From positions 1 through 64,000 of the forward strand of contig NZ_BHZE01000005.1 in assembly GCF_003851885.1 (NCBI RefSeq): a stretch of DNA of 64,000 nt, read 5' to 3'. A program made the position numbers and the translations under genes. Numbering within the stretch: the stretch's first letter is position 1; each line of letters begins with the position of its first letter. The DNA comes from Thermaurantimonas aggregans. Lineage in GTDB: Bacteria; Bacteroidota; Bacteroidia; Flavobacteriales; Schleiferiaceae. Positions 1 to 64,000 of the stretch are shown in pieces. Under the pieces are notes generated by a model that saw only the letters and a list, made by a program, of their open reading frames with translations, was not told where the DNA came from and did no database searches.

Positions 1-84
1 TTGCTGTTTAAAGACTACTCGCCTCACTTAAAATGTCTATGATGGCTCTAATTTACTTCAATTAAGGGTTTTATCAAAATAAAA

Positions 85-127
85 AAGAAGGCGTCCTTTA
101 CTTTTTGGACACCTTCTTTTTGCTTTT
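85..127 (+). terminator. Rho-independent terminator of an upstream gene outside the window
   Basis: A 12-base arm at 85-96 pairs with 107-118 with one C/A mismatch around a 10-base loop, and is followed by TTTTTGCTTTTT. It lies upstream of the first gene here and points rightward, so it probably ends a gene just left of the window. Bases 1-84 could hold the last codons of that gene, but no frame can be assigned. Confidence 0.75.
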
Positions 128-206
128 TAAAAGAAGATTATCTTGTCTTCAAGCGAATTTTTAAGCTATTGAAATCAGGCATAAATGCTTTTTATCAAAT
201 TGCACC

Positions 207-214
207 TATGTTTG
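207..214 (+). promoter_or_regulatory. Putative -7 promoter box (TATGTTTG) for the CBS/GSCFA pair
   Basis: The sequence matches the Bacteroidota sigma-A -7 consensus TAnnTTTG exactly and ends 7 nt before the ATG at 222, so the 5' leader would be almost absent. I see no convincing -33 TTG at the right distance. Confidence 0.45.
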
Positions 215-221
215 TCAAGCC

Positions 222-887
222 ATGGTAGCAGAAAATTACATATCATTGAGTATAAATCCTCTGAATAGCTCTGATACACTGGCACATGCCATAGAGGAGA
301 TGCTACATCATGGCACACAGTCATTACCGGTACTTCAGGATGGAGAATTTCTGGGTGTTGTAAGGCTTGAAGACCTTGAAAATCAATTAGACGATTTACA
401 GAGTTTAAGTAGTTTGACCCCAGAGCTGTTTCGACCGGCTTATGTGCAGGTAGATAGTCATGAGTTAGAAGTAATAAGCGCTTTTGGGGTTTTTAAATGC
501 GACGTTTTAGCTGTATTAGACCGCAATGGTTTGTATCTCGGTAGCATTCAGGCATCTGAACTGTTATATGCCTTTGCACAAGCGATTTCGTTCAAAATTC
601 CGGGCGGAGCTGTGGTGCTTGAATTAGCTTCAGCCGATTATCACCTTAGCCAAATTGCCCAAATTGCTGAAAGTGGTGATGCGCGCATTGTGGCGCTTTA
701 CATCACGGAAATTCCAGGCAGCAATAGGATTTTGCTGACGATAAAGCTCAACAAAGAAAATCTGGACGGAATTCTTCAGACCTTCGAGCGCTACAATTAC
801 GATATTCGGGCGGTTTTTGCTCAAACTAAAAGTGCAGTTGATTTGATGCAGCGCTACAATCTGCTGATGAAGTGGATCAACATTTAA
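222..887 (+). CDS. CBS-domain pair protein
   Basis: A 221-residue soluble protein with two CBS motifs (about residues 15-55 and 75-125). The C-terminal part (about 145-205) reads like a small ACT-type alpha/beta module. CBS pairs usually bind adenine nucleotides and regulate a partner; no catalytic domain is attached, so its ligand and partner are unknown. There is no signal peptide or membrane segment. The ATG at 222 is supported by the -7 box just upstream. Only one base separates its stop from the GSCFA gene, so the two are very likely co-transcribed. The family call is firm, the role is not. Confidence 0.8.
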   Translation: MVAENYISLSINPLNSSDTLAHAIEEMLHHGTQSLPVLQDGEFLGVVRLEDLENQLDDLQSLSSLTPELFRPAYVQVDSHELEVISAFGVFKCDVLAVLDRNGLYLGSIQASELLYAFAQAISFKIPGGAVVLELASADYHLSQIAQIAESGDARIVALYITEIPGSNRILLTIKLNKENLDGILQTFERYNYDIRAVFAQTKSAVDLMQRYNLLMKWINI

Positions 888-888
888 A

Positions 889-1893
889 ATGACCTTTCAG
901 CATCGCATTCTTGGGTTTCCTAAAGTAGAGACAGCTGAAAGGCTGCTTGAAGCTGACGATACTGTTGTGCTATTGGGTTCTTGTTTTTCTGAGAACATAG
1001 GAGCCCGACTTCAGCGCCTTTATCATCCCGCTGTAGTTAATCCGCTGGGAATAGCTTTTGACCCAAATAGTCTTTTAAAACATTTAAAACAAGCCTTCTC
1101 TGCAGAGGAGGAAGATACCTTTTTTGAGCGCGACGGAATTTATTTGTCCTGGTTGCATCACAGCGCATTCTATGCTGTTTCGAAAGAGGCTTTGAAAGAA
1201 AAAATTCAGCACGCGAGTAATGTATTGAAAAAAAGCGTATTAGAAGCTGGTTTGATCGTCATTACACTGGGTACAGCATATTACTATGTGTTAAAGAATG
1301 AACAGTTGCCAGTAGCCAATTGTCATAAGATGCCTTCGGGTATTTTTGAGAAAAGATTGCTTGCTCCTAGTGATGTAGAGCGTGTTTTGGAGGAATCAAT
1401 AGCGCTAATTTCTCAGAAGAATAGTCGCGCATCTATCGTACTGACAGTTAGTCCGGTAAAACATCTACGCGATGGAGTGGTGCAAAACACTCGAAGCAAA
1501 GCTCATTTATTGGCTGCAGTACATTCTGTGGTCGATAGGCATAAACAGGTCTTTTATTTTCCTTCTTACGAAATCATAACAGATGTACTGCGCAACTACG
1601 AGTACTACGAAGACGACATGGCCCATCCGACTAAAAAGGCAATAGATATTGTTTTTGAATATTTTGTAAATACTTGGGCTACAAAAAATACTCAAAAGCG
1701 CTTTACGCGCATTGACCAATTTTTAAAAAATCTCAACCATCAGATTCGAATACCTGAAGCTGAAAGCGCTCGGAGGTGGTTTTTGCAATTAAAAAACGAA
1801 AAGGAACAATTGCTGAAAGAGTTTGGCATAGAGCTGAGCCGCGAAGATGATGACCTTTGGAAGGCCTTATCGGCACTTTTTGAACGTCAGTGA
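889..1893 (+). CDS. GSCFA-domain protein (SGNH-hydrolase-like)
   Basis: A 334-residue protein with the family-naming motif GSCF at residues 30-33, the expected place near the N-terminus. A late Asp-x-x-x-His segment (DDMAHPT, about residue 242) is where SGNH/GDSL-type hydrolases carry their catalytic Asp and His. GSCFA proteins are common in Bacteroidota, but their substrate is not established. No export signal is visible. It follows the CBS gene by one base and its last codons overlap the convergent DUF1015 gene by 7 bp. Confidence 0.85.
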   Translation: MTFQHRILGFPKVETAERLLEADDTVVLLGSCFSENIGARLQRLYHPAVVNPLGIAFDPNSLLKHLKQAFSAEEEDTFFERDGIYLSWLHHSAFYAVSKEALKEKIQHASNVLKKSVLEAGLIVITLGTAYYYVLKNEQLPVANCHKMPSGIFEKRLLAPSDVERVLEESIALISQKNSRASIVLTVSPVKHLRDGVVQNTRSKAHLLAAVHSVVDRHKQVFYFPSYEIITDVLRNYEYYEDDMAHPTKKAIDIVFEYFVNTWATKNTQKRFTRIDQFLKNLNHQIRIPEAESARRWFLQLKNEKEQLLKEFGIELSREDDDLWKALSALFERQ

Positions 1894-3110
1894 ATGTTGA
1901 GGTCGTAAATGGTCAGACCACTGCGCAATTTGGGCAAGATGTAGGTGCTCTTTGGTGGCATTACAAGTTGTAGGTCTGCTATCTTCTTAATGGTTTCAAC
2001 GTTGATTGGAGCTAATTCAAATATTAAAGAATATGGGTGTTCTTTAGCCCAATTTTCGGCCTTTTTTCGTCCCTCGGGGGTGGGCATGTAGTGCAGACGT
2101 TCGCTTTCTTTAGCATCAGCGATGCCTGCTATGGGATGTAAAATATGATCGAATAAGACGCTGGCATCTAACTGTTTAGCCGCATCCTTACCCACAAACC
2201 ACTCCGTTGGAATTTTAAAAGTTTTCCATTCAATTCCATTAAATATGGAAATTTCTCCTGATTTTACAGGTTGGCTTGAAGTAATCTCTTGACAACTCGA
2301 GTGGATAAATTCCTCAATCTTTTTTTGTTCTTCGGCTGAAGAATTTTCGAGCAAACGGAAAAAGGAATCTATGACTAACTCTGTTTCAGGAAGCATCATA
2401 GCCATAAAATAGCCTGACTCATTGGAGGCTGTTCCTTCGCTTAGTAAGCGCTTATATAGCAGAGCTGAAGAGGCTGAACGGTGGTGACCATCAGCTATGT
2501 AAACGGCCTCAATCTCTGAAAATGCAGCTCGGATGGTCTCTAAACTATTGGCATCGTCGATCACCCACAATTCGTGTAAGACTTTGTCGGTAGAGGTGAA
2601 CTCGTATTCTGGTCGCATCAGTAGGTAGCGTTCAAATACTTGGTGAAGTTTCATTTTCCAAGGGTACATCATCAGTACTGGTTCGGCATTGAAGCCAGTG
2701 TGGTATAGATAGTCGGCAAACATCTCTTCGCGACGGGTGAGGGTGTGCTCGTGAATTTTGATGCGGCCTTCATTGTAATCGAATACACTCACAGCACCGA
2801 TAAGGCCAGTAAATACATGTAGAGGGGTGGATTGGCGATAGAGGTAAAATGCTGGTCGTTCATCAGCAATAAAGATACCATCGCGATAAAAGTTTTTAAA
2901 TGTTTTTCGAACCAGTTTATACTTTTCAGTGCCTTGAATGTTATGAACTCTGGCTTCTTCAGGATTAATGACGTGTAAAAAAGTGTAAGGATTGTTGTTG
3001 AGTTTATCGATCAATGCTTGTTCGCTGTAAGAAACGTATGAGCGTGTGGCCACTAAATATGCCTTGTCGCGCGTAGGGCGAATGGCTTTAAAAGGTCTAA
3101 AATCGATCAT
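1887..3110 (-). CDS. DUF1015 family protein
   Basis: A 407-residue cytosolic protein that matches DUF1015 along its length, with the diagnostic YIADGHHR segment near residue 205 and an N-terminal IRPTRDKA-type opening. The family is widespread and often sits near serine or phosphoserine metabolism genes, but its biochemical function is not settled and this neighbourhood gives no clue. It is a single-gene transcription unit here, convergent with the GSCFA gene. The ATG at 3110 gives the usual family N-terminus. Confidence 0.85.
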   Translation of the reverse strand: MIDFRPFKAIRPTRDKAYLVATRSYVSYSEQALIDKLNNNPYTFLHVINPEEARVHNIQGTEKYKLVRKTFKNFYRDGIFIADERPAFYLYRQSTPLHVFTGLIGAVSVFDYNEGRIKIHEHTLTRREEMFADYLYHTGFNAEPVLMMYPWKMKLHQVFERYLLMRPEYEFTSTDKVLHELWVIDDANSLETIRAAFSEIEAVYIADGHHRSASSALLYKRLLSEGTASNESGYFMAMMLPETELVIDSFFRLLENSSAEEQKKIEEFIHSSCQEITSSQPVKSGEISIFNGIEWKTFKIPTEWFVGKDAAKQLDASVLFDHILHPIAGIADAKESERLHYMPTPEGRKKAENWAKEHPYSLIFELAPINVETIKKIADLQLVMPPKSTYILPKLRSGLTIYDLNIH

Positions 3111-3356
3111 TCAAATATGCACATTAGTAAGTGCAATGTTAAGTACTATCATCGGATGTGATTTTACTTTTTATGTGATCTTCTTTTGCCTTAAAGAAAA
3201 GGCTTATCAAAGGTATGGGTATGTGAGCAAGGGACTTGAAAATGATTAGTAATCAATTGATAATCTTTTTTAGTCAAATATAAGTTGAGTGTGGTTCAAA
3301 GGGTAAGCGAAGGAACTAAGTGTATTAATACCTTGCTATCAAATATTTGAAAAATC

Positions 3357-3854
3357 TTGACAGACGAGCGCACAAAAAATACATATATTGAGGTTCAGAG
3401 ATTTCGCCAGTGGTACGCCTACCTTTTATTCGTATTGCTATTGCTGATGAGTCTATGGATGTTTTATGAAGGATTTTTAGTTCCTTTGATTAAAGAGGGA
3501 AAAATCGAGGTTGAAGCTTTGGTTTTTTCGATGATGATATTCGGAGCCTTACTCTTTTTTTGGTTCATTCGGTTGACAATCAAGATAGAAGATAAGGGGA
3601 TAATCATACACTACTTTCCATTTAATCGAGAATCTCACAAATGGGATGAAATTGAAAAAGTTGAAGTTGCGGAGTACCCATATGCAAATAAAGGAGTTAG
3701 ATGGTCAGAGGAATTAGGAATTGTGTACAGCCTACAAGGGTATAAGGGTGTGCATATACGCTTTAAAAACGGAGAAAAATGCTATGTGAGCAGTCTGAAT
3801 GCTCAGATGCTGCTTAAAGAAATCGAAAAGAGAATCGCGCAACTCGAGGGATGA
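3357..3854 (+). CDS. Small membrane protein with PH-like tail, unrecognised
   Basis: A 165-residue protein. Two hydrophobic segments (about residues 18-38 and 55-72) form a hairpin in the membrane. A soluble C-terminal half follows, with alternating strands and a final helix, resembling bacterial PH-like domains (EIEKVEV near 100, GVHIRFKNG near 134). The start is TTG at 3357; no in-frame ATG upstream fits. The EamA transporter gene follows after about 30 bp on the same strand. Function is unknown, and the PH-like reading is a guess from pattern only. Confidence 0.65.
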   Translation: MTDERTKNTYIEVQRFRQWYAYLLFVLLLLMSLWMFYEGFLVPLIKEGKIEVEALVFSMMIFGALLFFWFIRLTIKIEDKGIIIHYFPFNRESHKWDEIEKVEVAEYPYANKGVRWSEELGIVYSLQGYKGVHIRFKNGEKCYVSSLNAQMLLKEIEKRIAQLEG

Positions 3855-3884
3855 ATTTTCTTTGCGGCTCAAAAAAAGAGAGAA

Positions 3885-4745
3885 GTGGTTTGGTTTGTGT
3901 TAAGCATTGTTTGTTCAGTACTTATATTTTTGATTTTCAATATTTTTCCAAGATTTAATGTCAATACATTTAAGGCGATTGTGGTCAATTATTTGGTTGC
4001 GCTCGCGCTGGGCCTTATGGTTGATTCAGGAAGTGTCTTAAAAAACAGTAGGTTAGACTTTTGGCCGTATGTGATTTTGATAGGGTTTTTGTTCATCACG
4101 CTCTTTGGACTGATGGCGAAGGTAACGCAAGAGTATGGTGTAGCAGTGGTGTCGGTGGCTGTGAAGATGTCATTGGCAATACCTGTAGTGTTTTCTCTGG
4201 TATATTTTCAGGAACGGTTAAGTATTTTAAATGGAGTAGGGATTTTGTTGGCCTTTCCAGCGCTTTTGCTCAGTGTTGTTAACACTTCAGGAAGTAATGG
4301 AAGGGTTCAAATAGGTTTTATGCCTATTGTATTGTTTATAGGCAGTGGGATACTCGATGCCTTACTTAAATACGTGCAGCAGGTCCATCTTACAGAAGAA
4401 ACGTCAGCACTTTTTTCAGCTTTATGTTTTGGAAGTGCTTTTGTATTTGGTGCAGCCACGCTGATAGGAAGGCGAATACTCAAAGGTGATACCTTGATGG
4501 ATATGAGGTCTTTCATCGGTGGGATTGCTCTGGGCATACCCAATTATGGGTCAATTTACTTTCTGGTGCGAGCTTTACAATTGCCTGGAATGGACGGATC
4601 AAGGGCTTTTCCAATAAACAATATGGGCATTGTAATACTTTCGGCTTTGGTATCTGTGCTGATTTTCAAGGAAAAAATTACTACTGCAAAACGATTATCC
4701 ATTTTCTTGGCCGTGACAGCCATTGTGCTGATGAGTGGAGTTTAA
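3885..4745 (+). CDS. EamA/DMT-family permease
   Basis: A 286-residue protein, almost entirely hydrophobic, with about ten predicted membrane helices in two five-helix halves, as in drug/metabolite transporters. EamA proteins export or import small metabolites; the substrate cannot be read from the sequence. The start is GTG at 3885, immediately followed by the first membrane helix. The gene ends about 120 bp before the convergent response-regulator gene, with no clear terminator hairpin between them. Confidence 0.8.
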   Translation: MVWFVLSIVCSVLIFLIFNIFPRFNVNTFKAIVVNYLVALALGLMVDSGSVLKNSRLDFWPYVILIGFLFITLFGLMAKVTQEYGVAVVSVAVKMSLAIPVVFSLVYFQERLSILNGVGILLAFPALLLSVVNTSGSNGRVQIGFMPIVLFIGSGILDALLKYVQQVHLTEETSALFSALCFGSAFVFGAATLIGRRILKGDTLMDMRSFIGGIALGIPNYGSIYFLVRALQLPGMDGSRAFPINNMGIVILSALVSVLIFKEKITTAKRLSIFLAVTAIVLMSGV

Positions 4746-4866
4746 TGTTTTTGTGGTGATTGTGTTCTACCAATAGGTTTTTTTCTACCTTTTTTAAATT
4801 TTACCTACGTCGGTAACCGAATTTGAATGATGGTCAAATTTTGACAAAGGAAAAAATACAAAAAAT

Positions 4867-6024
4867 TTAGACGTACCTACGGGCTTCGTCGAGGGTAACG
4901 GGATTGCTGCCGAGAATCATTAGGCGCTCAACGACGTTGCGCAGTTCGCGTATGTTTCCTGTCCAGGGCAGCCCTTGTAGGTGTGCAATGGCGTCGGGAG
5001 CAAATTTTTTTGGAGGAAGTCCTTGCTCTTCGCTGATTTTTCTGGTGAAGTAGTCGATCAGGAGCGGGATGTCTTCTTTGCGCTCAGCAAGGGTGGGCAT
5101 TCGGATGATGATGACCGAAAGTCGGTGGTAGAGGTCTTCGCGGAAATTGCCTTTTGCGATTTCCTCTTGCAGGTTTTTATTGGTGGCAGCTATTACGCGT
5201 ACGTCAACGTTGATGTCTTTATCGCCACCTACTGGGGTGATTTTGTTTTCTTGCAGGGCGCGCAATACCTTGGCTTGAGCGGAGAGACTCATATCGCCGA
5301 TTTCGTCGAGAAAGAGTGTGCCGCCATCAGCGAGCTCAAACTTGCCTTTGCGGTCCTTAACAGCAGAAGTGAAGGCACCCTTTTTGTGTCCAAAAAGTTC
5401 GCTTTCAATGAGTTCAGAAGGTATGGCTGCGCAGTTGACTTCGACAAATGGTCCCGAGCTTCGGTTTGACTTTTCGTGGATTTGACGAGCAACGAGTTCT
5501 TTGCCGGTACCGTTTGATCCGGTGATGAGCACGCGAGCGTCGGTTGGTGCAATTTTATCAATCATTTCTCTTACGACCTGTAGGGCTGGACTTTCGCCCA
5601 CCATTTGGTACTGGCGGTTTACTTTTTTCTTGAGGATTTTGTTTTCGACGATGAGGTTTTTACGGTCGAGGGCATTGCGCACCGTGTTGAGCAGGCGGTT
5701 GAGGTCGGGCGGTTTAGAGAGGTAATCATAGGCACCGGCTTTTATGCACTCGATGGCTGTGTCCATATCTCCGTGGCCTGAGATCATTACTACTTGCGTG
5801 TCGGGCGAATGTTCGCGGTAGTAGCGGAGTACTTCCACCCCGTCTTTTCCAGGCATCTTGATGTCGCAGAGGAGTAGGTCGTAAAAGTTGTCGCCAGCCA
5901 TATCGATGGCTTGCTGGCCATTCTCGGCTTCATCTATTTGATAGGATTTGTTTTCATTCAGCAATATGTCGCGCAGTACTTTGCGGATGGCGCGTTCGTC
6001 TTCTACAATGAGGATTCTTGCCAT
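4867..6024 (-). CDS. NtrC-type sigma-54 response regulator without a DNA-binding domain
   Basis: A 385-residue protein. An N-terminal receiver has phospho-acceptor Asp54 (LLLCDIKMPG) and Lys104. A sigma-54 AAA+ domain has Walker A at 169-176 (GSNGTGKE) and Walker B GGTLFLDE. The sigma-54 contact loop reads GAFTSA (216-221) instead of GAFTGA. The protein stops right after the AAA+ lid, so the Fis-type helix-turn-helix is missing. The ATG at 6024 is preferred over GTG at 6030. It overlaps the 3' end of the phosphatase gene by 22 bp and is the last gene of a four-gene operon. No histidine kinase is encoded in the window. Confidence 0.9.
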   Translation of the reverse strand: MARILIVEDERAIRKVLRDILLNENKSYQIDEAENGQQAIDMAGDNFYDLLLCDIKMPGKDGVEVLRYYREHSPDTQVVMISGHGDMDTAIECIKAGAYDYLSKPPDLNRLLNTVRNALDRKNLIVENKILKKKVNRQYQMVGESPALQVVREMIDKIAPTDARVLITGSNGTGKELVARQIHEKSNRSSGPFVEVNCAAIPSELIESELFGHKKGAFTSAVKDRKGKFELADGGTLFLDEIGDMSLSAQAKVLRALQENKITPVGGDKDINVDVRVIAATNKNLQEEIAKGNFREDLYHRLSVIIIRMPTLAERKEDIPLLIDYFTRKISEEQGLPPKKFAPDAIAHLQGLPWTGNIRELRNVVERLMILGSNPVTLDEARRYV

Positions 6025-6947
6025 GTACACTGGTTGTTTAGGATTTGGAACATAATGCCTTCCTTGAGGGCAAAAGTGGAGAGCAGAATTTTTTTGAGAG
6101 AAGGGATGGAATGCAGGACAATTTCGAGCTGGAGGGCCGACATGTGAATGGTATCGGCTCTAAAAGGTTCCATGCCTGGCATTTGAAGCCGTTGTTCTTG
6201 ATTGCTTAATAATAAGGAGTTAAGCAATTCTAACAGAATATTTCTCGGAAATTCAAAACCATTATTGGGTTTAATGTTTTGGTTTTGAAGCTTGACGATC
6301 ATATCGGCAAAAGTGTCGAAAGAGCCGGAGGAGCCTATCAAAATCTCAGGGTGATGCACGTCGCAGGCAGAGAAAAGGTCTTCGAGTTCATCGCGCACAT
6401 ATTGACGTATGGCGCCGAGTTCATCTGCAATAGGTGGATCATGAGGTTTGAAGGTTTCAATCAATCGGCTGCCTCCGATGGCGTAACTCTGTTTCCAAAG
6501 CATTTTCTGGCTGTTGCCTATGATAAATTCTGTACTTCCACCGCCAATGTCCATCACCAAAAATTTCTCTTTTTTTAGGTCTGAAATGGAGTTTTTTACG
6601 CCTTCGTAGATGATGCTCGCCTCAGTAGTGCCATCGATGATGTTTATGTGTACACCGGTTAATCGCTCAATATCGGCAGCAAACTGTGGTCCGTTGGTAC
6701 TGCTACGTACAGCTGAGGTGGCAAAGGCGTACACCTTGGCTACATTGTGGGCCTGGCATGTGGCGAGATGCTGCTGCATGGCATCAAGACCTCGCTGATA
6801 AGCCTCTGGTTGAATTTTGCGCTCGCTGAGACCGCCTTTACCAAGTTTTACGGCAATTTTGTCATTGTAGATAATTTTTCCAGTTGATTCTTCGAAAATC
6901 AACAGGTTGAACGTATTGGTTCCGAGGTCGATGACTGCTAAGTTCAT
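6003..6947 (-). CDS. Ppx/GppA-family exopolyphosphatase / pppGpp phosphohydrolase
   Basis: A 314-residue protein of the ASKHA-fold Ppx/GppA family. It has the phosphate-1 motif IDLGTNTF at the N-terminus, the SAVRSSTN segment near residue 90 and the phosphate-2 motif DIGGGSTEF near 143. Members hydrolyse polyphosphate and/or convert pppGpp to ppGpp; sequence alone does not say which. It is short because it lacks the C-terminal HD-like domain of long Ppx proteins. ATGA overlap with the upstream mechanosensitive channel gene (6944-6947) indicates translational coupling. Confidence 0.88.
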   Translation of the reverse strand: MNLAVIDLGTNTFNLLIFEESTGKIIYNDKIAVKLGKGGLSERKIQPEAYQRGLDAMQQHLATCQAHNVAKVYAFATSAVRSSTNGPQFAADIERLTGVHINIIDGTTEASIIYEGVKNSISDLKKEKFLVMDIGGGSTEFIIGNSQKMLWKQSYAIGGSRLIETFKPHDPPIADELGAIRQYVRDELEDLFSACDVHHPEILIGSSGSFDTFADMIVKLQNQNIKPNNGFEFPRNILLELLNSLLLSNQEQRLQMPGMEPFRADTIHMSALQLEIVLHSIPSLKKILLSTFALKEGIMFQILNNQCTWQESSL

Positions 6948-7783
6948 GGCTTTGTGGTATGGGGGTGGAGGTAAACGTCGTTTTGAGGAATGGCGAATCT
7001 AAGGTTGTGTTGTCTGAAAAGTTTATCGATTTCAAAGCGTATTTGGCTTTTGACCATTGGAATTCCAAAGAGGTTATTGCTGTATATAAAAAGATCGAAA
7101 ACCAATCCGCGAGGGCCAAAGTCATTGAGCATTACCCGCGGATGAGGCTCATCAAGCACGTCTGGATGACTGGCTGCAGCCTCTAACAACAATTTTTGGA
7201 TCAAAGCGGCATCAGAGCCGTAATCGGCTGTAACAGTTATGTTAAAACGTGTTGGAATTTGATTATGGCTCCAGTTGATGATTGGAAAATTTGTGAGCTT
7301 AGTATTAGGAATCACAACGGCGATATCGTCAAGGGTATTTACGATCGTAGCTCTTAGTCCGATTTCTTGCACTTTGCATACCAAGCCATTTACTTCAATA
7401 ACATCCCCAACGGCAATGGCCCGTTCAAAAAGGAGAATGAGACCGGCGACGATGTCTTTGAAAAAGTCTTGAAGGCCTAAGCCAATGCCTACCAAAATGG
7501 CAGTGGAGCCGGCAATAAGCACCGTGATTTTGGCGCCTGTAGTTTCAATCGCCAGCACTATACCGATTACATAAATTAGGTACACTAGTATCTGGTAGAG
7601 TGCGTGTGCTTTACCCGACTCAAGGCGGTTTTGATGGACGAGCTTCCGGAAATAGAGTTTTAGGAAATAAAGTGATAATCTGATAATTAGGTAGATCAGC
7701 ACAAACACCACCAGGTTGATCACCCGGAAGTGAATGGTGCCGATGGTAAATAATTCAAATTGAATAAAATCCTTTACCGTCAT
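6944..7783 (-). CDS. MscS-family mechanosensitive channel
   Basis: A 279-residue protein with about three to four N-terminal membrane helices, then the pore-lining helix and beta domain typical of MscS. The Gly/Ala-rich stretch near residues 95-110 (GIGLGLQDFFKD) and the GDVIEVNG turn near 127 are diagnostic. The soluble alpha/beta cage follows. It would release osmolytes from the inner membrane on hypo-osmotic shock. It lies 4 bp after the O-antigen-ligase-like gene and overlaps the phosphatase gene by 4 bp. Confidence 0.9.
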   Translation of the reverse strand: MTVKDFIQFELFTIGTIHFRVINLVVFVLIYLIIRLSLYFLKLYFRKLVHQNRLESGKAHALYQILVYLIYVIGIVLAIETTGAKITVLIAGSTAILVGIGLGLQDFFKDIVAGLILLFERAIAVGDVIEVNGLVCKVQEIGLRATIVNTLDDIAVVIPNTKLTNFPIINWSHNQIPTRFNITVTADYGSDAALIQKLLLEAAASHPDVLDEPHPRVMLNDFGPRGLVFDLFIYSNNLFGIPMVKSQIRFEIDKLFRQHNLRFAIPQNDVYLHPHTTKP

Positions 7784-7787
7784 AGTT

Positions 7788-9785
7788 TTAATGGGCTGTA
7801 TTGGCGTTTCGTTTCTGAAGTTGTGCTTTGCGCTGGTTCAAGAAATTGATGTAGTGCTGTACCAATAGTTGATCGTTTTCTAGAGTGTGTGGAGGGGTAT
7901 TTTGGAAGAAGGGGATCAAGCCGCGCGGATACTCGCCACTGGCAGCTATGGCTCTCAAGCTGTATTTGATGATTTTGTGGATTTTAGCTTGGTATTGAGG
8001 CATTTCCCATTTGGGTTCGTAAACGAGATTTAGCGTATTGAGGGCGTCGTTGTGGTAGCCGAGTTTGTGTTCGACTTCTGCTTTGTTGAGCAAAGCTGCT
8101 GTGTAGCGGGGTGCGATTTTCAATGCTTTGATGTACCACTCACGTGCCATCAGCAAGTCATTTTGGGCTTTGTAGTAGTTGCCCATCTGGTTCATGCTGA
8201 TAAAGTGATAGGGTGTAAGCCCAAGGGCTTTTTCGTACATCTCTTTCATCATCGGCCAGTTTTGAAATGCCATATAGCCTAATCCCATGTAATAGTACAT
8301 TGTATTTCCCACACGATCCACCACAAAGTAGTCGCTAATAGCACTTTCAGCCAGAGGAATTATGCGTCGTGCATCTTGTCGGGCATTGGCTTCGAGCACT
8401 TTTACACTTATTTTCTCGCTTTTTAATTTTTGATAGGCTGAATAGGAGCTTGCTAATCCAATCCCTACAAAAATAAGCGATGTCCACGATGGTAATCTGA
8501 TTATACCCTTATGCGATTTTGAAAGTACAAATGCTGCTGTAGAAAGTATTAGTAATTGAATTTCAGGTCTCTCTAATGGAAAGTCAAAAAAGCTAAATCC
8601 TAAATATCCCACAATACTGAGCAAGGAAATGAGCATTTGGCGTTTTACCAGATGCTCTTGTGAACTCTTTTTTACGGAATAAGCCGTGGCTAGTACAAGT
8701 ATCCAAAATGCACTAAAAAAGAGAAAACCAAAAATTCCGCTTTCTGTCAGCACCCACAAAAAGTCGTTGTGCGGCTGAGGCAACACTGTTTCACCGTCCA
8801 TTACTGACGTATTCATGCCCTCAACACCGTATTTAGGAAACCAAAATTGCCAGTTCCCTGCACCCACCCCTAACGGATTTTCTTTAAACATTTCAAGGGA
8901 ATTTTTCCAAAACTTTAGCCGATGGTTTAAGTTAGTAGGGTCAATTATTTGATGGCGCGAAATGTAAATACTGCCAACCAGCGTAAAGAAAGCTAGCGAA
9001 AAAGGTATGATGCGCTTGTAAGTAAGCTCTAGTTGCCGGCTATTTCTGAGCCAACGAATGGCTGAAGGCAACAGTAATAGTAATGAGAGAAAAAGACCTA
9101 CCCAGGCAGCGCGCGTCCTCAACAATCCTATCACAACCAAAGACATCCAAAAGCCGGCTAAACCCAATACTCTATATCCAAAATCAGAATACCTCAGCAC
9201 ATAATACATCCATGGCAGTACAATCAATAATGCCCCTGAAACCAGATTCTTGTGACCAATGACAGACTGAACGCTGTACATCTGCTGTAGAATATCTTCT
9301 TTCTTAAGCAATAACAAGATCTGAAACAGTGCCACTAACGATATAATGACAGCCGCTGCAGAATACAAAGTAGTGAGATGGCGTTCATCGATACTTTTGC
9401 GCCTTAGGAGATTGAAGAGTATCAGAAAATATGCAACTGACAGACCGTGACGTATGAATTCAACCCGTGCATCAACCTCTACCAAAGCATTGGGAATCAG
9501 AAATGCCATTGTAATCCACCACCCAAAAAGTGCTATACCTGCATAGTGAATCTCGAAAGTTTGATTTTTAAACCTCTGAAAAAAATAGAATCCAAGAAGT
9601 ACTGTTAAGAGTCCGATGGCGATTTGTCTGGGCAGTTGTGCCGGATCGGGCAGAATCTTATCGAAATAGAGAAAAAACAACCCACAAGAGAAAACTGTCC
9701 AGATTAAAAAAGAAAATGTGCCACTCTGTGTCTTATTTCCGGCCGATTTTTTGGTATTGGTTTTAGCTTCAGCGTTTTTACCCAT
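7788..9785 (-). CDS. O-antigen ligase / Wzy-like membrane protein with TPR tail
   Basis: A 665-residue protein. Residues about 25-430 hold ten to twelve hydrophobic helices with a large periplasmic loop carrying the Wzy_C pattern (RLKFWKNSLEMFKENPLGVG and an HNDFLWVLTESG motif). Residues about 480-620 contain TPR-like repeats. Such proteins ligate or polymerise surface glycans, with the TPR part probably binding partners. The Lys-rich N-terminus is cytosolic. It is the first gene of the operon that continues with MscS, Ppx/GppA and the response regulator. No other glycan gene is nearby, so its substrate is open. Confidence 0.82.
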   Translation of the reverse strand: MGKNAEAKTNTKKSAGNKTQSGTFSFLIWTVFSCGLFFLYFDKILPDPAQLPRQIAIGLLTVLLGFYFFQRFKNQTFEIHYAGIALFGWWITMAFLIPNALVEVDARVEFIRHGLSVAYFLILFNLLRRKSIDERHLTTLYSAAAVIISLVALFQILLLLKKEDILQQMYSVQSVIGHKNLVSGALLIVLPWMYYVLRYSDFGYRVLGLAGFWMSLVVIGLLRTRAAWVGLFLSLLLLLPSAIRWLRNSRQLELTYKRIIPFSLAFFTLVGSIYISRHQIIDPTNLNHRLKFWKNSLEMFKENPLGVGAGNWQFWFPKYGVEGMNTSVMDGETVLPQPHNDFLWVLTESGIFGFLFFSAFWILVLATAYSVKKSSQEHLVKRQMLISLLSIVGYLGFSFFDFPLERPEIQLLILSTAAFVLSKSHKGIIRLPSWTSLIFVGIGLASSYSAYQKLKSEKISVKVLEANARQDARRIIPLAESAISDYFVVDRVGNTMYYYMGLGYMAFQNWPMMKEMYEKALGLTPYHFISMNQMGNYYKAQNDLLMAREWYIKALKIAPRYTAALLNKAEVEHKLGYHNDALNTLNLVYEPKWEMPQYQAKIHKIIKYSLRAIAASGEYPRGLIPFFQNTPPHTLENDQLLVQHYINFLNQRKAQLQKRNANTAH

Positions 9786-9943
9786 CTTTTTATTGTGAAT
9801 AAGTTAATGCTCCGATTTCTGTAAAAACCAAGTTTTTTCTATCATCGTACAAATATGCATCGGAATGGCTGCCAATTGTAATCACAGCCATATTATCCAA
9901 CGTCTCATGTACATTCGCCGTAAATATTTTTCAGAAGAATAAA

Positions 9944-10312
9944 ATGAAAGGTATCTTGAGTATCGTGCTCCTGGTAATGAGCAACACCTTTATGACGCTG
10001 GCCTGGTATGGTCATTTGAAATTTAAAGAGTGGAAATGGTTTGAAAATGCCGGTATTGTGGCTATTGTGCTTATTAGCTGGGGTATAGCCCTGTTTGAAT
10101 ACTTCTTTCAGGTACCGGCAAATCGCATTGGCTTCAAAGGTAACGGTGGGCCATTTACCCTTCTACAGCTCAAAGTCATTCAGGAGGTCATTTCTATAAC
10201 TGTATTCTTGATCTTCGCGTTGGTTTTTTTTAAAACAGAACAACTTCGACCAAACCATTTGGTCGCATTCGTTTTAATCGTGATAGCAGTATATTTGGTT
10301 TTCAAAAAATAA
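9944..10312 (+). CDS. DUF486 / DMT-superfamily small membrane protein
   Basis: A 122-residue protein with four membrane helices, matching the DUF486 family of small DMT-like proteins. Features include the opening MSNTFMTLAWYGHLK, the central WGIALFEYFFQVPANRIG and the LKVIQEVIS helix. It is probably an inner-membrane transporter working as an oligomer; the substrate is unknown. It starts a three-gene plus-strand operon: the rhodanese lipoprotein begins 4 bp after its stop. Confidence 0.85.
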   Translation: MKGILSIVLLVMSNTFMTLAWYGHLKFKEWKWFENAGIVAIVLISWGIALFEYFFQVPANRIGFKGNGGPFTLLQLKVIQEVISITVFLIFALVFFKTEQLRPNHLVAFVLIVIAVYLVFKK

Positions 10313-10316
10313 AGTT

Positions 10317-10691
10317 ATGAAAATCAAAAGACTGGCATCCTCAGGATTGTTCTTTCTGTTAATAGCTTGTTCGAATAATTCCTCTACGTCCACCCACACC
10401 GATATCGATGCCACTACTTTCGATACATGGCGTCAGAGTCCAAATGTACTTGTGCTCGATGTGCGGACACCTGATGAATTTGCCGCCGGGCACGTTGAAG
10501 GAGCCCTTAACGTCGATTATTATGCTTCCGATTTTGAAAATCAATTGAAAAACCTGCCTAAAAAAGATACAGTGCTGGTTTACTGCGCAAGTGGTCGCCG
10601 TAGCTCAGCCAGTGTAGAGGCATTGAAAAAAGCTGGCTTTACTTACATCGGAAATTTAACTGGAGGGTACAATAATTATAAAAATCGATGA
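10317..10691 (+). CDS. Rhodanese-like lipoprotein
   Basis: A 124-residue protein. The N-terminus is a lipoprotein signal (hydrophobic core, then LLIACSNN with the lipidated Cys near residue 18). The rest is one rhodanese domain with the active-site loop CASGRRS (Cys near residue 92). Rhodaneses transfer sulfane sulfur; in the periplasm such single domains may act in sulfur transfer or redox chemistry. Its stop overlaps the ATG of the next gene (ATGA), so it is translated together with the haem-binding DUF3365 protein. Confidence 0.88.
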   Translation: MKIKRLASSGLFFLLIACSNNSSTSTHTDIDATTFDTWRQSPNVLVLDVRTPDEFAAGHVEGALNVDYYASDFENQLKNLPKKDTVLVYCASGRRSSASVEALKKAGFTYIGNLTGGYNNYKNR

Positions 10692-11311
10692 AAAAGTACG
10701 CTGTATTCCTTGTGCTTCTGTCATTTATCCTCTTTTACAAGTGCGGACAGAACGCCAGTGATGCATCAGAAGAAACCCAAAGCCAATTCACAGGGCAGGC
10801 GCGGATTGATGCGCAGAAAATCGTTTCCGTAGCGCAAAGCGCACTGCTCGCAGAGCTGCAGAAAGGCCTCGAAGGCGGTGATCCTGCAAAAGCGGTCACC
10901 TATTGTAATGAACGCGCATATCCCGTGACCGACAGTCTATCGAAACACTTTGGTGTGATGATACGCCGGGTAGCCCTCAAGTACCGCAATCCGGCCAATA
11001 AACCCGACTCCATCGAAACGGCCGTACTCCAGCACATGGCCGAGCTATCTGCCAAGGGTCAAATTCCACCGGCGCAGACCATCGACCTCTTCGACGGCTA
11101 CATCCGCCACTTTGAACCCATCATTATGAAACCTCTGTGCCTCAATTGCCACGGTGTTCGCGAACGTGGCGACATTGCACCCGCGACTATGGACGAGATT
11201 CGCAAGCGCTACCCCGATGACCGGGCATACGATTTCAACCTCAATGAACTAAGAGGTGCATGGGTAGTATATATGGCGGCTAATTCAGCTCCAGATCAAA
11301 AAAACAAATAA
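10688..11311 (+). CDS. DUF3365 (Tll0287-like) haem-binding lipoprotein
   Basis: A 207-residue protein with an N-terminal signal that ends in a Cys (FYKCGQ), consistent with a lipoprotein. The body matches DUF3365/Tll0287-like proteins, and near residue 155 it carries a CLNCH motif, the CxxCH signature for covalent c-type haem. It is probably a periplasmic sensor or electron carrier. The operon joins it to a rhodanese lipoprotein and a DUF486 membrane protein, which hints at a periplasmic sulfur or redox function. It is followed by a terminator at 11338. Confidence 0.82.
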   Translation: MKKYAVFLVLLSFILFYKCGQNASDASEETQSQFTGQARIDAQKIVSVAQSALLAELQKGLEGGDPAKAVTYCNERAYPVTDSLSKHFGVMIRRVALKYRNPANKPDSIETAVLQHMAELSAKGQIPPAQTIDLFDGYIRHFEPIIMKPLCLNCHGVRERGDIAPATMDEIRKRYPDDRAYDFNLNELRGAWVVYMAANSAPDQKNK

Positions 11312-11337
11312 TTTTTTACTCGCATTTTCACCCAATC

Positions 11338-11366
11338 AGCTGTCTTAAGCAGGCAGCTTTTTTTTT
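11338..11366 (+). terminator. Terminator after the DUF486-rhodanese-DUF3365 operon
   Basis: AGCTGTC (11338-11344) pairs with GGCAGCT (11352-11358), with one G-U, around a 7-base loop, and runs directly into about nine T. It sits 26 bp after the DUF3365 stop. Confidence 0.75.
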
Positions 11367-11376
11367 ATTTTTTGGG

Positions 11377-11525
11377 GGGCGTGCCCCTCACTTCCTTCGC
11401 TTCGCTCTGTCGTTCGGGTCGGTCCCTTCCGGGCTCGCTGTTCGCTCGGTGCCTCACTTCGCTCGGCACTGCCGGCTCTGCCGGCACCCTACAGGCACCT
11501 CACGCGGCAGCAGCCTGTCGGCTGC
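11377..11525. repeat. Structured dispersed repeat, copy A
   Basis: A GC-rich block beginning GGGCGTGCCCC and ending in GCAGCC-TGTC-GGCTGC. A second copy lies at 63199-63347. The copies share a 37-base core (11416-11452 versus 63239-63275) and a 51-base 3' part with about six mismatches in total. The segment between GCCCC and GGGTCGG differs completely. A stem GTGCC/GGCAC (11449-11453 with 11465-11469) corresponds to GTGC/GCAC with a different interior in copy B. It fills most of the 314-bp gap before gcvT. It is most likely a high-copy structured element; I see no credible protein. Confidence 0.75.
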
Positions 11526-11598
11526 TAACCTATTAACCGACTTTACAACTCGAATCGAAAATTTTTAAAATCATGTGAAAGTAGCTGTTACATTCATG

Positions 11599-11606
11599 TA
11601 GCTTTG
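11599..11606 (+). promoter_or_regulatory. Putative -7 promoter box (TAGCTTTG) for gcvT
   Basis: Exact TAnnTTTG match 19 nt before the gcvT ATG at 11626, downstream of repeat copy A. No clear -33 element was found. Confidence 0.45.
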
Positions 11607-11625
11607 TTCCCAAAAATCAACTTTA

Positions 11626-12702
11626 ATGAAACAAACTGCTCTCACCCATATACACCGGGCCATGGGTGCTAAAATGGTGCCTTTTGCCGGTTTTGAAATG
11701 CCTGTACAATACGAAGGTCTTATCGCAGAGCACCACGCCGTACGCCAGGCTCTCGGTGTTTTCGACGTATCGCACATGGGCGAATTTTTGGTCGAAGGTC
11801 CTGAAGCTCTTGATTTGATTCAATCTGTCACTACCAACGACGCCTCAAAACTCTTCCCAGGCAAGGTACAGTACAGCTGCATGACCAATGAGCAAGGCGG
11901 AATTGTGGACGACCTGCTCGTGTACATGCTCGCCGAAAATCGCTACATGCTCGTAGTTAATGCTTCAAACATCGAAAAAGACTTCCAGTGGATACAGTCC
12001 AAAAATCGTTTCGACGCACGACTTACAGATATATCAGATCAAACCTCACTTTTAGCTGTTCAAGGCCCTAAAGCCGCTGAAGCCATGCAGTCGCTCACCG
12101 ATGTTAAGCTATCGGATATGGGTTATTACACCTTTCAGTATGGCCGCTTTGCAGGCATCGATCATGTACTGATTTCTGCCACAGGCTATACCGGAGCCGG
12201 AGGCTTTGAGCTCTATGTGCCCAATGAGGCTGCGGAAACTCTTTGGAAAGCCGTGCTCGAAGCCGGCAAGCCATTTGGAATAAAGCCTTGTGGATTGGGT
12301 GCACGCGATACCCTGCGCCTCGAAAAAGCCTTCTGCCTATACGGCAACGATATCGATGACACTACCAATCCCATCGAAGCCGGGCTTGGATGGATTACAA
12401 AATTCACCAAAGCATTTACCGCCAGCGATATCGTAAAAAAAGTAAAGGAGGAAGGGCCCAAGCGAAAACTCGTTGGATTCGAAATGATCGATCGCGGCAT
12501 TCCACGCCATGACTATCCGATACTCAACGATCAAGGAGCAGTGATAGGTAAAGTCACCTCTGGTACCCAATCGCCTTCTCTCAACAAGGCCATCGGTTTA
12601 GGTTATGTAGCTCCTGACTCATCCGCACCCGGTAGCGAAATCTACATTGATATTCGCGGCAAGCAGCTAAAAGCTGTGGTGGTGAAGACACCTTTTTTGT
12701 AA
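11626..12702 (+). CDS. gcvT: Aminomethyltransferase, glycine cleavage T protein
   Basis: A 358-residue full-length T protein. It takes the aminomethyl group from lipoyl-H protein to tetrahydrofolate, giving methylene-THF and ammonia in the cytosolic glycine cleavage system. The N-terminus ([16 protein letters not shown]) and FDVSHMGE near residue 46 are strongly conserved, as are [12 protein letters not shown] near 188 and [11 protein letters not shown] near 225. It stands alone: gcvH and gcvP are not in the window, which is common in Bacteroidota. It is convergent with the S41 protease gene, 24 bp away. Confidence 0.96.
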
Positions 12703-12726
12703 AATATAAATACAATTATCTGAAAA

Positions 12727-13725
12727 TCAAAGAAGTTCCTGGAGTGCCCGCTCGATGATTTCATCGCGAGTGAGGTCGCTCCAGTCAAACGAAGCCGGAA
12801 TTTGCGGGGGTACACCGTCTTCCGCGTAATTATTGCCTTGTAAGTCGAGCAACTGGCTTACAGAAAAGCGATAGCGCCAACCATTGGGAAGCTGACCTCC
12901 GTTTGGCAACCCACCACCTCCGCCGGTGGTGTCGCCTATCAGCGTAAGATTAGGCAAGGCAAGGCTGAGAACGGCAAAAAAAGTAGTAGCACTGTATGAA
13001 CCTTTGTCGATCAGCACCATCACTGGTTTGAGATAGCGTACAGAGCCATCGGGGGTGATATAAAAACTTTCTCTTTTGCTGAAGTCAGAGTGTCCCGGAC
13101 CATTTCTCGTAATGGTATAACCTGCCAAAACTCGCTCATTGGTAAATCGACTTAGCAAGAGCGGCACATTGAAAACAGATCCCCCTCCGTTTGATCGAAG
13201 GTCAAGGATGATCCCTTTTGTGTCCTTGTAGCGGTTAAGCACAAAATCGAGTTGTTGACCCGAAAAGCTGCTCATAAAGCTCGAATACCGGATATATCCC
13301 ACCTGTCCGCCGGCTAGGAAATCATGAAAAAAAGGACCGGTTACCCAGCCGTTTGGCACATAGTATTGCTGTACTGTGCGTGCATTGTAGTTGGCCGGCG
13401 AGCGCAATTCGATATTGAATCGAGAAACATTAAAGGGCGCCACCAGATTGGTGTGGTCGTCGCGAAGTGCGTTGAGCATGGTAGCTAAAATCTCAAAGAG
13501 TTCAAATTCAGAAGATTGGCTACTTAGCTTCGGTCTTAAAGTATCACGAACAGCATTCCAATCGATGTTTTTTAATTCAAAATACGAATATTTTTTGTCC
13601 ACTTCATTCCACAGGTAGTCGAAATTGACTAATGGATCGGCTGATGCGCGGTCTTTTTCAAAAAGTACTTTTTCACAACCCGATAAAACAAAAATCGAGG
13701 TTAGTAAAGCGAAATAATTTTTCAT
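12727..13725 (-). CDS. S41-family (C-terminal processing type) peptidase, lipoprotein
   Basis: A 332-residue protein. The signal ends in a lipobox (FVLSGCE, Cys about residue 17), so it is probably anchored in the outer or inner membrane. The tail-protease core has the strand GIILDLRSNGGG near residue 175 and the Ser-containing segment DKGSYSATTFF near 240, which is the nucleophile position. I see no clear PDZ domain, as in short tricorn/CtpA-like S41 proteins of Bacteroidota. The start ATG overlaps the stop of the upstream barrel-like gene by 4 bp, so the two are coupled. Confidence 0.85.
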   Translation of the reverse strand: MKNYFALLTSIFVLSGCEKVLFEKDRASADPLVNFDYLWNEVDKKYSYFELKNIDWNAVRDTLRPKLSSQSSEFELFEILATMLNALRDDHTNLVAPFNVSRFNIELRSPANYNARTVQQYYVPNGWVTGPFFHDFLAGGQVGYIRYSSFMSSFSGQQLDFVLNRYKDTKGIILDLRSNGGGSVFNVPLLLSRFTNERVLAGYTITRNGPGHSDFSKRESFYITPDGSVRYLKPVMVLIDKGSYSATTFFAVLSLALPNLTLIGDTTGGGGGLPNGGQLPNGWRYRFSVSQLLDLQGNNYAEDGVPPQIPASFDWSDLTRDEIIERALQELL

Positions 13726-14648
13726 TCTTTTCTGCGAATTTTACGTTCGAAGTAATAGGTAAATCCAGCGCTATGCGTAGCCATCTGAAAGGCTTCATGA
13801 CGGCCCGGAGCATGCAGTGCGTCCCAATCATAGAAAAGCGAAAAGGCGTTGCCATTATGCAGATACCAAAGCCATTCGATGTGAGTCTGTAGCCTCCATC
13901 CGTTCATCGACCATTTATAGTTGGCAAAAATCCATTGGAGCGGGTGGGTTTCAGTACCGATGATTTCAGCATCATAGGCATAGGCATAGCCCGGTCTGAA
14001 GTTGAAATTCAGCAATCCTGCATTCATTTGAACGCGCAGTTCCCTGCGTCGCTCCTTCAATTTGACTTTAAATAAATAAAAATTCAGCTGTCGTTCCCGT
14101 TTACGTGTCATATCTCGTGTTACCAATCCTGTGGCCATCAAATTCGAAATGTTTTCCAGACCTAATGCGTTGTTGAACAATCCCGGATTAAGCCGAATAT
14201 TTTGTGTAATGACAAGGGAAGGACCAACCTTGAAATTCCACATGTCACTTGAATACTTATTACTTCCGAATAAATAATGATAATACACCTGCATACTAGT
14301 GTAGGTAGCAGTGCTGATGGAACTGAGCACAGTGCTCTCAGGTGCCTGGCCAAATGCCGTAAAAAGACCAAAACGAAGGTCGAGTATCTGCTCTCGGGTG
14401 GCTGAGCGACTATGGTTGCTGGTGGTCAATAATAGGCCCGGCCCTGTGTAGAAAAGTGGTGAAGTGGCAAAGTCGCGGTAACTGACTAATCCTGTGGCAA
14501 ATGTGCCGCTGAAATACTCACGCGTGGCGGAAGCATCAAAGCTTGCAGAGGGCACTAAGACTTGCTCTGATTTTTGACTAAATGATTCTAAATGAAGGGA
14601 TAGAAATAGGAAAGGCAGAAAAACGGTGTGAAGAGAAATACGGCGCAT
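13722..14648 (-). CDS. Unrecognised exported protein, probably outer-membrane barrel
   Basis: A 308-residue protein with a cleavable-looking signal (about residues 1-24). The rest has alternating aromatic-rich strands and turns and ends in a strand followed by a charged tail, which resembles a small outer-membrane barrel of 10-14 strands. I do not recognise a named family. It is translationally coupled to the S41 lipoprotein protease by an ATGA overlap, so the two may act together in the envelope. A -7 box lies 17 bp upstream. Confidence 0.65.
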   Translation of the reverse strand: MRRISLHTVFLPFLFLSLHLESFSQKSEQVLVPSASFDASATREYFSGTFATGLVSYRDFATSPLFYTGPGLLLTTSNHSRSATREQILDLRFGLFTAFGQAPESTVLSSISTATYTSMQVYYHYLFGSNKYSSDMWNFKVGPSLVITQNIRLNPGLFNNALGLENISNLMATGLVTRDMTRKRERQLNFYLFKVKLKERRRELRVQMNAGLLNFNFRPGYAYAYDAEIIGTETHPLQWIFANYKWSMNGWRLQTHIEWLWYLHNGNAFSLFYDWDALHAPGRHEAFQMATHSAGFTYYFERKIRRKE

Positions 14649-14665
14649 CTTTGAGAGATTCTTAA

Positions 14666-14673
14666 CAAATGTA
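14666..14673 (-). promoter_or_regulatory. Putative -7 promoter box (TACATTTG) for the barrel/S41 pair
   Basis: Exact TAnnTTTG on the minus strand, 17 nt upstream of the ATG at 14648. No -33 element was identified. Confidence 0.4.
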
Positions 14674-14730
14674 TGATTTACTACTGTGAATGAACGTCAA
14701 ACTTGAGACAAATCTCGTAAGTAGAGAGGA

Positions 14731-16263
14731 CTAAAGTTCATTCATCATATGCAAATAACTTTCCGCTTGATTTAGAATTTTGTTCTTTTCAGATTCTTCC
14801 ATTTTGTCCCATGTTTGATACATCATGCCAATGCGCGGATTTTTTTCGAGCAGGGATCGATTTCGACTGTAAAAGTGCCAAAAGAGGCTGTTAAAAGGAC
14901 AGGCACGCTCTCCATAGCGCATCTTGGGGTTGTAGTAGCAGCCATCGCAGTAGTTGCTCATCTTTCTGATGTAGTTGGCCGATGATACATACGGCTTAGT
15001 TCCAACGATGCCCCCGTCTGCAAACTGGCTCATTCCGCGGGTGTTGGTTATTTCTACCCACTCAAAGGCGTCGATGTAAATACCTAAATACCAACGATCT
15101 ACTTCATCCGGGTGGCAGCCGGCCAGCAGAGCAAAATTGCCTGTGACCATAAGTCGCTGAATGTGGTGGGCATAGGCCATTGACAGACTCTGGCCTATGG
15201 CGTGACGGAGGCAGTTCATACGCGTTTTTCCGGTCCAATACCATGAGGGCAATGGTCGGGTATGATTGAAGAAGTTGAGCATAGCATATTCCGGCATTCT
15301 GGCCCAGTAAATGGCACGCATGTATTCACGCCATCCAAGTATTTGACGCACAAATCCTTCTATTTGTGACAGGCTTATTTCGTCAGGCCGGCTTTCCCAC
15401 TCATCCACACAGCGACTAATAACTTCGAGTGGGTGTAAGATTTTGATGTTCAGAGCAAACGACAGGCGTGAGTGGTAACCTGTGGCGTAGTGCGTGTGCA
15501 TGGCGTCTTGAAAGGTGCCAAACCACGCTAATAAGTTTTTGGCAAAATACTCCAGCAGCTCCAGTGCTTCCTGCCGGTTGATGGGGTAGTGTATTTCATT
15601 ACCCGGAATGTGGCCGATGGTTGTAATCCCTAGTTTTTTAACAAGTTCGACAATTTCATCGGCTTTGTGATGAAAGAGTAGAGGAGCGGGTGGCACGTGA
15701 TTTTTTGGATAGGCCTGGCGGTTTTCAGCATCGTAATTCCAGCGACCGCCAATGGGTTGGCCGTTGTGATCGAGTAAGATGTTGTATTTCTTTCTGAAAT
15801 GCCTGTAGTAGGTCTCAAGGAGATGCATTTTTTTGCCGGCGAAAACTTCCGCAAGACTGTTTCGATCGGCGAGAAAGTGCTCTGAGCTCACCATTTTCAC
15901 CGGTATTCCCAGCGCATTTTTTAGCTCGGCCAACATTTTATCTACCCGATATTCGTCGGGTTCTTGATATTCCACCTGCTTAATGGGGTATTTATTGCAC
16001 AGCTGTATAATATTTTTTAAGAAAGATTGCTGATTCTGAGGATGATCGAGGGTGAAATATTCGACCTTATGCCCTTTACTTCCAAGTTTTTCGGCAAAGG
16101 CTCTCATAGCTAGAAAAATAGCGGCTATCTTCTGAATGTGATGTGCTACATAATCGGTTTCTGACCGCACTTCCATCAGGGTGTACACCACATCTGAACG
16201 GACTTCTGTAAACCAACTGTGCTGTATGTTGAGCTGATCGCCGAGAATAAGTCGAAGTATCAT
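14731..16263 (-). CDS. FeS-type bacterial cryptochrome / (6-4) photolyase family protein
   Basis: A 510-residue protein. The N-terminus (MILRLILGDQLN) opens a photolyase-related Rossmann domain, and the C-terminal half is the helical FAD-binding domain. Four cysteines are spaced 88, 3 and 13 residues apart: RMNCLRH, then CDGC, then ERAC. That matches the 4Fe-4S ligand spacing I recall for the FeS-BCP protein PhrB (350, 438, 441, 454). The family repairs (6-4) photoproducts with blue light, or senses light. The ATG at 16263 starts at the conserved strand; a longer upstream reading to 16299 is unsupported. Confidence 0.9.
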   Translation of the reverse strand: MILRLILGDQLNIQHSWFTEVRSDVVYTLMEVRSETDYVAHHIQKIAAIFLAMRAFAEKLGSKGHKVEYFTLDHPQNQQSFLKNIIQLCNKYPIKQVEYQEPDEYRVDKMLAELKNALGIPVKMVSSEHFLADRNSLAEVFAGKKMHLLETYYRHFRKKYNILLDHNGQPIGGRWNYDAENRQAYPKNHVPPAPLLFHHKADEIVELVKKLGITTIGHIPGNEIHYPINRQEALELLEYFAKNLLAWFGTFQDAMHTHYATGYHSRLSFALNIKILHPLEVISRCVDEWESRPDEISLSQIEGFVRQILGWREYMRAIYWARMPEYAMLNFFNHTRPLPSWYWTGKTRMNCLRHAIGQSLSMAYAHHIQRLMVTGNFALLAGCHPDEVDRWYLGIYIDAFEWVEITNTRGMSQFADGGIVGTKPYVSSANYIRKMSNYCDGCYYNPKMRYGERACPFNSLFWHFYSRNRSLLEKNPRIGMMYQTWDKMEESEKNKILNQAESYLHMMNEL

Positions 16264-16297
16264 CGTAATTCCAAAAAAACGCTTAGCTAACAAATAC

Positions 16298-16321
16298 AAA
16301 AGCCGGCATGTTCGGCCGGCT
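16298..16321 (-). terminator. Likely terminator after the kelch/T9SS gene
   Basis: On the minus strand AGCCGGC pairs perfectly with GCCGGCT around a 7-base loop and is followed by TTTTGTATTTG. It lies between the kelch gene stop (16345) and the photolyase start (16263). The T-tract is short. Confidence 0.55.
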
Positions 16322-16344
16322 CGTGGTGATCTAATCGTTTAGGA

Positions 16345-17958
16345 TTACTTTTTTAGAAGTTTACGAACGACGTAATACCTGTTTTCAAAAACGACTGTCA
16401 GCAGCAGTTCTTCCTTGCTGGTAGTGCTGAGACCTTTTACTTCAATGTCATTTTTACCCTCATAGCTGTGCAGTTTGTCGGAGCTCAGCAGGATTTGTCC
16501 CTTTGAGTTGGTAATGTAGTATCGAAAGTCTACAGGTCGCTCTGCTTTAAACGTAAAGGTAAAGTCTTTTTTAAATGGATTGGGATACACTTCGATCTGA
16601 TAAGGATTCTCACCTGATAATTTCTCTTCTCTCTGTCCGATGGTTTGAGTTTTTTTCAGCCATACTTCGTAAATCCCGGGGTCGGCTGAGGTCAGGTTGG
16701 TTTGATTGTTTGAAAAAGGATTTAATGCCGTACTCTGGATGCCTCCATAGATGTAGCCCACCAGAACACTGTCTTGAGTGATTTGATGAAGTTTCACCAC
16801 TTCATTCGTATAGTGTGGAACGGCATGATTCAGAATAAACTCGGCAGATGAACCTTTCAGAGACGGCATTTCTACAGGCAGTTTATACTCAGTCAGTTGA
16901 CCGTTGGCATCGCGCGTCACCCGACTGATGGTTCGTACAAAGGGCACTTGATTGTCTTGTATAAGCTGGCCATTTTGGTAGTAGTATTGGCTCATACCCC
17001 CGAAGAAGATGGTGTGCATGCGATTATTCACACTGTCGTAAAGGGGCAACACGGCACTGTGGTAATTGCTCAGGTATTGATTAAAATTCGGCTGTGGAAA
17101 GTATCCCGAATCAAAAATATCTACCGGATACAGATAAGGCAAATCAGCATTAACCTGAAAAACCCCCGAACTGATCATCAGACCTTGCTTACCGTTAGGA
17201 TAGATCTGAGGCACCAGATTATAATCTCTGCGATGCAGATGTATTGGATCGGTGATCGCAGTAACGTTTCCAAAACTCAGCTGGGACCCGGAGTTGTTAA
17301 CTGTAAATTTTCGAATTTGATTGGTGTACCTTTGAGTAAAGGTCGGATTGTTCATCGGATTGTAGCGCCCGTCGAATCTGTGACCACCTACCAGGTAAAA
17401 CACATTGTCAATCATCTTCAGATGTCCGCCCGTTACAGCAAACAGCGTGTCTTGTATTTGTTTGATAAATGAGCCGATGGATTGGTTGTTTTTAATGGCA
17501 TTAATTACCTCTGATACACGTACGGTGGAAAGGTAAGGAAAAGTAATATGCCCATTGGCTGAGGCCGAAAAGGCATATCCACCGATGATGTACAGCGTAT
17601 CGCCCTCTTGATGAAAATTCATATTTGTCGATTGAAACTGCTCGCGGATTCCGGTTGGGAGGCTATTGACCGAAGCTGTCCAAAATTGCTTGGCTACGGG
17701 GTCAATTACGTAAATATCCGTATTGTTCATCGAAGCCGGGAATGCATTAAATGGCTGACGAGCATGAAGACCGTCTTTTCTCCCACCGATGATGAGCCAA
17801 GTTCCTTGGTGCTGACCATAACTATAGGAATGTAATCCTGGCAGATTCTGGATCACAAGAGGCTTTAAAGAAAGTTCATAAGGAAAATCACTTTGTCCTT
17901 TCACACCAGGAATAACAGAAATTGCTATGAGCAGACTGTACAAAAATTTATTGAACAT
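16345..17958 (-). CDS. Kelch-repeat secreted protein with T9SS sorting domain
   Basis: A 537-residue protein. A signal peptide (about 1-21, ending VKGQ) is followed by kelch-like beta-propeller blades, with recurring GG preceded by hydrophobic strands (WLIIGGRKDG, LYIIGGYAF, FYLVGGHRF, IFFGGMSQ). The last ~85 residues form a type A T9SS C-terminal domain (VYPNPFKKDFTF near 458, ending VVRKLLKK). It should cross the outer membrane by type IX secretion and be anchored or released. The ligand is unknown. T9SS core genes are not in this window. Confidence 0.85.
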   Translation of the reverse strand: MFNKFLYSLLIAISVIPGVKGQSDFPYELSLKPLVIQNLPGLHSYSYGQHQGTWLIIGGRKDGLHARQPFNAFPASMNNTDIYVIDPVAKQFWTASVNSLPTGIREQFQSTNMNFHQEGDTLYIIGGYAFSASANGHITFPYLSTVRVSEVINAIKNNQSIGSFIKQIQDTLFAVTGGHLKMIDNVFYLVGGHRFDGRYNPMNNPTFTQRYTNQIRKFTVNNSGSQLSFGNVTAITDPIHLHRRDYNLVPQIYPNGKQGLMISSGVFQVNADLPYLYPVDIFDSGYFPQPNFNQYLSNYHSAVLPLYDSVNNRMHTIFFGGMSQYYYQNGQLIQDNQVPFVRTISRVTRDANGQLTEYKLPVEMPSLKGSSAEFILNHAVPHYTNEVVKLHQITQDSVLVGYIYGGIQSTALNPFSNNQTNLTSADPGIYEVWLKKTQTIGQREEKLSGENPYQIEVYPNPFKKDFTFTFKAERPVDFRYYITNSKGQILLSSDKLHSYEGKNDIEVKGLSTTSKEELLLTVVFENRYYVVRKLLKK

Positions 17959-18143
17959 TTACAAGAATTTTGTATGCAAAAATGATTGAAACTTTTTATA
18001 AAAAAACTAAATGTGGTCACCTATATTCATTACCAAAGTCAGTTTTGTCCATTTGTGAATAATTTGTTTAAAACAAGCTAATAAGAAAGAAATATTCATT
18101 GAGGATTAAAAATATTTTAGCTATACACAAATGCAAAAACTCA

Positions 18144-19520
18144 ATGGCTGAAACTGCCAAATTTGTCACAAAGAAACTTTCTGCCTCTAAAAAGAAAATC
18201 TTTGTACTCGACACCTCCGTAATCCTGTACGACCACAATTCCATTCAAAATTTCCAGGAACACGATGTGGCAATTCCAATTACTGTATTAGAGGAATTGG
18301 ACGAATTCAAAAAGGGAAACGATACTAAAAACTACGAAGCCCGGGAATTTATCCGCTTTCTCGATCGCAAGGCCAAAGACAAAAGCCTGACTGAATGGAT
18401 TTCGCTCAACGGCGGCAAAAAGGGTAACTTCAAAGTCATCATGAATGCCGTAGGTGGAGAGGTAGATGCCACACGCGTGTATATGGGCAATAAAATGGAC
18501 CACCAAATCCTCAATGCCTGCATTAATCTGAAAAAGGAAGAACCTAAACGCCGAGTGATCCTCGTGACGAAAGACATCAACCTTCGCCTGAAAGCCAAAG
18601 CCCTGGGAGTAGAAGCCGAAGACTACGAAACCGGCAAAATCAAAGACCTCGAAAATCTCTACACCGGTAAGGCTGAAGTCGATGGCTTTGTGCCTGAGAT
18701 CATCGATGCGCTCTATCAGATAGGTAGCGTCGAACTGGAAAAAATTCAAAAACGCCGAAAGCTCTTCAAGCCTGAAATCAATCAATTTTTCATCCTGCGC
18801 TCCAGCCGTAATACTGCACTGGCCTATTTCAACGGCTTTACCTCACACCTCGAGCATGTGCCAAAACACACAGCCTATGGCATCAAGCCACGCAATGCCG
18901 AACAGGCCTTTGCCATTCATGCATTGCTGAATAAGGAAATTAAACTCGTGGCTATCTCCGGAGTAGCCGGCACTGGTAAAACCCTGCTAGCTTTGGCCGC
19001 TGCACTGGAGCAAAGGCGCGACTTCAAGCAGATTTACCTAGCTCGCCCCATTGTGCCCTTGAGCAATAAAGATATTGGCTATCTGCCCGGCGATATGAAG
19101 GCCAAAATCAATCCCTATATGCAGCCCCTTTGGGACAACCTTAAATTTATCAAAAATCAATGGGATGAAAAGGACAAGGAAGCTAAAGCAATTGACGAAA
19201 TGTTGGAAAATGAAAAAATTGTCATCACCCCTTTGGCCTACATACGTGGCCGAAGCTTGTCAAATATCTTTTTCATCGTAGATGAAGCCCAAAATCTTAC
19301 CCCTCATGAAGTGAAGACCATCATAACACGTGCTGGCGAAAACACTAAAATCGTTTTTACCGGTGATATCTTCCAAATTGATACCCCCTATCTCGACGAG
19401 CAATCAAACGGGCTCTCCTATATGATTCACAAACTGCGCGGCCAGAAACTCTTTTCACACATAGCCCTTGAAAAGGGCGAGCGCTCCGAATTGGCCAACC
19501 TTGCCAATGAGTTGTTGTAA
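18144..19520 (+). CDS. PIN-PhoH fusion (PhoH2-like RNA helicase/ribonuclease)
   Basis: A 458-residue protein. An N-terminal PIN nuclease domain begins FVLDTSVILYD (first acidic residue about 22). A C-terminal PhoH ATPase has Walker A GVAGTGKT near residue 275 and Walker B FIVDEAQN near 375. PhoH2-type proteins couple RNA unwinding to PIN-mediated RNA cleavage in the cytosol. I chose the ATG at 18144 (MAETAKF); a TTG at 18099 would add 15 poorly conserved residues. It is convergent with the next gene, 10 bp away. Confidence 0.9.
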   Translation: MAETAKFVTKKLSASKKKIFVLDTSVILYDHNSIQNFQEHDVAIPITVLEELDEFKKGNDTKNYEAREFIRFLDRKAKDKSLTEWISLNGGKKGNFKVIMNAVGGEVDATRVYMGNKMDHQILNACINLKKEEPKRRVILVTKDINLRLKAKALGVEAEDYETGKIKDLENLYTGKAEVDGFVPEIIDALYQIGSVELEKIQKRRKLFKPEINQFFILRSSRNTALAYFNGFTSHLEHVPKHTAYGIKPRNAEQAFAIHALLNKEIKLVAISGVAGTGKTLLALAAALEQRRDFKQIYLARPIVPLSNKDIGYLPGDMKAKINPYMQPLWDNLKFIKNQWDEKDKEAKAIDEMLENEKIVITPLAYIRGRSLSNIFFIVDEAQNLTPHEVKTIITRAGENTKIVFTGDIFQIDTPYLDEQSNGLSYMIHKLRGQKLFSHIALEKGERSELANLANELL

Positions 19521-19530
19521 AATTGTAAGT

Positions 19531-20538
19531 TTATTTATATAAAAAATGCTGACCTGCCAGTAAAAAATCTTTCCATTTCTGATGGAGCTCCAGGGTTTCG
19601 TTCATCGCTTCAAGTCCGATGGTTTGCATCATTTCCAGCGATTTTATTTCCATTAATGGTTTCAATCTTTTGATCAATTTCTGGAGGGAAGAATTCAAAG
19701 ATTTCTGATCAGAAGGTTTTTCCACTTTTTTCGCTTCACTGGCAAGGTTCCACAGCTCGCTCTTAAAAATTGAATGGTACAGTTCAAAGTCTTTCTCTGC
19801 TGCGAAAGCTACCCCGAACTCACTGTCCTTTATCTCTGCTTTCTTGTATTCTTCCAAAAAACCAGCCGCCATTCCCAAGAGGGAAGCTGACATGCAAAAG
19901 CGCGCAAAGAGCATAAAATCCAAATCATATAAGCTGTAATCCGGAAAATTGTTGTATTGGCCAATGGTAAAACTGTATTCGTAGGGCACTAGGGCGTCTT
20001 TTGCCTCGATGGCATAAGTCTCAGTAGCTTTTAATGCCCAGTAGGGCCAGTTTTTTACCACAGAGATCTGATCGGGATGCAGGATAAAAGTGCGCACCTC
20101 GCCTTTAGGCAATTTTGCATTTACTGTAAAAGCTGTGGCCGACAGTGCTCCGGTGCAGAAGGTCCAAGCTCCTGAAACTTTCCACCCAAAAGGCTGCCTT
20201 GACGCTTTGCCTGTAGCGGATCCGCTGCCCGCCACTACAGCATCAGGAGCGCCATAGACTTGTTCAGCGGTTTCAAATGGCATACTGCCCGCGAAAAATC
20301 CTGCACCAGCGCCGAGGTTTACCCGCCAGCCGAGACTGCCATTGATTTTAGCAGTTTTGTAGAGTACTTCTAGGCCGGCCGGAAGAGATAGTTGCGCGCC
20401 TTTAAGCGCTTTGGGAAGGAAGATTCGTAACCAACCGCCTTGTTTCAGTTCGTTTTGCCACCGCTCTGGAAGTTCAGAGCGAAGATTGATTTCTGCTGTG
20501 TTTATGGATTTCACATTGAAGACACTGTATTTTAGCAT
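19531..20538 (-). CDS. Acyl-CoA-dehydrogenase-like flavoprotein homologue
   Basis: About 335 residues from the ATG at 20538 (MLKYSVFN; an ATG at 20559 would add 7). The layout resembles the acyl-CoA dehydrogenase fold: N-terminal helices, a middle beta domain (GWKVSGAWTFCTGA near 125 where ACADs have GxKxxITNG) and a C-terminal helical bundle. Overall similarity is weak, and the usual catalytic glutamate region is not recognisable. It could be a flavin-dependent monooxygenase-type relative or a non-catalytic homologue. It is a single gene and no partner flavin reductase is seen. Confidence 0.6.
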   Translation of the reverse strand: MLKYSVFNVKSINTAEINLRSELPERWQNELKQGGWLRIFLPKALKGAQLSLPAGLEVLYKTAKINGSLGWRVNLGAGAGFFAGSMPFETAEQVYGAPDAVVAGSGSATGKASRQPFGWKVSGAWTFCTGALSATAFTVNAKLPKGEVRTFILHPDQISVVKNWPYWALKATETYAIEAKDALVPYEYSFTIGQYNNFPDYSLYDLDFMLFARFCMSASLLGMAAGFLEEYKKAEIKDSEFGVAFAAEKDFELYHSIFKSELWNLASEAKKVEKPSDQKSLNSSLQKLIKRLKPLMEIKSLEMMQTIGLEAMNETLELHQKWKDFLLAGQHFLYK

Positions 20539-20682
20539 CTTGGTTTTTTTTAGATTCAAAAATTTACTAACAAAAGTATGATAAAATTTCTATGTTGTTG
20601 CTAATCAAAAAGATGAAATTTTAAAAAAAATTTTTTCTATCATCCATGCGCCACTATTTGTGCGTTAAACGGCTTTCACGGT

Positions 20683-20704
20683 AAAAAAAAAAAAAAAAAA
20701 AAAA
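20683..20704. repeat. Poly-A tract of 22
   Basis: An uninterrupted run of 22 A in the 280-bp divergent intergenic region between the acyl-CoA-dehydrogenase-like gene and a small lipoprotein gene. Such a run is prone to slippage, and the exact length may also be a sequencing artefact. Confidence 0.9.
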
Positions 20705-20792
20705 TCTTGTGAAAAATTTGTAAATGCCGGAAGCGAGGTAATCTTTAGCTGCTTCAATTCGTACATTTTAATCAATTAAGACAATGAATTGC

Positions 20793-20800
20793 TATTTTTG
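20793..20800 (+). promoter_or_regulatory. Putative -7 promoter box (TATTTTTG)
   Basis: Exact TAnnTTTG match 19 nt before the ATG at 20820. It would drive the lipoprotein, CDF, DUF4442 and cysD genes. Confidence 0.45.
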
Positions 20801-20819
20801 TCATAAAACCGGCTGAAAA

Positions 20820-21269
20820 ATGAAGTATCGAATTTGGATGACTTTGCCGTTGCTTTTCCTGGCGATTTCTTGTACTAAAGAGCCTGAATTGCGCGAATCG
20901 ATGCTTTTTACGCTTTCGGTTAAAGATAACTTAAGAAACGATTTGCTCGACACCAATTATGTAGGGCACTTTCCTTGGGCTGATATTCGTTGGCAAGATC
21001 CCGAGGGTACTTCAGTAGAATTTCGGATTTCTAAGAAGTACGGAGCTTTTCTGTTAGAAAATACCTCAAAATTGCGAGAAAATGTCGATTACACTCTTCA
21101 ATTTCCCGGAATCGCCCTGCAAAAAGTGCGTTTTGAATTCGCCGAATATCGAATGATGGATCGCAATACCAATCGTGAGATGATCGTGCGATCAATAGCT
21201 CGCGTGTGGTGGAACGATGTGCCTATCGTAGCCGAAAAAGGCTATTTCGAAGTTATACTTGCGCGCTAA
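20820..21269 (+). CDS. Small lipoprotein, unrecognised
   Basis: A 149-residue protein. The N-terminus is a lipoprotein signal (LLFLAISCTKEPE, Cys about residue 18). The remainder is mixed alpha/beta with no motif I can name, and ends with strand-rich sequence. The next gene, a CDF metal transporter, starts within a few bases of its stop, so they form one operon. Its function is unknown; a periplasmic accessory role for the transporter is conceivable but rests only on position. Confidence 0.7.
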   Translation: MKYRIWMTLPLLFLAISCTKEPELRESMLFTLSVKDNLRNDLLDTNYVGHFPWADIRWQDPEGTSVEFRISKKYGAFLLENTSKLRENVDYTLQFPGIALQKVRFEFAEYRMMDRNTNREMIVRSIARVWWNDVPIVAEKGYFEVILAR

Positions 21270-21274
21270 TTCAC

Positions 21275-22156
21275 TTGCTTAACTTGAAAGCTACGCATCC
21301 CATCGAATCTTTACTGCGCAAGTCATTTGTTTTCAATTGCTTTATCATTCTTGCTAAACTCACTTTTGGCATTTTAGGAAATTCCTTTGCTTTGTTGGCC
21401 GATGCCATCGAGTCAGCATCTGATGTGGTGGCTTCGGGTATTGTTTGGTTAGGAGCACGATATGCCAGCCGACCTGCTGACGAGAATCATCCCTATGGAC
21501 ATGGTAGAGCAGAGCCACTCATCGCTTTTGTCGTTGTTTTGTTTCTCATCGTTTCTTCTTTAATCATCTTTTACCAAAGTGTTATTAACATCCGCAAGCC
21601 TCAAGAGTCGCCCGAGTGGTGGACCATACCTGTTATTGCAGCTATAATTCTCGCCAAAGAATTGGCTTTTAGGATTATTCATCGCGCTTCAGATCGTATG
21701 CACAGTACCGCGGGTAGGGCTGAGGCATGGCATCACCGTGCCGATGCTATTACCTCACTCGCCACTCTTTCAGGCGTAAGTATTGCTGTGCTTCTGGGCG
21801 GTGTATTTGTGGTGGCTGACGAAATCGCAGCTATGATTGCTGCACTGTTTATTTTGTATAATGCTTATAAAATTCTTCGTCCAGCTCTCAGCGAAGCGTT
21901 GGATGAACACATTCATCACGAGTTGGAAGAAGACATCCGCCGTATTTCAAAAACCGTGGAAGGCATAATCGATACCGAGAAGTGCTACATACGAAAGACT
22001 GGCTTCACTTACTACGTAGATTTGCATGCCATCGTCGATGGAAACATAACTGTAAAAGCGGGTCACGAGTTAGCACACCGATTAAAAGATACGCTGATGC
22101 ATCACTTGCCAAACATCTCTGATGTACTCATTCACATCGAACCCTATGAACCTTAG
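21275..22156 (+). CDS. Cation diffusion facilitator (CDF) metal transporter
   Basis: About 293 residues. Six membrane helices are followed by a C-terminal cytosolic ferredoxin-like domain. The transport site is visible: LLADAIESASD in helix 2 and HHRADAITS in helix 5, where the Asp and His residues bind the metal. HPYGHGRAEP follows helix 2. It exports a divalent metal (Zn, Fe, Mn or Co) in exchange for protons. No ATG fits, so I take TTG at 21275 (21284 is also possible); the frame stays open upstream inside the lipoprotein gene. Confidence 0.88.
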   Translation: MLNLKATHPIESLLRKSFVFNCFIILAKLTFGILGNSFALLADAIESASDVVASGIVWLGARYASRPADENHPYGHGRAEPLIAFVVVLFLIVSSLIIFYQSVINIRKPQESPEWWTIPVIAAIILAKELAFRIIHRASDRMHSTAGRAEAWHHRADAITSLATLSGVSIAVLLGGVFVVADEIAAMIAALFILYNAYKILRPALSEALDEHIHHELEEDIRRISKTVEGIIDTEKCYIRKTGFTYYVDLHAIVDGNITVKAGHELAHRLKDTLMHHLPNISDVLIHIEPYEP

Positions 22157-22167
22157 ACTTTTCGCTT

Positions 22168-22644
22168 ATGAATCTAAGAACTTACCGCTTTAAACTTTGG
22201 CTTCTTGGTCGCTTTAAAATACCTCTGATCGGAATTTGTCGTCCACGTTTGCTCGAAATGACAAATGAGAAAATCGTTGTACGGCTTCCGCTGTACTTTT
22301 TTACAAAAAATCACTACGGCTCCATGTATTTCGGAGCACAGGCAGTAGGGGCTGATCTGGCTGCAGGATATCTCGGTTACGCCTTGTGCCATGAATTAAA
22401 TCTGGACTCCGGATTGGTGTTTAAGGACTTTAAAGCCAATTTTTTAAAACGTCCGGAAAGCGATGTGTATTTTGTTTGTACACAGGGTGAAGCCATTAGG
22501 CTGCAAGTGGCAGAAAGTTTAAGCACGGGAAGTCGTGTAACGCGAGATGTTATCGTTGATGCCTTTACCCAATACGGCACTCCACAACAAGAGCTGGTTT
22601 CTACCTTTACTCTTGGGATCAGTTTAAAAGTTAAAAAGCGGTAA
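22168..22644 (+). CDS. DUF4442 hotdog-fold protein (thioesterase-like)
   Basis: A 158-residue protein matching DUF4442, a hotdog-fold family related to acyl-CoA thioesterases. The HYGSMYFGAQAVGADLA segment (about residues 49-65) is the conserved hotdog helix region. A thioesterase activity is plausible, but the substrate is unknown. It lies 11 bp after the CDF gene, and its stop directly abuts the cysD ATG, so it belongs to that operon. Confidence 0.82.
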   Translation: MNLRTYRFKLWLLGRFKIPLIGICRPRLLEMTNEKIVVRLPLYFFTKNHYGSMYFGAQAVGADLAAGYLGYALCHELNLDSGLVFKDFKANFLKRPESDVYFVCTQGEAIRLQVAESLSTGSRVTRDVIVDAFTQYGTPQQELVSTFTLGISLKVKKR

Positions 22645-23550
22645 ATGACCACTCGCGCATCTGACTACTTACTACAGCTCGTAGATGAAGCTGTTGAAAT
22701 TCTCTACATCACTGCAAGGCATTTTAAGAATGCTATGATTCTTTTCTCAGGGGGAAAAGATTCAATTACTCTTAGTCATATAGCCTACAAAGCTTTTTAT
22801 CCTGCGCCACCTCCCTTTAAACTTTTACAAGTAGATACGGGTCACAATTTTCCTGAAGCCATGGAGTACCGAGATTGGTTTGTACGGCATTTTGGCTACA
22901 CACTCGAAGTTGCCGATGTACAAAAAGCCATTGATCGAGGCCTCGTGACTGAGCCTGAAGGACCTGACAAAAACCGCAACCGCATTCAATCAGCTGTGCT
23001 GTTAGACTACGTTCGCACCCATAATGTCGATGCTTTGTTGGGCGGAGGTCGACGCGATGAAGACCGTGCAAGGGCTAAAGAGCGCATTTTTTCGCATCGC
23101 GATGTTTCCGGGAGCTGGCGCCCTGAAAATCAACGCACTGAACTTGGAACTCTGGCTCATCTTTCGATTGCTGAGGGAGAACACTTTCGAATCTTTCCGC
23201 TCAGCAATTGGACGGAGCTCGACGTATGGTACTACATCCGCGAGCACAACCTCCCAGTGCCATCGCTCTATTTTGCCAAACCCCGAGAGGTAATCTTTCG
23301 CAACGGTGCATGGGTGCAGATTTCTCCTTACATTGCTCTTCGTCCGGATGAAACACCTACTACTCGATCGATTCGCTTTCGCACACTTGGCGATATAACC
23401 ATCACGGGCGGCATCGAATCGAAGGCTACAACCGTCGAAGACATAATTCGAGAACTGGAATCCACCCTAACCAGCGAACGCGGCCATCGGCATGATGATC
23501 GCCAAACGGCCTACAGTATGGAAGTGCGAAAGCGCGAAGGATACTTTTAA
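22645..23550 (+). CDS. cysD: Sulfate adenylyltransferase subunit 2 (ATP sulfurylase small subunit)
   Basis: A 301-residue full-length CysD-like protein of the PP-loop family. It has the pyrophosphate-binding SGGKDSIT near residue 34, LLQVDTGHNFPE near 65, the GGGRRDEDRARAKER block near 133 and the conserved C-terminus EVRKREGYF. CysD makes adenylylsulfate from sulfate and ATP when activated by the GTPase CysN. No cysN, cysC or cysH is in the window; neighbours are DUF4442 and a CDF transporter. The subunit call is firm, but the partner must be elsewhere or absent. Confidence 0.9.
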   Translation: MTTRASDYLLQLVDEAVEILYITARHFKNAMILFSGGKDSITLSHIAYKAFYPAPPPFKLLQVDTGHNFPEAMEYRDWFVRHFGYTLEVADVQKAIDRGLVTEPEGPDKNRNRIQSAVLLDYVRTHNVDALLGGGRRDEDRARAKERIFSHRDVSGSWRPENQRTELGTLAHLSIAEGEHFRIFPLSNWTELDVWYYIREHNLPVPSLYFAKPREVIFRNGAWVQISPYIALRPDETPTTRSIRFRTLGDITITGGIESKATTVEDIIRELESTLTSERGHRHDDRQTAYSMEVRKREGYF

Positions 23551-23743
23551 TACTTTTAGCGCCTAATTTTTTAAAAAAGAGCAACTCAATGATTTTAGCC
23601 ATCACGGTTAATTAATTCTATCACTTCTTTACAGAGGATTATGTTATTATTAAATGATTAAAAGTATTTCCACATTTGTTCATTAAAGAATCAGCCAGCT
23701 TGTCTCGTGATTTTTGTAACAAATGTTCCTTTATCAAGCGGGG

Positions 23744-23751
23744 TACTTTTG
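23744..23751 (+). promoter_or_regulatory. Putative -7 promoter box (TACTTTTG)
   Basis: Exact TAnnTTTG match 12 nt before the MFS transporter ATG at 23764. Confidence 0.45.
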
Positions 23752-23763
23752 TAAAAAATTCAC

Positions 23764-25002
23764 ATGCACGATTCCATTCAGCTAGGATTAAAGGAAAACT
23801 GGAAACAATTTACACTACTTGTGCTCATAAATGCCCTCGTAGGGGGCATGGTAGGCTTAGAACGAACCATAATACCCGAATTTGCTGAAGCACAATTTGG
23901 AATTGCCTCAGCTTCTGCGATCTTGTCCTTTATCACAGTTTTTGGATTCACGAAAGCCATAACGAATTACTACACTGGTCGGCTGTCTAATGTGTTTGGC
24001 CGGAGAAATCTTTTACTTTTTGGTTGGCTATTAGCTATTCCCATACCTTTTTTATTGATATATGCCACATCATGGTCTTGGGTTATAGTGTCTAATGTAT
24101 TGTTGGGGATCAGTCAAGGTCTTACATGGAGTAGTACAGTGGTGATGAAGATTGATCTGGTAGGTGAAAAAAACAGAGGTCTCGCCATGGGTTTGAATGA
24201 ATTCGCCGGCTATTTTGCAGTAGGTGTAGTGGCTTTTTTTACAGGGTATGTGGCCGCACATTATGGCTTGTGGCCGTATCCATTTTACATCGGCATTGGT
24301 ATTTCGATAGCCGGATTTTTTACTACTCTTTTTTGGATAAGAGATACAAAAAAATTTGCAGAAAAAGAAACAGAAACTACCTCGAGCAAAGTTCTTCAAA
24401 ACGTTTTCATCGAAACCTCTTTTACTAATAAAACCTTAAGCTCCGTAACTCAAGCTGGTCTTGTAAATAATTTAAATGACGGTATGATTTGGGGGCTTTT
24501 ACCGATGTTGCTCTTTTCTTTGGATTTTGATGCGAAACAGGTGGGATGGATTACAGCTGCTTATCCCACTACATGGGGTATCGGCCAACTGTTTACCGGA
24601 AAAATGGCAGACCATTTCTCCAAGAAAGAAATGATCTTTTGGGGGATGTTATTACAAGGAATTGCTATTGCCTTACTTCCTTCGACGAATAACTTTTTTA
24701 TTTTGTTGACATTGGCTGCAGTTTTAGGTTTAGGTACTGCTCTGGTTTATCCTACTTTCCTCACAGCCATATCTATGGCTACGAGTCCGATACAGAGGGC
24801 TGAGAGTATTGGCACATTTAGGCTATGGCGCGATTTGGGGTATGCCTTCGGCGCGATTTTGTCAGGCAGCATCGCAGATCTTTTTGGAGTGCATATCGCC
24901 ATTTTTGCTATTGGAGGTATTACTCTTCTTTCATCGGTAGTGGTTAAAATTCGAATGCCTCACGACAAAAAAGAAGGTTTAGAATTACAAAAGATAGCTT
25001 AA
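23764..25002 (+). CDS. Major facilitator superfamily transporter
   Basis: A 412-residue protein with twelve predicted membrane helices. MFS signatures include the loop 2-3 motif GRLSNVFGRRNLLLFG near residue 74 and a matching second-half loop GKMADHFSKKE near 280. A charged cytosolic loop (about 195-225) joins the two halves. The substrate cannot be told. It is a single gene with its own -7 box, convergent with the TonB receptor gene 26 bp away, and no clear hairpin separates them. Confidence 0.88.
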   Translation: MHDSIQLGLKENWKQFTLLVLINALVGGMVGLERTIIPEFAEAQFGIASASAILSFITVFGFTKAITNYYTGRLSNVFGRRNLLLFGWLLAIPIPFLLIYATSWSWVIVSNVLLGISQGLTWSSTVVMKIDLVGEKNRGLAMGLNEFAGYFAVGVVAFFTGYVAAHYGLWPYPFYIGIGISIAGFFTTLFWIRDTKKFAEKETETTSSKVLQNVFIETSFTNKTLSSVTQAGLVNNLNDGMIWGLLPMLLFSLDFDAKQVGWITAAYPTTWGIGQLFTGKMADHFSKKEMIFWGMLLQGIAIALLPSTNNFFILLTLAAVLGLGTALVYPTFLTAISMATSPIQRAESIGTFRLWRDLGYAFGAILSGSIADLFGVHIAIFAIGGITLLSSVVVKIRMPHDKKEGLELQKIA

Positions 25003-25028
25003 ACAGTTTTGTTTTTCAAAAGGATCTT

Positions 25029-27353
25029 TTAATTAAAGGATACCTGATACTGCAGCATAATTCGCATAGGTGGTGCCAAGAAAGCAGGGCGAACCATGAT
25101 CTCCCTATTTAGAGCGTTATCGATAATCAAGTTTGCCATAGCGCCCGATGGCCATTTGTAACCGATGCGCAGGTCGATCACAAGATCTCCTCTGTTAAGT
25201 CTTTGATGAACAGACTGCACACCTGGTATGACCTGATAAAATACGCGATCTAAATTTCTCATGTAATCGTTGTAACGCAGCGAAACACCTGCCCTATAGC
25301 CTTTGTGATGCGACCATTGGAGATCGGTTTTAAGCAAGTGTCTGTATCTGTATTTGAGCGTTCCTGTACTGTCGTCGGTACTTAGATTTTGATAGGTAAG
25401 ATATTGGCCGGTGACATCATTAAAAATAAACGGTCTATCAGGATAGCGAACACGCGGGTCGCTGTAGGCATAGCCTGCTAGGAACTCAAGTTTGTGAACG
25501 CCCGACTGATATAGACCTGTAAAAGTAAGCTCTATTCCCTGGATACGCACAGCGCCTACATTTACCGATTTGAAACCTAATTGCCGCTGCAATTGTGAGG
25601 TTCCTCCTACTGTGTCCCAGCGGCTGAAAGTGAATTCGATCATATCGTCAAAATCCATTCGAAACAAAGCCAGCTCTGCCTGCATCTTTAGTTGCTGACC
25701 TAAGGCAAGGAGCTGCTTGACACCAATTTCATAGGTGTTGCCTATTTCAGGATTCAGTTGTGTATTTGGAAAAATGTTTACCGTTCCGACATTGGTTTTG
25801 GTAAAAGCTTCAGCCATAGAGGGGAATCTAAACCCTTGACCCCACGATGCATACACATTGGTGTATGGTGCTACTTTGTAGTTTGCACCAAAACGCAACA
25901 CGGGTTTGCCTTGTGCCCTGTTGTCGAGCTTAAAAGATTCGTAACGGGCACCTGCGCTAAGGCTAAGGTTTTGCCATTTATAATCCGTTTGAAAATAAGC
26001 TGCCAGATTTCTGCTGGTATGTCGTCCTACGAAGAGCTCACTATTACTTTCTGACCACAGTCCAAAAATGCCACTTGTAATTTTTAGTCCCGAATAAGAA
26101 AGCCATTGTAATTGATATTGGGCAAGATATGACTGACTCGCATTGTCAAAAACTGTAGAATCATCCCGGGAATTATTGTCGATAGCTAAAAATCGGCCGT
26201 TGATTTCATGCCGTAATACTCCAGTTTGGCGAAACTGATTATATGTCAGCCAGGGATCGATGTGATATGTAAATCCCTGGGCAACGGTGATACTGCTGTC
26301 CTGAGCAATTAATGCCTGATTTTCCCCATTCCAGATAAGAGGCGAAGCACTTTTTCTGTAGGATATGTTGCCATTCAACCCATATTGAAGTGACTTGCTT
26401 TTATTCCAATGTGTTTTGAAATAGAGTCTGCTTCTGTTGTCGGGCGAGCGCCATTGGTATCCTTCATCCCACTGGCCTAGTCCACTTAACAAGTAGCCAA
26501 ACCAATTGTTGTCGTCATTGGGATTTTCTTTTCGGTTTTGAAAACTCATCTGTACACCACCTAGCGATTGCAGGCCGTTCCACCAGGTAAGTTCTGGACG
26601 TGGAGCCGCAGGATAAAAGCCCGTAAACATATTGACCCAGCTCCTTTTTTGATAATCGCTCCGCGTGCGAACATTTATTACACCATTCAAAGCACTAGAA
26701 CCATAAAGTGCTGAAGAAGCTCCTTTTATCACCTCCATTTGCTCGAGTGATTCGAAGGGTACAATGGTCCATTGTACCTGATTGGCATCAGGCGATATGA
26801 GGGGTAGATTGTCGAGCAGCAGAAGTACACGCGTACCTGCGCCATAACTCCAGCCACTTCCCGAGCGTATGTTTGCTTGGCCATCGTTTACATTCACTCC
26901 TGGTACTTGATTCATAGTTTGTTGTACATCTGTTGGATTTTTATTTTCCACCAGGTTCGGGCGAATTACGGTAAGTGAAACAGTTGTTTCTTCGATGCGC
27001 TGTTCTGATTTTGAGGCTGTAATTACCACACTTGGCAGCGAGTAACTTTCCTCCCGCAGATTTACCAGGTAAAGGGTTTTGCCATTTAGAACGACCCATT
27101 CTGTGCGGTAACCCAACATTCGAACCTCAGCAAACTTTGCCGTTGAGATATTAATTTGAAAACTCAATATGCCTAATTCGTCTGTTTGTCCACCGTTCAG
27201 TACCTGATTTTTAGAATCATCAAAAATTCTTACTGTTGCTCCTGGTACTGGTCCCTGGCGATCACTTATTTTAAAGGTGATTTCACGCCATTGGCCATAA
27301 AGATTACACGTAACTAATGAGGCAAACAGGAGAGTAAGGTTAACAATTCGCAT
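25029..27353 (-). CDS. TonB-dependent outer-membrane receptor
   Basis: A 774-residue protein. A signal peptide (1-21) precedes a carboxypeptidase-regulatory-like beta domain (about 25-105). Next comes a TonB-box-like stretch (SLPSVVITASKS near 108), the plug domain (about 125-235) and a 22-strand barrel ending in QYQVSFN with a terminal aromatic residue. It imports a ligand by TonB energy. It is divergently transcribed from an MbnP-like lipoprotein gene, which suggests metal, perhaps copper, as cargo; that is inference. No SusD partner is present, so a glycan role is unlikely. Confidence 0.9.
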   Translation of the reverse strand: MRIVNLTLLFASLVTCNLYGQWREITFKISDRQGPVPGATVRIFDDSKNQVLNGGQTDELGILSFQINISTAKFAEVRMLGYRTEWVVLNGKTLYLVNLREESYSLPSVVITASKSEQRIEETTVSLTVIRPNLVENKNPTDVQQTMNQVPGVNVNDGQANIRSGSGWSYGAGTRVLLLLDNLPLISPDANQVQWTIVPFESLEQMEVIKGASSALYGSSALNGVINVRTRSDYQKRSWVNMFTGFYPAAPRPELTWWNGLQSLGGVQMSFQNRKENPNDDNNWFGYLLSGLGQWDEGYQWRSPDNRSRLYFKTHWNKSKSLQYGLNGNISYRKSASPLIWNGENQALIAQDSSITVAQGFTYHIDPWLTYNQFRQTGVLRHEINGRFLAIDNNSRDDSTVFDNASQSYLAQYQLQWLSYSGLKITSGIFGLWSESNSELFVGRHTSRNLAAYFQTDYKWQNLSLSAGARYESFKLDNRAQGKPVLRFGANYKVAPYTNVYASWGQGFRFPSMAEAFTKTNVGTVNIFPNTQLNPEIGNTYEIGVKQLLALGQQLKMQAELALFRMDFDDMIEFTFSRWDTVGGTSQLQRQLGFKSVNVGAVRIQGIELTFTGLYQSGVHKLEFLAGYAYSDPRVRYPDRPFIFNDVTGQYLTYQNLSTDDSTGTLKYRYRHLLKTDLQWSHHKGYRAGVSLRYNDYMRNLDRVFYQVIPGVQSVHQRLNRGDLVIDLRIGYKWPSGAMANLIIDNALNREIMVRPAFLAPPMRIMLQYQVSFN

Positions 27354-27568
27354 AAATGTTACGAAATATTTAACAAAGATGTAAAAAATCTTCCGTTCGA
27401 TTACTTACAATGGCAAGCAGTGACCTACCGATGTCGTTTTGCTCAAATGCATTTTTATGTTAGCGAAAAAATTGATATTGAAAATCAGTGTATTTTTAGA
27501 TCCTGAAAAACATTTTAATTCCATTGAAAGTCTATTTAAAAAATCTTTTGACGTTGAGTAACCTGAAG

Positions 27569-28315
27569 ATGTTCAATTGGAGATTTTTGATTTTATCGAT
27601 AGCACTTATTGTGCAATCCTGTAAAAAGGCAGAAATACCTCAACCTTCTCCAAATCCGATTGAAAAAAATCTTTCAATCCGATTTATCCACAAAATAGGC
27701 CAGGAAAACATCCGATTAAATCAAAATGCAACACTCACCGATGGACGTCAGTTTCGCTTCCAATTTATAAGACATATTTTTACCAATATCTTTCTCATCA
27801 GCGACGCAGGAGATACCGTTTTTCCTGCAATACAGCGCATCCTGATTCGAGAGAATACATCTGAATACGATTTAGGTAAAGTACTTCTGCCTGAGGGCAA
27901 GTGGAAGATGTATCTGCTCTACGGTGTTGATTCATTGACAAACACCACGGTACAGCCCCCGATGGTAGAAAACGCCGGTGATCCGCTTGCACCGCAGTTT
28001 CCATCCATGTACTGGACATGGGAAAGCGGCTACCTCTTCACACGCATTGAGGCTCTTGCCGATACTTCCAGAATTCCTTCAGGCCAGCTCAATGGCTTTA
28101 TTGATTACCATTTAGGGAAGACTGGCTTAGCCAGATGGTTAGGGCCATTTAATGTACAGGTGCAAAACGATCAGGCCTTTGTAAACCTCCAATGCGACCT
28201 GGCCCCTGCGCTAGAATCAGTGGTTTGGCCAGAAGAATTCAGCTCGCATACGTTTGAGAATCTAGCTCTTGCCGAAAAATTATTAGGCCAAATTGCTCAG
28301 AATATAAGAGATTGA
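27569..28315 (+). CDS. MbnP-family lipoprotein (putative copper-related)
   Basis: About 248 residues from the ATG at 27569 (MFNWRFL; a TTG at 27524 would lengthen an already complete signal). The lipobox is LIVQSCKK. The body matches the MbnP-like family, including FRFQFIRHIFTNIFL in the first half and MYWTWESGYLF near residue 160. Characterised MbnP proteins bind copper with the di-haem partner MbnH. No mbnH is in this window. It is divergent from a TonB receptor, and a terminator follows at 28328. Confidence 0.8.
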   Translation: MFNWRFLILSIALIVQSCKKAEIPQPSPNPIEKNLSIRFIHKIGQENIRLNQNATLTDGRQFRFQFIRHIFTNIFLISDAGDTVFPAIQRILIRENTSEYDLGKVLLPEGKWKMYLLYGVDSLTNTTVQPPMVENAGDPLAPQFPSMYWTWESGYLFTRIEALADTSRIPSGQLNGFIDYHLGKTGLARWLGPFNVQVQNDQAFVNLQCDLAPALESVVWPEEFSSHTFENLALAEKLLGQIAQNIRD

Positions 28316-28327
28316 ATCAGTAAATTC

Positions 28328-28354
28328 AAAAGTGTAAAAAGTACACCTTTTTTT
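28328..28354 (+). terminator. Terminator after the MbnP-like gene
   Basis: AAAAGTGTA (28328-28336) pairs with TACA-C-CTTTT (28342-28351, one bulged C) around a 5-base loop, and the T-run continues to 28354. Confidence 0.65.
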
Positions 28355-28399
28355 CGCCTTTTCCTTGAAAATTTGACATGGATTTATGGCTTAGCTATC

Positions 28400-28407
28400 T
28401 ATTTTTG
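28400..28407 (+). promoter_or_regulatory. Putative -7 promoter box (TATTTTTG) for pdhA-pdhC
   Basis: Exact TAnnTTTG match 19 nt before the pdhA ATG at 28427. A TTTG lies 24 nt further upstream, a little far for the -33 element. Confidence 0.45.
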
Positions 28408-28426
28408 CCCGGTTAAAGTACTTGAT

Positions 28427-29425
28427 ATGCCCAAAAAACCTATTACTAAGGAAACATACCTTAAATGGTATGAAGATATGCTGTTTTGGAGGAAATTTGA
28501 AGACAAAGCGGCAGCACTCTACATACAGCAGAAAATCAGAGGTTTTTTACATTTATACAACGGTCAGGAGGCAGTACTGGCCGGATGCTTGTACGCCATG
28601 GAGCCAGGTGACCGTATGATTACGGGTTATCGCAATCACGTACAACCAATCGGTATGGGAGTAGATCCCCGCACGGTGATGGCCGAATTGCTTGGAAAAA
28701 AGACAGGATGCAGCAAGGGCAACGGCGGATCGATGCACATGTTTTCGAAAGAGCACAACTTCTTTGGCGGTCATGGCATTGTGGGTGGACAGATTCCGCT
28801 CGGGGCAGGTATTGCCTTTGCCGATAAATATCTGGGTCGTCCACATGTTACACTCACCTTTATGGGCGATGGAGCTGTGCGCCAGGGTTCGCTGCATGAA
28901 ACTCTGAACATGGCCATGATGTGGAGCTTACCGGTTGTTTTCATCGTCGAAAACAATGGCTATGCAATGGGTACCTCAGTAGAGCGCTCAGCCAATCACA
29001 CCGAAATCTGGAAACTCGGTCTCGGCTACGAAATGCCCTGCTGGCAGGTAAACGGCATGAACCCCGTAGATGTGTACGAAGGCGTATGGGAGGCTGTGGA
29101 TAATGCGCGCGCTGGCAAAGGACCTTCGTTTATCGAAATAAAAACCTATCGCTACAAGGGGCACTCCATGAGTGACGCCCAGCACTATCGCACCAAAGAA
29201 GAGGTGGCGGAGTACATGAAAATAGACCCAATTACCCAAGTGCTCAACGTAATTAAAGAAAACAACTGGGCTACTGAAGCAGAAATACAAGCCATTGACG
29301 AACGGGTAAAGGATCTTGTAAACGAGTGTGTAGAATTTGCGGAGAAAAGCCCTTATCCGGAGCCCGAACAGCTCTATGAAGATGTGTATGTTCAAAAAGA
29401 CTATCCATTCATAACCATTCAATAA
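28427..29425 (+). CDS. pdhA: Pyruvate dehydrogenase E1 component, alpha subunit
   Basis: About 332 residues from the ATG at 28427 (MPKKPITKE). It is the thiamine-diphosphate E1 alpha subunit that decarboxylates pyruvate and passes the acetyl group to lipoyl-E2. The ThDP/Mg motif runs from GDGAVRQGS to ENNGYAMG (about residues 143-181). The phosphorylation-loop-like RYKGHSMSD segment is near 243. The E1 beta subunit, needed for activity, is not adjacent; the next gene, 9 bp downstream, is E2. An in-frame start at 28373 exists but lies before the promoter-like box. Confidence 0.95.
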   Translation: MPKKPITKETYLKWYEDMLFWRKFEDKAAALYIQQKIRGFLHLYNGQEAVLAGCLYAMEPGDRMITGYRNHVQPIGMGVDPRTVMAELLGKKTGCSKGNGGSMHMFSKEHNFFGGHGIVGGQIPLGAGIAFADKYLGRPHVTLTFMGDGAVRQGSLHETLNMAMMWSLPVVFIVENNGYAMGTSVERSANHTEIWKLGLGYEMPCWQVNGMNPVDVYEGVWEAVDNARAGKGPSFIEIKTYRYKGHSMSDAQHYRTKEEVAEYMKIDPITQVLNVIKENNWATEAEIQAIDERVKDLVNECVEFAEKSPYPEPEQLYEDVYVQKDYPFITIQ

Positions 29426-29434
29426 AAACTACTG

Positions 29435-30700
29435 ATGGCTGAAATAGTTACCATGCCAAGGCTCAGCGATACCATGACGGAAGGTACCGTAGCCAAATGG
29501 CACAAAAAAGTAGGAGATAAAGTAAAAGAAGGGGATATACTGGCCGAAATTGAAACCGATAAGGCCACGATGGAATTTGAATCCTTTCAAGAAGGCGTAC
29601 TCCTCTACATCGGTGTAGAAGAGGGTGGCACTGCTCCAGTTGACAGCATCTTGGCAATTCTTGGCCAAGAAGGGGAGGATATTTCATCTCTCATCGGCGG
29701 AGGTGCAGCAAACCAAACATCAACCAAAGCTGAACTGCCTAAAGAAGAAAAACCTGCTGAGCAAAAGGTTGAAGCCGACGATGTTACTGAAGAGGTAGAG
29801 ACCGATGGACGAAGAATAAAAATTTCGCCCCTTGCACGCCGATTGGCTAAGGAAAAAGGCATAGACATCACCCAAGTAAAAGGCACTGGTGAGGGTGGAC
29901 GCATCGTAAAAAGAGATATTGAAAACTTCAAGCATGGCGCAGTGATCGAAAAGCCTGTGAAAGAAGAAGTGGTGCGTCCTGCCGTTCAAGAAGCTCCTTC
30001 AGTACCGTCTGCAGCAAGTGTAGCATATACCGAAGAGCCGGTTTCACAAATGCGCAAAACCATCGCACGCCGACTGGCAGAGAGCAAGTTCAGCGCACCG
30101 CACTTCTACCTCACTATTGAAATTGACATGGACAAGGCCGTTGAGGTGCGCAAAATGCTCAACGAAATTTCTGACATTAAAATTTCGTATAACGACCTTG
30201 TAATCAAGGCAACTGCTCTTGCTCTTAAGAAGCATCCAAAAATTAACTCTTCTTGGCTCGGAGATCGCATCCGCTTCAACCACGATATCAATATCGGTGT
30301 AGCAGTAGCTGTAGAAGAAGGTTTGCTAGTACCTGTTATTCGCCACGCCGACCAAAAAGGTCTCAGCACCATTGCTGCTCAAATAAAAGAATTTGCTCAA
30401 AAAGCCAAAGATAAAAAACTGCAACCTTCTGACTGGGAGGGCAATACTTTCACAATTTCCAACCTCGGAATGTTTGGCATTGACGAATTCACCGCCATCA
30501 TCAATCCACCAGATGCCTGTATTATGGCTGTAGGGGGTATTAAGCAAGTTCCTGTAGTGAAAAATGGCGAAATCAAGGTAGGTCACGTGATGAAAGTAAC
30601 CCTGAGCTGCGATCATCGAGTAGTAGATGGCGCTACAGGGGCTGCATTTTTGCAGACCTTTAAATCACTGATCGAAGACCCGATGAAGATGATTCTTTAA
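29435..30700 (+). CDS. pdhC: Dihydrolipoamide acetyltransferase, pyruvate dehydrogenase E2
   Basis: A 421-residue protein with the canonical E2 order. One lipoyl domain has the lipoylated Lys in ETDKATMEF (about residue 44). A linker rich in Glu, Lys and Pro follows, then a peripheral-subunit-binding domain (RRIKISPLARRLAKE near 130). The catalytic acetyltransferase core has SCDHRVVDG near residue 390. It transfers acetyl from lipoate to CoA and forms the complex core. It is directly downstream of pdhA and followed by a strong terminator. Confidence 0.95.
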   Translation: MAEIVTMPRLSDTMTEGTVAKWHKKVGDKVKEGDILAEIETDKATMEFESFQEGVLLYIGVEEGGTAPVDSILAILGQEGEDISSLIGGGAANQTSTKAELPKEEKPAEQKVEADDVTEEVETDGRRIKISPLARRLAKEKGIDITQVKGTGEGGRIVKRDIENFKHGAVIEKPVKEEVVRPAVQEAPSVPSAASVAYTEEPVSQMRKTIARRLAESKFSAPHFYLTIEIDMDKAVEVRKMLNEISDIKISYNDLVIKATALALKKHPKINSSWLGDRIRFNHDINIGVAVAVEEGLLVPVIRHADQKGLSTIAAQIKEFAQKAKDKKLQPSDWEGNTFTISNLGMFGIDEFTAIINPPDACIMAVGGIKQVPVVKNGEIKVGHVMKVTLSCDHRVVDGATGAAFLQTFKSLIEDPMKMIL

Positions 30701-30727
30701 TCGTTACTAAATACTATACATACAAAG

Positions 30728-30754
30728 CCCGACTCTCAAAAGTCGGGTTTTTTT
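30728..30754 (+). terminator. Terminator after pdhC
   Basis: CCCGACT (30728-30734) pairs perfectly with AGTCGGG (30741-30747) around CTCAAA, followed by seven T. Confidence 0.9.
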
Positions 30755-30867
30755 GCTATTTTTCGGAGTAGATACATTCAAAAATTGAAGAATTTAAACT
30801 TAGTAAATACTTGAAGAACAGCATCTTACAAACTTCGTAAACCTTTTATCTTCGCATTTAAATACGT

Positions 30868-30914
30868 AAGCCCTTACACCTTTCAAAAACCTTTTGATCA
30901 GAGTGTGAGGGCTT
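30868..30914. other. Inverted repeat between convergent pdhC and recQ
   Basis: AAGCCCTTACAC (30868-30879) pairs with GTGTGAGGGCTT (30903-30914) with a single mismatch/G-U around 23 bases. There is no T-tract on either side. It may support recQ transcript ending or stability on the minus strand. Confidence 0.45.
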
Positions 30915-30948
30915 AAACTTAGTTGGTTGGCTGGTTAAGGCCAGGTTA

Positions 30949-33135
30949 TTAGTTTGCAACTTCGCTCATAAACTTGATGCGCACCATGCGAAGCTCCTCT
31001 TCAGTGTATTCTCCATCGAATTCTTTATAAGCCTCTTCGATCGAGTCGGTTTCAGCTTCCATAAAGTAGTCAAAGATCTCCTCGATTTGGTCTTCGTCGA
31101 GTTTTTGGTCGAGGTAATAGTTGATGTTAATGCGGGTTCCAGAGTTTACGATGCCCTCGATTTCATCGAGCAGCTCTTCCATAGTCAGCCCTTTTGCTTT
31201 GGCAATGTCGTCGAGGGCCACTTTGCGGTCTGTCGATTGAATGATAAATACTTTGAGGCTCGATTTGTTGACCACTGACTTCACGACGAAGTCATCGGGT
31301 TTTTCGATATCGTTTTCTTTTACATACTTAGCAATCAGGTCAACGAAAGGTTGTCCAAATTTCTTAGCTTTTCCTTCGCCTACCCCGGGTATATTCTTAA
31401 GTTCTTCGAGGGTAGTGGGGTAGTGGAGCGCCATTTCGTTTAGTGTACTTTCCTGAAAGACAGCATACGGGGGCACACCTTTCTTCTTCGCTTCGCTTTT
31501 CGTGAGTTCTTTAAGCATTTTAAAGAGTACTTCGTCAAAGGCAGTAGCACTTTTGCCGCCGAGTATTACGTCATCGTCGTCGTCAGTAATGCCTTCGAAG
31601 TTGGTATCTTCAGCCATTAAGAAGGGCTGAGGATATTCAATAAACTTTTTGCCTTCTGGCGTTATTTTGAGAATGCCGTAAGTTTCGATTTCTTTTTCGA
31701 GTAGTCCGTTGACAATGCATTGGCGAATTACGCTGTTCCAATAGTGTTCGCTCTTGTCGGCACCTTCGTTAAATTGTTCGTATTCTTCTACTTTATATGA
31801 CCGAAGCTGTTGATTGAGCTGACCTTTGAGAATGGCAACTATTTGAGGAGCTTTGAAACGGTTTTGGCCTGAAACGACCGTTTCAAGCACCAGCTTCACG
31901 TCTTCCTGAGCGTCGAATTTTTCCTTCGGATTGCGGCAGTTGTCGCACATATTGCTGCACTTTTCCTCCGGAAATTCTTCTCCGAAGTACTTGAGTAAGT
32001 ATCTGCGACGGCAACCTGAGGTTTCGGCGTAAGCAATGGTCTCTGCGATGAGCTGTTTGCCGATTTCCAACTCGGCAACTGGTTTGCCAGCCATAAGCTT
32101 TTCCATCTTTTCGAGGTCTTGGTAGGCGTAGAAAGCAATACAGTTTCCTTCGCCTCCATCGCGACCCGCACGCCCAGTTTCTTGGTAGTAGCTCTCCAAT
32201 GACTTTGGCATGTCGTAATGGATCACGAAGCGTACATCGGGCTTGTCGATGCCCATACCAAAGGCAATGGTAGCCACGATTACATCTACCTCTTCCATCA
32301 AGAAGGCATCTTGGTGCTTAGCGCGCGTATTGCTATCTAGGCCGGCATGGTAGGGCAGTGCTTTAATGCCATTCACTTGCAGTGTTTGGGCGAGTTCTTC
32401 TACCTTTTTGCGGCTCATACAGTATATGATGCCGCTTTTGCCTGGATTATTCTTAATGAATTTGATGATCTCTTTTTCTGTATTAACCTTAGGACGAATC
32501 TCGTAATAAAGATTTTCGCGGTTAAAAGATGATTTGAACACTGCTGCATTTTCCATCCCAAGGTTTTTTTGAATATCGCTCTGTACTTTGGGAGTAGCAG
32601 TAGCGGTAAGGGCGATGATGGGGCGCTTTCCGATTTTGTTCATGATTGAGCGCAGGTTGCGGTATTCAGGTCTGAAATCGTGGCCCCATTCCGAAATACA
32701 GTGCGCTTCGTCGATGGCGTAAAAACTTATTTTTACTGTCTTTAGAAATTCGATATTCTCGTCTTTTGTGAGACTTTCAGGCGCCACATAAAGCATTTTA
32801 GTGATGCCCGCTGTAATGTCGTCTTTTACTTGCTGGATCTCCTTTTTTGTAAGCGAAGAGTTGAGCACATGTGCCACCCCATTTTCGGTAGAAAATCCCC
32901 GCATTGAGTCCACTTGGTTCTTCATCAGGGCGATCAGTGGCGAAACAATGATAGCAGTGCCTTCGCTCATTAAGGCCGGTAATTGGTAGCACAGCGACTT
33001 ACCACCGCCGGTAGGCATGATTACAAAGGTGTCGTTTCCTTCCAATAAACTCTTGATTACTGCCTCCTGATTTCCCTTAAAGGTATTGAATCCAAAGAAC
33101 TTTTTCAGGTTCTCTACTAAAGATGTGTTGCTCAT
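30949..33135 (-). CDS. recQ: ATP-dependent DNA helicase RecQ
   Basis: A 728-residue protein. Superfamily 2 helicase motifs are clear: Walker A MPTGGGKSLCY near residue 40, DEAH near 137, and ETGRAGRDG near 327. An RQC zinc-binding block has Cys residues around 377-400 (CRRRYLLKYFG, then CSNMCDNC). An HRDC-like domain follows at about 530-610 (TTLEELKNIPGVGEGKAKKFG). A 120-residue acidic C-terminal extension makes it longer than E. coli RecQ (about 610). It unwinds recombination intermediates and stalled forks. It is a single-gene unit. Confidence 0.95.
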   Translation of the reverse strand: MSNTSLVENLKKFFGFNTFKGNQEAVIKSLLEGNDTFVIMPTGGGKSLCYQLPALMSEGTAIIVSPLIALMKNQVDSMRGFSTENGVAHVLNSSLTKKEIQQVKDDITAGITKMLYVAPESLTKDENIEFLKTVKISFYAIDEAHCISEWGHDFRPEYRNLRSIMNKIGKRPIIALTATATPKVQSDIQKNLGMENAAVFKSSFNRENLYYEIRPKVNTEKEIIKFIKNNPGKSGIIYCMSRKKVEELAQTLQVNGIKALPYHAGLDSNTRAKHQDAFLMEEVDVIVATIAFGMGIDKPDVRFVIHYDMPKSLESYYQETGRAGRDGGEGNCIAFYAYQDLEKMEKLMAGKPVAELEIGKQLIAETIAYAETSGCRRRYLLKYFGEEFPEEKCSNMCDNCRNPKEKFDAQEDVKLVLETVVSGQNRFKAPQIVAILKGQLNQQLRSYKVEEYEQFNEGADKSEHYWNSVIRQCIVNGLLEKEIETYGILKITPEGKKFIEYPQPFLMAEDTNFEGITDDDDDVILGGKSATAFDEVLFKMLKELTKSEAKKKGVPPYAVFQESTLNEMALHYPTTLEELKNIPGVGEGKAKKFGQPFVDLIAKYVKENDIEKPDDFVVKSVVNKSSLKVFIIQSTDRKVALDDIAKAKGLTMEELLDEIEGIVNSGTRININYYLDQKLDEDQIEEIFDYFMEAETDSIEEAYKEFDGEYTEEELRMVRIKFMSEVAN

Positions 33136-33538
33136 TTTCTTCAGCGTATATATCTGTAAAGATAATCGAATTTTTCTGCGTTAAACAATGATTAGTTGAA
33201 TTTTAAACGGTTTTCGAAAAAAGGATTGCAAAACTAAAAATTTGATTCTTAAAGATTTTAAAATATTTCAGCTCTCATTTGGGCCTAAATACACGACCAT
33301 ATTTCCCTAAGTAGTTCCAAATTATCCTTTTCTCAAAGGCAAATGAAACTCGCTCGAGATCTTAGTTAACACTTTCGTATACAGACATTTTAACCTCATT
33401 AGATGTAAACAGATTGCGATCTTCTTGTGTGAAACTATTCAGAAAGAGAAAGGTTACAAAATTTAATCACATAAAAATGAGGTTATTAAAATCATACTCA
33501 TCACTTGTATCAACAAAAACAATTTAAACTTGAGATAA
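33136..33538. other. 403-bp AT-rich intergenic region
   Basis: This gap separates the recQ start (33135) from the stop of the DUF3050 gene, both on the minus strand. I find no credible ORF, tRNA or strong hairpin. A minus-strand TAGTTTTG (33229-33236) fits the -7 consensus and could be part of the recQ promoter, about 94 nt from the ATG. The rest looks like plain AT-rich spacer. Confidence 0.6.
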
Positions 33539-34342
33539 TCAAACTTTTAAGTCTATCACTTTTTCATTAATAATACATCGATAAACTCCGTCCCAAAGTT
33601 TTTTTCTCATTTCTAGCGCTTTTACCACTGCATCTTGTGCCTCTTGCCATTTTACCTGTTCATCTCCACACAACTGTGAGGTCATTTCCAGTGCTAAATG
33701 GCTGTGATGTCCACCATCTACTTCGATGTGCCGATCGATGTAGTACTGGAAGCGGGAAACTTCTTCAGGAAATTTCTTTTGTAACTCTTGAATAATCGAA
33801 AGAAACATATCAGGTATTAAATCTTCTCTGCCAAAGGTGAACACTGCAGAAAGCACATGAATCTTACCACTTCGGATAATCTCAAATGTATATCGCACAA
33901 ATTCAGCTGCTTCGGAAGGTACCTCAGAATGCGCAAGCGCTTCTTCTGCGTTATAGCCCTTTTTTAATAACTCGATAAATCGATAAATGGTGCTTACATC
34001 GGCACCAGCTTGTTGCATGGCATCCAGATACATCTCGAAGTGGCTTTTTCGCACGCCATCCAAGTCGATGTCGCTTTCTTCGCCCACAACTATTTCATTG
34101 ATTAGGAAGCGTGTGTTCGCATCGCCGATAGGTAGCCAAGGTACTGAGGTACAGGTCAACTGGTTTTGAAGTGCCTTGAGCAGTGACATAAAATCCCAAA
34201 CTGCAAAAACATGGTACTCCATAAAGGTGCGCAAATCGTCTAAAGTCTGAATGGACGAATACGCGGGATGATGAATAATTTCCTTTCGTAAGGGTTCAAT
34301 AGCCTGTTGAAGTGCAGAAATATTTTTATTCATTAAATCCAT
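33539..34342 (-). CDS. DUF3050 family protein (haem-oxygenase-like fold)
   Basis: A 267-residue, mostly helical protein matching DUF3050, a family placed with haem-oxygenase-like di-iron proteins. Conserved acidic and His residues occur in helices: EYHVFAVWDFM near 42, NEIVVGEESD near 86, and YIDRHIEVDGGHHSHLALEM near 205. These could bind two metals, as in related oxidases, but no function is established here. The start at 34342 (MDLMNKN) could also be the ATG at 34333. It stands alone between recQ and a DUF6029 gene. Confidence 0.82.
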   Translation of the reverse strand: MDLMNKNISALQQAIEPLRKEIIHHPAYSSIQTLDDLRTFMEYHVFAVWDFMSLLKALQNQLTCTSVPWLPIGDANTRFLINEIVVGEESDIDLDGVRKSHFEMYLDAMQQAGADVSTIYRFIELLKKGYNAEEALAHSEVPSEAAEFVRYTFEIIRSGKIHVLSAVFTFGREDLIPDMFLSIIQELQKKFPEEVSRFQYYIDRHIEVDGGHHSHLALEMTSQLCGDEQVKWQEAQDAVVKALEMRKKLWDGVYRCIINEKVIDLKV

Positions 34343-34485
34343 TAGATAACACTCATCTTGATTTACAGCCTAAATATGACGGCTGACGAATAGTAAATGT
34401 TTGTGATTTTAAATGCTTTCAGTCCTAAAAACCTGCTAATTTTCTTATATTCAAAAATTGAAGATCGATATAAAACTGAAAATTT

Positions 34486-36213
34486 TTAAAAGTTGGACGT
34501 CACTGTCAGGGTAATACCATTACTTGGCGGAACTACCCGACAGATGCCTCCTACACAGAATATGCCTCGCATTTGCCTTCCGTAGTTGAGCTGAAAGCGA
34601 GTTGTATTAAGCGTGTAGCCGACGGATCCTAAAGTATAATGCAGGCGCTCTGCCGGATTTGGATTTCCGTAGTTCCAAGAATTTTGCAAGGCTACAAACC
34701 AATGAGGCGACACGCTGTATTCGGCCAGTGCCATCAGCCAATCGCCTCTGTCTTGGCGGGTAAACATGCCTTGTAGTTCTGTGCGTATGCTGTGTCCCGG
34801 CCGAATTTTATAGAGTGTTTCAAGTACAAAAGCATGAATAAATACCAGCTTCTGATAACCGCGCTGGATGATTTCGGCGTCAGTTACACCTTTTTCTAAG
34901 ACTTCTTGGTTATACACAAAGTTGTAGTAAGTAAAGGTGGTCTTAAGGCTGCGATTAATAGTCTTTCGTATTTCGATGTTTAAATCTTTAAAATAAGTAA
35001 TGGAACCTCTTTGAAAGGGATTTGAAACAAAACCCTTAGTACCCGTCCATGTGCAGTCAATTATCTCTCCCGGATTTACAGTACTGTAGATAGGTCGCTT
35101 CCCCAAAAATTGGCGGTCGATAGACGAAATATCTGAATAGTTGATGGCTATTGTGGTTCCATATTTTCCACCGAGTGCAGTTCCTTTTTTAAAGGTATAA
35201 GAAAGGTCAATTTGAAAACCCATTTCTCCGTTGGGCTGAACCGCATTTGGATACAAGGCAGGTAAGGTATAAGTGTGTAGTTTGGTAGTAGGTGGCAAGA
35301 AGTTGATTTGAGCATCAATGAGCGAAGCGTTTCGGTCAGAACGAAAACTCATGTTTTCAATTCGTTTAACGGTGGCCATAATACTTAAACCTTTTGTGGC
35401 ATAGGTAAGGGTCGATAAAAAGCCGCTGCCGTGACGATAGATGAATCCATTGTCAAACGAAGGATCGTTGATTTTCCAAACAAACTCGGTATTCCATCCA
35501 AATCCACCGCGCTGCAAGGTAAATCTACCGCCTGATGCTCCTACATTTTCCGGCAAATTGAGCACTGGATCAGCAGCTCTTTGAAATTTGCTCACAAATG
35601 AAGCTCCTAGCGAAACCAACCAGGCGGAGTTTTCCATTCCGGGCAGCGCTTCGTTCAAATTAATTTCAGCATCCATGCCCCTTACAATGCCTTCAGCTTT
35701 AGTAAAATACAACCTTTGGCGACCTATTACGCCCTTTAAGTAAAAGCCCTTTGCAGGTTTGTAGCGCAAGCGCAAGCCATCCATGGCATTGTCAAGTCCT
35801 AAGCCGCGCTCTTCAAACGATCTGAAAATCATGCCGCTGCCAAACTGTTCATAGTAATTTCCAACAGTGACGTCTAAGCCATCTTTCTCGAATCGGATAA
35901 ATCGAAAGGGAATGCCTTCACCTCGGTAGCCCTCAGGGAGTCCCAGAAGGTTGTTTTGATAATTTTCGTATCGCAATCCTGCGGAAAAGTTGCCCTGTGT
36001 GTAAATAAAGTTCGCAAAACCAGCGGCTAACAATCGTTCTCTGGGAAAAAATTCACCGGTTGGGTCTATGGCCTTGTCTCTGAAGTAGTACTGAACATCT
36101 GTTTGAAAATTACCGTGCAATTCTCCTTTCGGCGATTCTTGCTTGCTCTGAGCTGCTACACGTACTTGCTGTAGAGACAATAAGCATACTACAAAGGCGT
36201 ACTTTTTTTTCAA
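34486..36213 (-). CDS. DUF6029 family outer-membrane protein
   Basis: A 575-residue protein with a signal peptide (about 1-21) and then long amphipathic beta-strands ending in a C-terminal strand with terminal Phe (LTVTSNF), as expected for an outer-membrane barrel. The N-terminal pattern (GNFQTDVQYYFRD, then GNYYEQFGSGMIFRSFEERGLG near 118) matches the DUF6029 family of Bacteroidota. Its role is unknown. It has its own -7 box and no operon partner. It is not a TonB receptor, since no plug domain is visible. Confidence 0.78.
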   Translation of the reverse strand: MKKKYAFVVCLLSLQQVRVAAQSKQESPKGELHGNFQTDVQYYFRDKAIDPTGEFFPRERLLAAGFANFIYTQGNFSAGLRYENYQNNLLGLPEGYRGEGIPFRFIRFEKDGLDVTVGNYYEQFGSGMIFRSFEERGLGLDNAMDGLRLRYKPAKGFYLKGVIGRQRLYFTKAEGIVRGMDAEINLNEALPGMENSAWLVSLGASFVSKFQRAADPVLNLPENVGASGGRFTLQRGGFGWNTEFVWKINDPSFDNGFIYRHGSGFLSTLTYATKGLSIMATVKRIENMSFRSDRNASLIDAQINFLPPTTKLHTYTLPALYPNAVQPNGEMGFQIDLSYTFKKGTALGGKYGTTIAINYSDISSIDRQFLGKRPIYSTVNPGEIIDCTWTGTKGFVSNPFQRGSITYFKDLNIEIRKTINRSLKTTFTYYNFVYNQEVLEKGVTDAEIIQRGYQKLVFIHAFVLETLYKIRPGHSIRTELQGMFTRQDRGDWLMALAEYSVSPHWFVALQNSWNYGNPNPAERLHYTLGSVGYTLNTTRFQLNYGRQMRGIFCVGGICRVVPPSNGITLTVTSNF

Positions 36214-36225
36214 TGCTTTTTTTTA

Positions 36226-36233
36226 CAAATGTA
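36226..36233 (-). promoter_or_regulatory. Putative -7 promoter box (TACATTTG) for the DUF6029 gene
   Basis: Exact TAnnTTTG on the minus strand, 12 nt before the ATG at 36213. Confidence 0.45.
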
Positions 36234-36299
36234 TTTAAACTTCAAAAGATCGCATTAAGTTAGTTACATTCTTTTTTCGATTCAAATATGGAAGCAATT

Positions 36300-38717
36300 T
36301 CATTGGATTTCTAACAACCTTTCTGCTTTTTTTACTTTCCATTCCGGCCAAACTTTTTTGAATTTTTTTACTTCTTCTTCAATCCATTTTCTTTCGCTTT
36401 TTTCTGTGATATTTCTAAGATATTGCAAGGCCGATTGAGCTAAATTTTTATCGTAGTGTCCTAAAGCGTGTACACACAGCTTTACCAGTTTTTCACTTTT
36501 GTAATTCACTCTACCTAAATAGTTGATAGCTTGTGCACGTACAGAGCCCATATAAGTAGTTTCTGCAAATTCAAACACTGCTTCATACGACGATTGATTT
36601 TTGAGCAAATTCGCTTCTGCAATAGCCATTTGCAGTCGTTCATTTTGTGTTGTAAACGATTTAGGAACATTAATGCTTTCTTTGTAGATGTTTATTTTTT
36701 CAGGTCTACTATTTATTAATCGCACATATACCAAAGCCTTTAACAATGGATTATCTGTGTTAGCAAAATCGAGCAGTTCATTTTCAGTTCTACCCTTCCA
36801 AAAAGTCACATCTGTAAAGCGCAAAAGGGCAATTTTTACTCGATCGTCCTGAAATTTTCTGAAAAAATTCCACATTTCCGGGCGAGTAATATTTCTGCCA
36901 AAAGCGTTAATCCAATGTTCTAAAACAATCGGATTTTCTTCGTTTACAAGTAAGTTGAGATCAGCAGTAGAAAAACCTTTTGAAGTTAATGTATAGGCAA
37001 AGAATCGATCGTAGGGCAGCTGAGCATATTTTACGATATTTTGATTGGGATCAAAAATTTCAGTCCACTCGATTAATTGAATTTTTCCAGGATCGGGATT
37101 GACCATTAACGCACTTTCATCGATTTGTAATGGGATATAAAAAGTATCTCTTTTTGTTCGAATTTCAACCGGAATTTTATACGATCTTTTGGTTGTTTTA
37201 ATTTCGATATCAAAATACAATCGAAAAGTTTTCGTACTATCGGGTTTATATATATTTTCCTGAGAAAAATGAAGTACGAGTCTTTTAGATTTTTTATCGA
37301 TTTCTTCCTTCCAAATAAGTGAGATTTTAGGCATGCCTGATCCATAAATCCATTGATCCCAAAACCACTGTAAGTTGCGTCCGGTAACCTCGTGAAAGGC
37401 ATACAAAAGATCTTCGGAGTGTACATTCCGAAAGCGATGTCTTTCTAAAAACACACGCAGAGACTCATAAAAGGCTTCATCACCTACCAATTGGCGAAGC
37501 ATGTGCAGCACAACTCCCCCTTTTTGGTAGTGGCGAGCCGTACCTGCCTCAGAATGAGCTAATGGCAAATTGTTTTCTGCTTCTTGAAACTTTACGCGCG
37601 TTATGGCTTGTCGCACTTTTGACGAAAATGCAAAATCGCCATCTGTCCAGAGAGTGGAAAGCAAATCAAAATACGTTGCGAAGCTTTCGTGAAGCCAGTG
37701 ATGCCGGGCACTCCATGCGGTTATGAGATTTCCAAACCACTGATGGGCCATTTCGTGGGCATTCACGAAGTGATAGTTTTTATAACTTTCCGTTGAAGGT
37801 TCACTGATGAGATTTTCTCCAAAAATTACCGCTCCAGTATTTTCCATAGCCCCATAGATGAAGTCAACCACAGGCACCTGTCGATAAGGACCCGGCCACG
37901 GGTAGTACACTTTGAGCAACTTCTGAAAATGGGTCATAAACAAATGGCTGTACCGGTAAGTAGATGCGGCTGAGGTTGGAATATCTGGATAGGTGAACTC
38001 TTCAAACTCGATTTCGCCATTATCGTATTTCAGCACAGTTTTATGAGGCAGGTAATCGCCTATGGCAAGCATAATCAGATAGCCGGCATGTGGCCGATCT
38101 TGCAGGTAGTGCCAGCGTATTTTATCACCTAGGGTGTCCACACTCAGAAGCTTTCCATTAGAGATTGTGCGATATTGCTTATCAAAATGCACTATTATTT
38201 CCGTAGTGAGCTTGTCGTGCTGTTCGTCGTAATAAGGTATCCAGTGCCTATGGTCGATTCCTTGGCCTTGCGTCCAAATTTGTTTCCTGCCTTTTCCGGT
38301 GGGGTCGTCCCAGCCGGTAAAATAAAGGCCTTTTTCAGGATAAGCTGAATAATTGATTTCCAGAATGTTTACCTTATCTCGAAAGAGCTTTTGAGGGAAA
38401 ATTGCTACGCCGGAATCGCTCAGCGTGTAGCGAACTTTTTGCCCATTTAATGTCAACAAACTGATGGAGAATCGAATGGCATCGATCCAGATGCTTTCAT
38501 TCGGCCTAAAAAGTGGCGAAAAAGTTAGAGTCGATTTACCAATTACCCGACCTTTTGCTGGTTCAAATTCGACCTCGAGTCGAAGATGATGCATATCGAT
38601 GGTGCGCTCTCTTGGCGCCCAACGTGGATCAACGGGTACACAAATAGTGCTGTTCTGCGCAAACAGAACATTACCCGTCAAAAAGAACCAGAGGAAACTT
38701 AAGAGATTTCTACGCAT
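36300..38717 (-). CDS. M1-family zinc aminopeptidase, exported
   Basis: An 805-residue protein with a signal peptide (about 1-20, LFAQ). The substrate-binding GAMEN motif is intact, followed by TGAVIFGEN. The zinc site is HEMAHQWFGN, with the third ligand Glu 18 residues later in HESFATY, exactly as in gluzincins. C-terminal helical repeats follow. It trims N-terminal residues from peptides in the periplasm. The ATG overlaps the 3' end of the dihydroorotase-like gene by 19 bp, making it the last gene of the rpe operon. Confidence 0.93.
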   Translation of the reverse strand: MRRNLLSFLWFFLTGNVLFAQNSTICVPVDPRWAPRERTIDMHHLRLEVEFEPAKGRVIGKSTLTFSPLFRPNESIWIDAIRFSISLLTLNGQKVRYTLSDSGVAIFPQKLFRDKVNILEINYSAYPEKGLYFTGWDDPTGKGRKQIWTQGQGIDHRHWIPYYDEQHDKLTTEIIVHFDKQYRTISNGKLLSVDTLGDKIRWHYLQDRPHAGYLIMLAIGDYLPHKTVLKYDNGEIEFEEFTYPDIPTSAASTYRYSHLFMTHFQKLLKVYYPWPGPYRQVPVVDFIYGAMENTGAVIFGENLISEPSTESYKNYHFVNAHEMAHQWFGNLITAWSARHHWLHESFATYFDLLSTLWTDGDFAFSSKVRQAITRVKFQEAENNLPLAHSEAGTARHYQKGGVVLHMLRQLVGDEAFYESLRVFLERHRFRNVHSEDLLYAFHEVTGRNLQWFWDQWIYGSGMPKISLIWKEEIDKKSKRLVLHFSQENIYKPDSTKTFRLYFDIEIKTTKRSYKIPVEIRTKRDTFYIPLQIDESALMVNPDPGKIQLIEWTEIFDPNQNIVKYAQLPYDRFFAYTLTSKGFSTADLNLLVNEENPIVLEHWINAFGRNITRPEMWNFFRKFQDDRVKIALLRFTDVTFWKGRTENELLDFANTDNPLLKALVYVRLINSRPEKINIYKESINVPKSFTTQNERLQMAIAEANLLKNQSSYEAVFEFAETTYMGSVRAQAINYLGRVNYKSEKLVKLCVHALGHYDKNLAQSALQYLRNITEKSERKWIEEEVKKFKKVWPEWKVKKAERLLEIQ

Positions 38718-39964
38718 TGATTTTTCGAAATCAAATATTTGATTTTTCCCTTGATTTTTTTGTTGAAAAATGGTGAATTTGTACTTGGAAAATCTTTAAA
38801 ATCTTCCTTTTTCCATACAAATTCTTGTTCCAAGTTCACCAATATAAAACTTTCTTTGTTTTTATTATTTAAACCTAAAATTTTTGCTGGGTTTGTATGT
38901 AGTTTTTCGATTAAAAGTTCTAATGAAAATATGTTAGACTCTATTAAGGTTGGAAGTAAAAAAGGCAAGGTAAACATTCCATAAGAGGCTTTGTCAAATT
39001 CGCATACTTTTTCTTCATATGTACGAGGTTGATGGTCGGCGGCTATAGCATCTATAGTTCCATCTATTATTGCCTCTACGAGCGCTTGTCGAGTTTTTTC
39101 ATCTCTCAGCGGAGGATCAGTTTTGTAATTCGAATCAAAATTTTCGAGCGATTCATCTGTCAAAAGCAAATGATAAAAGTTGACATCAGCTGTTACGGGT
39201 AATCCCTCAGATTTTGCTTGGCGAATTAGGTGAATGCTTTCTTTAGTAGATATGGATTGAAAATGTACACGACAACCAGTGTAGCGCACCAAATCGAGGT
39301 CTCTTTTTAGTCCGATTGACTCGGCGATGGTAGGCAATCCTTTCAATCCAAGTCTTGTAGAAACTACGCCTTCGTGAACCATGCCATATCGTAGCAAATC
39401 GCTGTCGCCAGGTGTGAGCATGAGCGATGTATTCAACTGACGAGCGTATTGCATGGCAAGTAGCAGAAGTTTGGTATTTCTGATGCGGTTTTTGTAGTCT
39501 GAAAAGGCCAGTGCACTAGCTGATTTCATGTCAAACATTTCAGCTAGTTCCTTACCTTCTAAATTTTTGGAAATGGCACCTATTGAGAGAAGATTGTTTA
39601 CGGCTTGAGCTGCTATTTTTTGCTGAAATTCGACGAGCTGTCTGCTGTCAACTACAGGTTGTGAAGATGGCATTCCCGCCAGATGTGTAAATCCTCCAAG
39701 AACAGCTAAATGGAGTGTTTGAAGGATGTCTTCTCGGTCTTCGCGTCCGGGTTGATTGATTTCTGAATGAAGTTCTATTAATCCTGGTAATAAAGTAAGA
39801 TGACTTCCTTTAATTTTCTGAATGTTTTCGTCAATTTTACTTCCTGAAGGCAAAATTTTTATTTCATTTCTATTAATTAAGATGTCACACTGTTTTTTAT
39901 ACAGAGGATGACCAGGTATAAAATTGCGAACTGAAGTAATAGCTTTTTCAAGTATTTTTTTCAT
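38699..39964 (-). CDS. Dihydroorotase homologue lacking catalytic residues
   Basis: A 421-residue amidohydrolase-fold protein that aligns with PyrC over its length: LPGLIELHSE, GGFTHLAGMPSSQPVVD, LEGKELAEMFDM and DGTIDAIAADHQPR. The metal ligands are not kept. The strand-1 HxH is LHS, the HCED position reads LTPGD, and the HH after TADV reads FYH. It resembles the non-catalytic dihydroorotase (PyrX-like) and probably does not hydrolyse dihydroorotate. The ATG at 39964 forms an ATGA overlap with the BatA-like gene, which rules out a longer upstream start. Confidence 0.85.
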   Translation of the reverse strand: MKKILEKAITSVRNFIPGHPLYKKQCDILINRNEIKILPSGSKIDENIQKIKGSHLTLLPGLIELHSEINQPGREDREDILQTLHLAVLGGFTHLAGMPSSQPVVDSRQLVEFQQKIAAQAVNNLLSIGAISKNLEGKELAEMFDMKSASALAFSDYKNRIRNTKLLLLAMQYARQLNTSLMLTPGDSDLLRYGMVHEGVVSTRLGLKGLPTIAESIGLKRDLDLVRYTGCRVHFQSISTKESIHLIRQAKSEGLPVTADVNFYHLLLTDESLENFDSNYKTDPPLRDEKTRQALVEAIIDGTIDAIAADHQPRTYEEKVCEFDKASYGMFTLPFLLPTLIESNIFSLELLIEKLHTNPAKILGLNNKNKESFILVNLEQEFVWKKEDFKDFPSTNSPFFNKKIKGKIKYLISKNQCVEIS

Positions 39965-41913
39965 TTTAAAAATCGAATTAATAACAACTCTCCTATAAAA
40001 AATAACAATGCCGTAAGAGCAAAGAAATACCAAAGATCAGAACGAAATAAGTCTATTTTTGATGAAGTTAAAAAATCTTCTGATATCGACATTTTTACCC
40101 ATGATTTATTTGCGAATATGTTGTCTATTTCTATATCGCTGTAGCATTCATTCTTCAGTTTTCTAAGATCAAAATTAAAGGCTAATTTATCTAATTCCTT
40201 ATTGAGATATTGTACACTGTACATGCCATTTTCAATTACGTCTCTTCCAAAAAACAATTGAATTTCGTTACCTTTACGTTTTTGGTATGGTATAATTTCT
40301 TTGCCTGATGGAGAAAGTATTTTTATAGGCTCGTCTCTGTTTGACTCAGAAATAGTGTATTGAAAAGAGTAATCACTTCCAGCAATATAATACATTGAAC
40401 TTTGATGTGTATTTCGATGGATAAAGTTGTATATCAAAGGATTGAAAATTGTGTGATAAATCACATTTGAATTTTCTGGACCTATAGAACCAGTGAATAT
40501 GTAAAATTCACCATTTGAGGTAATTTTTCCTAATAGTGTTGTTCCATCTAATGTGTAGAGAATTGGGCTAATACTAGTACCTTTTAGTAAAAAATATTTA
40601 TTAAGAAAGGGTAAGTCGGGCAAGTCAATTTCTTGTACAAATACATTAAAGAAAAGTAAATCGTTGTAATTCAACTTATCAGCTTGTATAAAATTTTTTT
40701 CATAGGGTTGTATGTAAGCATCAAATCGCTGTAAAAATCTATTGTATGAAGGAACATCTACTTCATCATTTGGACATAAAAGTAATCGTCCGTTTTCTTT
40801 CAAAAAGATTTGAAGTGAAGCAGCTAACGGATCCGGAATTTCTTTTATGTTTAATAAAACAACTAATTGAAATTCTTTTAGAATTTCTGATTTTATTTCC
40901 CCAATAGTTTTGAAAGTAACTTCAGCAGTATGAGCAGTGGTAAATTTGGTTTTAAGAGCCTCTGATAAACCTTTATTTTCTGCAATTACAAGTATTTTTT
41001 TAGGCTTTTGGAGAGGATGTGTGAAATAAAATCGAAAGATGGAATTTTGATGTGATTCTGACTCTAGAAATCCGAAAGTATTTTCTTCCGATTTAGGGAA
41101 TGAGAACGAAAGCCTTTTTGAGTTCTCCTTCTCTGGTGAGAGGGTAAATAATACCTTTTTGCTGTTTCCTAATATGTACGAAGCAGGCTGGTCAATCGCA
41201 GCTTCGATTATATCTGTTCCCGGAACTGACCAGACAGAATCAATAATTTCTAAATTTTTTGTGTCCATACCATCCAACTTAATTGGAATGCATAATTGAG
41301 ACAATTCGTTTAAATTATCACCTCGCTTCAAATAATCACTTAAGAGAAATATAGCTGGAGGTATTTGTTCATTTTTTATCGTTTTTTCAATACTATTAGC
41401 AATATCTTTCCATGAGGGGATGAGAGGAAATGGCTCTAACTGATCAACATATCTCAGGGCCTCTTCTTTTCGATAAAAAGTTTCTGTTGCGTTGTTATTC
41501 GTCAGAATAGTCAACTTTTTAAAAGATCTTAAATTGTTAATTGTACTCCTTAAAGAATTTCGCAAATAAAGTAATCTACTCTTGTCATCGTTTTTTAAGA
41601 AGAAGCCTGGATGATTATCTACGTAAATCAAAATATTTTCAACATCTTTATTTCGTGAATCTTTAAGTGAATTTTCACTGAAATAGGGCAGTGAAAATCC
41701 CAGTACCAATGCTGATAAACCTATGATTCTTGAGGCAAGAATCAATAAATGCTTTAAGTTTTTAATCCTCTTTTGTTGAGCTTGTGTCTGTTCTAAAAAA
41801 AACGTTTGAGTAAAAACAATTTTTTTATACTTTCTGAAGCGAAATAAATGGATTATAATGGGTATCGAAACCAATAAAAGCATCCATAAGAAAAGGGGCT
41901 TTTCAAAACTCAT
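39961..41913 (-). CDS. BatA N-terminal-domain membrane protein
   Basis: A 650-residue protein. The first 75 residues match the BatA N-terminal domain: two membrane helices framing a basic HLFRFRKYKK loop. A long extracytoplasmic part follows (about 80-620), with Rossmann-like sections that may be degenerate VWA or glutamine-amidotransferase-like modules, and a final membrane helix near 630-648. Function is unknown; relatives are often linked to envelope stress genes. The ATG at 41913 forms an ATGA overlap with rpe; the TTG six bases upstream is less likely. Confidence 0.82.
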   Translation of the reverse strand: MSFEKPLFLWMLLLVSIPIIIHLFRFRKYKKIVFTQTFFLEQTQAQQKRIKNLKHLLILASRIIGLSALVLGFSLPYFSENSLKDSRNKDVENILIYVDNHPGFFLKNDDKSRLLYLRNSLRSTINNLRSFKKLTILTNNNATETFYRKEEALRYVDQLEPFPLIPSWKDIANSIEKTIKNEQIPPAIFLLSDYLKRGDNLNELSQLCIPIKLDGMDTKNLEIIDSVWSVPGTDIIEAAIDQPASYILGNSKKVLFTLSPEKENSKRLSFSFPKSEENTFGFLESESHQNSIFRFYFTHPLQKPKKILVIAENKGLSEALKTKFTTAHTAEVTFKTIGEIKSEILKEFQLVVLLNIKEIPDPLAASLQIFLKENGRLLLCPNDEVDVPSYNRFLQRFDAYIQPYEKNFIQADKLNYNDLLFFNVFVQEIDLPDLPFLNKYFLLKGTSISPILYTLDGTTLLGKITSNGEFYIFTGSIGPENSNVIYHTIFNPLIYNFIHRNTHQSSMYYIAGSDYSFQYTISESNRDEPIKILSPSGKEIIPYQKRKGNEIQLFFGRDVIENGMYSVQYLNKELDKLAFNFDLRKLKNECYSDIEIDNIFANKSWVKMSISEDFLTSSKIDLFRSDLWYFFALTALLFFIGELLLIRFLK

Positions 41914-42566
41914 CGGCAATATTTCAAACTTTTAATAGTTTCAATTGGATTGTTTGATGAAAATATAAAATTACCAGCCACCAGCACATCAGCTCCGGCA
42001 TCTGTAAGCTTGGCGGCATTCAGTTGATTTACACCTCCATCGATTTCTATCAGAAAGTTTGTTTGAGAATCATTTCTCATATCTACCAATTTCAGAACTT
42101 TTTTGTATGTATTTTCTATAAATTTTTGTCCGCCAAAACCGGGATTTACACTCATCAGGCAGACCAGATCAATATCCTCTATTACATCTTCAAGTAACTG
42201 AACGGGTGTGTGCGGATTCAGCGCTACACCAGCTTTCATTCCGGCTTGTCTTATTGCATGAAGTGTGCGATGAAGGTGTGTTGAGGCCTCGTAGTGTACT
42301 GTAAGAATGTCAGCTCCTGCTTTTTTAAACTCCTCAATATAGCGCTCTGGCTGAACAATCATTAAATGCACATCAAAAGTTTTGGTGGAAAGTTTGCGCA
42401 ATTGTGATATGATCGGCATTCCAAAAGTGAGATTGGGAACGAAAATCCCATCCATTACATCGAGATGAAACCAATCAGCTTCAGACGTGTTGAGCATCTT
42501 GGCTTCATCGGCCAATCTTGTAAAATCAGCAGAAAGTAAGGAAGGGGCAACTATTGGCATTCTCAT
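41910..42566 (-). CDS. rpe: Ribulose-phosphate 3-epimerase
   Basis: A 218-residue TIM-barrel enzyme of normal length. It interconverts ribulose 5-phosphate and xylulose 5-phosphate in the cytosolic pentose phosphate pathway. The metal and catalytic motifs are present: HLDVMDGIFVPN near residue 34, VHYEAS near 68, MSVNPGFGGQKF near 138 and EIDGGVN near 174. It heads a tightly coupled minus-strand operon with a BatA-like protein, a dihydroorotase homologue and an M1 peptidase. The ATG at 42566 or 42560 may be used; a -7 box lies just upstream. Confidence 0.95.
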   Translation of the reverse strand: MRMPIVAPSLLSADFTRLADEAKMLNTSEADWFHLDVMDGIFVPNLTFGMPIISQLRKLSTKTFDVHLMIVQPERYIEEFKKAGADILTVHYEASTHLHRTLHAIRQAGMKAGVALNPHTPVQLLEDVIEDIDLVCLMSVNPGFGGQKFIENTYKKVLKLVDMRNDSQTNFLIEIDGGVNQLNAAKLTDAGADVLVAGNFIFSSNNPIETIKSLKYCR

Positions 42567-42573
42567 TTTTGTG

Positions 42574-42581
42574 CAAACTTA
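42574..42581 (-). promoter_or_regulatory. Putative -7 promoter box (TAAGTTTG) for the rpe operon
   Basis: Exact TAnnTTTG on the minus strand, 7 nt before the ATG at 42566, so the mRNA would have almost no 5' leader. No -33 element was identified. Confidence 0.45.
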
Positions 42582-42752
42582 GGAAGTTGCAAGCATAATC
42601 GTTTTTGGAAAGTGAGTTTCTTGATGCTCAAAAGTGAATAAGCAATTGAAAATCAGAATTTAACTTTAGTGTACTTATTTTTTTTACATTACCTTTTACA
42701 AAGCTGTATGTACATCCTTTATACTTTCGCAAACTGTAAAAGATTTAAATCT

Positions 42753-42959
42753 ATGAAAGTGCAATATAAAACCACCTTGAAGTGCCAAGGCTGTGTGGAT
42801 AAAGTAGCGGAAGATTTGACAAAGGAATTTGGCGCAGAAAATTGGAGCGTCGATCTCAACACCAATCCAAAAATATTGACAGTTGATTCTGAACATGCGG
42901 ATAAAGCCATCGAAATTCTTCAAAACAAAGGATATAAAGCCGAAAAAGTAGCTGAATGA
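42753..42959 (+). CDS. Heavy-metal-associated (HMA) domain protein, CopZ-like
   Basis: A 68-residue single HMA domain with the metal-binding CQGC (CxxC) at about residues 11-14 and the beta-alpha-beta-beta-alpha-beta pattern. Free HMA proteins are copper chaperones; here the loop is KCQGCVDKV rather than the usual GMTCxxC. The ATG at 42753 gives a normal HMA N-terminus. Its stop overlaps the hisS ATG (ATGA), so the two are translated together, although no copper ATPase is near. Confidence 0.85.
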   Translation: MKVQYKTTLKCQGCVDKVAEDLTKEFGAENWSVDLNTNPKILTVDSEHADKAIEILQNKGYKAEKVAE

Positions 42960-44317
42960 GTAAAGTGAAGCCGGCATTAGTACAGGGCACCAGAGATCTG
43001 AGCCCTGACATGATGTATAAGCGCAGTTATGTAATTTCCGTTATAAAAGAAGTTTTCGAGAAATATGCTTTTCAGCCTTTGGAAACCCCGGCAATGGAGC
43101 GACTTGATACCTTGACCGGAAAGTATGGTGATGAAGGTGATCGATTGATTTTCAGAATCTTAAATTCGGGAGATTTTAAAAAAGAAGTTCCAGCTGACGT
43201 TTGGCAGACGGCTGAGAGCAACACATTGGCAGGGTTGATTTGTGAAAAAGCTCTCCGTTACGACCTCACTGTGCCCTTTGCGAGGTTTGTGGCAATGAAC
43301 AGGCATGCTATTGCGCTGCCCTTTAAGCGCTACCAGATACAGCCCGTTTGGAGGGCTGATCGTCCGCAGAAGGGTAGATACCGAGAATTTTATCAGTGCG
43401 ATGCTGACGTGGTAGGCAGCACAAGCCTTTGGCAAGAGGTTGAATTAGCTCTGATTTATGCGGAGGTTTTTGAAAAGTTGAAGTTGCCTGTGCGCATTCG
43501 ACTCAATAGTCGAAAGTTGCTGAACTCTGTAGCCCTAAAAGCCGGAGCAGGGGAGAAGTTTGGAATTTTCATCACAATACTCGATAAACTCGACAAAATT
43601 GGCCGACAGTCGGTAGTAGATGAATGGCTTAAAGCGGGATTTGACGCCAGCGGTATTGGTTCCCTCAGTAGCTGGATTTTTGATGAAAAGGTTGATCTGC
43701 TAAAGGTGGAAAAACACTTAGGAGCAGAAAATGAAGGGCTTGAAGAAGTGCGTTTTGTATTAGAAAAGGTAAAAAGTCTTAATCCAGATGCTCCATTACT
43801 CTTTGACCCAACTTTGGCAAGAGGTCTTGATTATTACACAGGGTGCATTTTTGAAGTGGTGGCTGAAGGGGTAGCCGTAGGTTCTATTGGTGGAGGTGGT
43901 CGTTACGACAACCTAACCGGAATCTTTGGTGTGGAGGGAATTCCCGGCGTAGGTATTTCCTTTGGCTTGGATCGCATTCTTTTGGCATTAGAAGAAAGGG
44001 GACTAACAGGATTTGCTCAGGTTTCCAAAGCTTGTGTGATGGTCACAGGGCTTTCGGAAGAGGATATGCCCTTTGCAGCCGAAGTAGCCTATGCTTTTCG
44101 AAAGGCAGAAATTTCAACAGAGCTCTATCCAATTGCTACAAAGCTTAAAAAGTCGCTAGAGTATGCGAATAAAACGGCTATTCCCTTTGTGGCGATAATT
44201 GGTGAAGACGAACGAAGCAAGCGATCATTTACACTTAAAAATCTAAAAACGGGAGAACAGAGCTCATTTGCCCTCACTGATAACCAAGGATGGATGAAGG
44301 CGTTTTCAGTCGGCTAA
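42956..44317 (+). CDS. hisS: Histidyl-tRNA synthetase
   Basis: A 453-residue class II synthetase. It charges tRNA-His in the cytosol. Motif 2 (PVWRADRPQKGRYREFYQCDADVVG region) lies near residues 130-150. The histidine-specific LARGLDYYTG is near 286, motif 3 (GVGISFGLDRIL) is near 325, and an anticodon-binding domain is at about 360-450. It is coupled to the upstream HMA gene by a 4-bp overlap. It has no visible leader peptide or T-box and is far from the his biosynthetic operon. Confidence 0.95.
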   Translation: MSKVKPALVQGTRDLSPDMMYKRSYVISVIKEVFEKYAFQPLETPAMERLDTLTGKYGDEGDRLIFRILNSGDFKKEVPADVWQTAESNTLAGLICEKALRYDLTVPFARFVAMNRHAIALPFKRYQIQPVWRADRPQKGRYREFYQCDADVVGSTSLWQEVELALIYAEVFEKLKLPVRIRLNSRKLLNSVALKAGAGEKFGIFITILDKLDKIGRQSVVDEWLKAGFDASGIGSLSSWIFDEKVDLLKVEKHLGAENEGLEEVRFVLEKVKSLNPDAPLLFDPTLARGLDYYTGCIFEVVAEGVAVGSIGGGGRYDNLTGIFGVEGIPGVGISFGLDRILLALEERGLTGFAQVSKACVMVTGLSEEDMPFAAEVAYAFRKAEISTELYPIATKLKKSLEYANKTAIPFVAIIGEDERSKRSFTLKNLKTGEQSSFALTDNQGWMKAFSVG

Positions 44318-44422
44318 AATCAATTTTGAGTAGTAGTACATACACAAAAATTGCATTGGATAGCTTTCGTTCGATTTTTTTATTTTTTTCACATTTAAAA
44401 TGATACCAGAACTTGTTTACAA

Positions 44423-44430
44423 TACCTTTG
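44423..44430 (+). promoter_or_regulatory. Putative -7 promoter box (TACCTTTG)
   Basis: Exact TAnnTTTG match 27 nt before the ATG at 44458 of the large secreted protein gene. Confidence 0.45.
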
Positions 44431-44457
44431 TATACGTCATTTTTACAATCTAATAAT

Positions 44458-47400
44458 ATGAATATCAGGTCGTTTTCGAATGCATTTCGATCTCTGATCC
44501 TCCCAGCTTTCTTTTTTGTTATTTGTTCCAATTTTTTAAAAGGTCAAGAAAATCTTTTTCAGAGTGAGTTTTTTATTTTAAGAGATGAAGGTCAATATAA
44601 AAGAGGTGAAAAACAACCTGAAACGACCTATTTCGTTCGCGGGAATGGGGCTTTAATGGCAATCACAGCCAGGCAGTGGAAGTGGTACTATGCCAGCGAT
44701 ACCGTGGGGCAAAAGATGACCTCATCGATGACCTTTCGAGGTGCTAATCCCAATGCAACAATCGAAGACGAAGGGAATGGAGAGTACTTCGAACGACATT
44801 ATACCGTACATGACGATGGCCGGCCTGTGTACAGTGTGAGAAAAGTGCGGGTCTGTGGTCTGTACCCGGGAATAGACCTCGAGATGTTTGCCGGCGAGGC
44901 GGGCTTGCGCTACGAATTTTTGGTACAACCGGGAGCCGATGTCTCAAAGATTCAAATGGAATTCAGCAGCGATCTGAGTGTTAGTATCAATCAAGACGGT
45001 ATTTACACAGCTAAGTCTCCATTTCTTTACATCACCGACGAAACTCCGTATATCGTAATGCCTGACGGAAGTAAGCTGGCTTGCAGATTTGTAAAACAAG
45101 GAAGGGCTGTGCGGCTGTCTTTGGGTAGAAATGAAAAGTTGTTTGCTCAGTCACAGCAGTCCCTGCGAATCGATCCGCAGATTGTGTGGAGTACTTATTA
45201 CAGAGGCCCGCTATCTGATAATCTATTTGCTATTACGATTGACTCGCTGAGAAATGTGCTCGCCGTGGGCTCTACCAGTTCATCAACAGATATTGCTACT
45301 CCCGGCTCACATCAGGCTACTTATGGCGGAGGTCCTAATGACGCATTTTTGGTAAAATTTGACCGATGTGGCCGTAGACTTTGGGCTACCTACTATGGAG
45401 GCAATGGCAATGATGGCGCTTCGAGTGTGGCTACAGATCCCCTAAACAATATTTACATCGCCGGCAGCACAACTTCCACCAATGGCATTTCCACTGCCGG
45501 GGCCCATCAAAGTGCCCTGTCAGGTGTTACAGATGGCTATTTGGTTAAGTTCAATGCAGACGGTCTTCGTATTTGGAGCACTTATTATGGAGGTACAGCA
45601 TTAGAATCAGGAGTGGGCGTTGCTGTAAATTTTACTGGTACACGTGTGCTTTTATTTGGTAGCACTCTTTCAAACAACAACATAGCCACACCCGGAAGTT
45701 TTAAACCAACCCATTCCAATATAACAATCAATGACGGCTTTTTCGCCATGTTTGACAGCAGTGGTACACGTCTGTATGGTTCTTATTTCGGAGGTACACT
45801 ATTGGATGAAATCTCTTCCGCCGAATTTGATGCCTCAGGCAATTTTTACATAGGTGGACGTACGCAGTCTTCAGCCAATATAGCCTCGCCAGGGGCTTAT
45901 CAGACCTTCTATAACGGAAATACAGACGGTTTTTTTGCTAAATTTACTCCAAATGGACAGAGAATATATTCTTCGTATTACGGTGGGAATGATGCAGATC
46001 AGATAAATTCCATAGCTGTAAGAAACAATTTGCTATATCTGGGAGGTGTCACGGCAAGTACATCAGGCATAGCCACACCGGGAAGTTTTTTGCCTACATA
46101 TCCTTCCATCACCACTACTTTTAGTGGATTTATTGTTCAGTTTGATACTAACGGAGTTACGCGTAACTGGGGCACTTACTACGGTGGCACGAGTGCCACG
46201 CGCATATTAAGTCTTGCAACAGACCTTGCCGGCAATGTATTCTTCGGTGGACATACCGTCGATATGAATTTGGCTACCCTCGGTGCATATTCAACTACAC
46301 GCAGTGGTTCAAGCGATTTGATTGTAGGTCGATTTACCACTACCGGTGCTCGCACATGGGTGAGTTACTATGGAGGCCCCCAAGTAGAGCAGCAGGTGGC
46401 CTCCGTTGTATTTGGTTTTAACAACGCCGTTTACATAGGTGGTACAACACAAGGTATCCACACTAATCTGGGTATTTTCGGATTCTACGGAAACAGTCAG
46501 GGGGTATTTAGCGGTATTCTGGGTAAATTTTTTGCTACACCGCTGCATGCTGAAATCCGGGCTGTCAGCAAGGTAAATCTTTGTCCGTCTGAAATTTTTA
46601 CTGTAGCCTTTACAGGAGGCGGTGTAGGTACGCCTACCACCGTATTTGCTGAGCTGTCCGATACTACTTATTCCTTTGCTAATGCTACTACTGTTGGTCA
46701 GATTGCCAATTTTACCACCGGGAGCCCTGTACTGTCTTGTCAGATTCCCCCTTCGCTACCTATGGGCAAATATTTAATTCGTGTTCGCATTCAGAATCCG
46801 GCTTATGCTTCTATCCATTACTGCGACACTATCACAGTACTGACCAATGGAATTCTTACACTTAATCAAAATATAGATACGCTATGCACAGGTGATTCAG
46901 ATACCATTACCATCTCAAACTATGTTGGAGGAAATGTAGTTTGGTACTACAACGGTACACCTGTATCAGGAAATAACCAGCCAATTTTGCCGGTGACACA
47001 AGCAGGAGATTACTATGCTGTGGTACAACACAACGGTTGCAACGTCACAACCGATACGGCTACTTACTACGATGTGCCTTCCACAGCAATTACCTGGACG
47101 CCCTTCCCCACAAGTTGTCAGAATGATTCTTCCTTTGCGCTAAACAATGCCTTCCCTTCCGGAGGAACATACAGTGGTCCGGGTGTTTCCAACAATCAAT
47201 TTTACCCTTCAGTCGCTGGACCCGGCAAACATGCTATTCAATATACCCTCCAGCTTACCTCGAATTGCCAAATTACCTCTTATGATACCATTACAGTATT
47301 TCCGACTCACAATGTAGTACTAACGGCCTCACTGTGCGAAGGGCAAACAATCACCCTGCCCGATGGCCAGCAAGTAAATCAACCCGGGACTTACACCGTG

Positions 47401-47955
47401 GAGCTGGTATCATCACAGGGCTGCGACAGCACCATCCTCTTTATCATCTCCAGTCTGCCCCCGGCAGGCGACTTATTGCCACGCGACACGAATCTATGCG
47501 AAGGCCAGTCAATAACCCTGAATCCGGGCTTCTTTCAGTCGTATGAATGGAATACAGGTGATACCACCCCTACTATAACTGTATCAGAAAGAGGGCTGTA
47601 CAAAGTGACCGTACGCGATGCTTTGGGCTGTATCTACACCGATAGCATTCTGATCACAAACAATTGCTTTCCAGTGATCTTTGTTCCCAATGCCTTCTCG
47701 CCCAACGATGACCGCCGAAATGACCGATTTAAAGTAGCTGTGAGTGAATTTATCACGTATTTCGAAATGATGATCTTTAACCGCTGGGGTGAATTAGTCT
47801 TTCAGACTTTTACGGCCGACTTCGAATGGGATGGCACATTCCGAGGCGAAAAACTTCCTCAGGGCAATTATCCCTACCGAATCATCTACGAATACGAAAT
47901 CGGCGGTAATCGCTACCGAAAACAGGAATACGGTACAATCAATATTGTTCGGTAA
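44458..47955 (+). CDS. Large secreted SBBP-repeat protein with gliding-type CHU_C end
   Basis: A 1165-residue protein from the ATG at 44458. A signal peptide ends near FLKGQ. Residues about 35-235 form the N-terminal domain usual in SBBP-repeat proteins. Seven or so beta-propeller-type SBBP repeats follow (about 240-690), each with a WSTYYGG-like core. Strand-rich Ig-like or PKD-like modules come next, and the end (about 1080-1165) is a CHU_C domain, FVPNAFSPNDDRRNDRF to GTINIVR. This end directs export and anchoring by the type IX system. It is probably a surface adhesin or cell-wall-associated protein. Confidence 0.88.
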   Translation: MNIRSFSNAFRSLILPAFFFVICSNFLKGQENLFQSEFFILRDEGQYKRGEKQPETTYFVRGNGALMAITARQWKWYYASDTVGQKMTSSMTFRGANPNATIEDEGNGEYFERHYTVHDDGRPVYSVRKVRVCGLYPGIDLEMFAGEAGLRYEFLVQPGADVSKIQMEFSSDLSVSINQDGIYTAKSPFLYITDETPYIVMPDGSKLACRFVKQGRAVRLSLGRNEKLFAQSQQSLRIDPQIVWSTYYRGPLSDNLFAITIDSLRNVLAVGSTSSSTDIATPGSHQATYGGGPNDAFLVKFDRCGRRLWATYYGGNGNDGASSVATDPLNNIYIAGSTTSTNGISTAGAHQSALSGVTDGYLVKFNADGLRIWSTYYGGTALESGVGVAVNFTGTRVLLFGSTLSNNNIATPGSFKPTHSNITINDGFFAMFDSSGTRLYGSYFGGTLLDEISSAEFDASGNFYIGGRTQSSANIASPGAYQTFYNGNTDGFFAKFTPNGQRIYSSYYGGNDADQINSIAVRNNLLYLGGVTASTSGIATPGSFLPTYPSITTTFSGFIVQFDTNGVTRNWGTYYGGTSATRILSLATDLAGNVFFGGHTVDMNLATLGAYSTTRSGSSDLIVGRFTTTGARTWVSYYGGPQVEQQVASVVFGFNNAVYIGGTTQGIHTNLGIFGFYGNSQGVFSGILGKFFATPLHAEIRAVSKVNLCPSEIFTVAFTGGGVGTPTTVFAELSDTTYSFANATTVGQIANFTTGSPVLSCQIPPSLPMGKYLIRVRIQNPAYASIHYCDTITVLTNGILTLNQNIDTLCTGDSDTITISNYVGGNVVWYYNGTPVSGNNQPILPVTQAGDYYAVVQHNGCNVTTDTATYYDVPSTAITWTPFPTSCQNDSSFALNNAFPSGGTYSGPGVSNNQFYPSVAGPGKHAIQYTLQLTSNCQITSYDTITVFPTHNVVLTASLCEGQTITLPDGQQVNQPGTYTVELVSSQGCDSTILFIISSLPPAGDLLPRDTNLCEGQSITLNPGFFQSYEWNTGDTTPTITVSERGLYKVTVRDALGCIYTDSILITNNCFPVIFVPNAFSPNDDRRNDRFKVAVSEFITYFEMMIFNRWGELVFQTFTADFEWDGTFRGEKLPQGNYPYRIIYEYEIGGNRYRKQEYGTINIVR

Positions 47956-48220
47956 GAGTGCATAAAAAACTTTTGTAGCTCAATATGAGCTTGATAATTT
48001 CCTCACCTCTTCAGCTAGTAACCATTGAGCTTAAGGTTTTTAAAACTGAGGTATAAGGATTCTTTATGTTACAATAAAATTCGTCATCGTAAGGAATTCA
48101 ACTTCAGAAGGAACGGTTCTATAATTTGCAATTGTTTTTTAAAATCCATATCAGCATCTCCTGATGCTTCGGCTATTCATTGGTATTTTCGCAGCCGTTT
48201 TTGTCGGATAGAACAGAAAA

Positions 48221-51200
48221 ATGTCAGAAAAATTCAGAGAATACGGGCAGCTGAACTTGCCCGAGGTACACAAGGAAATCATCGCTTACTGGAAGCATAT
48301 CAGAGCTTTTGAACGAAGTGTGGAAGAGCGCGAGGGCTCGCAGGAATTTGTCTTTTACGAAGGTCCGCCGAGTGCTAACGGTATGCCGGGTATTCACCAC
48401 GTAATGGCCCGCACCATCAAAGACCTCTTCTGCCGCTATAAAACCCAACGCGGCTACAAAGTAATCCGCAAAGCCGGTTGGGATACGCACGGCCTGCCCA
48501 TCGAGCTAAGTGTGGAAAAAACTCTGGGCATCACTAAAGAAGACATTGGAAAAAAAATTTCGGTAGAAGAATACAATGCTGCCTGCCGTCGCGAAGTGAT
48601 GAAATACACTGACGCATGGAATGAACTGACCGAACTGGTGGGCTATTGGGTAGATTTAAAAAACCCTTACATCACCTACGAAAATACCTATATCGAATCT
48701 GTGTGGTGGCTGCTCAAGAAAATTTATGAGAAAGGACTTTTATACAAAGGCTACACCATACAGCCCTATTCGCCCAAAGCGGGAACAGGACTTTCATCAC
48801 ACGAGCTGAATCAGCCCGGCTGCTATCGCGATGTGAAGGACACTTCGGTGGTTGCCGTTTTTGCCCTTCGCACTGACGATGAACATACCAAAAAGCGATT
48901 TGAGGCCGCATTTGGATTGCCTTTGAAAGATGGCGATGGCATTCTTGCCTGGACGACAACTCCCTGGACCCTGCCATCAAATACTGCCCTCACCGTAGGT
49001 CCTGAGATTGAATATGCTTTGGTGGAAACTTTTAATCCTTACACTCGCCAGCGTCAGCGTATAATACTCGCCAAAGAACTGATTGCCTTGAACTTCGGAA
49101 AACAATTTACCGAAGTACTCAATCCAGGGGAGTTAGATGCCTACACCGGCGATGCCAAGGCAAAAATTCCTTATCGAATCACTGCCACGTGCAAAGGCTC
49201 AGCTTTACAAGGCCTTCGCTATCATCAGTTATTGCCTTATGCCCTGCCGTATCAGGATGCAGATAAGGCTTTCCTAGTTATCACCGGCGACTTTGTGACG
49301 ACTGAAGACGGTACAGGAGTGGTGCATACAGCTCCAACTTTTGGTGCCGATGATGCCCGCGTGGCCAAGCAATGGGGTGTACCTCCCATGCTAGTTTTAG
49401 ATGATGAAGGCCACCCAACGCCCTTAGTGGATTTGCAGGGACGTTTTACCAAGCACGTGCACGATCCACAATTTGGTCTCGCAGGTGAGTATGTAAAAGC
49501 GGAATATTACACTGAAGAAGAACTACAGAAAGAATACGAGCGCCAGAGAGAATTGCTCAGACCCATTATAGCCGACCTGAAACACTACTTGTCAGTAGAT
49601 GAGCGAATTGCCTTGAAACTCAAAATGGAAGGCAAAGCATTCAAAATCGAGAAATACGAGCACAGCTATCCCCACTGCTGGCGCACGGACAAACCTGTGC
49701 TCTATTATCCTCTGGACAGCTGGTTTATACGTGTGACGGCTGTCAAAGACCAGCTGGTAGAAAACAACCGCCGTATCCGATGGAAGCCCGAAGCTACCGG
49801 TACCGGCCGCTTTGGCAATTGGCTCGAAAACATCAACGACTGGAACCTAAGCCGTTCGCGTTTCTGGGGGATTCCTTTGCCCATCTGGCGCACTGAGGAT
49901 GGCAGCGAGGAAAAGTGCATAGGTTCATTGGCTGAATTAAAAACAGAAATTGAACGATCAGTGGCGCTTGGAATAATGAGTGAAAATCCTTTGAAAGATT
50001 TTGTTCCGGGTGACACCAGTCGTGAGAATTATGAAAAGTTTGACCTGCACAAACCCTATATCGACCGAATTGTACTGGCATCTTCGGCAGGCAAACCTAT
50101 GTACCGCGAAAGCGACCTCATCGATGTGTGGTTTGATTCAGGTGCCATGCCCTTTGCGCAGTATCACTTTCCCTTTGCTACGGGTGAGGATTTGAGCAAA
50201 TTGCCCTATCCGGCTGATTTTATCGCCGAAGGAGTGGATCAGACCCGCGGATGGTTTTACACCCTGCACGCCATCAGCACACTGGTTTTCAATTCCATTG
50301 CGTACAAAACGGTGATTTCCAACGGTTTGGTGCTCGACAAAAACGGTCAGAAGATGTCGAAGCGCTTGGGCAATGCCGTGGACCCCTTTGATACCATCGA
50401 AAAGTATGGTTCCGACGCCCTGCGGTGGTATATGATCACCAACGCCCAGCCGTGGGACAATCTGAAGTTTGATTTTGAAGGACTCATCGAGGTACAGCGC
50501 AAATTTTTTGGAACCCTTTACAACACCTATAGCTTCTTTGCTCTTTATGCCAATGTAGATGGCTTCCGCCATGCGGAACCGCCGGTGCCTATGGAAGAGC
50601 GCACAGAGCTCGATCGCTGGATTTTGTCGGAATTGCACACCTTGATTCAAAAATGCTCTGCATGGATGGACGATTACGAGCCAACACTAGCGGGCAGAGC
50701 AATCCAATACTTTGTAACCGAAGACCTGAGCAACTGGTATGTACGCCTGTCGCGTCGCCGTTTTTGGAAAGGGGAATACGGCCCTGATAAAGTGGCAGCT
50801 TATCAGACGCTGTACGAATGCCTGATTACCGTGGCCAAATTAATGGCGCCCATTTCGCCCTTCTTTGCCGAGCGCCTATATCGCGACCTGAATGGCGTAA
50901 CCAAATTAGAATCTTACGATTCAGTACACTTAGCTCCTTGGCCTACAGCAAATGAAAAGCTGATTTTGCCGGAACTCGAAGAGCAAACTCATTTGGCCCA
51001 ACAGGTGTGCAGCATGGTGCTCTCGCTGCGCAAGCGACAGAAAATTCGCGTACGACAGCCCCTTCAAAAAATCATGATACCCGCCCTACAGCCCGAATTG
51101 GCCGAACGCATCGCACGAGTGGCAGATGTGATCAAAGCCGAAGTGAATGTGAAGGAAATCGAAATCCTTCGCGAAGACACCGGTCAGATCGTAAAACGCG

Positions 51201-51712
51201 CTCGTCCCGATTACAAAAAACTCGGTGCCCGACTCGGCAAGGCGATGAAAGAAGCTGCGCATGTGATTTCGAACTTTACAGCCGACCAAATAAACACACT
51301 GGAACAGCACGGCAAAATCACACTTCCTTTAAGCTCTGGTGATGTGGAGATTGCAGCTGATGAAGTTGAAATTTACACCGACGACATTCCCGGCTGGCTG
51401 GTAGCGGTGGAGCGCGGACTCACGGTGGCGCTCGATATTACCATTACACCCGAATTATACCGCGAAGGTCTGGCCCGCGACTTAGTAAACCGCGTTCAAA
51501 ACCTTCGCAAAGACAGCGGCCTGCAAGTGACCGACCGCATTCGACTCTATCTACAGCCCCATGATTCGCTCAGAGAGGCTGTGGATGCAATGAGCGACTA
51601 CATAAAAGGCGAAACTTTGGCCGATGCTATTGAGTTTGTTGAATTAAATGAAGGTGAACATCTTGATTTTGATGAGTTCACCGTGATGGGTAGAATAGAA
51701 AAGGCGATTTAA
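48221..51712 (+). CDS. ileS: Isoleucyl-tRNA synthetase, long (type 2-like) form with GIHH signature
   Basis: An 1163-residue class I synthetase that charges tRNA-Ile. The ATP-binding signature at residues 57-60 is GIHH, not HIGH. KMSKR is intact (near 712), the AGWDTHGLPIE block is near 86-96, and the CP1 editing domain lies at about 200-400 (AWTTTPWTLPSN). It has a long C-terminal part and no Cys-rich zinc finger at the end, as in eukaryote-like IleRS2 enzymes. The 265-bp upstream gap has no T-box. A two-way terminator follows. Confidence 0.94.
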   Translation: MSEKFREYGQLNLPEVHKEIIAYWKHIRAFERSVEEREGSQEFVFYEGPPSANGMPGIHHVMARTIKDLFCRYKTQRGYKVIRKAGWDTHGLPIELSVEKTLGITKEDIGKKISVEEYNAACRREVMKYTDAWNELTELVGYWVDLKNPYITYENTYIESVWWLLKKIYEKGLLYKGYTIQPYSPKAGTGLSSHELNQPGCYRDVKDTSVVAVFALRTDDEHTKKRFEAAFGLPLKDGDGILAWTTTPWTLPSNTALTVGPEIEYALVETFNPYTRQRQRIILAKELIALNFGKQFTEVLNPGELDAYTGDAKAKIPYRITATCKGSALQGLRYHQLLPYALPYQDADKAFLVITGDFVTTEDGTGVVHTAPTFGADDARVAKQWGVPPMLVLDDEGHPTPLVDLQGRFTKHVHDPQFGLAGEYVKAEYYTEEELQKEYERQRELLRPIIADLKHYLSVDERIALKLKMEGKAFKIEKYEHSYPHCWRTDKPVLYYPLDSWFIRVTAVKDQLVENNRRIRWKPEATGTGRFGNWLENINDWNLSRSRFWGIPLPIWRTEDGSEEKCIGSLAELKTEIERSVALGIMSENPLKDFVPGDTSRENYEKFDLHKPYIDRIVLASSAGKPMYRESDLIDVWFDSGAMPFAQYHFPFATGEDLSKLPYPADFIAEGVDQTRGWFYTLHAISTLVFNSIAYKTVISNGLVLDKNGQKMSKRLGNAVDPFDTIEKYGSDALRWYMITNAQPWDNLKFDFEGLIEVQRKFFGTLYNTYSFFALYANVDGFRHAEPPVPMEERTELDRWILSELHTLIQKCSAWMDDYEPTLAGRAIQYFVTEDLSNWYVRLSRRRFWKGEYGPDKVAAYQTLYECLITVAKLMAPISPFFAERLYRDLNGVTKLESYDSVHLAPWPTANEKLILPELEEQTHLAQQVCSMVLSLRKRQKIRVRQPLQKIMIPALQPELAERIARVADVIKAEVNVKEIEILREDTGQIVKRARPDYKKLGARLGKAMKEAAHVISNFTADQINTLEQHGKITLPLSSGDVEIAADEVEIYTDDIPGWLVAVERGLTVALDITITPELYREGLARDLVNRVQNLRKDSGLQVTDRIRLYLQPHDSLREAVDAMSDYIKGETLADAIEFVELNEGEHLDFDEFTVMGRIEKAI

Positions 51713-51732
51713 TCACCCTTCTAAGTGAAATG

Positions 51733-51777
51733 ACCGGATTGCAATTAGCCCTTATAAGCTTATGCAATCCGGTTTTT
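51733..51777 (+). terminator. Strong terminator between ileS and cinA
   Basis: ACCGGATTGCA (51733-51743) pairs perfectly with TGCAATCCGGT (51763-51773) around 19 bases, followed by TTTTT. The genes converge here; the minus strand reading lacks a good T-tract, so it mainly serves ileS. Confidence 0.88.
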
Positions 51778-51781
51778 CGTT

Positions 51782-53098
51782 TTATGCGTTTTGATGAGTG
51801 GCGTTTTGAACGACAATTTCTTTTAAGTCAGGCGATTTAATGTCGTCAAGACTTGCGCCTGTGAGTGCCCTTCGCAGCAGATCAAGCGCAGCAAGGGCTG
51901 TTTTGCGAATGTTTCGCATGCGGTCGTTTCCAAAGCGATAGAGATAAGCTCGTGTTTGGTGGGGCGTGCTGATTCCAATCCACACGGTGCCTACGGGTTT
52001 CTCATCTGTGCCCCCATCTGGTCCGGCAATACCTGAAGCGCTAAGCGCGTAGTCAGTACCAAAAACTCTTTTGGCACCTTCAGCCATTTGAAGTACGACC
52101 TGACTGCTCACAGCTCCATACTGAAGGATGTCGCTGTGATGCACACCAAGGGTTACTTCTTTAGCTACATAGTCGTAAGACACAATTCCACCCATGAAGT
52201 AAGCCGAACTTCCGGGAACACTTGTAATAAGGTGGGCGATATAACCTCCAGTGCAGCTTTCAGCTAAAGCAAGTGTTTTACCTGATGATTTAAGTAGTTG
52301 GCCTATCACTTTTTCGAGAGGCTCATCGCCCTCAGCATACAAATCGACGCCTAAAAGCTGTTTGAGTTTTTCACCTTCAGCTTTTAAAAGTTCTTCGAGG
52401 GGCTCATTTTTCGAACCCCGAGCCGTTAGCCGAAGACGTACGGCGCCGGCAGAGGGCAAATAAGCGAGCTTAATTTGGGGAGGCAATTGCAGCTCCCATG
52501 CTTCAATGCGCTTTGCCAAAATGCTTTCAGGAATGCCTTGGGTGTGAAATACAGCGTGCAAAATCTGTGTATCGGGAAGTAATTTCTCAGCTACAAAAGG
52601 ACGGATGTAGTTCTCGAAGAGGGCTTTCATTTCGTAAGGCACTCCAGGTAGCGAGAAGTAATGAACGCCATTGCGTTCAAACTGCATTCCGGGAGCTGTT
52701 CCATACCAGTTTTTAAGTGGAATGCATCCCGAGGGCAACCAGGCTTGAGAGGCGTTTAATTCGTTGACTTCTCTACCAAGACGATTAAAAATTTCAGTAA
52801 TGTGCCTAAGCGTTTCTTCATGAAAGGTGAGTTCCATTCCGAAATATTCGGCCAGAGTTTTCTTGGTGATGTCGTCGCGTGTAGGTCCCAATCCCCCGGT
52901 TAATATGACCAGGCGGGTATCGGGCAGTAGGGTATCAAGCGCATGAAAAATCATTTCTCTGTCGTCGCCTACCGCCGTACGTTGTTTTACTTCTACTCCG
53001 AGTTCGTTGAGTTTCTCTGCAAGCCAAGCAGAGTTGGTATCGATTACTTGACCGATGAGAAGCTCATCACCAATGGTGATGATTTTAGCTGAGATCAC
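51782..53098 (-). CDS. cinA: CinA family nicotinamide-nucleotide amidohydrolase
   Basis: A 438-residue protein. The N-terminal half is a MoaB/MogA-like molybdopterin-binding domain, with GDELLIGQVIDTNSAWLA and TGGLGPTRDDITK near residue 65. The C-terminal half (about 260-420) is the PncC-type amidase, with LAESCTGGYIAHLIT and SASGIAGPDGGTDEKPVGTVW. It recycles pyridine nucleotides in the cytosol and is also called competence/damage-inducible protein. The ATG overlaps the stop of the upstream M43 protease gene by 4 bp. Confidence 0.94.
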   Translation of the reverse strand: MISAKIITIGDELLIGQVIDTNSAWLAEKLNELGVEVKQRTAVGDDREMIFHALDTLLPDTRLVILTGGLGPTRDDITKKTLAEYFGMELTFHEETLRHITEIFNRLGREVNELNASQAWLPSGCIPLKNWYGTAPGMQFERNGVHYFSLPGVPYEMKALFENYIRPFVAEKLLPDTQILHAVFHTQGIPESILAKRIEAWELQLPPQIKLAYLPSAGAVRLRLTARGSKNEPLEELLKAEGEKLKQLLGVDLYAEGDEPLEKVIGQLLKSSGKTLALAESCTGGYIAHLITSVPGSSAYFMGGIVSYDYVAKEVTLGVHHSDILQYGAVSSQVVLQMAEGAKRVFGTDYALSASGIAGPDGGTDEKPVGTVWIGISTPHQTRAYLYRFGNDRMRNIRKTALAALDLLRRALTGASLDDIKSPDLKEIVVQNATHQNA

Positions 53099-55158
53099 TG
53101 TACTACAAGTTTTTTAGAAATTCCTGAACCAGTAACTAACAGATAAACACCTGATTGAATGTGCTCTGGTAAGCGAATTTCTTGAACCGTTTGATTTTTA
53201 AGATTTTGGAATTCAGCTACCGTTTGGCCTGTCAATGAAATCAACCTCACGTATTCGCCTAACTGAACCGGCGATTGGAAAAGCACAATGGAGCCTCTTT
53301 TTGCAGGATTTGGATAAAGTGTAATTTCATCAGTATCTGAAAACTCATCGGTGCCAATGGTAACGTCTAAATTGATATCGTCCAGATAAATGTTGTTACC
53401 ACCTCCTGAGGTAAATTCCCACTTAAACATGATGTCGTTTGGATTATTGGCATAAATGCCCAAAGGCACCGTTACTTCCTTCCATTCCGAATTGTTGGCT
53501 GGAACAAAGCTGCCTGTAGGCATGTCGGGCGCGGTTACGAGCTGAGCGCCAAGTACGGCTCTTCGCAGAATCCATGTTCTGCCACAATTAAGGGATATGT
53601 AAAAGCGAAGTGCATCGGTATTTGAGAGTTGACGACGGGCATATGCGTAACGGAACCGCATAGACAGACTAGTGGAAAATCGCACGTCAACCGTTGGAGA
53701 AATTAAGTTGTGCACAGTACCTGACAGTGAATCAAAATTTAGAACCCTGGCTGATCGACTATCGTTGTAACCGGCGTTCATTACTGTTGTCCAACTACTG
53801 CCAACATTGTGTATGTCTTCGACAAACCAATTGAAGCTAGGAAGCCAGGTGATGGAGAAATCTTCTTTTAAGAAATTGCCGAAGTTTGCAGGCTTAGGCC
53901 GAATCGAAATATAGGTGTAATTTTTAAAGGTGCTTGAACCAGCAGGGTTGGTTAAGGTCAACTCTACCTTGTGAAGGCCTGGTTGTGTGAAAATGATTTT
54001 CGGGTTGGCTTCGGTAGATGTCGCAGGGGTACCACCTGTAAAGGTCCATGACCTTGTGTTGGCAGGGCCACCGAAACTGATGTCCATAAACTGCAAAGTA
54101 TCGCCTACGCATGCTACGCGACGATTTGCAAATCCAAGAGCAACGGGAGGGCATTGGGTATTATTGACAAGGCCGACGCGCTGTAGATTGGTTTGACTTA
54201 CCAATTCAGCGCGATGAGCAAAAGATTGGAGCACATTGCGCATGTAGTTTCTCTGGCCTGTGGTAAAAATATTCATACAGTTGTCGTTGGCGTAGTCCAT
54301 GTAGTTTTCGATCATGTCTGGTAGATCGGGTACATCGTTCGAACATGAGTTTTTTTGGAAGTTGCAACCAAAGCTCTCATTGGCTACTGGAGGCGTATCG
54401 GCGATGTCGTCGCCGGTATTGCAGCCTCCGTCGAAGGGGTGTTTAAGGCCTAGGAAGTGACCAACTTCATGGGTGAGTGTGCGACCCATGGAATTAGATG
54501 TACCAATGGTGCCTACCCGATCATGGCGTATCACAATGCCGTCAGAAATACCCTGTTGGTTAGGAAATGGTCGGTAGGCGTATCCGAGTACGGTGCCTTG
54601 TGAAGGTTGATTGGGTAGTTGGATGTTTTTTACTACCCAGATGTTTAAATACCGTCGGTTACTCCACATGCTAAGGTTTTTCACATTGTCGTTGGCATTG
54701 TTTGTAAGGGTGCTAAAAATGCGGTTGATACCATCGGTACAGTTGCCAAAGGGGTCGATGCTGGCAAGGCGAAATTCGATTTCAATATCAGCTGCCCTAT
54801 CTTTAAATATTTGTCGTGTATTGCCTGTATCAGCATTTCGACGTCTGAAGTCTTCGTTCAGCACGCGAATCGCATCCATGATCTGTTCGCGAGAGATATT
54901 GCTGACCGCATCGTCATAAATTACGTGGAAGACGACGGGAATGATAAAAACGTTGTTTTGAGTGCGCCCAACTTGTTTTCCGTATTCGATGGCTCCTTGG
55001 GCGAGTTCGCGATCAGACTTCTCAATTTCAGCTTTTAAGGCCGGATTTTGCAACAGCATTTGTCCAAACATGTAGTTTGTGCCACATTTGTGTACATAGT
55101 TTTCTTGACCAAATGCGAGTGTTGGCAAGAGCAACAGCAGTCTTAAAAATTTATTCAT
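53095..55158 (-). CDS. M43 (pappalysin-type) secreted metalloprotease with T9SS domain
   Basis: A 687-residue protein. A signal peptide (1-17) and a propeptide-like segment precede the M43 catalytic domain. The zinc site is HEVGHFLGLKH and the Met-turn NYMDY comes about 60 residues later. A PKD-like domain (about 345-420) and a jelly-roll segment follow, and the last ~75 residues are a type A T9SS sorting domain (LYPNPAKRG). It should be secreted across the outer membrane as a protease. Coupling to cinA by ATGA overlap is odd, given the unrelated roles. Confidence 0.9.
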   Translation of the reverse strand: MNKFLRLLLLLPTLAFGQENYVHKCGTNYMFGQMLLQNPALKAEIEKSDRELAQGAIEYGKQVGRTQNNVFIIPVVFHVIYDDAVSNISREQIMDAIRVLNEDFRRRNADTGNTRQIFKDRAADIEIEFRLASIDPFGNCTDGINRIFSTLTNNANDNVKNLSMWSNRRYLNIWVVKNIQLPNQPSQGTVLGYAYRPFPNQQGISDGIVIRHDRVGTIGTSNSMGRTLTHEVGHFLGLKHPFDGGCNTGDDIADTPPVANESFGCNFQKNSCSNDVPDLPDMIENYMDYANDNCMNIFTTGQRNYMRNVLQSFAHRAELVSQTNLQRVGLVNNTQCPPVALGFANRRVACVGDTLQFMDISFGGPANTRSWTFTGGTPATSTEANPKIIFTQPGLHKVELTLTNPAGSSTFKNYTYISIRPKPANFGNFLKEDFSITWLPSFNWFVEDIHNVGSSWTTVMNAGYNDSRSARVLNFDSLSGTVHNLISPTVDVRFSTSLSMRFRYAYARRQLSNTDALRFYISLNCGRTWILRRAVLGAQLVTAPDMPTGSFVPANNSEWKEVTVPLGIYANNPNDIMFKWEFTSGGGNNIYLDDINLDVTIGTDEFSDTDEITLYPNPAKRGSIVLFQSPVQLGEYVRLISLTGQTVAEFQNLKNQTVQEIRLPEHIQSGVYLLVTGSGISKKLVVQ

Positions 55159-55191
55159 TTTTTAGAACGAGTTTAAATAATACAAAACATG

Positions 55192-55199
55192 CAAATATA
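55192..55199 (-). promoter_or_regulatory. Putative -7 promoter box (TATATTTG) for the M43/cinA pair
   Basis: Exact TAnnTTTG on the minus strand, 33 nt before the ATG at 55158. It lies in a 300-bp AT-rich gap (55159-55458) downstream of hisIE, in which I find no convincing terminator hairpin or gene. Confidence 0.45.
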
Positions 55200-55458
55200 T
55201 TTAATACGGTTTTGCGGGATAAAGAGTTTTTGGTCATATGATGCAATGATTAGCCCACTTCAAAAGCACCTGATACAAAAGGTTTTATGAGTTAAAAATT
55301 TAGATTTTCAAAAGGTAGTAAGAATTCATCCCAAACCTCTTTTTACATCTATCTGAGTTCTGCGGGCTATATTATTGATTAAGGGTTAAAAGTAAATGGT
55401 TAAAGCTTTGTCATTATCAATGCCTAAAAAACGTTGTCCATTTTAGATTCAAAAGTTT

Positions 55459-56061
55459 TTATTTTCCGTGTCTTGCTTCCAACAATTTCTCCACATCCAT
55501 CAATGTAAAACCTTTAGCCTGCAGTAAGACCAGATAATGAAAGAGCAGGTCGGCGGCTTCGTTCAGAAATTTTTGGTCGTCAGTGTCTTTGGCTTCGATG
55601 ATGAGTTCGACGGCTTCTTCGCCTACTTTTTGCGCTATGGCATTGATGCCTTTTTGAAATAAGCTGGCGGTGTACGAGCCTTCGGCTGGTGTATTTTTTC
55701 TGTGAGTTATAATTGATTCCAGTTCGGTGAGAAATCCTGAATTCGTCAGAACTTCTTCACCAAAACAAGTATCGCTGCCGGTATGGCATACCGGCCCGGA
55801 TGGTTGTGCGACGATTAGGATTGTATCACCATCGCAATCGATGAGAACTTCTTTTACTGTCAAATAGTTGCCGCTGGATTCACCTTTTGTCCACAAGCGC
55901 TGTTTCGAGCGTGAGTAGAAGGTTACCAGACCTTCGGTAAGGGTTTTTTCGTAAGCATTGCGGTTCATATATCCCAGCATCAGCACCTGGCGGGTTTTGA
56001 AGTGCTGAACAATGCAAGGCAAGAGTCCGTCGGGATTTTTTGTGAATTCGGGATTTCTCAT
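55459..56061 (-). CDS. hisI: Bifunctional phosphoribosyl-AMP cyclohydrolase / phosphoribosyl-ATP pyrophosphohydrolase
   Basis: A 200-residue HisIE fusion for steps 2 and 3 of histidine synthesis. The N-terminal HisI domain has [12 protein letters not shown] and [14 protein letters not shown] (about 32-60), and zinc-site Cys residues in DCDGDTIL and CHTGSDTC. The C-terminal HisE domain (about 110-200) has the [12 protein letters not shown] helix. It is the last gene of the his operon, overlapping hisF by 4 bp. Confidence 0.96.
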
Positions 56062-56816
56062 ATCTGTCGTACTGGTATGTTTCTAGTGAGCAAAAACTGT
56101 TTGAGTTCAGGAATCGAGAGTTCGCCAAAGTGAAAGATGCCGGCAGCCAGAGCAGCATCCGCCTTACCAAGTGTAAATACATCGGCAAAGTGTTCTTTGC
56201 GGCCGGCGCCACCGCTGGCGATTACGGGCACTGGAACAGCCTGAGAAATAGATGCCGTTAGTTCTAAGGCGAATCCGGATCGAGTGCCGTCGTGGTTCAT
56301 AGAGGTAAGCAAAATCTCGCCGGCCCCGCGATCTACGGCTTCTTTAGCCCAATCCAGGGCAGAATGGCTGGTAGGTGTGCGGCCACCGTCGAGATGAACG
56401 CACCACTTTTCGCCCACACGACGCGCATCAATGGCCAGAACCACGCATTGACTTCCGAAATTTTTGGCCAATGCGTCGATCAATTCGGGTCGGCGTACAG
56501 CAGCACTGTTGATTGAAACTTTGTCGGCGCCGGCAGAAAGCAGTGCCTCCACGTCAGCTACCGTCCTTACGCCACCCCCCACTGTAAAGGGAATATCGAG
56601 CACTTCAGCTATGTGTGTCACGAGGGCGATAAGGGTCTTTCGCCCTTCAACTGTAGCTGTAATGTCGAGAAAAACGAGTTCGTCTGCCCCTTGCCGGGCG
56701 TACAGGGCTGCTAACTGTACCGGATCACCGGCATCCCGGAGGTTGACAAAGTTGGTGCCTTTTACGGTGCGGCCATCTTTGATGTCGAGGCAGGGTATGA
56801 TGCGTTTTGCGAGCAT
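56058..56816 (-). CDS. hisF: Imidazole glycerol phosphate synthase, cyclase subunit
   Basis: A 252-residue TIM barrel. With HisH it converts PRFAR plus ammonia to imidazole glycerol phosphate and AICAR. The catalytic Asp residues are in place: Asp11 in [13 protein letters not shown] and the second in LAIDARR near residue 130. Phosphate-binding GGG and SGG(A)G loops are present. It starts 30 bp after hisA and overlaps hisIE by ATGA. Confidence 0.96.
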
Positions 56817-56846
56817 TTTTTGATGGAGTTATGCAAGGAATCTTTT

Positions 56847-57560
56847 TTAATCTTTGAGCGAAAGATGGCCTTCGTACAAGGCCTTGCCAATGATGGCACC
56901 CGAACAGCCTAAGGCCTTGAGTGTCTCTAAATCTCTTACAGAACGCACGCCACCGCTGGCCACCAATCGAATACCCGGATGATTAGATAGCAGCGTTTTG
57001 TACAGCTCAATGGAAGGACCGCTGAGCATACCGTCGCGTCCCACATCGGTACTGAAGAAGTAGTGTATGGATTTCGATGTCCAATGGCTGATAAATTCTT
57101 GAATATGCACTTCGGATACCTCCTTCCATCCGCCAATAGCAAGGAATCCATGCACCACATCTGCGCCTAGGAAGAAGCGTTCAGCTCCTACATTTTGGAT
57201 CCATTTTTCCATTACATCGGGTCGGCGAACAGCCATGGAACCAATGGATACATAGCGCGCGCCGGCGTTGAAGACAGATTGAAGGGTCTCAAGCGACGAA
57301 ATGCCACCGCCATAGTCGATGACCAAGTCTGTGTGGGTTGCGATAGCTTCCAAAACGTTCAGATGAGCAACTGCACCCATGCGAGCACCATCGAGATCTA
57401 CCATATGAAGCCTGCGCAATCCAGCATCCTGAAATCGAAGAGCTACCTCCAGCGGATTTGCTGAATATTCCTTTGCGGAAGAAAAATCTCCTTGCGTGAG
57501 TCTGACACACTTGCCGCCGATGAGATCGATGGCTGGTATGATTTCAAATTCGGTGTGCAT
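56847..57560 (-). CDS. hisA: ProFAR isomerase (phosphoribosylformimino-5-aminoimidazole carboxamide ribotide isomerase)
   Basis: A 237-residue TIM barrel homologous to HisF. It opens the ribose of ProFAR by an Amadori rearrangement. The acid/base pair is visible as Asp11 in IPAIDLIGGKCVRL and the second Asp in FSTDVGRDGM near residue 130. It lies 6 bp after hisH and 30 bp before hisF. Confidence 0.96.
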   Translation of the reverse strand: MHTEFEIIPAIDLIGGKCVRLTQGDFSSAKEYSANPLEVALRFQDAGLRRLHMVDLDGARMGAVAHLNVLEAIATHTDLVIDYGGGISSLETLQSVFNAGARYVSIGSMAVRRPDVMEKWIQNVGAERFFLGADVVHGFLAIGGWKEVSEVHIQEFISHWTSKSIHYFFSTDVGRDGMLSGPSIELYKTLLSNHPGIRLVASGGVRSVRDLETLKALGCSGAIIGKALYEGHLSLKD

Positions 57561-57566
57561 GAGTTT

Positions 57567-58157
57567 TCAATATTTGATATTCAAAAAGTTGTATAAAATA
57601 GCCTGGCCGATGGGACCTGATTTTTCGGGATGAAACTGGAGGGCAAAAAAGTTGTCGCGTGCCAATGCGGCCGAAAAGTCTTGCCCATATTCCGTCGTGC
57701 CAATGGTGAATGGACACACCTCAGCATAATACGAGTGCACGTAATAGACATAGCTGTTAGATGGCACGTCTTGAAATAAAGGCGACGACTGCTCGGCTTG
57801 TAGAGTGTTCCAACCGATGTGGGGAACCTTTAGTACACCGTTGAAGCGCTTAACTTGTGCCGGAAAAATGCCAAGGCAATTGGTGTCGCCCTCATCTGAG
57901 TAGGTGCAGAGCAGCTGAAGGCCGAGACAAATGCCAAGTACGGGCTGTGTGAGGGTCTTCAATACTTCGTCGAGTCCACGCTCTCGCAAGTATGCCATAG
58001 CCGAGGAGGCTTCTCCCACACCGGGAAAAATGACGCGATGAGCTGAGCGAATCAGACTAGCCTCATCAGTAATCAGTACTTCAACTCCCAGTCGCCTAAG
58101 GGCGATGGCTACGGAGTGGGTATTGCCGGCGTTGTATTTTACGATGGCTACTTTCAT
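57567..58157 (-). CDS. hisH: Imidazole glycerol phosphate synthase, glutaminase subunit
   Basis: 196 residues from the ATG at 58157 (MKVAIVKYNAGN). It is the class I amidotransferase that feeds ammonia to HisF. Nucleophile Cys is in GICLGLQLL (near 78) and the His-Glu pair in LQFHPEKSG near 177. A longer in-frame reading back to 58331 lies inside hisB and lacks family similarity. It starts 13 bp after hisB. Confidence 0.96.
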   Translation of the reverse strand: MKVAIVKYNAGNTHSVAIALRRLGVEVLITDEASLIRSAHRVIFPGVGEASSAMAYLRERGLDEVLKTLTQPVLGICLGLQLLCTYSDEGDTNCLGIFPAQVKRFNGVLKVPHIGWNTLQAEQSSPLFQDVPSNSYVYYVHSYYAEVCPFTIGTTEYGQDFSAALARDNFFALQFHPEKSGPIGQAILYNFLNIKY

Positions 58158-58170
58158 AAAAGGCAGGGGG

Positions 58171-59322
58171 TTACAGAATTCCTTTAGTAGTAGGCAGGAT
58201 GAGGTGGTCTGGGTCGCGACGAATCGCCATTCGCACGGCACGGGCAAAAGCTTTGAAAATGGCTTCAATTTTATGGTGTTCGTTGGTGCCCTGAGCTTGT
58301 ATGTGCACGTTGGCGCGGGCAGCATCTGCAAAGGACTTGAAGAAGTGTGAAAACATTTCGGTAGGCATATCGCCGATCTTTTCTCGAGTAAAGGTAGCTT
58401 CCCACACCAGCCAAGGGCGTCCGCCGAAATCTACAGTAACAAAAGCCTGACAATCGTCCATCGGCAAGGCATAGCCGTAGCGCTCTATTCCGCGTTTATC
58501 GGCCAAAGCCATTGAGAAAGCTTCGCCCATGGCGATAGCGACATCTTCTATGGTGTGATGCTCGTCGATGTGCAAGTCGCCATTGGCGCGCAGGTAGAGG
58601 TCGAGACTGCCATGACGCGCCAGCTGCTCAAGCATGTGGTCAAAGAAGCCTAGACCTGTGTGAATATCAGATTGTCCGCTTCCATCGAGTTGAAGGCGAA
58701 TCTCAACGTCTGTTTCGCTTGTGGTGCGTCGGTGGCTTACTGTGCGGTTCAGTCGGAAGAGGAATTGATACACTTCGCGCCAATGGGCGACGATGTGGTC
58801 AGGTACCACATCGGGCGGCAAGGCGTGTAGGGGAGAGGTGAGGTAGATGCTTCGGCTACCGAGATTGCGCGCCAGCAATACATCGGCAGCACGGTCGCCA
58901 ATTACCCATGAATTGGCGAGGTCGTAATCGCCCTGCATATAGTGAGTGAGCATGCCAGTGCCGGGCTTGCGGGTGGGCTTGCCCTCGTGGGCAAATGAGC
59001 GGTCGATGCACACTTCGCGAAAGGCAATGCCTTCGCCGGCCAGCAGACGGAGGATGAGCTCTTGAATGGGCCAGAAAACTTCTTCCGGATAGCCGGGTGT
59101 GCCAAGGCCGTCTTGATTGGTGACCATCACGAGGTCGTAGTCGAGCTGTCGGGCGATTTTGCCGAGGTATTCGAATACGCCAGGCAAAAAGGAGAGCTTA
59201 TCGATGCTATCGACCTGATAGGTTTCGGGGGGCTCGTGTATAAGGGTGCCGTCGCGGTCGATGAAGAGCAGTTTCTTTTTGGTATGGCTCGTTAAGGGAG
59301 TGATGCTATGAGGTGTGGTCAT
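58171..59322 (-). CDS. hisB: Bifunctional histidinol-phosphatase / imidazoleglycerol-phosphate dehydratase
   Basis: A 383-residue fusion. The N-terminal HAD-type histidinol-phosphatase has [10 protein letters not shown] (nucleophile Asp near 20), MVTNQDG near 67 and a metal-binding Cys/His region. The C-terminal IGPD domain (about 195-383) has the manganese motifs [13 protein letters not shown] and [16 protein letters not shown]. It performs steps 6 and 8 of the pathway. It is separated from hisC by a 416-bp gap filled mainly by a structured repeat, unlike all other gene junctions of this operon. Confidence 0.96.
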
Positions 59323-59406
59323 GTTTTCTAAAATTTTACGGTTAGGTCAATGGGTGGAATATGTGTTTGAACATTTCAATGATGTGGCAAGGCCGGCACA
59401 TCTTTT

Positions 59407-59670
59407 CGCGTGAGGGATAGAAGCGGATATGAGCCGCAGCGGGTGGGGAATTGCGGCACCTGGGCGAGGCTGGCTGGCCCGAAGGGCAGACAACGCAGCC
59501 CAGACGATATCAGCTGGAGCTGATATGTCTGGACATGCCCAGATGAAGTCGGCTACTGCCGCTAGGATAAGCCAAGTCGGTGGTGCCGCCCCCACCCGCA
59601 AGGCGAATATGAGCGGATAGCCCGGCCTGAGCAGCTGCCCGAAAGGGCATGCTGCGAAGGACACGCCCAA
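59407..59670. repeat. Structured repeat element inside the his operon (hisC-hisB gap)
   Basis: A GC-rich, non-coding block. Outer stem 59439-59448 pairs with 59590-59599 (10 bp) and inner stem 59453-59460 with 59582-59589 (8 bp), with AATT bulged. A 9-bp palindrome ATATCAGCT-GG-AGCTGATAT is at 59507-59526. A further hairpin at 59631-59655 (GCAGC/GCTGC and TGCCC/GGGCA) closes with a GAAA tetraloop. AGCGGATA occurs at 59422-59429 and again at 59612-59619. Short ORFs across it change frame and look spurious. The rest of the gap (59323-59406, 59671-59738) holds nothing I can name. Confidence 0.7.
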
Positions 59671-59738
59671 ATGAAAGCTCTCTTCTAACCCTTGTCTGGA
59701 CAAGCCCAAATCAACATTCAAAAAATTACTGCGCTCAT

Positions 59739-60776
59739 TCATATTTCGGCAAGGGCTTGGAGGAGTTGGTCGTTTTCGGCAGGGGTGCCAATGGTGATGC
59801 GAAGGCACCCTTCGCAGAGGGGCTGGCGGCTGCGATCGCGCACTACGATGCCGTTGCTGAGCAAGTGGCGATAGGTGGACTGGGGGTCGATGAAGCGCAC
59901 GAGCAGGAAGTTGGCGTCGGAGGGGTAAACTTGTAGCACGTTCGGCAAGCTGCTGAGCTGTTGGGCTACGCGACGACGCTCGGTGCGGATGAGGTTAATG
60001 CGCTGATTTATGGCCTTGTGACTGTCGAGGGCAGTGTAGAGGTATGACTGGGCGGCCTGGCTGAGGTTGTAGGGCAACTTGATGCGATAAAGCACGTTGA
60101 TGATTGATGGATTGGCCAACGCCATCCCGACGCGCAGTCCGGCAAGTCCCCAGGCTTTGGAGAAAGTGCGCAGGAGGACCAGATTGGGCTGGGTGGTGAG
60201 CAAGTCGGTGAGTCCGGGCTGGTCGGCAAAGTCAACATAGGCTTCGTCGACTACTACAATTCCGTGAAAGGCCTCGAGCAGTCGTTTGATGGAAGTTCGG
60301 CTTAGCAGATTACCCGTAGGATTGTTAGGCGAGCAAAGGAAGATGATGCGTGTGAAGGGCCGCAATGCCTGAAGAATGGCCGGCTCATCGAGCTGAAATT
60401 CAGGGGTGAGTAAGACCTGCTGTATGCCAACATCGTGAATGTTGGCTTGCACTTCGTACATGCCATAGGTGGGCGGACAGGTCAGGATGGAGTGCTCACC
60501 CGGTGTGCAGAAGGCTCGGATGAGCAGGTCGATGGCTTCGTCGCTGCCACTGCCGAGAAAGATATGATCCGCTGGCAGGTCAATGAGCGAAGAAATTTTT
60601 TGTCTTAAATCAGTATGATGGGGATCGGGATAGCGGTGAAAGGGGGAGTCGTCGAAGGGATTTTCGTTGGCATCGAGGTATATACGCGCTCTGCCTTGAA
60701 ACTCGTCGCGAGCGGAGGTATAGGGCTTTAGTTGGCGGATGTTGGGCCGCAAAAGAGCATCGAGGTCGAAAGTCAT
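59739..60776 (-). CDS. hisC: Histidinol-phosphate aminotransferase
   Basis: A 345-residue PLP fold-type I aminotransferase that makes histidinol phosphate from imidazole acetol phosphate and glutamate. The N-terminus (LDANENPF near 33) is typical. The PLP-phosphate region SGSDEAID is near 77, CSPNNPTGN near 150, the PLP-ring Asp-x-x-Tyr (DEAYVDF) near 177, and the Schiff-base Lys in FSKAWGLAGLR near 208. The ATG overlaps the hisD stop by 4 bp. Confidence 0.96.
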   Translation of the reverse strand: MTFDLDALLRPNIRQLKPYTSARDEFQGRARIYLDANENPFDDSPFHRYPDPHHTDLRQKISSLIDLPADHIFLGSGSDEAIDLLIRAFCTPGEHSILTCPPTYGMYEVQANIHDVGIQQVLLTPEFQLDEPAILQALRPFTRIIFLCSPNNPTGNLLSRTSIKRLLEAFHGIVVVDEAYVDFADQPGLTDLLTTQPNLVLLRTFSKAWGLAGLRVGMALANPSIINVLYRIKLPYNLSQAAQSYLYTALDSHKAINQRINLIRTERRRVAQQLSSLPNVLQVYPSDANFLLVRFIDPQSTYRHLLSNGIVVRDRSRQPLCEGCLRITIGTPAENDQLLQALAEI

Positions 60777-62074
60777 CGGTCGATGGTGTTGGTTTTCAGG
60801 TAATTCAGGCGAATGGATACAGCTCTACGGTGTGCAGACAGGTTTTCGGCTTCGGCCATGGTTTCGATGACCGGGCCGAGCCGGCGAAGGCCATCGGGCG
60901 ACAGGTGTTGAAAGGTGATTTTCTTCACAAAACTGTCGAGCGATACCCCGCTGTATGCACGGGCATAGCCCCCGGTAGGCAGGGTGTGATTGGTGCCCGA
61001 GGCATAGTCGCCGGCGCTTTCGCACGAGTAGTGACCTATGAAGACGGAGCCGGCATTGGTGACGCGCTGCGCCAGCGCTCTGGCATCGGCACAGGCAATA
61101 ATGAGGTGCTCCGGAGCATAGGCGTTGGAGAGTTGTAAAGCTTCATCAGGAGTGTTGACAAGGATAGCCTTGCTGTTTTCAAGGGCTTTCTGTGCTATAT
61201 CACGTCTTGGCAAGTCAGTGAGCTGACGCTCGACTTCGCGCATCACGGCCTTTAGGGTGTTTTCGTCCCAGGTGATAAGCAATACCTGTGAATCGGTGCC
61301 GTGCTCAGCCTGAGAGAGCAGATCGGCCGCCACAAAGGCTGGCTGTGCGGTAGCATCGCAGATCACAGCTACTTCTGATGGGCCTGCCGGCAGATCGATG
61401 GCCACTCCGTCACGCGCCACAAGCTGCTTGGCTGCGGTCACATACGCATTGCCAGGGCCGAAGATTTTGTACACGGCCGGTATGCTCTCTGTGCCATAGG
61501 CCATGGCAGCGATGGCTTGAGCGCCACCCACCTTAAATACTTTGCTAAGTCCCAGTGTTTTGGCGGTAAATAGAATGGCCGGATGTACCGTGCCATCTGG
61601 CTGCGGAGGGGTACAGACCACAATTTCGCTACAACCAGCGATGCGCGCCGGCACCCCGAGCATCAGGAGTGTAGAGTAGAGTGGAGCCGAACCACCCGGC
61701 ACATACAAGCCTACCCGCTCAATGGGTACCGACCGACGCCAACAGCGCACACCGGGCAGGGTTTCGACTTCTTCGTGTTTTTCAATTTGCGAACGATGAA
61801 AGGTTTCGATGTTTTTCTGAGCCAGCCGAATGGCCTTTTTGAGGTCTTTAGGGCAGGATTCTTCAGCGGCTTGAAATTCGGATTCTGACACGCTGAAATC
61901 CGTGAGCGCCACTCCGTCAAACCGGGCAGTATATTCTCTCAAAGCAGCATCTCCCCGCAGCTTTACAGCTTCGAGTATGGGCAGCACTGCCGATTCCAAG
62001 GCTCGGGTATCGGCTGCCGGCCGGTGCAACAATTCTGACCACTGACTGAATTCGGGATTTCGGTAAATCTTCAT
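60773..62074 (-). CDS. hisD: Histidinol dehydrogenase
   Basis: About 433 residues from the ATG at 62074 (MKIYRNPEF); ATGs at 62077 and 62092 are alternatives adding 1 or 6 residues. It is the zinc enzyme that oxidises histidinol to histidine with two NAD. Conserved blocks are visible: YVPGGSAPLYSTLLMLGVPA near 123, FGPGNAYVTAAKQLV near 208, LPAGPSEVAVI near 232, LLSQAEHGTDSQVLL near 255 and SAGDYASGTNHTLPT near 350. Overlap with hisC is 4 bp. Confidence 0.95.
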   Translation of the reverse strand: MKIYRNPEFSQWSELLHRPAADTRALESAVLPILEAVKLRGDAALREYTARFDGVALTDFSVSESEFQAAEESCPKDLKKAIRLAQKNIETFHRSQIEKHEEVETLPGVRCWRRSVPIERVGLYVPGGSAPLYSTLLMLGVPARIAGCSEIVVCTPPQPDGTVHPAILFTAKTLGLSKVFKVGGAQAIAAMAYGTESIPAVYKIFGPGNAYVTAAKQLVARDGVAIDLPAGPSEVAVICDATAQPAFVAADLLSQAEHGTDSQVLLITWDENTLKAVMREVERQLTDLPRRDIAQKALENSKAILVNTPDEALQLSNAYAPEHLIIACADARALAQRVTNAGSVFIGHYSCESAGDYASGTNHTLPTGGYARAYSGVSLDSFVKKITFQHLSPDGLRRLGPVIETMAEAENLSAHRRAVSIRLNYLKTNTIDR

Positions 62075-62097
62075 CATTAAGCTGAAATTCATGTAGG

Positions 62098-62955
62098 TTA
62101 CACAATCATCTTTTCAATCGGAACCACCAATATACCTTGAGCGCCAAGGGCTTTGAGCTGCTCGATCACTTCCCAGAAGGTGTCTTCTTCCACTACCGAG
62201 TGCAGCGAGCTCCAGCCTTCGGTAGCCAAAGGCAGTATGGTAGGGCTTTTCATGCCCGGCAGCACCCGGGCAATTTCGGGTATGCGTTCGTTGGGTGCAT
62301 TGAGCAAGATGTATTTGTGGTTTCGCGCCTTGCGCACAGCTTGTAGGCGGAAGACCAGCTTGTCGAGCAATTCAGCCTTTTCACGGCTTAGGTCAGGTCG
62401 AGCTACCAGTACGGCCTCAGAGTGCATCACTGTGACTACTTCGCGAAGGCCATTGGTAAGCAATGTGCTGCCGGTGCTAACAAGGTCGCAAATGGCATCC
62501 GCCAATCCAATACCCGGTGCAATCTCTACTGAGCCGCTGATTTCGTGAATTTCGGCCGAAATTCCCTGCTCTTTCAGGTAGCGGCTCACAATGCGCGAAT
62601 AGCTGGTAGCAATGCGCTTACCATTTAGATCGGCAATGCCACTAAAAGGCTCATTTTTAGGTACTGCGATCGACAGGCGACACTTACCAAAGCCCAGCCG
62701 TTCGGCCACTTTGAGATTTTTATCCTTTTCAGCCACCACATTCAGGCCCACAATACCCACATCGGCCACTCCATCGGCCACGTACTGCGGAATGTCGTCG
62801 TCGCGCAGCAGGTAGATTTCCAGCGGAAAGTTCGATGCCTCCGTACGCAGCTTGCTGCCGTCGTTTGGGAAGTGAATGCCGGCTTCTCGAAGGAGCTCAG
62901 CCGACTTGTCGCTCAGGCGACCCGATTTCTGTAGAGCAATTTTCAATTTGGTCAT
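62098..62955 (-). CDS. hisG: ATP phosphoribosyltransferase, long form
   Basis: 285 residues from the ATG at 62955 (MTKLKIALQKSGRL). It is the first enzyme of histidine synthesis, joining ATP and PRPP. The length and the extra C-terminal ACT-like domain (about 205-285) mark the long, feedback-regulated HisG that needs no HisZ. The PRPP loop DLVSTGSTLLTNGL is near 160. An in-frame start at 63000 is ruled out because it lies inside the attenuator hairpin (62983-63004). Transcription is probably controlled by the hisL attenuator just upstream. Confidence 0.96.
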   Translation of the reverse strand: MTKLKIALQKSGRLSDKSAELLREAGIHFPNDGSKLRTEASNFPLEIYLLRDDDIPQYVADGVADVGIVGLNVVAEKDKNLKVAERLGFGKCRLSIAVPKNEPFSGIADLNGKRIATSYSRIVSRYLKEQGISAEIHEISGSVEIAPGIGLADAICDLVSTGSTLLTNGLREVVTVMHSEAVLVARPDLSREKAELLDKLVFRLQAVRKARNHKYILLNAPNERIPEIARVLPGMKSPTILPLATEGWSSLHSVVEEDTFWEVIEQLKALGAQGILVVPIEKMIV

Positions 62956-62971
62956 ACTTTTCAAGGGATTT

Positions 62972-63004
62972 AAAAACAAAAAGGGCTTACCGGTTGGCAA
63001 GCCC
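62972..63004 (-). terminator. his operon attenuator terminator (segments 3:4)
   Basis: On the RNA (minus strand) GGGCUUGCC (63004-62996) pairs with GGUAAGCCC (62991-62983), nine pairs with one G-U, around AACC. It is followed by UUUUUGUUUUU (62982-62972). It lies between the leader peptide stop and the hisG ATG, so it ends transcription before the structural genes unless disrupted. Confidence 0.92.
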
Positions 63005-63084
63005 TGAAAATTATACGGATATTATCGTGCTTACTGATAGGGATGATGCACTACACATCCTCGGCTTGCCCGGTGGTGGGAAGC
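62983..63084 (-). promoter_or_regulatory. his attenuator: alternative leader-RNA stems 1:2, 2:3, 3:4
   Basis: Segment 1 GCTTCCC (63084-63078, codons 14-16 of hisL) pairs with segment 2 GGGCAAGC (63071-63064) with one bulged base around ACCACC. Segment 2 GGCAAGCC (63070-63063) pairs perfectly over 8 bp with segment 3 GGCTTGCC (63003-62996). Segment 3 also forms the terminator with segment 4 (62991-62983). A ribosome stalled on His10-13 would cover segment 1, favouring the 2:3 antiterminator. A freely moving ribosome, or none, favours 3:4 termination. Confidence 0.88.
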
Positions 63085-63123
63085 GTGGTGATGATGAAGA
63101 TGGATGTGTACGCGCTGCATCAT
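63031..63123 (-). CDS. hisL: his operon leader peptide
   Basis: A 30-codon ORF (ATG-ATG-CAG start, TAA stop). Ten of 30 residues are His: positions 6, 8, 10-13, 16, 17, 26 and 27. The run of four at 10-13 is the expected ribosome-stalling site when charged tRNA-His is scarce. It is directly upstream of the GC hairpin/T-tract terminator and of hisG. The second ATG (63120) could also be used. There is no Shine-Dalgarno; a -7 box ends only 5 nt before the first ATG. The peptide itself probably has no function. Confidence 0.9.
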   Translation of the reverse strand: MMQRVHIHLHHHHASHHRASRGCVVHHPYQ

Positions 63124-63128
63124 GGCCG

Positions 63129-63136
63129 CAAATATA
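63129..63136 (-). promoter_or_regulatory. his operon -7 promoter box (TATATTTG)
   Basis: Exact TAnnTTTG on the minus strand with only CGGCC between it and the hisL ATG. A TTTTG ends 15 nt upstream, slightly closer than a usual -33 element. The start point should fall within a few bases of the leader ATG. Confidence 0.65.
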
Positions 63137-63198
63137 GACGAAAACCTTTAACAAAAGCTCCGAAATGTAGCTTTAGAATTTTTTTATTTTTTGAGTTT

Positions 63199-63347
63199 GG
63201 GCGTGCCCCCGGCGAAGGTGCTCGCAAGCACCTTGCCGGGGTCGGTCCCTTCCTGGCTCGCTCTTCGCTCGGTGCTACGCTGCGCTACGCACTGCCGGCT
63301 TCGCCGTCACCCTCCAGGCACCTCACGCGGCAGCAGCCTTCGGCCGC
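63199..63347. repeat. Structured dispersed repeat, copy B
   Basis: The second copy of the element at 11377-11525, same orientation. Its variable hairpin is near-perfect: CCCCGGC-g-AAGGTGCT (63207-63222) pairs with AGCACCTTGCCGGGG (63227-63241) around CGCA. The stem GTGC/GCAC (63272-63275 with 63289-63292) corresponds to GTGCC/GGCAC in copy A. It sits immediately upstream of the his promoter, preceded by a T-rich stretch as in copy A. Confidence 0.75.
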
Positions 63348-63473
63348 TTTTAATTACTTTTACTAAAACCAGTTATTGAAAGACTGATTTGTGCAGATTA
63401 TGCTGCGAATTTTTGCCGATAAATTTTTACTCACCCCAAATCCCTCTTTGTTGCCAAAGGCAACAGAGATCCA

Positions 63474-63582
63474 CAGATCCCGACAAATCTCCTCTGAGCT
63501 TTCGTCGGTAGGCAGATGGAGGTGGTAAGTAGAAAAAAGCCCTTAAAACATTTTCGCCCTACGACACAAGGCAGGCATTCCC
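63474..63582. repeat. 109-bp direct repeat, copy 1
   Basis: Identical to 63892-64000 except for two bases (T/C at 63494 and A/G at 63561), with copies 418 bp apart. Both begin CAGATCCCGACAAATC and contain TCGTCGGTAGGCAGATGGAGG. It is non-coding as far as I can tell; a 90-codon ORF from 63516 runs through unrelated repeat material and is not believable. Confidence 0.85.
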
Positions 63583-63653
63583 TGCTGTGGGGCAAGGGAA
63601 GAAGCCGGCGAGGCCGCCATAAACACCAACTATCAGGTACACATACGTCTGCC

Positions 63654-63690
63654 GGCCGACATTCCGGCTTCGCTGCAAAGAATGCCGGCC
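63654..63690. repeat. Hairpin in terminal repeat region
   Basis: GGCCGACATTC (63654-63664) pairs with GAATGCCGGCC (63680-63690) with one A/C mismatch around 15 bases. It lies between the two 109-bp direct repeats. Confidence 0.6.
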
Positions 63691-63719
63691 GTAGCTGTCG
63701 TGGCGAAAAGGATTTCAGG

Positions 63720-63762
63720 CTTGACCTTTTTGGTTCCTTTTTGTGTCAAGACAAAAAGGAAC
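63720..63762. repeat. 12-bp inverted repeat with loop complementary to its flank
   Basis: GTTCCTTTTTGT (63733-63744) pairs perfectly with ACAAAAAGGAAC (63751-63762). The 6-base loop GTCAAG (63745-63750) is the exact complement of CTTGAC just upstream (63720-63725), which allows a pseudoknot or an alternative hairpin. Similar CAAAAAGGAAC-type palindromes recur in Bacteroidota genomes, from memory. Confidence 0.7.
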
Positions 63763-63891
63763 GCCCGCGCGGCAGCGCATTCATATAGTCCAAAACGATA
63801 AACCTAACGAAAACCCACACCCCTTCAACACCCATTAGCGAGTCCTGCAGGCAATAATTCCCCCCTAATAAATCCAATGGAAATAGAGCCG

Positions 63892-64000
63892 CAGATCCCG
63901 ACAAATCTCCCCTGAGCTTTCGTCGGTAGGCAGATGGAGGTGGTAAGTAGAAAAAAGCCCTTAAAACATTTTCGCCCTGCGACACAAGGCAGGCATTCCC
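63892..64000. repeat. 109-bp direct repeat, copy 2 (cut by window end)
   Basis: Second copy of 63474-63582; the window ends inside or at the end of it, so the true repeat may be longer. The 860 bp from 63140 to the window end contain only repeat elements and no gene I can support. Confidence 0.85.

Follow-up and report, generated by a model that had tools for sequence, protein, structure and literature searches.

Flavo-1 (RF01705) is an RNA family without an assigned function (Weinberg et al. 2010, PMC2864571), and it counts as one of the most abundant sRNA families of bacteria (PMC9029176). REP, BIME and REPIN sequences with RAYT (TnpA-REP) are extragenic foldbacks dispersed through genomes; they carry hairpins and short conserved tags and form genome-specific families. 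MITEs are represented in Bacteroidota, for example, by one of Porphyromonas gingivalis (PMC4596501). Here we analysed a 64,000-nt stretch of the Thermaurantimonas aggregans genome (the window), in which two same-orientation copies of a repeat, A and B, had been noticed. It is probable that A and B belong to a dispersed, non-coding and non-autonomous foldback widespread in Bacteroidota, which is related to Flavo-1 and resembles REP/BIME sequences, and whose folded DNA strand, less likely a transcript, is read by a putative host protein.

The element is a three-way junction built of the helix P1 (GCGTG/CACGC) and two variable arms. The blocks GGGCGTGCCCC, GGGTCGG and CCTCACGC recur and make up the frame; the P2 arm lies between the first two blocks, and the P3 arm extends from GGGTCGG to CCTCACGC. 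The folded strand reads 5'-GCGTG(P1)-P3 arm-CCGACCC(P2 arm)GGGG-CACGC(P1)CC-AAA-3'. The features of the window are as follows.

11358-11376, + strand: T-rich tract to the left of A, an A-rich 3' tail on the folded strand
11377-11505, folded strand -: copy A, reading GGGCGTGCCCC...CCTCACGC on the + strand; the accessory hairpin extends to 11525
11377-11387, + strand: frozen 5' block GGGCGTGCCCC of A, the P1 5' side and P2 base
11388-11415, + strand: P2 arm of A, of the 'linear' subtype common to 12 copies, a G.A-rich imperfect helix on the - strand
11416-11422, + strand: frozen block GGGTCGG of A
11423-11497, + strand: P3 arm of A, subtype TCCC..GGCA
11498-11505, + strand: frozen 3' block CCTCACGC of A, the P1 partner of GCGTG in the 5' block
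11506-11525, + strand: accessory hairpin of A, GGCAGCAGCC..GGCTGC, found after some copies and outside the frame
11626-12702, + strand: gcvT, right neighbour of A
59408-59668: third, divergent copy between hisC and hisB, inside the his operon, reading GGGCGTGTCCT...CCTCACGC on the - strand
62098-63000, - strand: hisG, the gene to the left of B, with an uncertain start codon
63199-63328, folded strand -: copy B, reading GGGCGTGCCCC...CCTCACGC on the + strand; the accessory hairpin extends to 63347
63210-63238, + strand: P2 arm of B, a near-perfect hairpin
63321-63328, + strand: frozen 3' block CCTCACGC of B
63329-63347, + strand: accessory hairpin of B

Both copies lie where the original prediction had placed them. 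Their 37-base core, GGGTCGGTCCC..GGTGC, differs between A and B at 2 positions, and they share the common 3' part. The 15-bp near-perfect stem described for B is its P2 arm and contains one bulge. The hairpin proposed between GCCCC and GGGTCGG exists in B; in A, the segment TCACTTCCTTCGCTTCGCTCTGTCGTTC does not form it on the + strand (-1.9 kcal/mol), and the P2 of A on the - strand is only a purine-rich, G.A-rich imperfect helix within a clear three-way junction. On the - strand of both copies the junction is both the minimum free energy and the centroid structure with RNA parameters (z -2.65 and -3.46), and it is the minimum free energy structure with DNA parameters (z -3.02 and -1.30). On the + strand the junction is formed poorly or not at all in both copies (z -1.47 for B with RNA parameters). 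At P2 positions 4-5, Watson-Crick pairs are present in 88 elements and the tandem 5'-GA-3'/3'-AG-5' on the - strand in 75, and no element carries the tandem in the opposite order. The restriction of the tandem to the - strand order suggests that this is the strand that folds. The strand considered originally was probably the wrong one: the fold is on the - strand, which is also the strand that Flavo-1 matches in relatives. Directly after CACGC there is often a hairpin of the GCGGCC/GGCCGC type followed by T's (for example, 11506-11525 and 63329-63347), which makes the right edge resemble an intrinsic terminator on the + strand.

Searching the whole genome (2.67 Mb, 57 contigs) with the exact frame GGGCGTGCCCC-N20-45-GGGTCGG gave 38 matches, a number that under-counts decayed copies, because the exactness of the frame is partly imposed by the pattern. 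The reversed pattern, used as a control on the same genome, gave 0 matches, and when the window was simulated 20 times with a Markov-1 model, the exact frame did not appear once. With a covariance model built on the 5' module, about 55 full-length matches were found in the genome. The length of the elements in this genome is 126-253 nt. The T-rich tract before the copies was confirmed: T accounts for 92-97% at positions -9, -5 and -3 to -1 of the copies in this genome, and the last bases of the tract of A correspond to the TnnnTWTTT edge conserved in the position profile of the 38 copies. Elements lie in mixed orientation along and within contigs, and hence show no replication-strand preference. 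The 1.5-kb flanks of the elements, in this genome and in the wider family, are C-rich on the GGGCGTG strand, with a mean GC skew of -0.11 and negative values at 34 of 37 loci of this genome. This skew, taken in the orientation of the element, had suggested a replication-strand bias, yet orientations are mixed within contigs, and we dropped it as evidence.

The original prediction had read the rewritten stems between frozen flanks as a sign of selection on structure. Multi-copy covariation was decisive here: the rewritten stems preserve pairing. The element is not a decayed gene. The search left two P1 positions free, the base that follows GGGCGT and its partner; in 146 elements of named genomes they form GC in 112, TA in 33 and a mismatch in 1, so that P1 position 7 is paired in 145 of 146. 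The P2 and P3 arms were likewise unconstrained in the frame searches. P3 position 3 is paired in 237 of 239 elements (GC 186, CG 38, TA 13, other 2), and P3 position 6 is AT in 100, GC in 74, TA in 30 and CG in 21 of the same 239, related elements in these sets not being independent counts. In the P2 arms of the 239 elements the Watson-Crick fraction is 0.51, compared with 0.25 (maximum 0.287) when the 3' arms are dealt among elements, and the aligned P2 set of this genome has a covariation score above every shuffle and every slide. Covariation is also seen between species at the same genomic place. We have shown that the arms are free to change while their pairing is kept, and that the family expands strongly in single lineages.

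The original prediction had also placed both copies just upstream of metabolic promoters (gcvT and his). The genes themselves were correct: the start of gcvT is at 11626, and B has hisG, on the - strand, to its left. B is directed away from the his genes, and its right side is a tandem-repeat region and not a gene. The association with metabolic promoters seems fortuitous: the neighbouring genes are diverse, and 25 of 34 copies in this genome follow the 3' end of a gene. B stands at the head of a region made up of ~420-bp tandem units in which other palindromes abound (63345-64000 and beyond; loci L034 and L032), and the whole 1.1-kb stretch at B is 93% identical to the stretch behind another element copy on contig C4. 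The third copy (59408-59668), which the original prediction missed, stands in the gene order hisG-hisD-hisC-[third copy]-hisB, with hisG first. Its GGGCGTG.. strand is the sense strand of the his mRNA (-), and hence its folded strand is +. Upstream of hisG, at about 63043-63130 on the - strand, there is a run of CAT/CAC codons (CATCATCACCACGC), which could be a candidate his leader peptide; the one frame translated through the run is not open.

No Rfam family matched the window at the gathering score, and RF01705 matched none of twelve tested loci of this genome, covering all subtypes, up to an E-value of 5. In other genomes about eight frame elements have a P3 arm that RF01705 recognises on the - strand (for example, L236, L221, L223, L198 and L238), and several of these relatives are AT-rich. 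Flavo-1 matches of class I read TTTAGCCCCGAT...AGCGGGAA and have neither P1 nor P2; the other of the two classes reads GCGTGAGGGAT...AGCCCGACCC-P2-GGGTCACGCCCAAAT, which is the frame of the element. Type-1 copies of this genome (for example, L056 and L048) share GCGTGAGGGATAG.AGCGGA and GCGGATAGCCCGACCC with the Flavo-1 matches, and L094 is an intermediate. A and B have a diverged P3 subtype, in which part of the P3-proximal nucleotides of Flavo-1 is absent. It seems that RF01705 covers a single arm of an element of this type. Because no locus tested in this genome was matched even at an E-value of 5, A and B are called relatives of Flavo-1 rather than members, and the link passes through intermediates.

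The - strand may be recognised as DNA or as RNA. Counted on either strand, wobbles make up only 6 of the 717 pairs at P3 positions 3, 5 and 6; in a small control, the acceptor and T stems of 10 tRNAs from the same loci, 9 of 120 pairs were wobble. In RNA, too, tandem G.A mismatches and GNA loops are stable. The motif GCGNAGC occurs 380 times on the - strand of the elements and 7 times on the + strand, compared with 67 in Markov simulations, and d(GCGAAGC) is known as an extraordinarily stable DNA mini-hairpin with a Tm of 78 C (PMC4686876). G·T and A·C counts pooled over the helices are dominated by one conserved mismatch and are ambiguous either way. The near-absence of G·U pairs together with the strong enrichment of the d(GCGNAGC) mini-hairpin leads us to favour, though not as proven, a DNA-level foldback over a dedicated RNA. 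A structured RNA would be a Flavo-1 sRNA or a UTR element, with the - strand transcribed and the junction serving as an RNA stabiliser, processing site or regulator. The strand-specific fold and the purine-purine internal mismatches on the - strand agree with this, as do the Rfam listing of Flavo-1 as an sRNA on the corresponding strand and the syntenic pair L216/L236, in which the element forms a leader on that strand ~20 nt before the start codon. However, the covarying pairs are almost free of G.U and the transcriptional context is inconsistent; in Flavobacterium psychrophilum, moreover, Flavo-1 matches occur on either strand relative to transcripts, and many of them are not transcribed (PMC9723704), an indifference to the transcript strand that fits a DNA element. 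We therefore regard the RNA explanation as rather unlikely, if still the strongest of the alternatives.

The suggestion of a mobile element family holds as far as dispersal is concerned. Species of one genus carry 0, 1, 2, 8 and at least 104 copies, and near-identical copies with unrelated left flanks occur in the genome studied (L032, L052 and L039). Simple hopping does not hold, since many elements are inherited in place. The matches listed place the frame in Flavobacteriia, Sphingobacteriia, Bacteroidales, Treponema and Fibrobacter. It is rare in viral contigs (12 contigs of IMG/VR with the strict frame), no phage match to the element was found, and a search of the literature for its sequence gave only chance strings. 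The only plasmid match to A, unannotated and 77% identical over 97 bp, is on a plasmid of Pontibacter sp. G13 (NZ_CP134698.1, 91903-91999). The original prediction had proposed a search for an associated REP-type transposase; it turned out that the genome contains neither Y1_Tnp (PF01797, 0 matches; the control was positive in 5 of 14 genomes) nor a reverse transcriptase (PF00078, also absent in genome G211). An alternative is a currently active transposable element, MITE- or IS200/IS605-like, for which a Y1 or another transposase would act at T-rich terminators. The spread of copy number within one genus, the near-identical copies in different left flanks, the T-rich left edge with a site behind gene ends, and strong Y1_Tnp matches in several copy-rich genomes (for example, G037 and G211) would speak for such activity. 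On the other hand, this copy-rich genome lacks both enzymes, the frame lies beside none of the 4 Y1 loci of relatives that were inspected, two of which have only an isolated single block (GGGTCGG in L342 and CTTCACGCA in L339), no target duplication is visible at the element edges, orientation is mixed along contigs with no replication-strand preference, and positions are conserved across species. Current transposition is thus improbable.

Comparison of flanking proteins revealed 11 groups of elements at the same place and in the same orientation across species. Their arms are rewritten and the pairing is mostly kept; the identity of the frame in syntenic pairs is partly imposed by the search pattern. 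In L031/L318, from the genus of the window, with flanking genes 83-92% identical, P1 has undergone a compensated change (GGGCGTG..CCTCACGC vs AGGCGTT..CCTAACGC) and the inner P2 is rewritten. In L248/L276/L279, P2 and P3 are different hairpins in all three. When chimeras were made from the left arm of one species and the right arm of the other, P3 folded less well in 11 of 12 pairs and P2 in 9 of 12. Most simply, the copies would have stayed in place by inheritance while their arms were rewritten; the alternative is repeated insertion at the same spot and in the same orientation. No exact empty site was found at the icd locus of genus g41, where 2 species have the element and 2 do not and the junctions are not alignable, the relatives being too diverged. 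In genomes G037 and G143 an element lies upstream of icd, on the same side in both and with unrelated arms (L289 and L290), and two other species of the genus are without it. In genome G198, the locus of A is at a contig end.

Pairing might also be kept by mutation alone, through template switching between arms (quasipalindrome correction) or inter-copy conversion, without selection on the fold. Copying an arm in one step would yield wobble-free pairing; L180 and L285 are identical at 62 of 70 positions of P3 while P2 is replaced whole (32 vs 11 nt), and P2 is alike within genomes and different between them. Against this, correction would erase the conserved mismatches of the helices, namely C.T at P3-4 in 175 of 239 elements and the tandem G.A in P2, and the frame blocks recur across a phylum. 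We consider mutation without selection unlikely. Finally, a transcription terminator or gene-end insulator is very improbable: copies of this genome do lie a median of 38 bp after the end of the co-oriented left gene, but the third copy sits inside an operon, in the hisC/hisB gap, and phylum-wide the left genes are 55 on + and 63 on -.

The foldback read by a host protein remains our preferred explanation. A putative host protein would read the frame on the folded DNA strand, either single-stranded during replication or extruded; a transcript would be a less likely target. The element would then work like an extragenic palindrome of the REP/BIME type. Some agent may occasionally copy it to new T-rich gene ends, after which it would be retained. 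Its arms may change through compensated drift, through template switching from one arm to the other, or through conversion templated by other copies. We infer both the recognition by a host protein and the mechanism of arm rewriting; we know of no protein that binds the element, and the searches of the genome for Y1_Tnp and reverse transcriptase found no mobilising enzyme. A bolder version is less probable: a phylum-wide foldback of DNA and not of RNA, in which the arms are re-copied from each other in single template-switching steps and the junction frame is all that a host factor recognises. Flavo-1 would in that case be a mis-annotated fragment of the DNA element and not an sRNA. If so, hairpins at fixed chromosomal places would be continually replaced without wobble intermediates.

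Compared with known systems, the element has an ordinary side, being an extragenic foldback repeat whose relative is an already catalogued motif. It shares with REP, BIME and REPIN sequences the traits named at the outset. It is larger (126-253 nt), forms a three-way junction with arms rewritten in place, has no Y1 transposase in this genome, and instead of a GTAG/CGTC-type tag beside the hairpin carries the blocks GGGCGTG, GGGTCGG and CCTCACGC. As a derivative of a retroelement or group II intron it would be expected with a reverse transcriptase, which this genome lacks. Like the MITEs of Bacteroidota, it is small, non-coding and dispersed, with terminal complementarity; unlike them, it lacks long terminal inverted repeats, a target duplication was not visible, and no partner transposase is known. 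With Flavo-1 it shares the frame of the P3 arm (GGGAT.AG.GGA..../..CGGATAGCCCGA), the strand, the dispersed distribution and the occurrence in Bacteroidota. RF01705, in contrast, is a single stem of 76 positions, many of its matches are without P1 and P2, and the copies of the window have both, with GC-rich arms of other sequence. What is new over RF01705 is Flavo-1 plus P1 and P2. What is unusual is the breadth of the family, the frozen frame beside freely rewritten arms, the wobble-free covariation and the replacement of arms at orthologous sites, which provides a natural record of hairpin evolution in bacterial chromosomes. Flavo-1 has been without a function since 2010, and placing many of its sites as one arm of a larger three-way junction offers a testable alternative at the DNA level.

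Follow-up and report, generated by a model that had tools for sequence, protein, structure and literature searches.

The his operon of Thermaurantimonas aggregans raises the question of what has come to lie between two of its genes. Within the window, by which we mean the whole stretch of 64,000 nucleotides that was analysed, hisC (59739-60776, minus strand, an open reading frame with a Pfam Aminotran_1_2 match) and the two-domain hisB downstream of it (58171-59322, minus strand, an open reading frame with Pfam matches to IGPD and to a HAD-type domain, Hydrolase_like) stand 416 bp apart, the spacing that an initial annotation of this DNA had given for them. The structure that it had ascribed to the gap was borne out by strong folding, dinucleotide shuffles being less stable on both strands (z -3.9 on the plus strand and -4.1 on the minus strand, with 0 of 100 shuffles as stable as the gap on each strand). 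There were no terminator-like sites, that is, a hairpin followed by a T run, in 59200-59850, and an Rfam search of the gap at a permissive threshold gave two chance matches only (E 3.3 and 3.9). We consider it probable that the gap holds one copy of a non-coding, non-autonomous mobile element of the Flavo-1 type, which in this lineage was inserted at the hisC-hisB junction, was likely moved in trans as a folded single strand and is probably carried as a tolerated passenger. Flavo-1 (Rfam RF01705) is a structured RNA according to extracts of Weinberg et al. 2010 (PMC2864571), and the excerpts of the sparse literature on it give no function. Among papers on repeats of such a kind, none was recognisable as describing this element by its title or the start of its abstract; papers containing the core letters were unrelated to it, judging by their titles.

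Dispersed copies and the parts of the his copy

The proposal that the gap carries a structured, genome-dispersed repeat was supported by BLAST against the own genome, which returned 43 matches at E<=0.1. The non-self matches fell within query positions 63-338 of 409 (59323-59329 lying outside the query), and, except for a few bases next to the element ends, the 70 bp after hisC and the 85 bp before hisB were unmatched elsewhere in the genome. A covariance model, R1, was built from 27 sequences: 16 from this genome (G000), 4 from G001 of the same genus and 7 from G014 of the same family. With 66 of 320 candidates scored, it gave at least 44 matches at E<=0.1 in the own genome, at least 20 of them above 150 bits, the 16 build sequences matching by construction. 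A pattern search of 50 loci in this genome yielded 40 end-to-end copies, the his copy included: 20 have the long arm found at his, 1 is a diverged long-arm copy (L112, 184 bp), and 19 have the same ends and different cores (111-140 bp). Other-core copies are also found elsewhere in the window, at 11377-11505 and 63199-63328. Two copies, L002 and L004, are 99% identical and have different flanks, which fixes the ends of the element and points to recent spread. Plasmid and phage collections contained no match to the element; a 23-base pattern was not found in viral contigs and, among named genomes, occurred in two contigs (one uncultured Flavobacteriales MAG). Directly 3' of copies, for instance L004, L005, L008 and L011, there is often a GC palindrome (GCAGCGGCC...GGCCGC or like) with an A/T-rich tail, which was not seen at the his copy. 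A separate 116-bp direct repeat, 97% identical, lies at the end of the window (63467-63582 and 63885-64000).

From the R1 match, the ends of the 40 copies and the L002/L004 pair, the element at his spans 261 bp, from GGGCGTG to CACGC, at 59408-59668 on the minus strand, which is the his sense; all features below are read on that strand. The R1 match of the his copy scores 176.4 bits over all 182 positions, the his copy being among the 27 build sequences. The terminal stem pairs GCGTG (5' arm, 59662-59666) with CACGC (3' arm, 59408-59412), and both sides are changed in G014, to GCGCC/GGCGC; by eye, the stem is GCGTT/AACGC in L198 and GCGCG/CGCGC in L071. It is followed by a side hairpin, P1 (59626-59660), variable in sequence, in which 96.1% of cells preserve the five pairs of the model. 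This is the hairpin that had been described as GAAA-capped: the hairpin itself is there, and its loop is GAAA on the plus strand only, with UUUC at this place in the his mRNA. The predicted 18-bp stem is real as two exactly paired arms, 59439-59448/59590-59599 and 59453-59460/59582-59589, which together make up the long arm: its 5' side (59582-59599, 8 + 10 exactly paired bases) corresponds to inverted repeats I3 and I6 and to covariation helices 6 and 7, and its 3' side (59439-59460, 10 + 8 paired bases with a 4-nt bulge) is likewise defined by inverted repeats and covariation. At the apex lies a variable insert (59504-59581), absent from short-apex copies and different among others, which contains the expected 9-bp palindrome at 59507-59526 (59507-59515/59518-59526). 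The element is a folded unit with a short terminal stem, a side hairpin and one long arm that varies among copies.

The annotation had further pointed to the octamer AGCGGATA at 59422-59429 and 59612-59619 and suggested that it could be a duplicated target, with one mobile element nested in another. The two octamers are present at these places, each within one copy of a 13-nt repeat of 85% identity. Read in the his sense they form a 5' box (59612-59619) and a 3' box (59422-59429), both TATCCGCT, which are exact in 13 and 14 of the 20 long-arm copies, respectively. Both boxes are exact and in the same places in 13 of the 20, which indicates that they are parts of the element and not a target duplication. 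In five further long-arm copies the 5' TCCG is changed to GTGG and the facing 3' letters read CCAC, and a sixth copy has GAGG/CCAC; these matched changes place the boxes on opposite sides of one arm. A target duplication at AGCGGATA is thereby refuted, the boxes facing each other across the arm and changing so as to pair. In addition, the 43 BLAST matches included no copy in which the outer flanks are joined without the core; copies with other cores share the element ends. Insertion of an element within an element could draw on two degenerate copies of the element 5' end that are present in the gap, one at the arm apex (59526-59547) and one outside and upstream of the element (59693-59714, 86% identical to the former). 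These stretches may be scraps of other copies, and with the boxes general to long-arm copies we regard nesting as extremely improbable.

Covariation, insertion site and gene direction

We then considered the fold in an alignment of 46 sequences, of which 18 are from this genome, 4 from G001 and 24 from G014. L009 and L011, which have a long side hairpin, stand outside the structure alignments, as do the copies with other cores and the diverged L112 copy; L004 and L006 are in alignments A1 and A3 and absent from A2, the source of R1. In a structure of 43 pairs, 91.8% of 1881 cells were paired, and both sides were changed in 22 of the 43 pairs. Covariation across the three genera was 0.248, as against 0.118 +/- 0.005 in shuffled alignments and at most 0.075 when the structure was slid, a comparison in which the structure is favoured over its slid versions because it was partly derived from the tested sequences. 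The stem, the side hairpin and the arm all covaried across three genera. The count of further pair types opposes the fold, with 29 observed against a shuffled mean of 33.9 and 500 of 500 shuffles as high, and 4 of the 43 pairs fail in at least half of the 46 sequences. Wobble pairs as a guide to the strand gave contradictory counts: the his strand had 49 G-U against 43 A-C cells, a single doubtful pair accounting for 17 of the A-C cells; leaving out two clade-fixed apical pairs gave 7 G-U against 43 A-C, and a different alignment and structure gave 91 against 58.

The copies have a one-sided T-rich flank. In this genome, 38, 39 and 39 of the 40 copies have T at positions -1, -2 and -3, and all 40 have a purine at +1, so that there is no duplication directly at the element ends. 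G014 gave 27 pattern hits; setting aside 3 of odd length leaves 24 canonical copies, of which 20, 20 and 13 have T at -1, -2 and -3. The fold, the T-rich site on one side only and the missing duplications lead us to infer movement as a single strand by an enzyme acting in trans: most likely, an enzyme supplied in trans would read the folded single strand and would join the element to the 3' end of a T-rich tract without duplicating the target.

Copies also have a preferred direction relative to genes. Crude ORF calls put a co-directional gene upstream of 30 of the 38 copies for which such a gene could be called in this genome (17 of 18 resolved long-arm copies and 13 of 20 others) and of 23 of 24 copies in G014. 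The co-directional upstream stop codon lies within 100 bp in 27 of 30 cases here and in 19 of 23 in G014, at a median distance of 39.5 and 25 bp, respectively. Relative to the element, and naming the upstream gene first and the downstream gene second, the flanking genes were ++ in 14, +- in 14, -+ in 6 and -- in 2 of the 40 copies here, with 4 unresolved, and ++ in 10, +- in 13 and -- in 1 of the 24 in G014; in the unfiltered hit sets, which include all 27 G014 hits, tandem cases stood at 25 against 4 (p about 1e-4, with copies counted as independent). Placement 3' of genes, in the direction of the gene, and mostly within 100 bp of its stop codon, could mean selection for a function at the 3' end. 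The strong fold would then be that of a functional RNA element, selected for stabilising or processing the message of the gene before it; at his it would protect hisC or set it apart from the distal genes. The bias is strong for long-arm copies and weaker for the others. We consider a selected role of this kind unlikely: direction is mixed in three Flavo-1-rich genomes, in which 26 of 40 copies are co-directional with the preceding gene (model turned), a weaker bias than here. Moreover, passages of a transcriptome study of F. psychrophilum (PMC9723704) report Flavo-1 hits sense or antisense, many of them outside transcripts. A further argument against it is that elements at the same junction in other genomes are antisense to his.

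The hisC-hisB junction in other genomes

These elements emerged when the junction was compared among genomes. The 13 relatives whose hisB is two-domain all lack the 416-bp gap, in line with the claim that something had been inserted here: in 10 the genes overlap, and in 3 they are separated by 62, 108 and 133 bp, the 133-bp gap (G026) having an antisense element of its own. Of 38 junctions measured, 18 are overlaps, one is a 2-bp gap, 15 are other gaps of 19-218 bp in which no such element was seen, and 4 contain an element, namely those of this genome (416 bp), G026 (133 bp), G211 (277 bp) and G105 (636 bp, plus a small ORF). This table leaves out G302 and G235, which had partial hisB matches; G191 gave no gap, and a hisB scan of 88 family genomes gave no further junctions. 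The element is antisense to his in G026, G211 and G105. None of these three junction elements was matched by R1 at E<=1; that of G026 scores 39.8 bits with Flavo-1, under the cut-off of 42, and those of G211 and G105, which had no Rfam match at the gathering score, were recognised by pattern and by eye. Other genomes in the genus of G026 and G211, for instance G282 and G322, are without the insertion. The insertion appears to be common to G026 and G211, and the four elements therefore probably represent three insertions; in other words, the junction probably took up elements three times. A different palindromic repeat of about 31 bp (CCTAACAGGTTTT...AAACCTGTTAGG or a close variant) occurs in the hisC-hisB gaps of four genomes (L209, L215, L224 and L063).

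For the operon, insertion of the element would have done away with the overlap of hisC and hisB that many relatives have, and would put a strong hairpin, and no terminator, into the mRNA. The his copy is probably a tolerated passenger and not an operon-specific regulator, and is presumably neutral for his. Taken alone, the his operon is an ordinary case. The definition of the element cautions that such operon gaps may be insertions and not regulators.

Comparison with known elements

Several known kinds of element come to mind. A derivative of a retroelement or group II intron was set aside, since neither this genome nor G014 has a reverse transcriptase (RVT_1) match. Like MITEs, which are short, non-coding and dispersed and have inverted ends, the element is short, non-coding, dispersed and bounded by inverted ends; unlike them, it has a terminal stem of only 5 bp and no target duplication directly at its ends, T preceding the 5' end in 38 of 40 copies and a purine following the 3' end in 40 of 40. 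A REP sequence moved by a RAYT (a Y1 transposase), as for the REPs of other bacteria, would share with the element its dispersed, intergenic and hairpin-forming character, the lack of target duplication and the one-sided site, and G014 has a Y1_Tnp gene with a single weak R1 match next to it. However, that gene is flanked by a different palindrome of its own, and we dropped it as a candidate mobiliser. Of 36 Y1_Tnp matches, 12 were examined at their loci, and the 11 besides that of G014 had no R1 match at E<=0.1. The element also differs from REPs, which are palindromes of 20-40 bp according to extracts of two papers (PMC3733652, PMC2817692), the former giving them a GTAG or CGTC tag alongside, and from REP/RAYT systems in that this genome (99.9% complete) has no Y1_Tnp match. 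The REP/RAYT reading is therefore disfavoured, and we hold it to be very unlikely. As a separate observation, hairpins like Acido-Lenti-1 (RF01687; best 35.5 bits, cut-off 37) are found next to the Y1 transposase genes of G018 and G004 (L101, L103, and L102 at about 1961-2040), and the palindrome at the G014 Y1 gene resembles them by eye; a RAYT may thus have Acido-Lenti-1 as its REP.

The closest known relative is Flavo-1. At its gathering cut-off (42 bits) there was no match in the gap or the window, the best match in the genome having an E of 5.3. However, four loci (C144, C124 and C42 of G025, and C2:233 kb of G029) are matched by both models on opposite strands, all above the Flavo-1 cut-off and with R1 E values of 3e-6 to 2e-3, which connects the element with Flavo-1; L047, with GGGCATG...CATGC ends, is matched by Flavo-1 at 62.7 bits and by R1 at E 0.002. 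The element and Flavo-1 both occur in many dispersed copies, 40 here by pattern and dozens over the Flavo-1 cut-off among the G026 matches listed. Across the phylum, Flavo-1 was found above its cut-off in 35 of 296 genomes and R1 matched 10 of 295 other genomes at E<=0.001, both with strict filters; at E<=0.1, R1 matched 10 of 39 relatives. Tentatively, and as one possibility among others, there could be a class of folded, non-autonomous mobile DNA elements across the Bacteroidota of which Flavo-1, on file as a structured RNA since 2010, is the short form. Its members would have exchangeable arms and a terminal stem with compensating changes, and would be inserted next to T-rich tracts by some enzyme other than a Y1 transposase or a reverse transcriptase. 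With the ends, fold, site preference and presence or absence in one operon now defined, the mobile-element reading is testable and, if true, would put right an RNA annotation given to many copies in each genome. The element at his differs from Flavo-1, which Rfam draws on the opposite strand and over 76 positions, in that its long-arm form is 180-377 bp with a GC-rich arm, a terminal stem and a side hairpin; it resembles Flavo-1 in its core, CTATCCG...CTTCTATC, which occupies both sides of the arm, in an often T-rich 5' side, in its many dispersed copies and in its occurrence in Bacteroidota.
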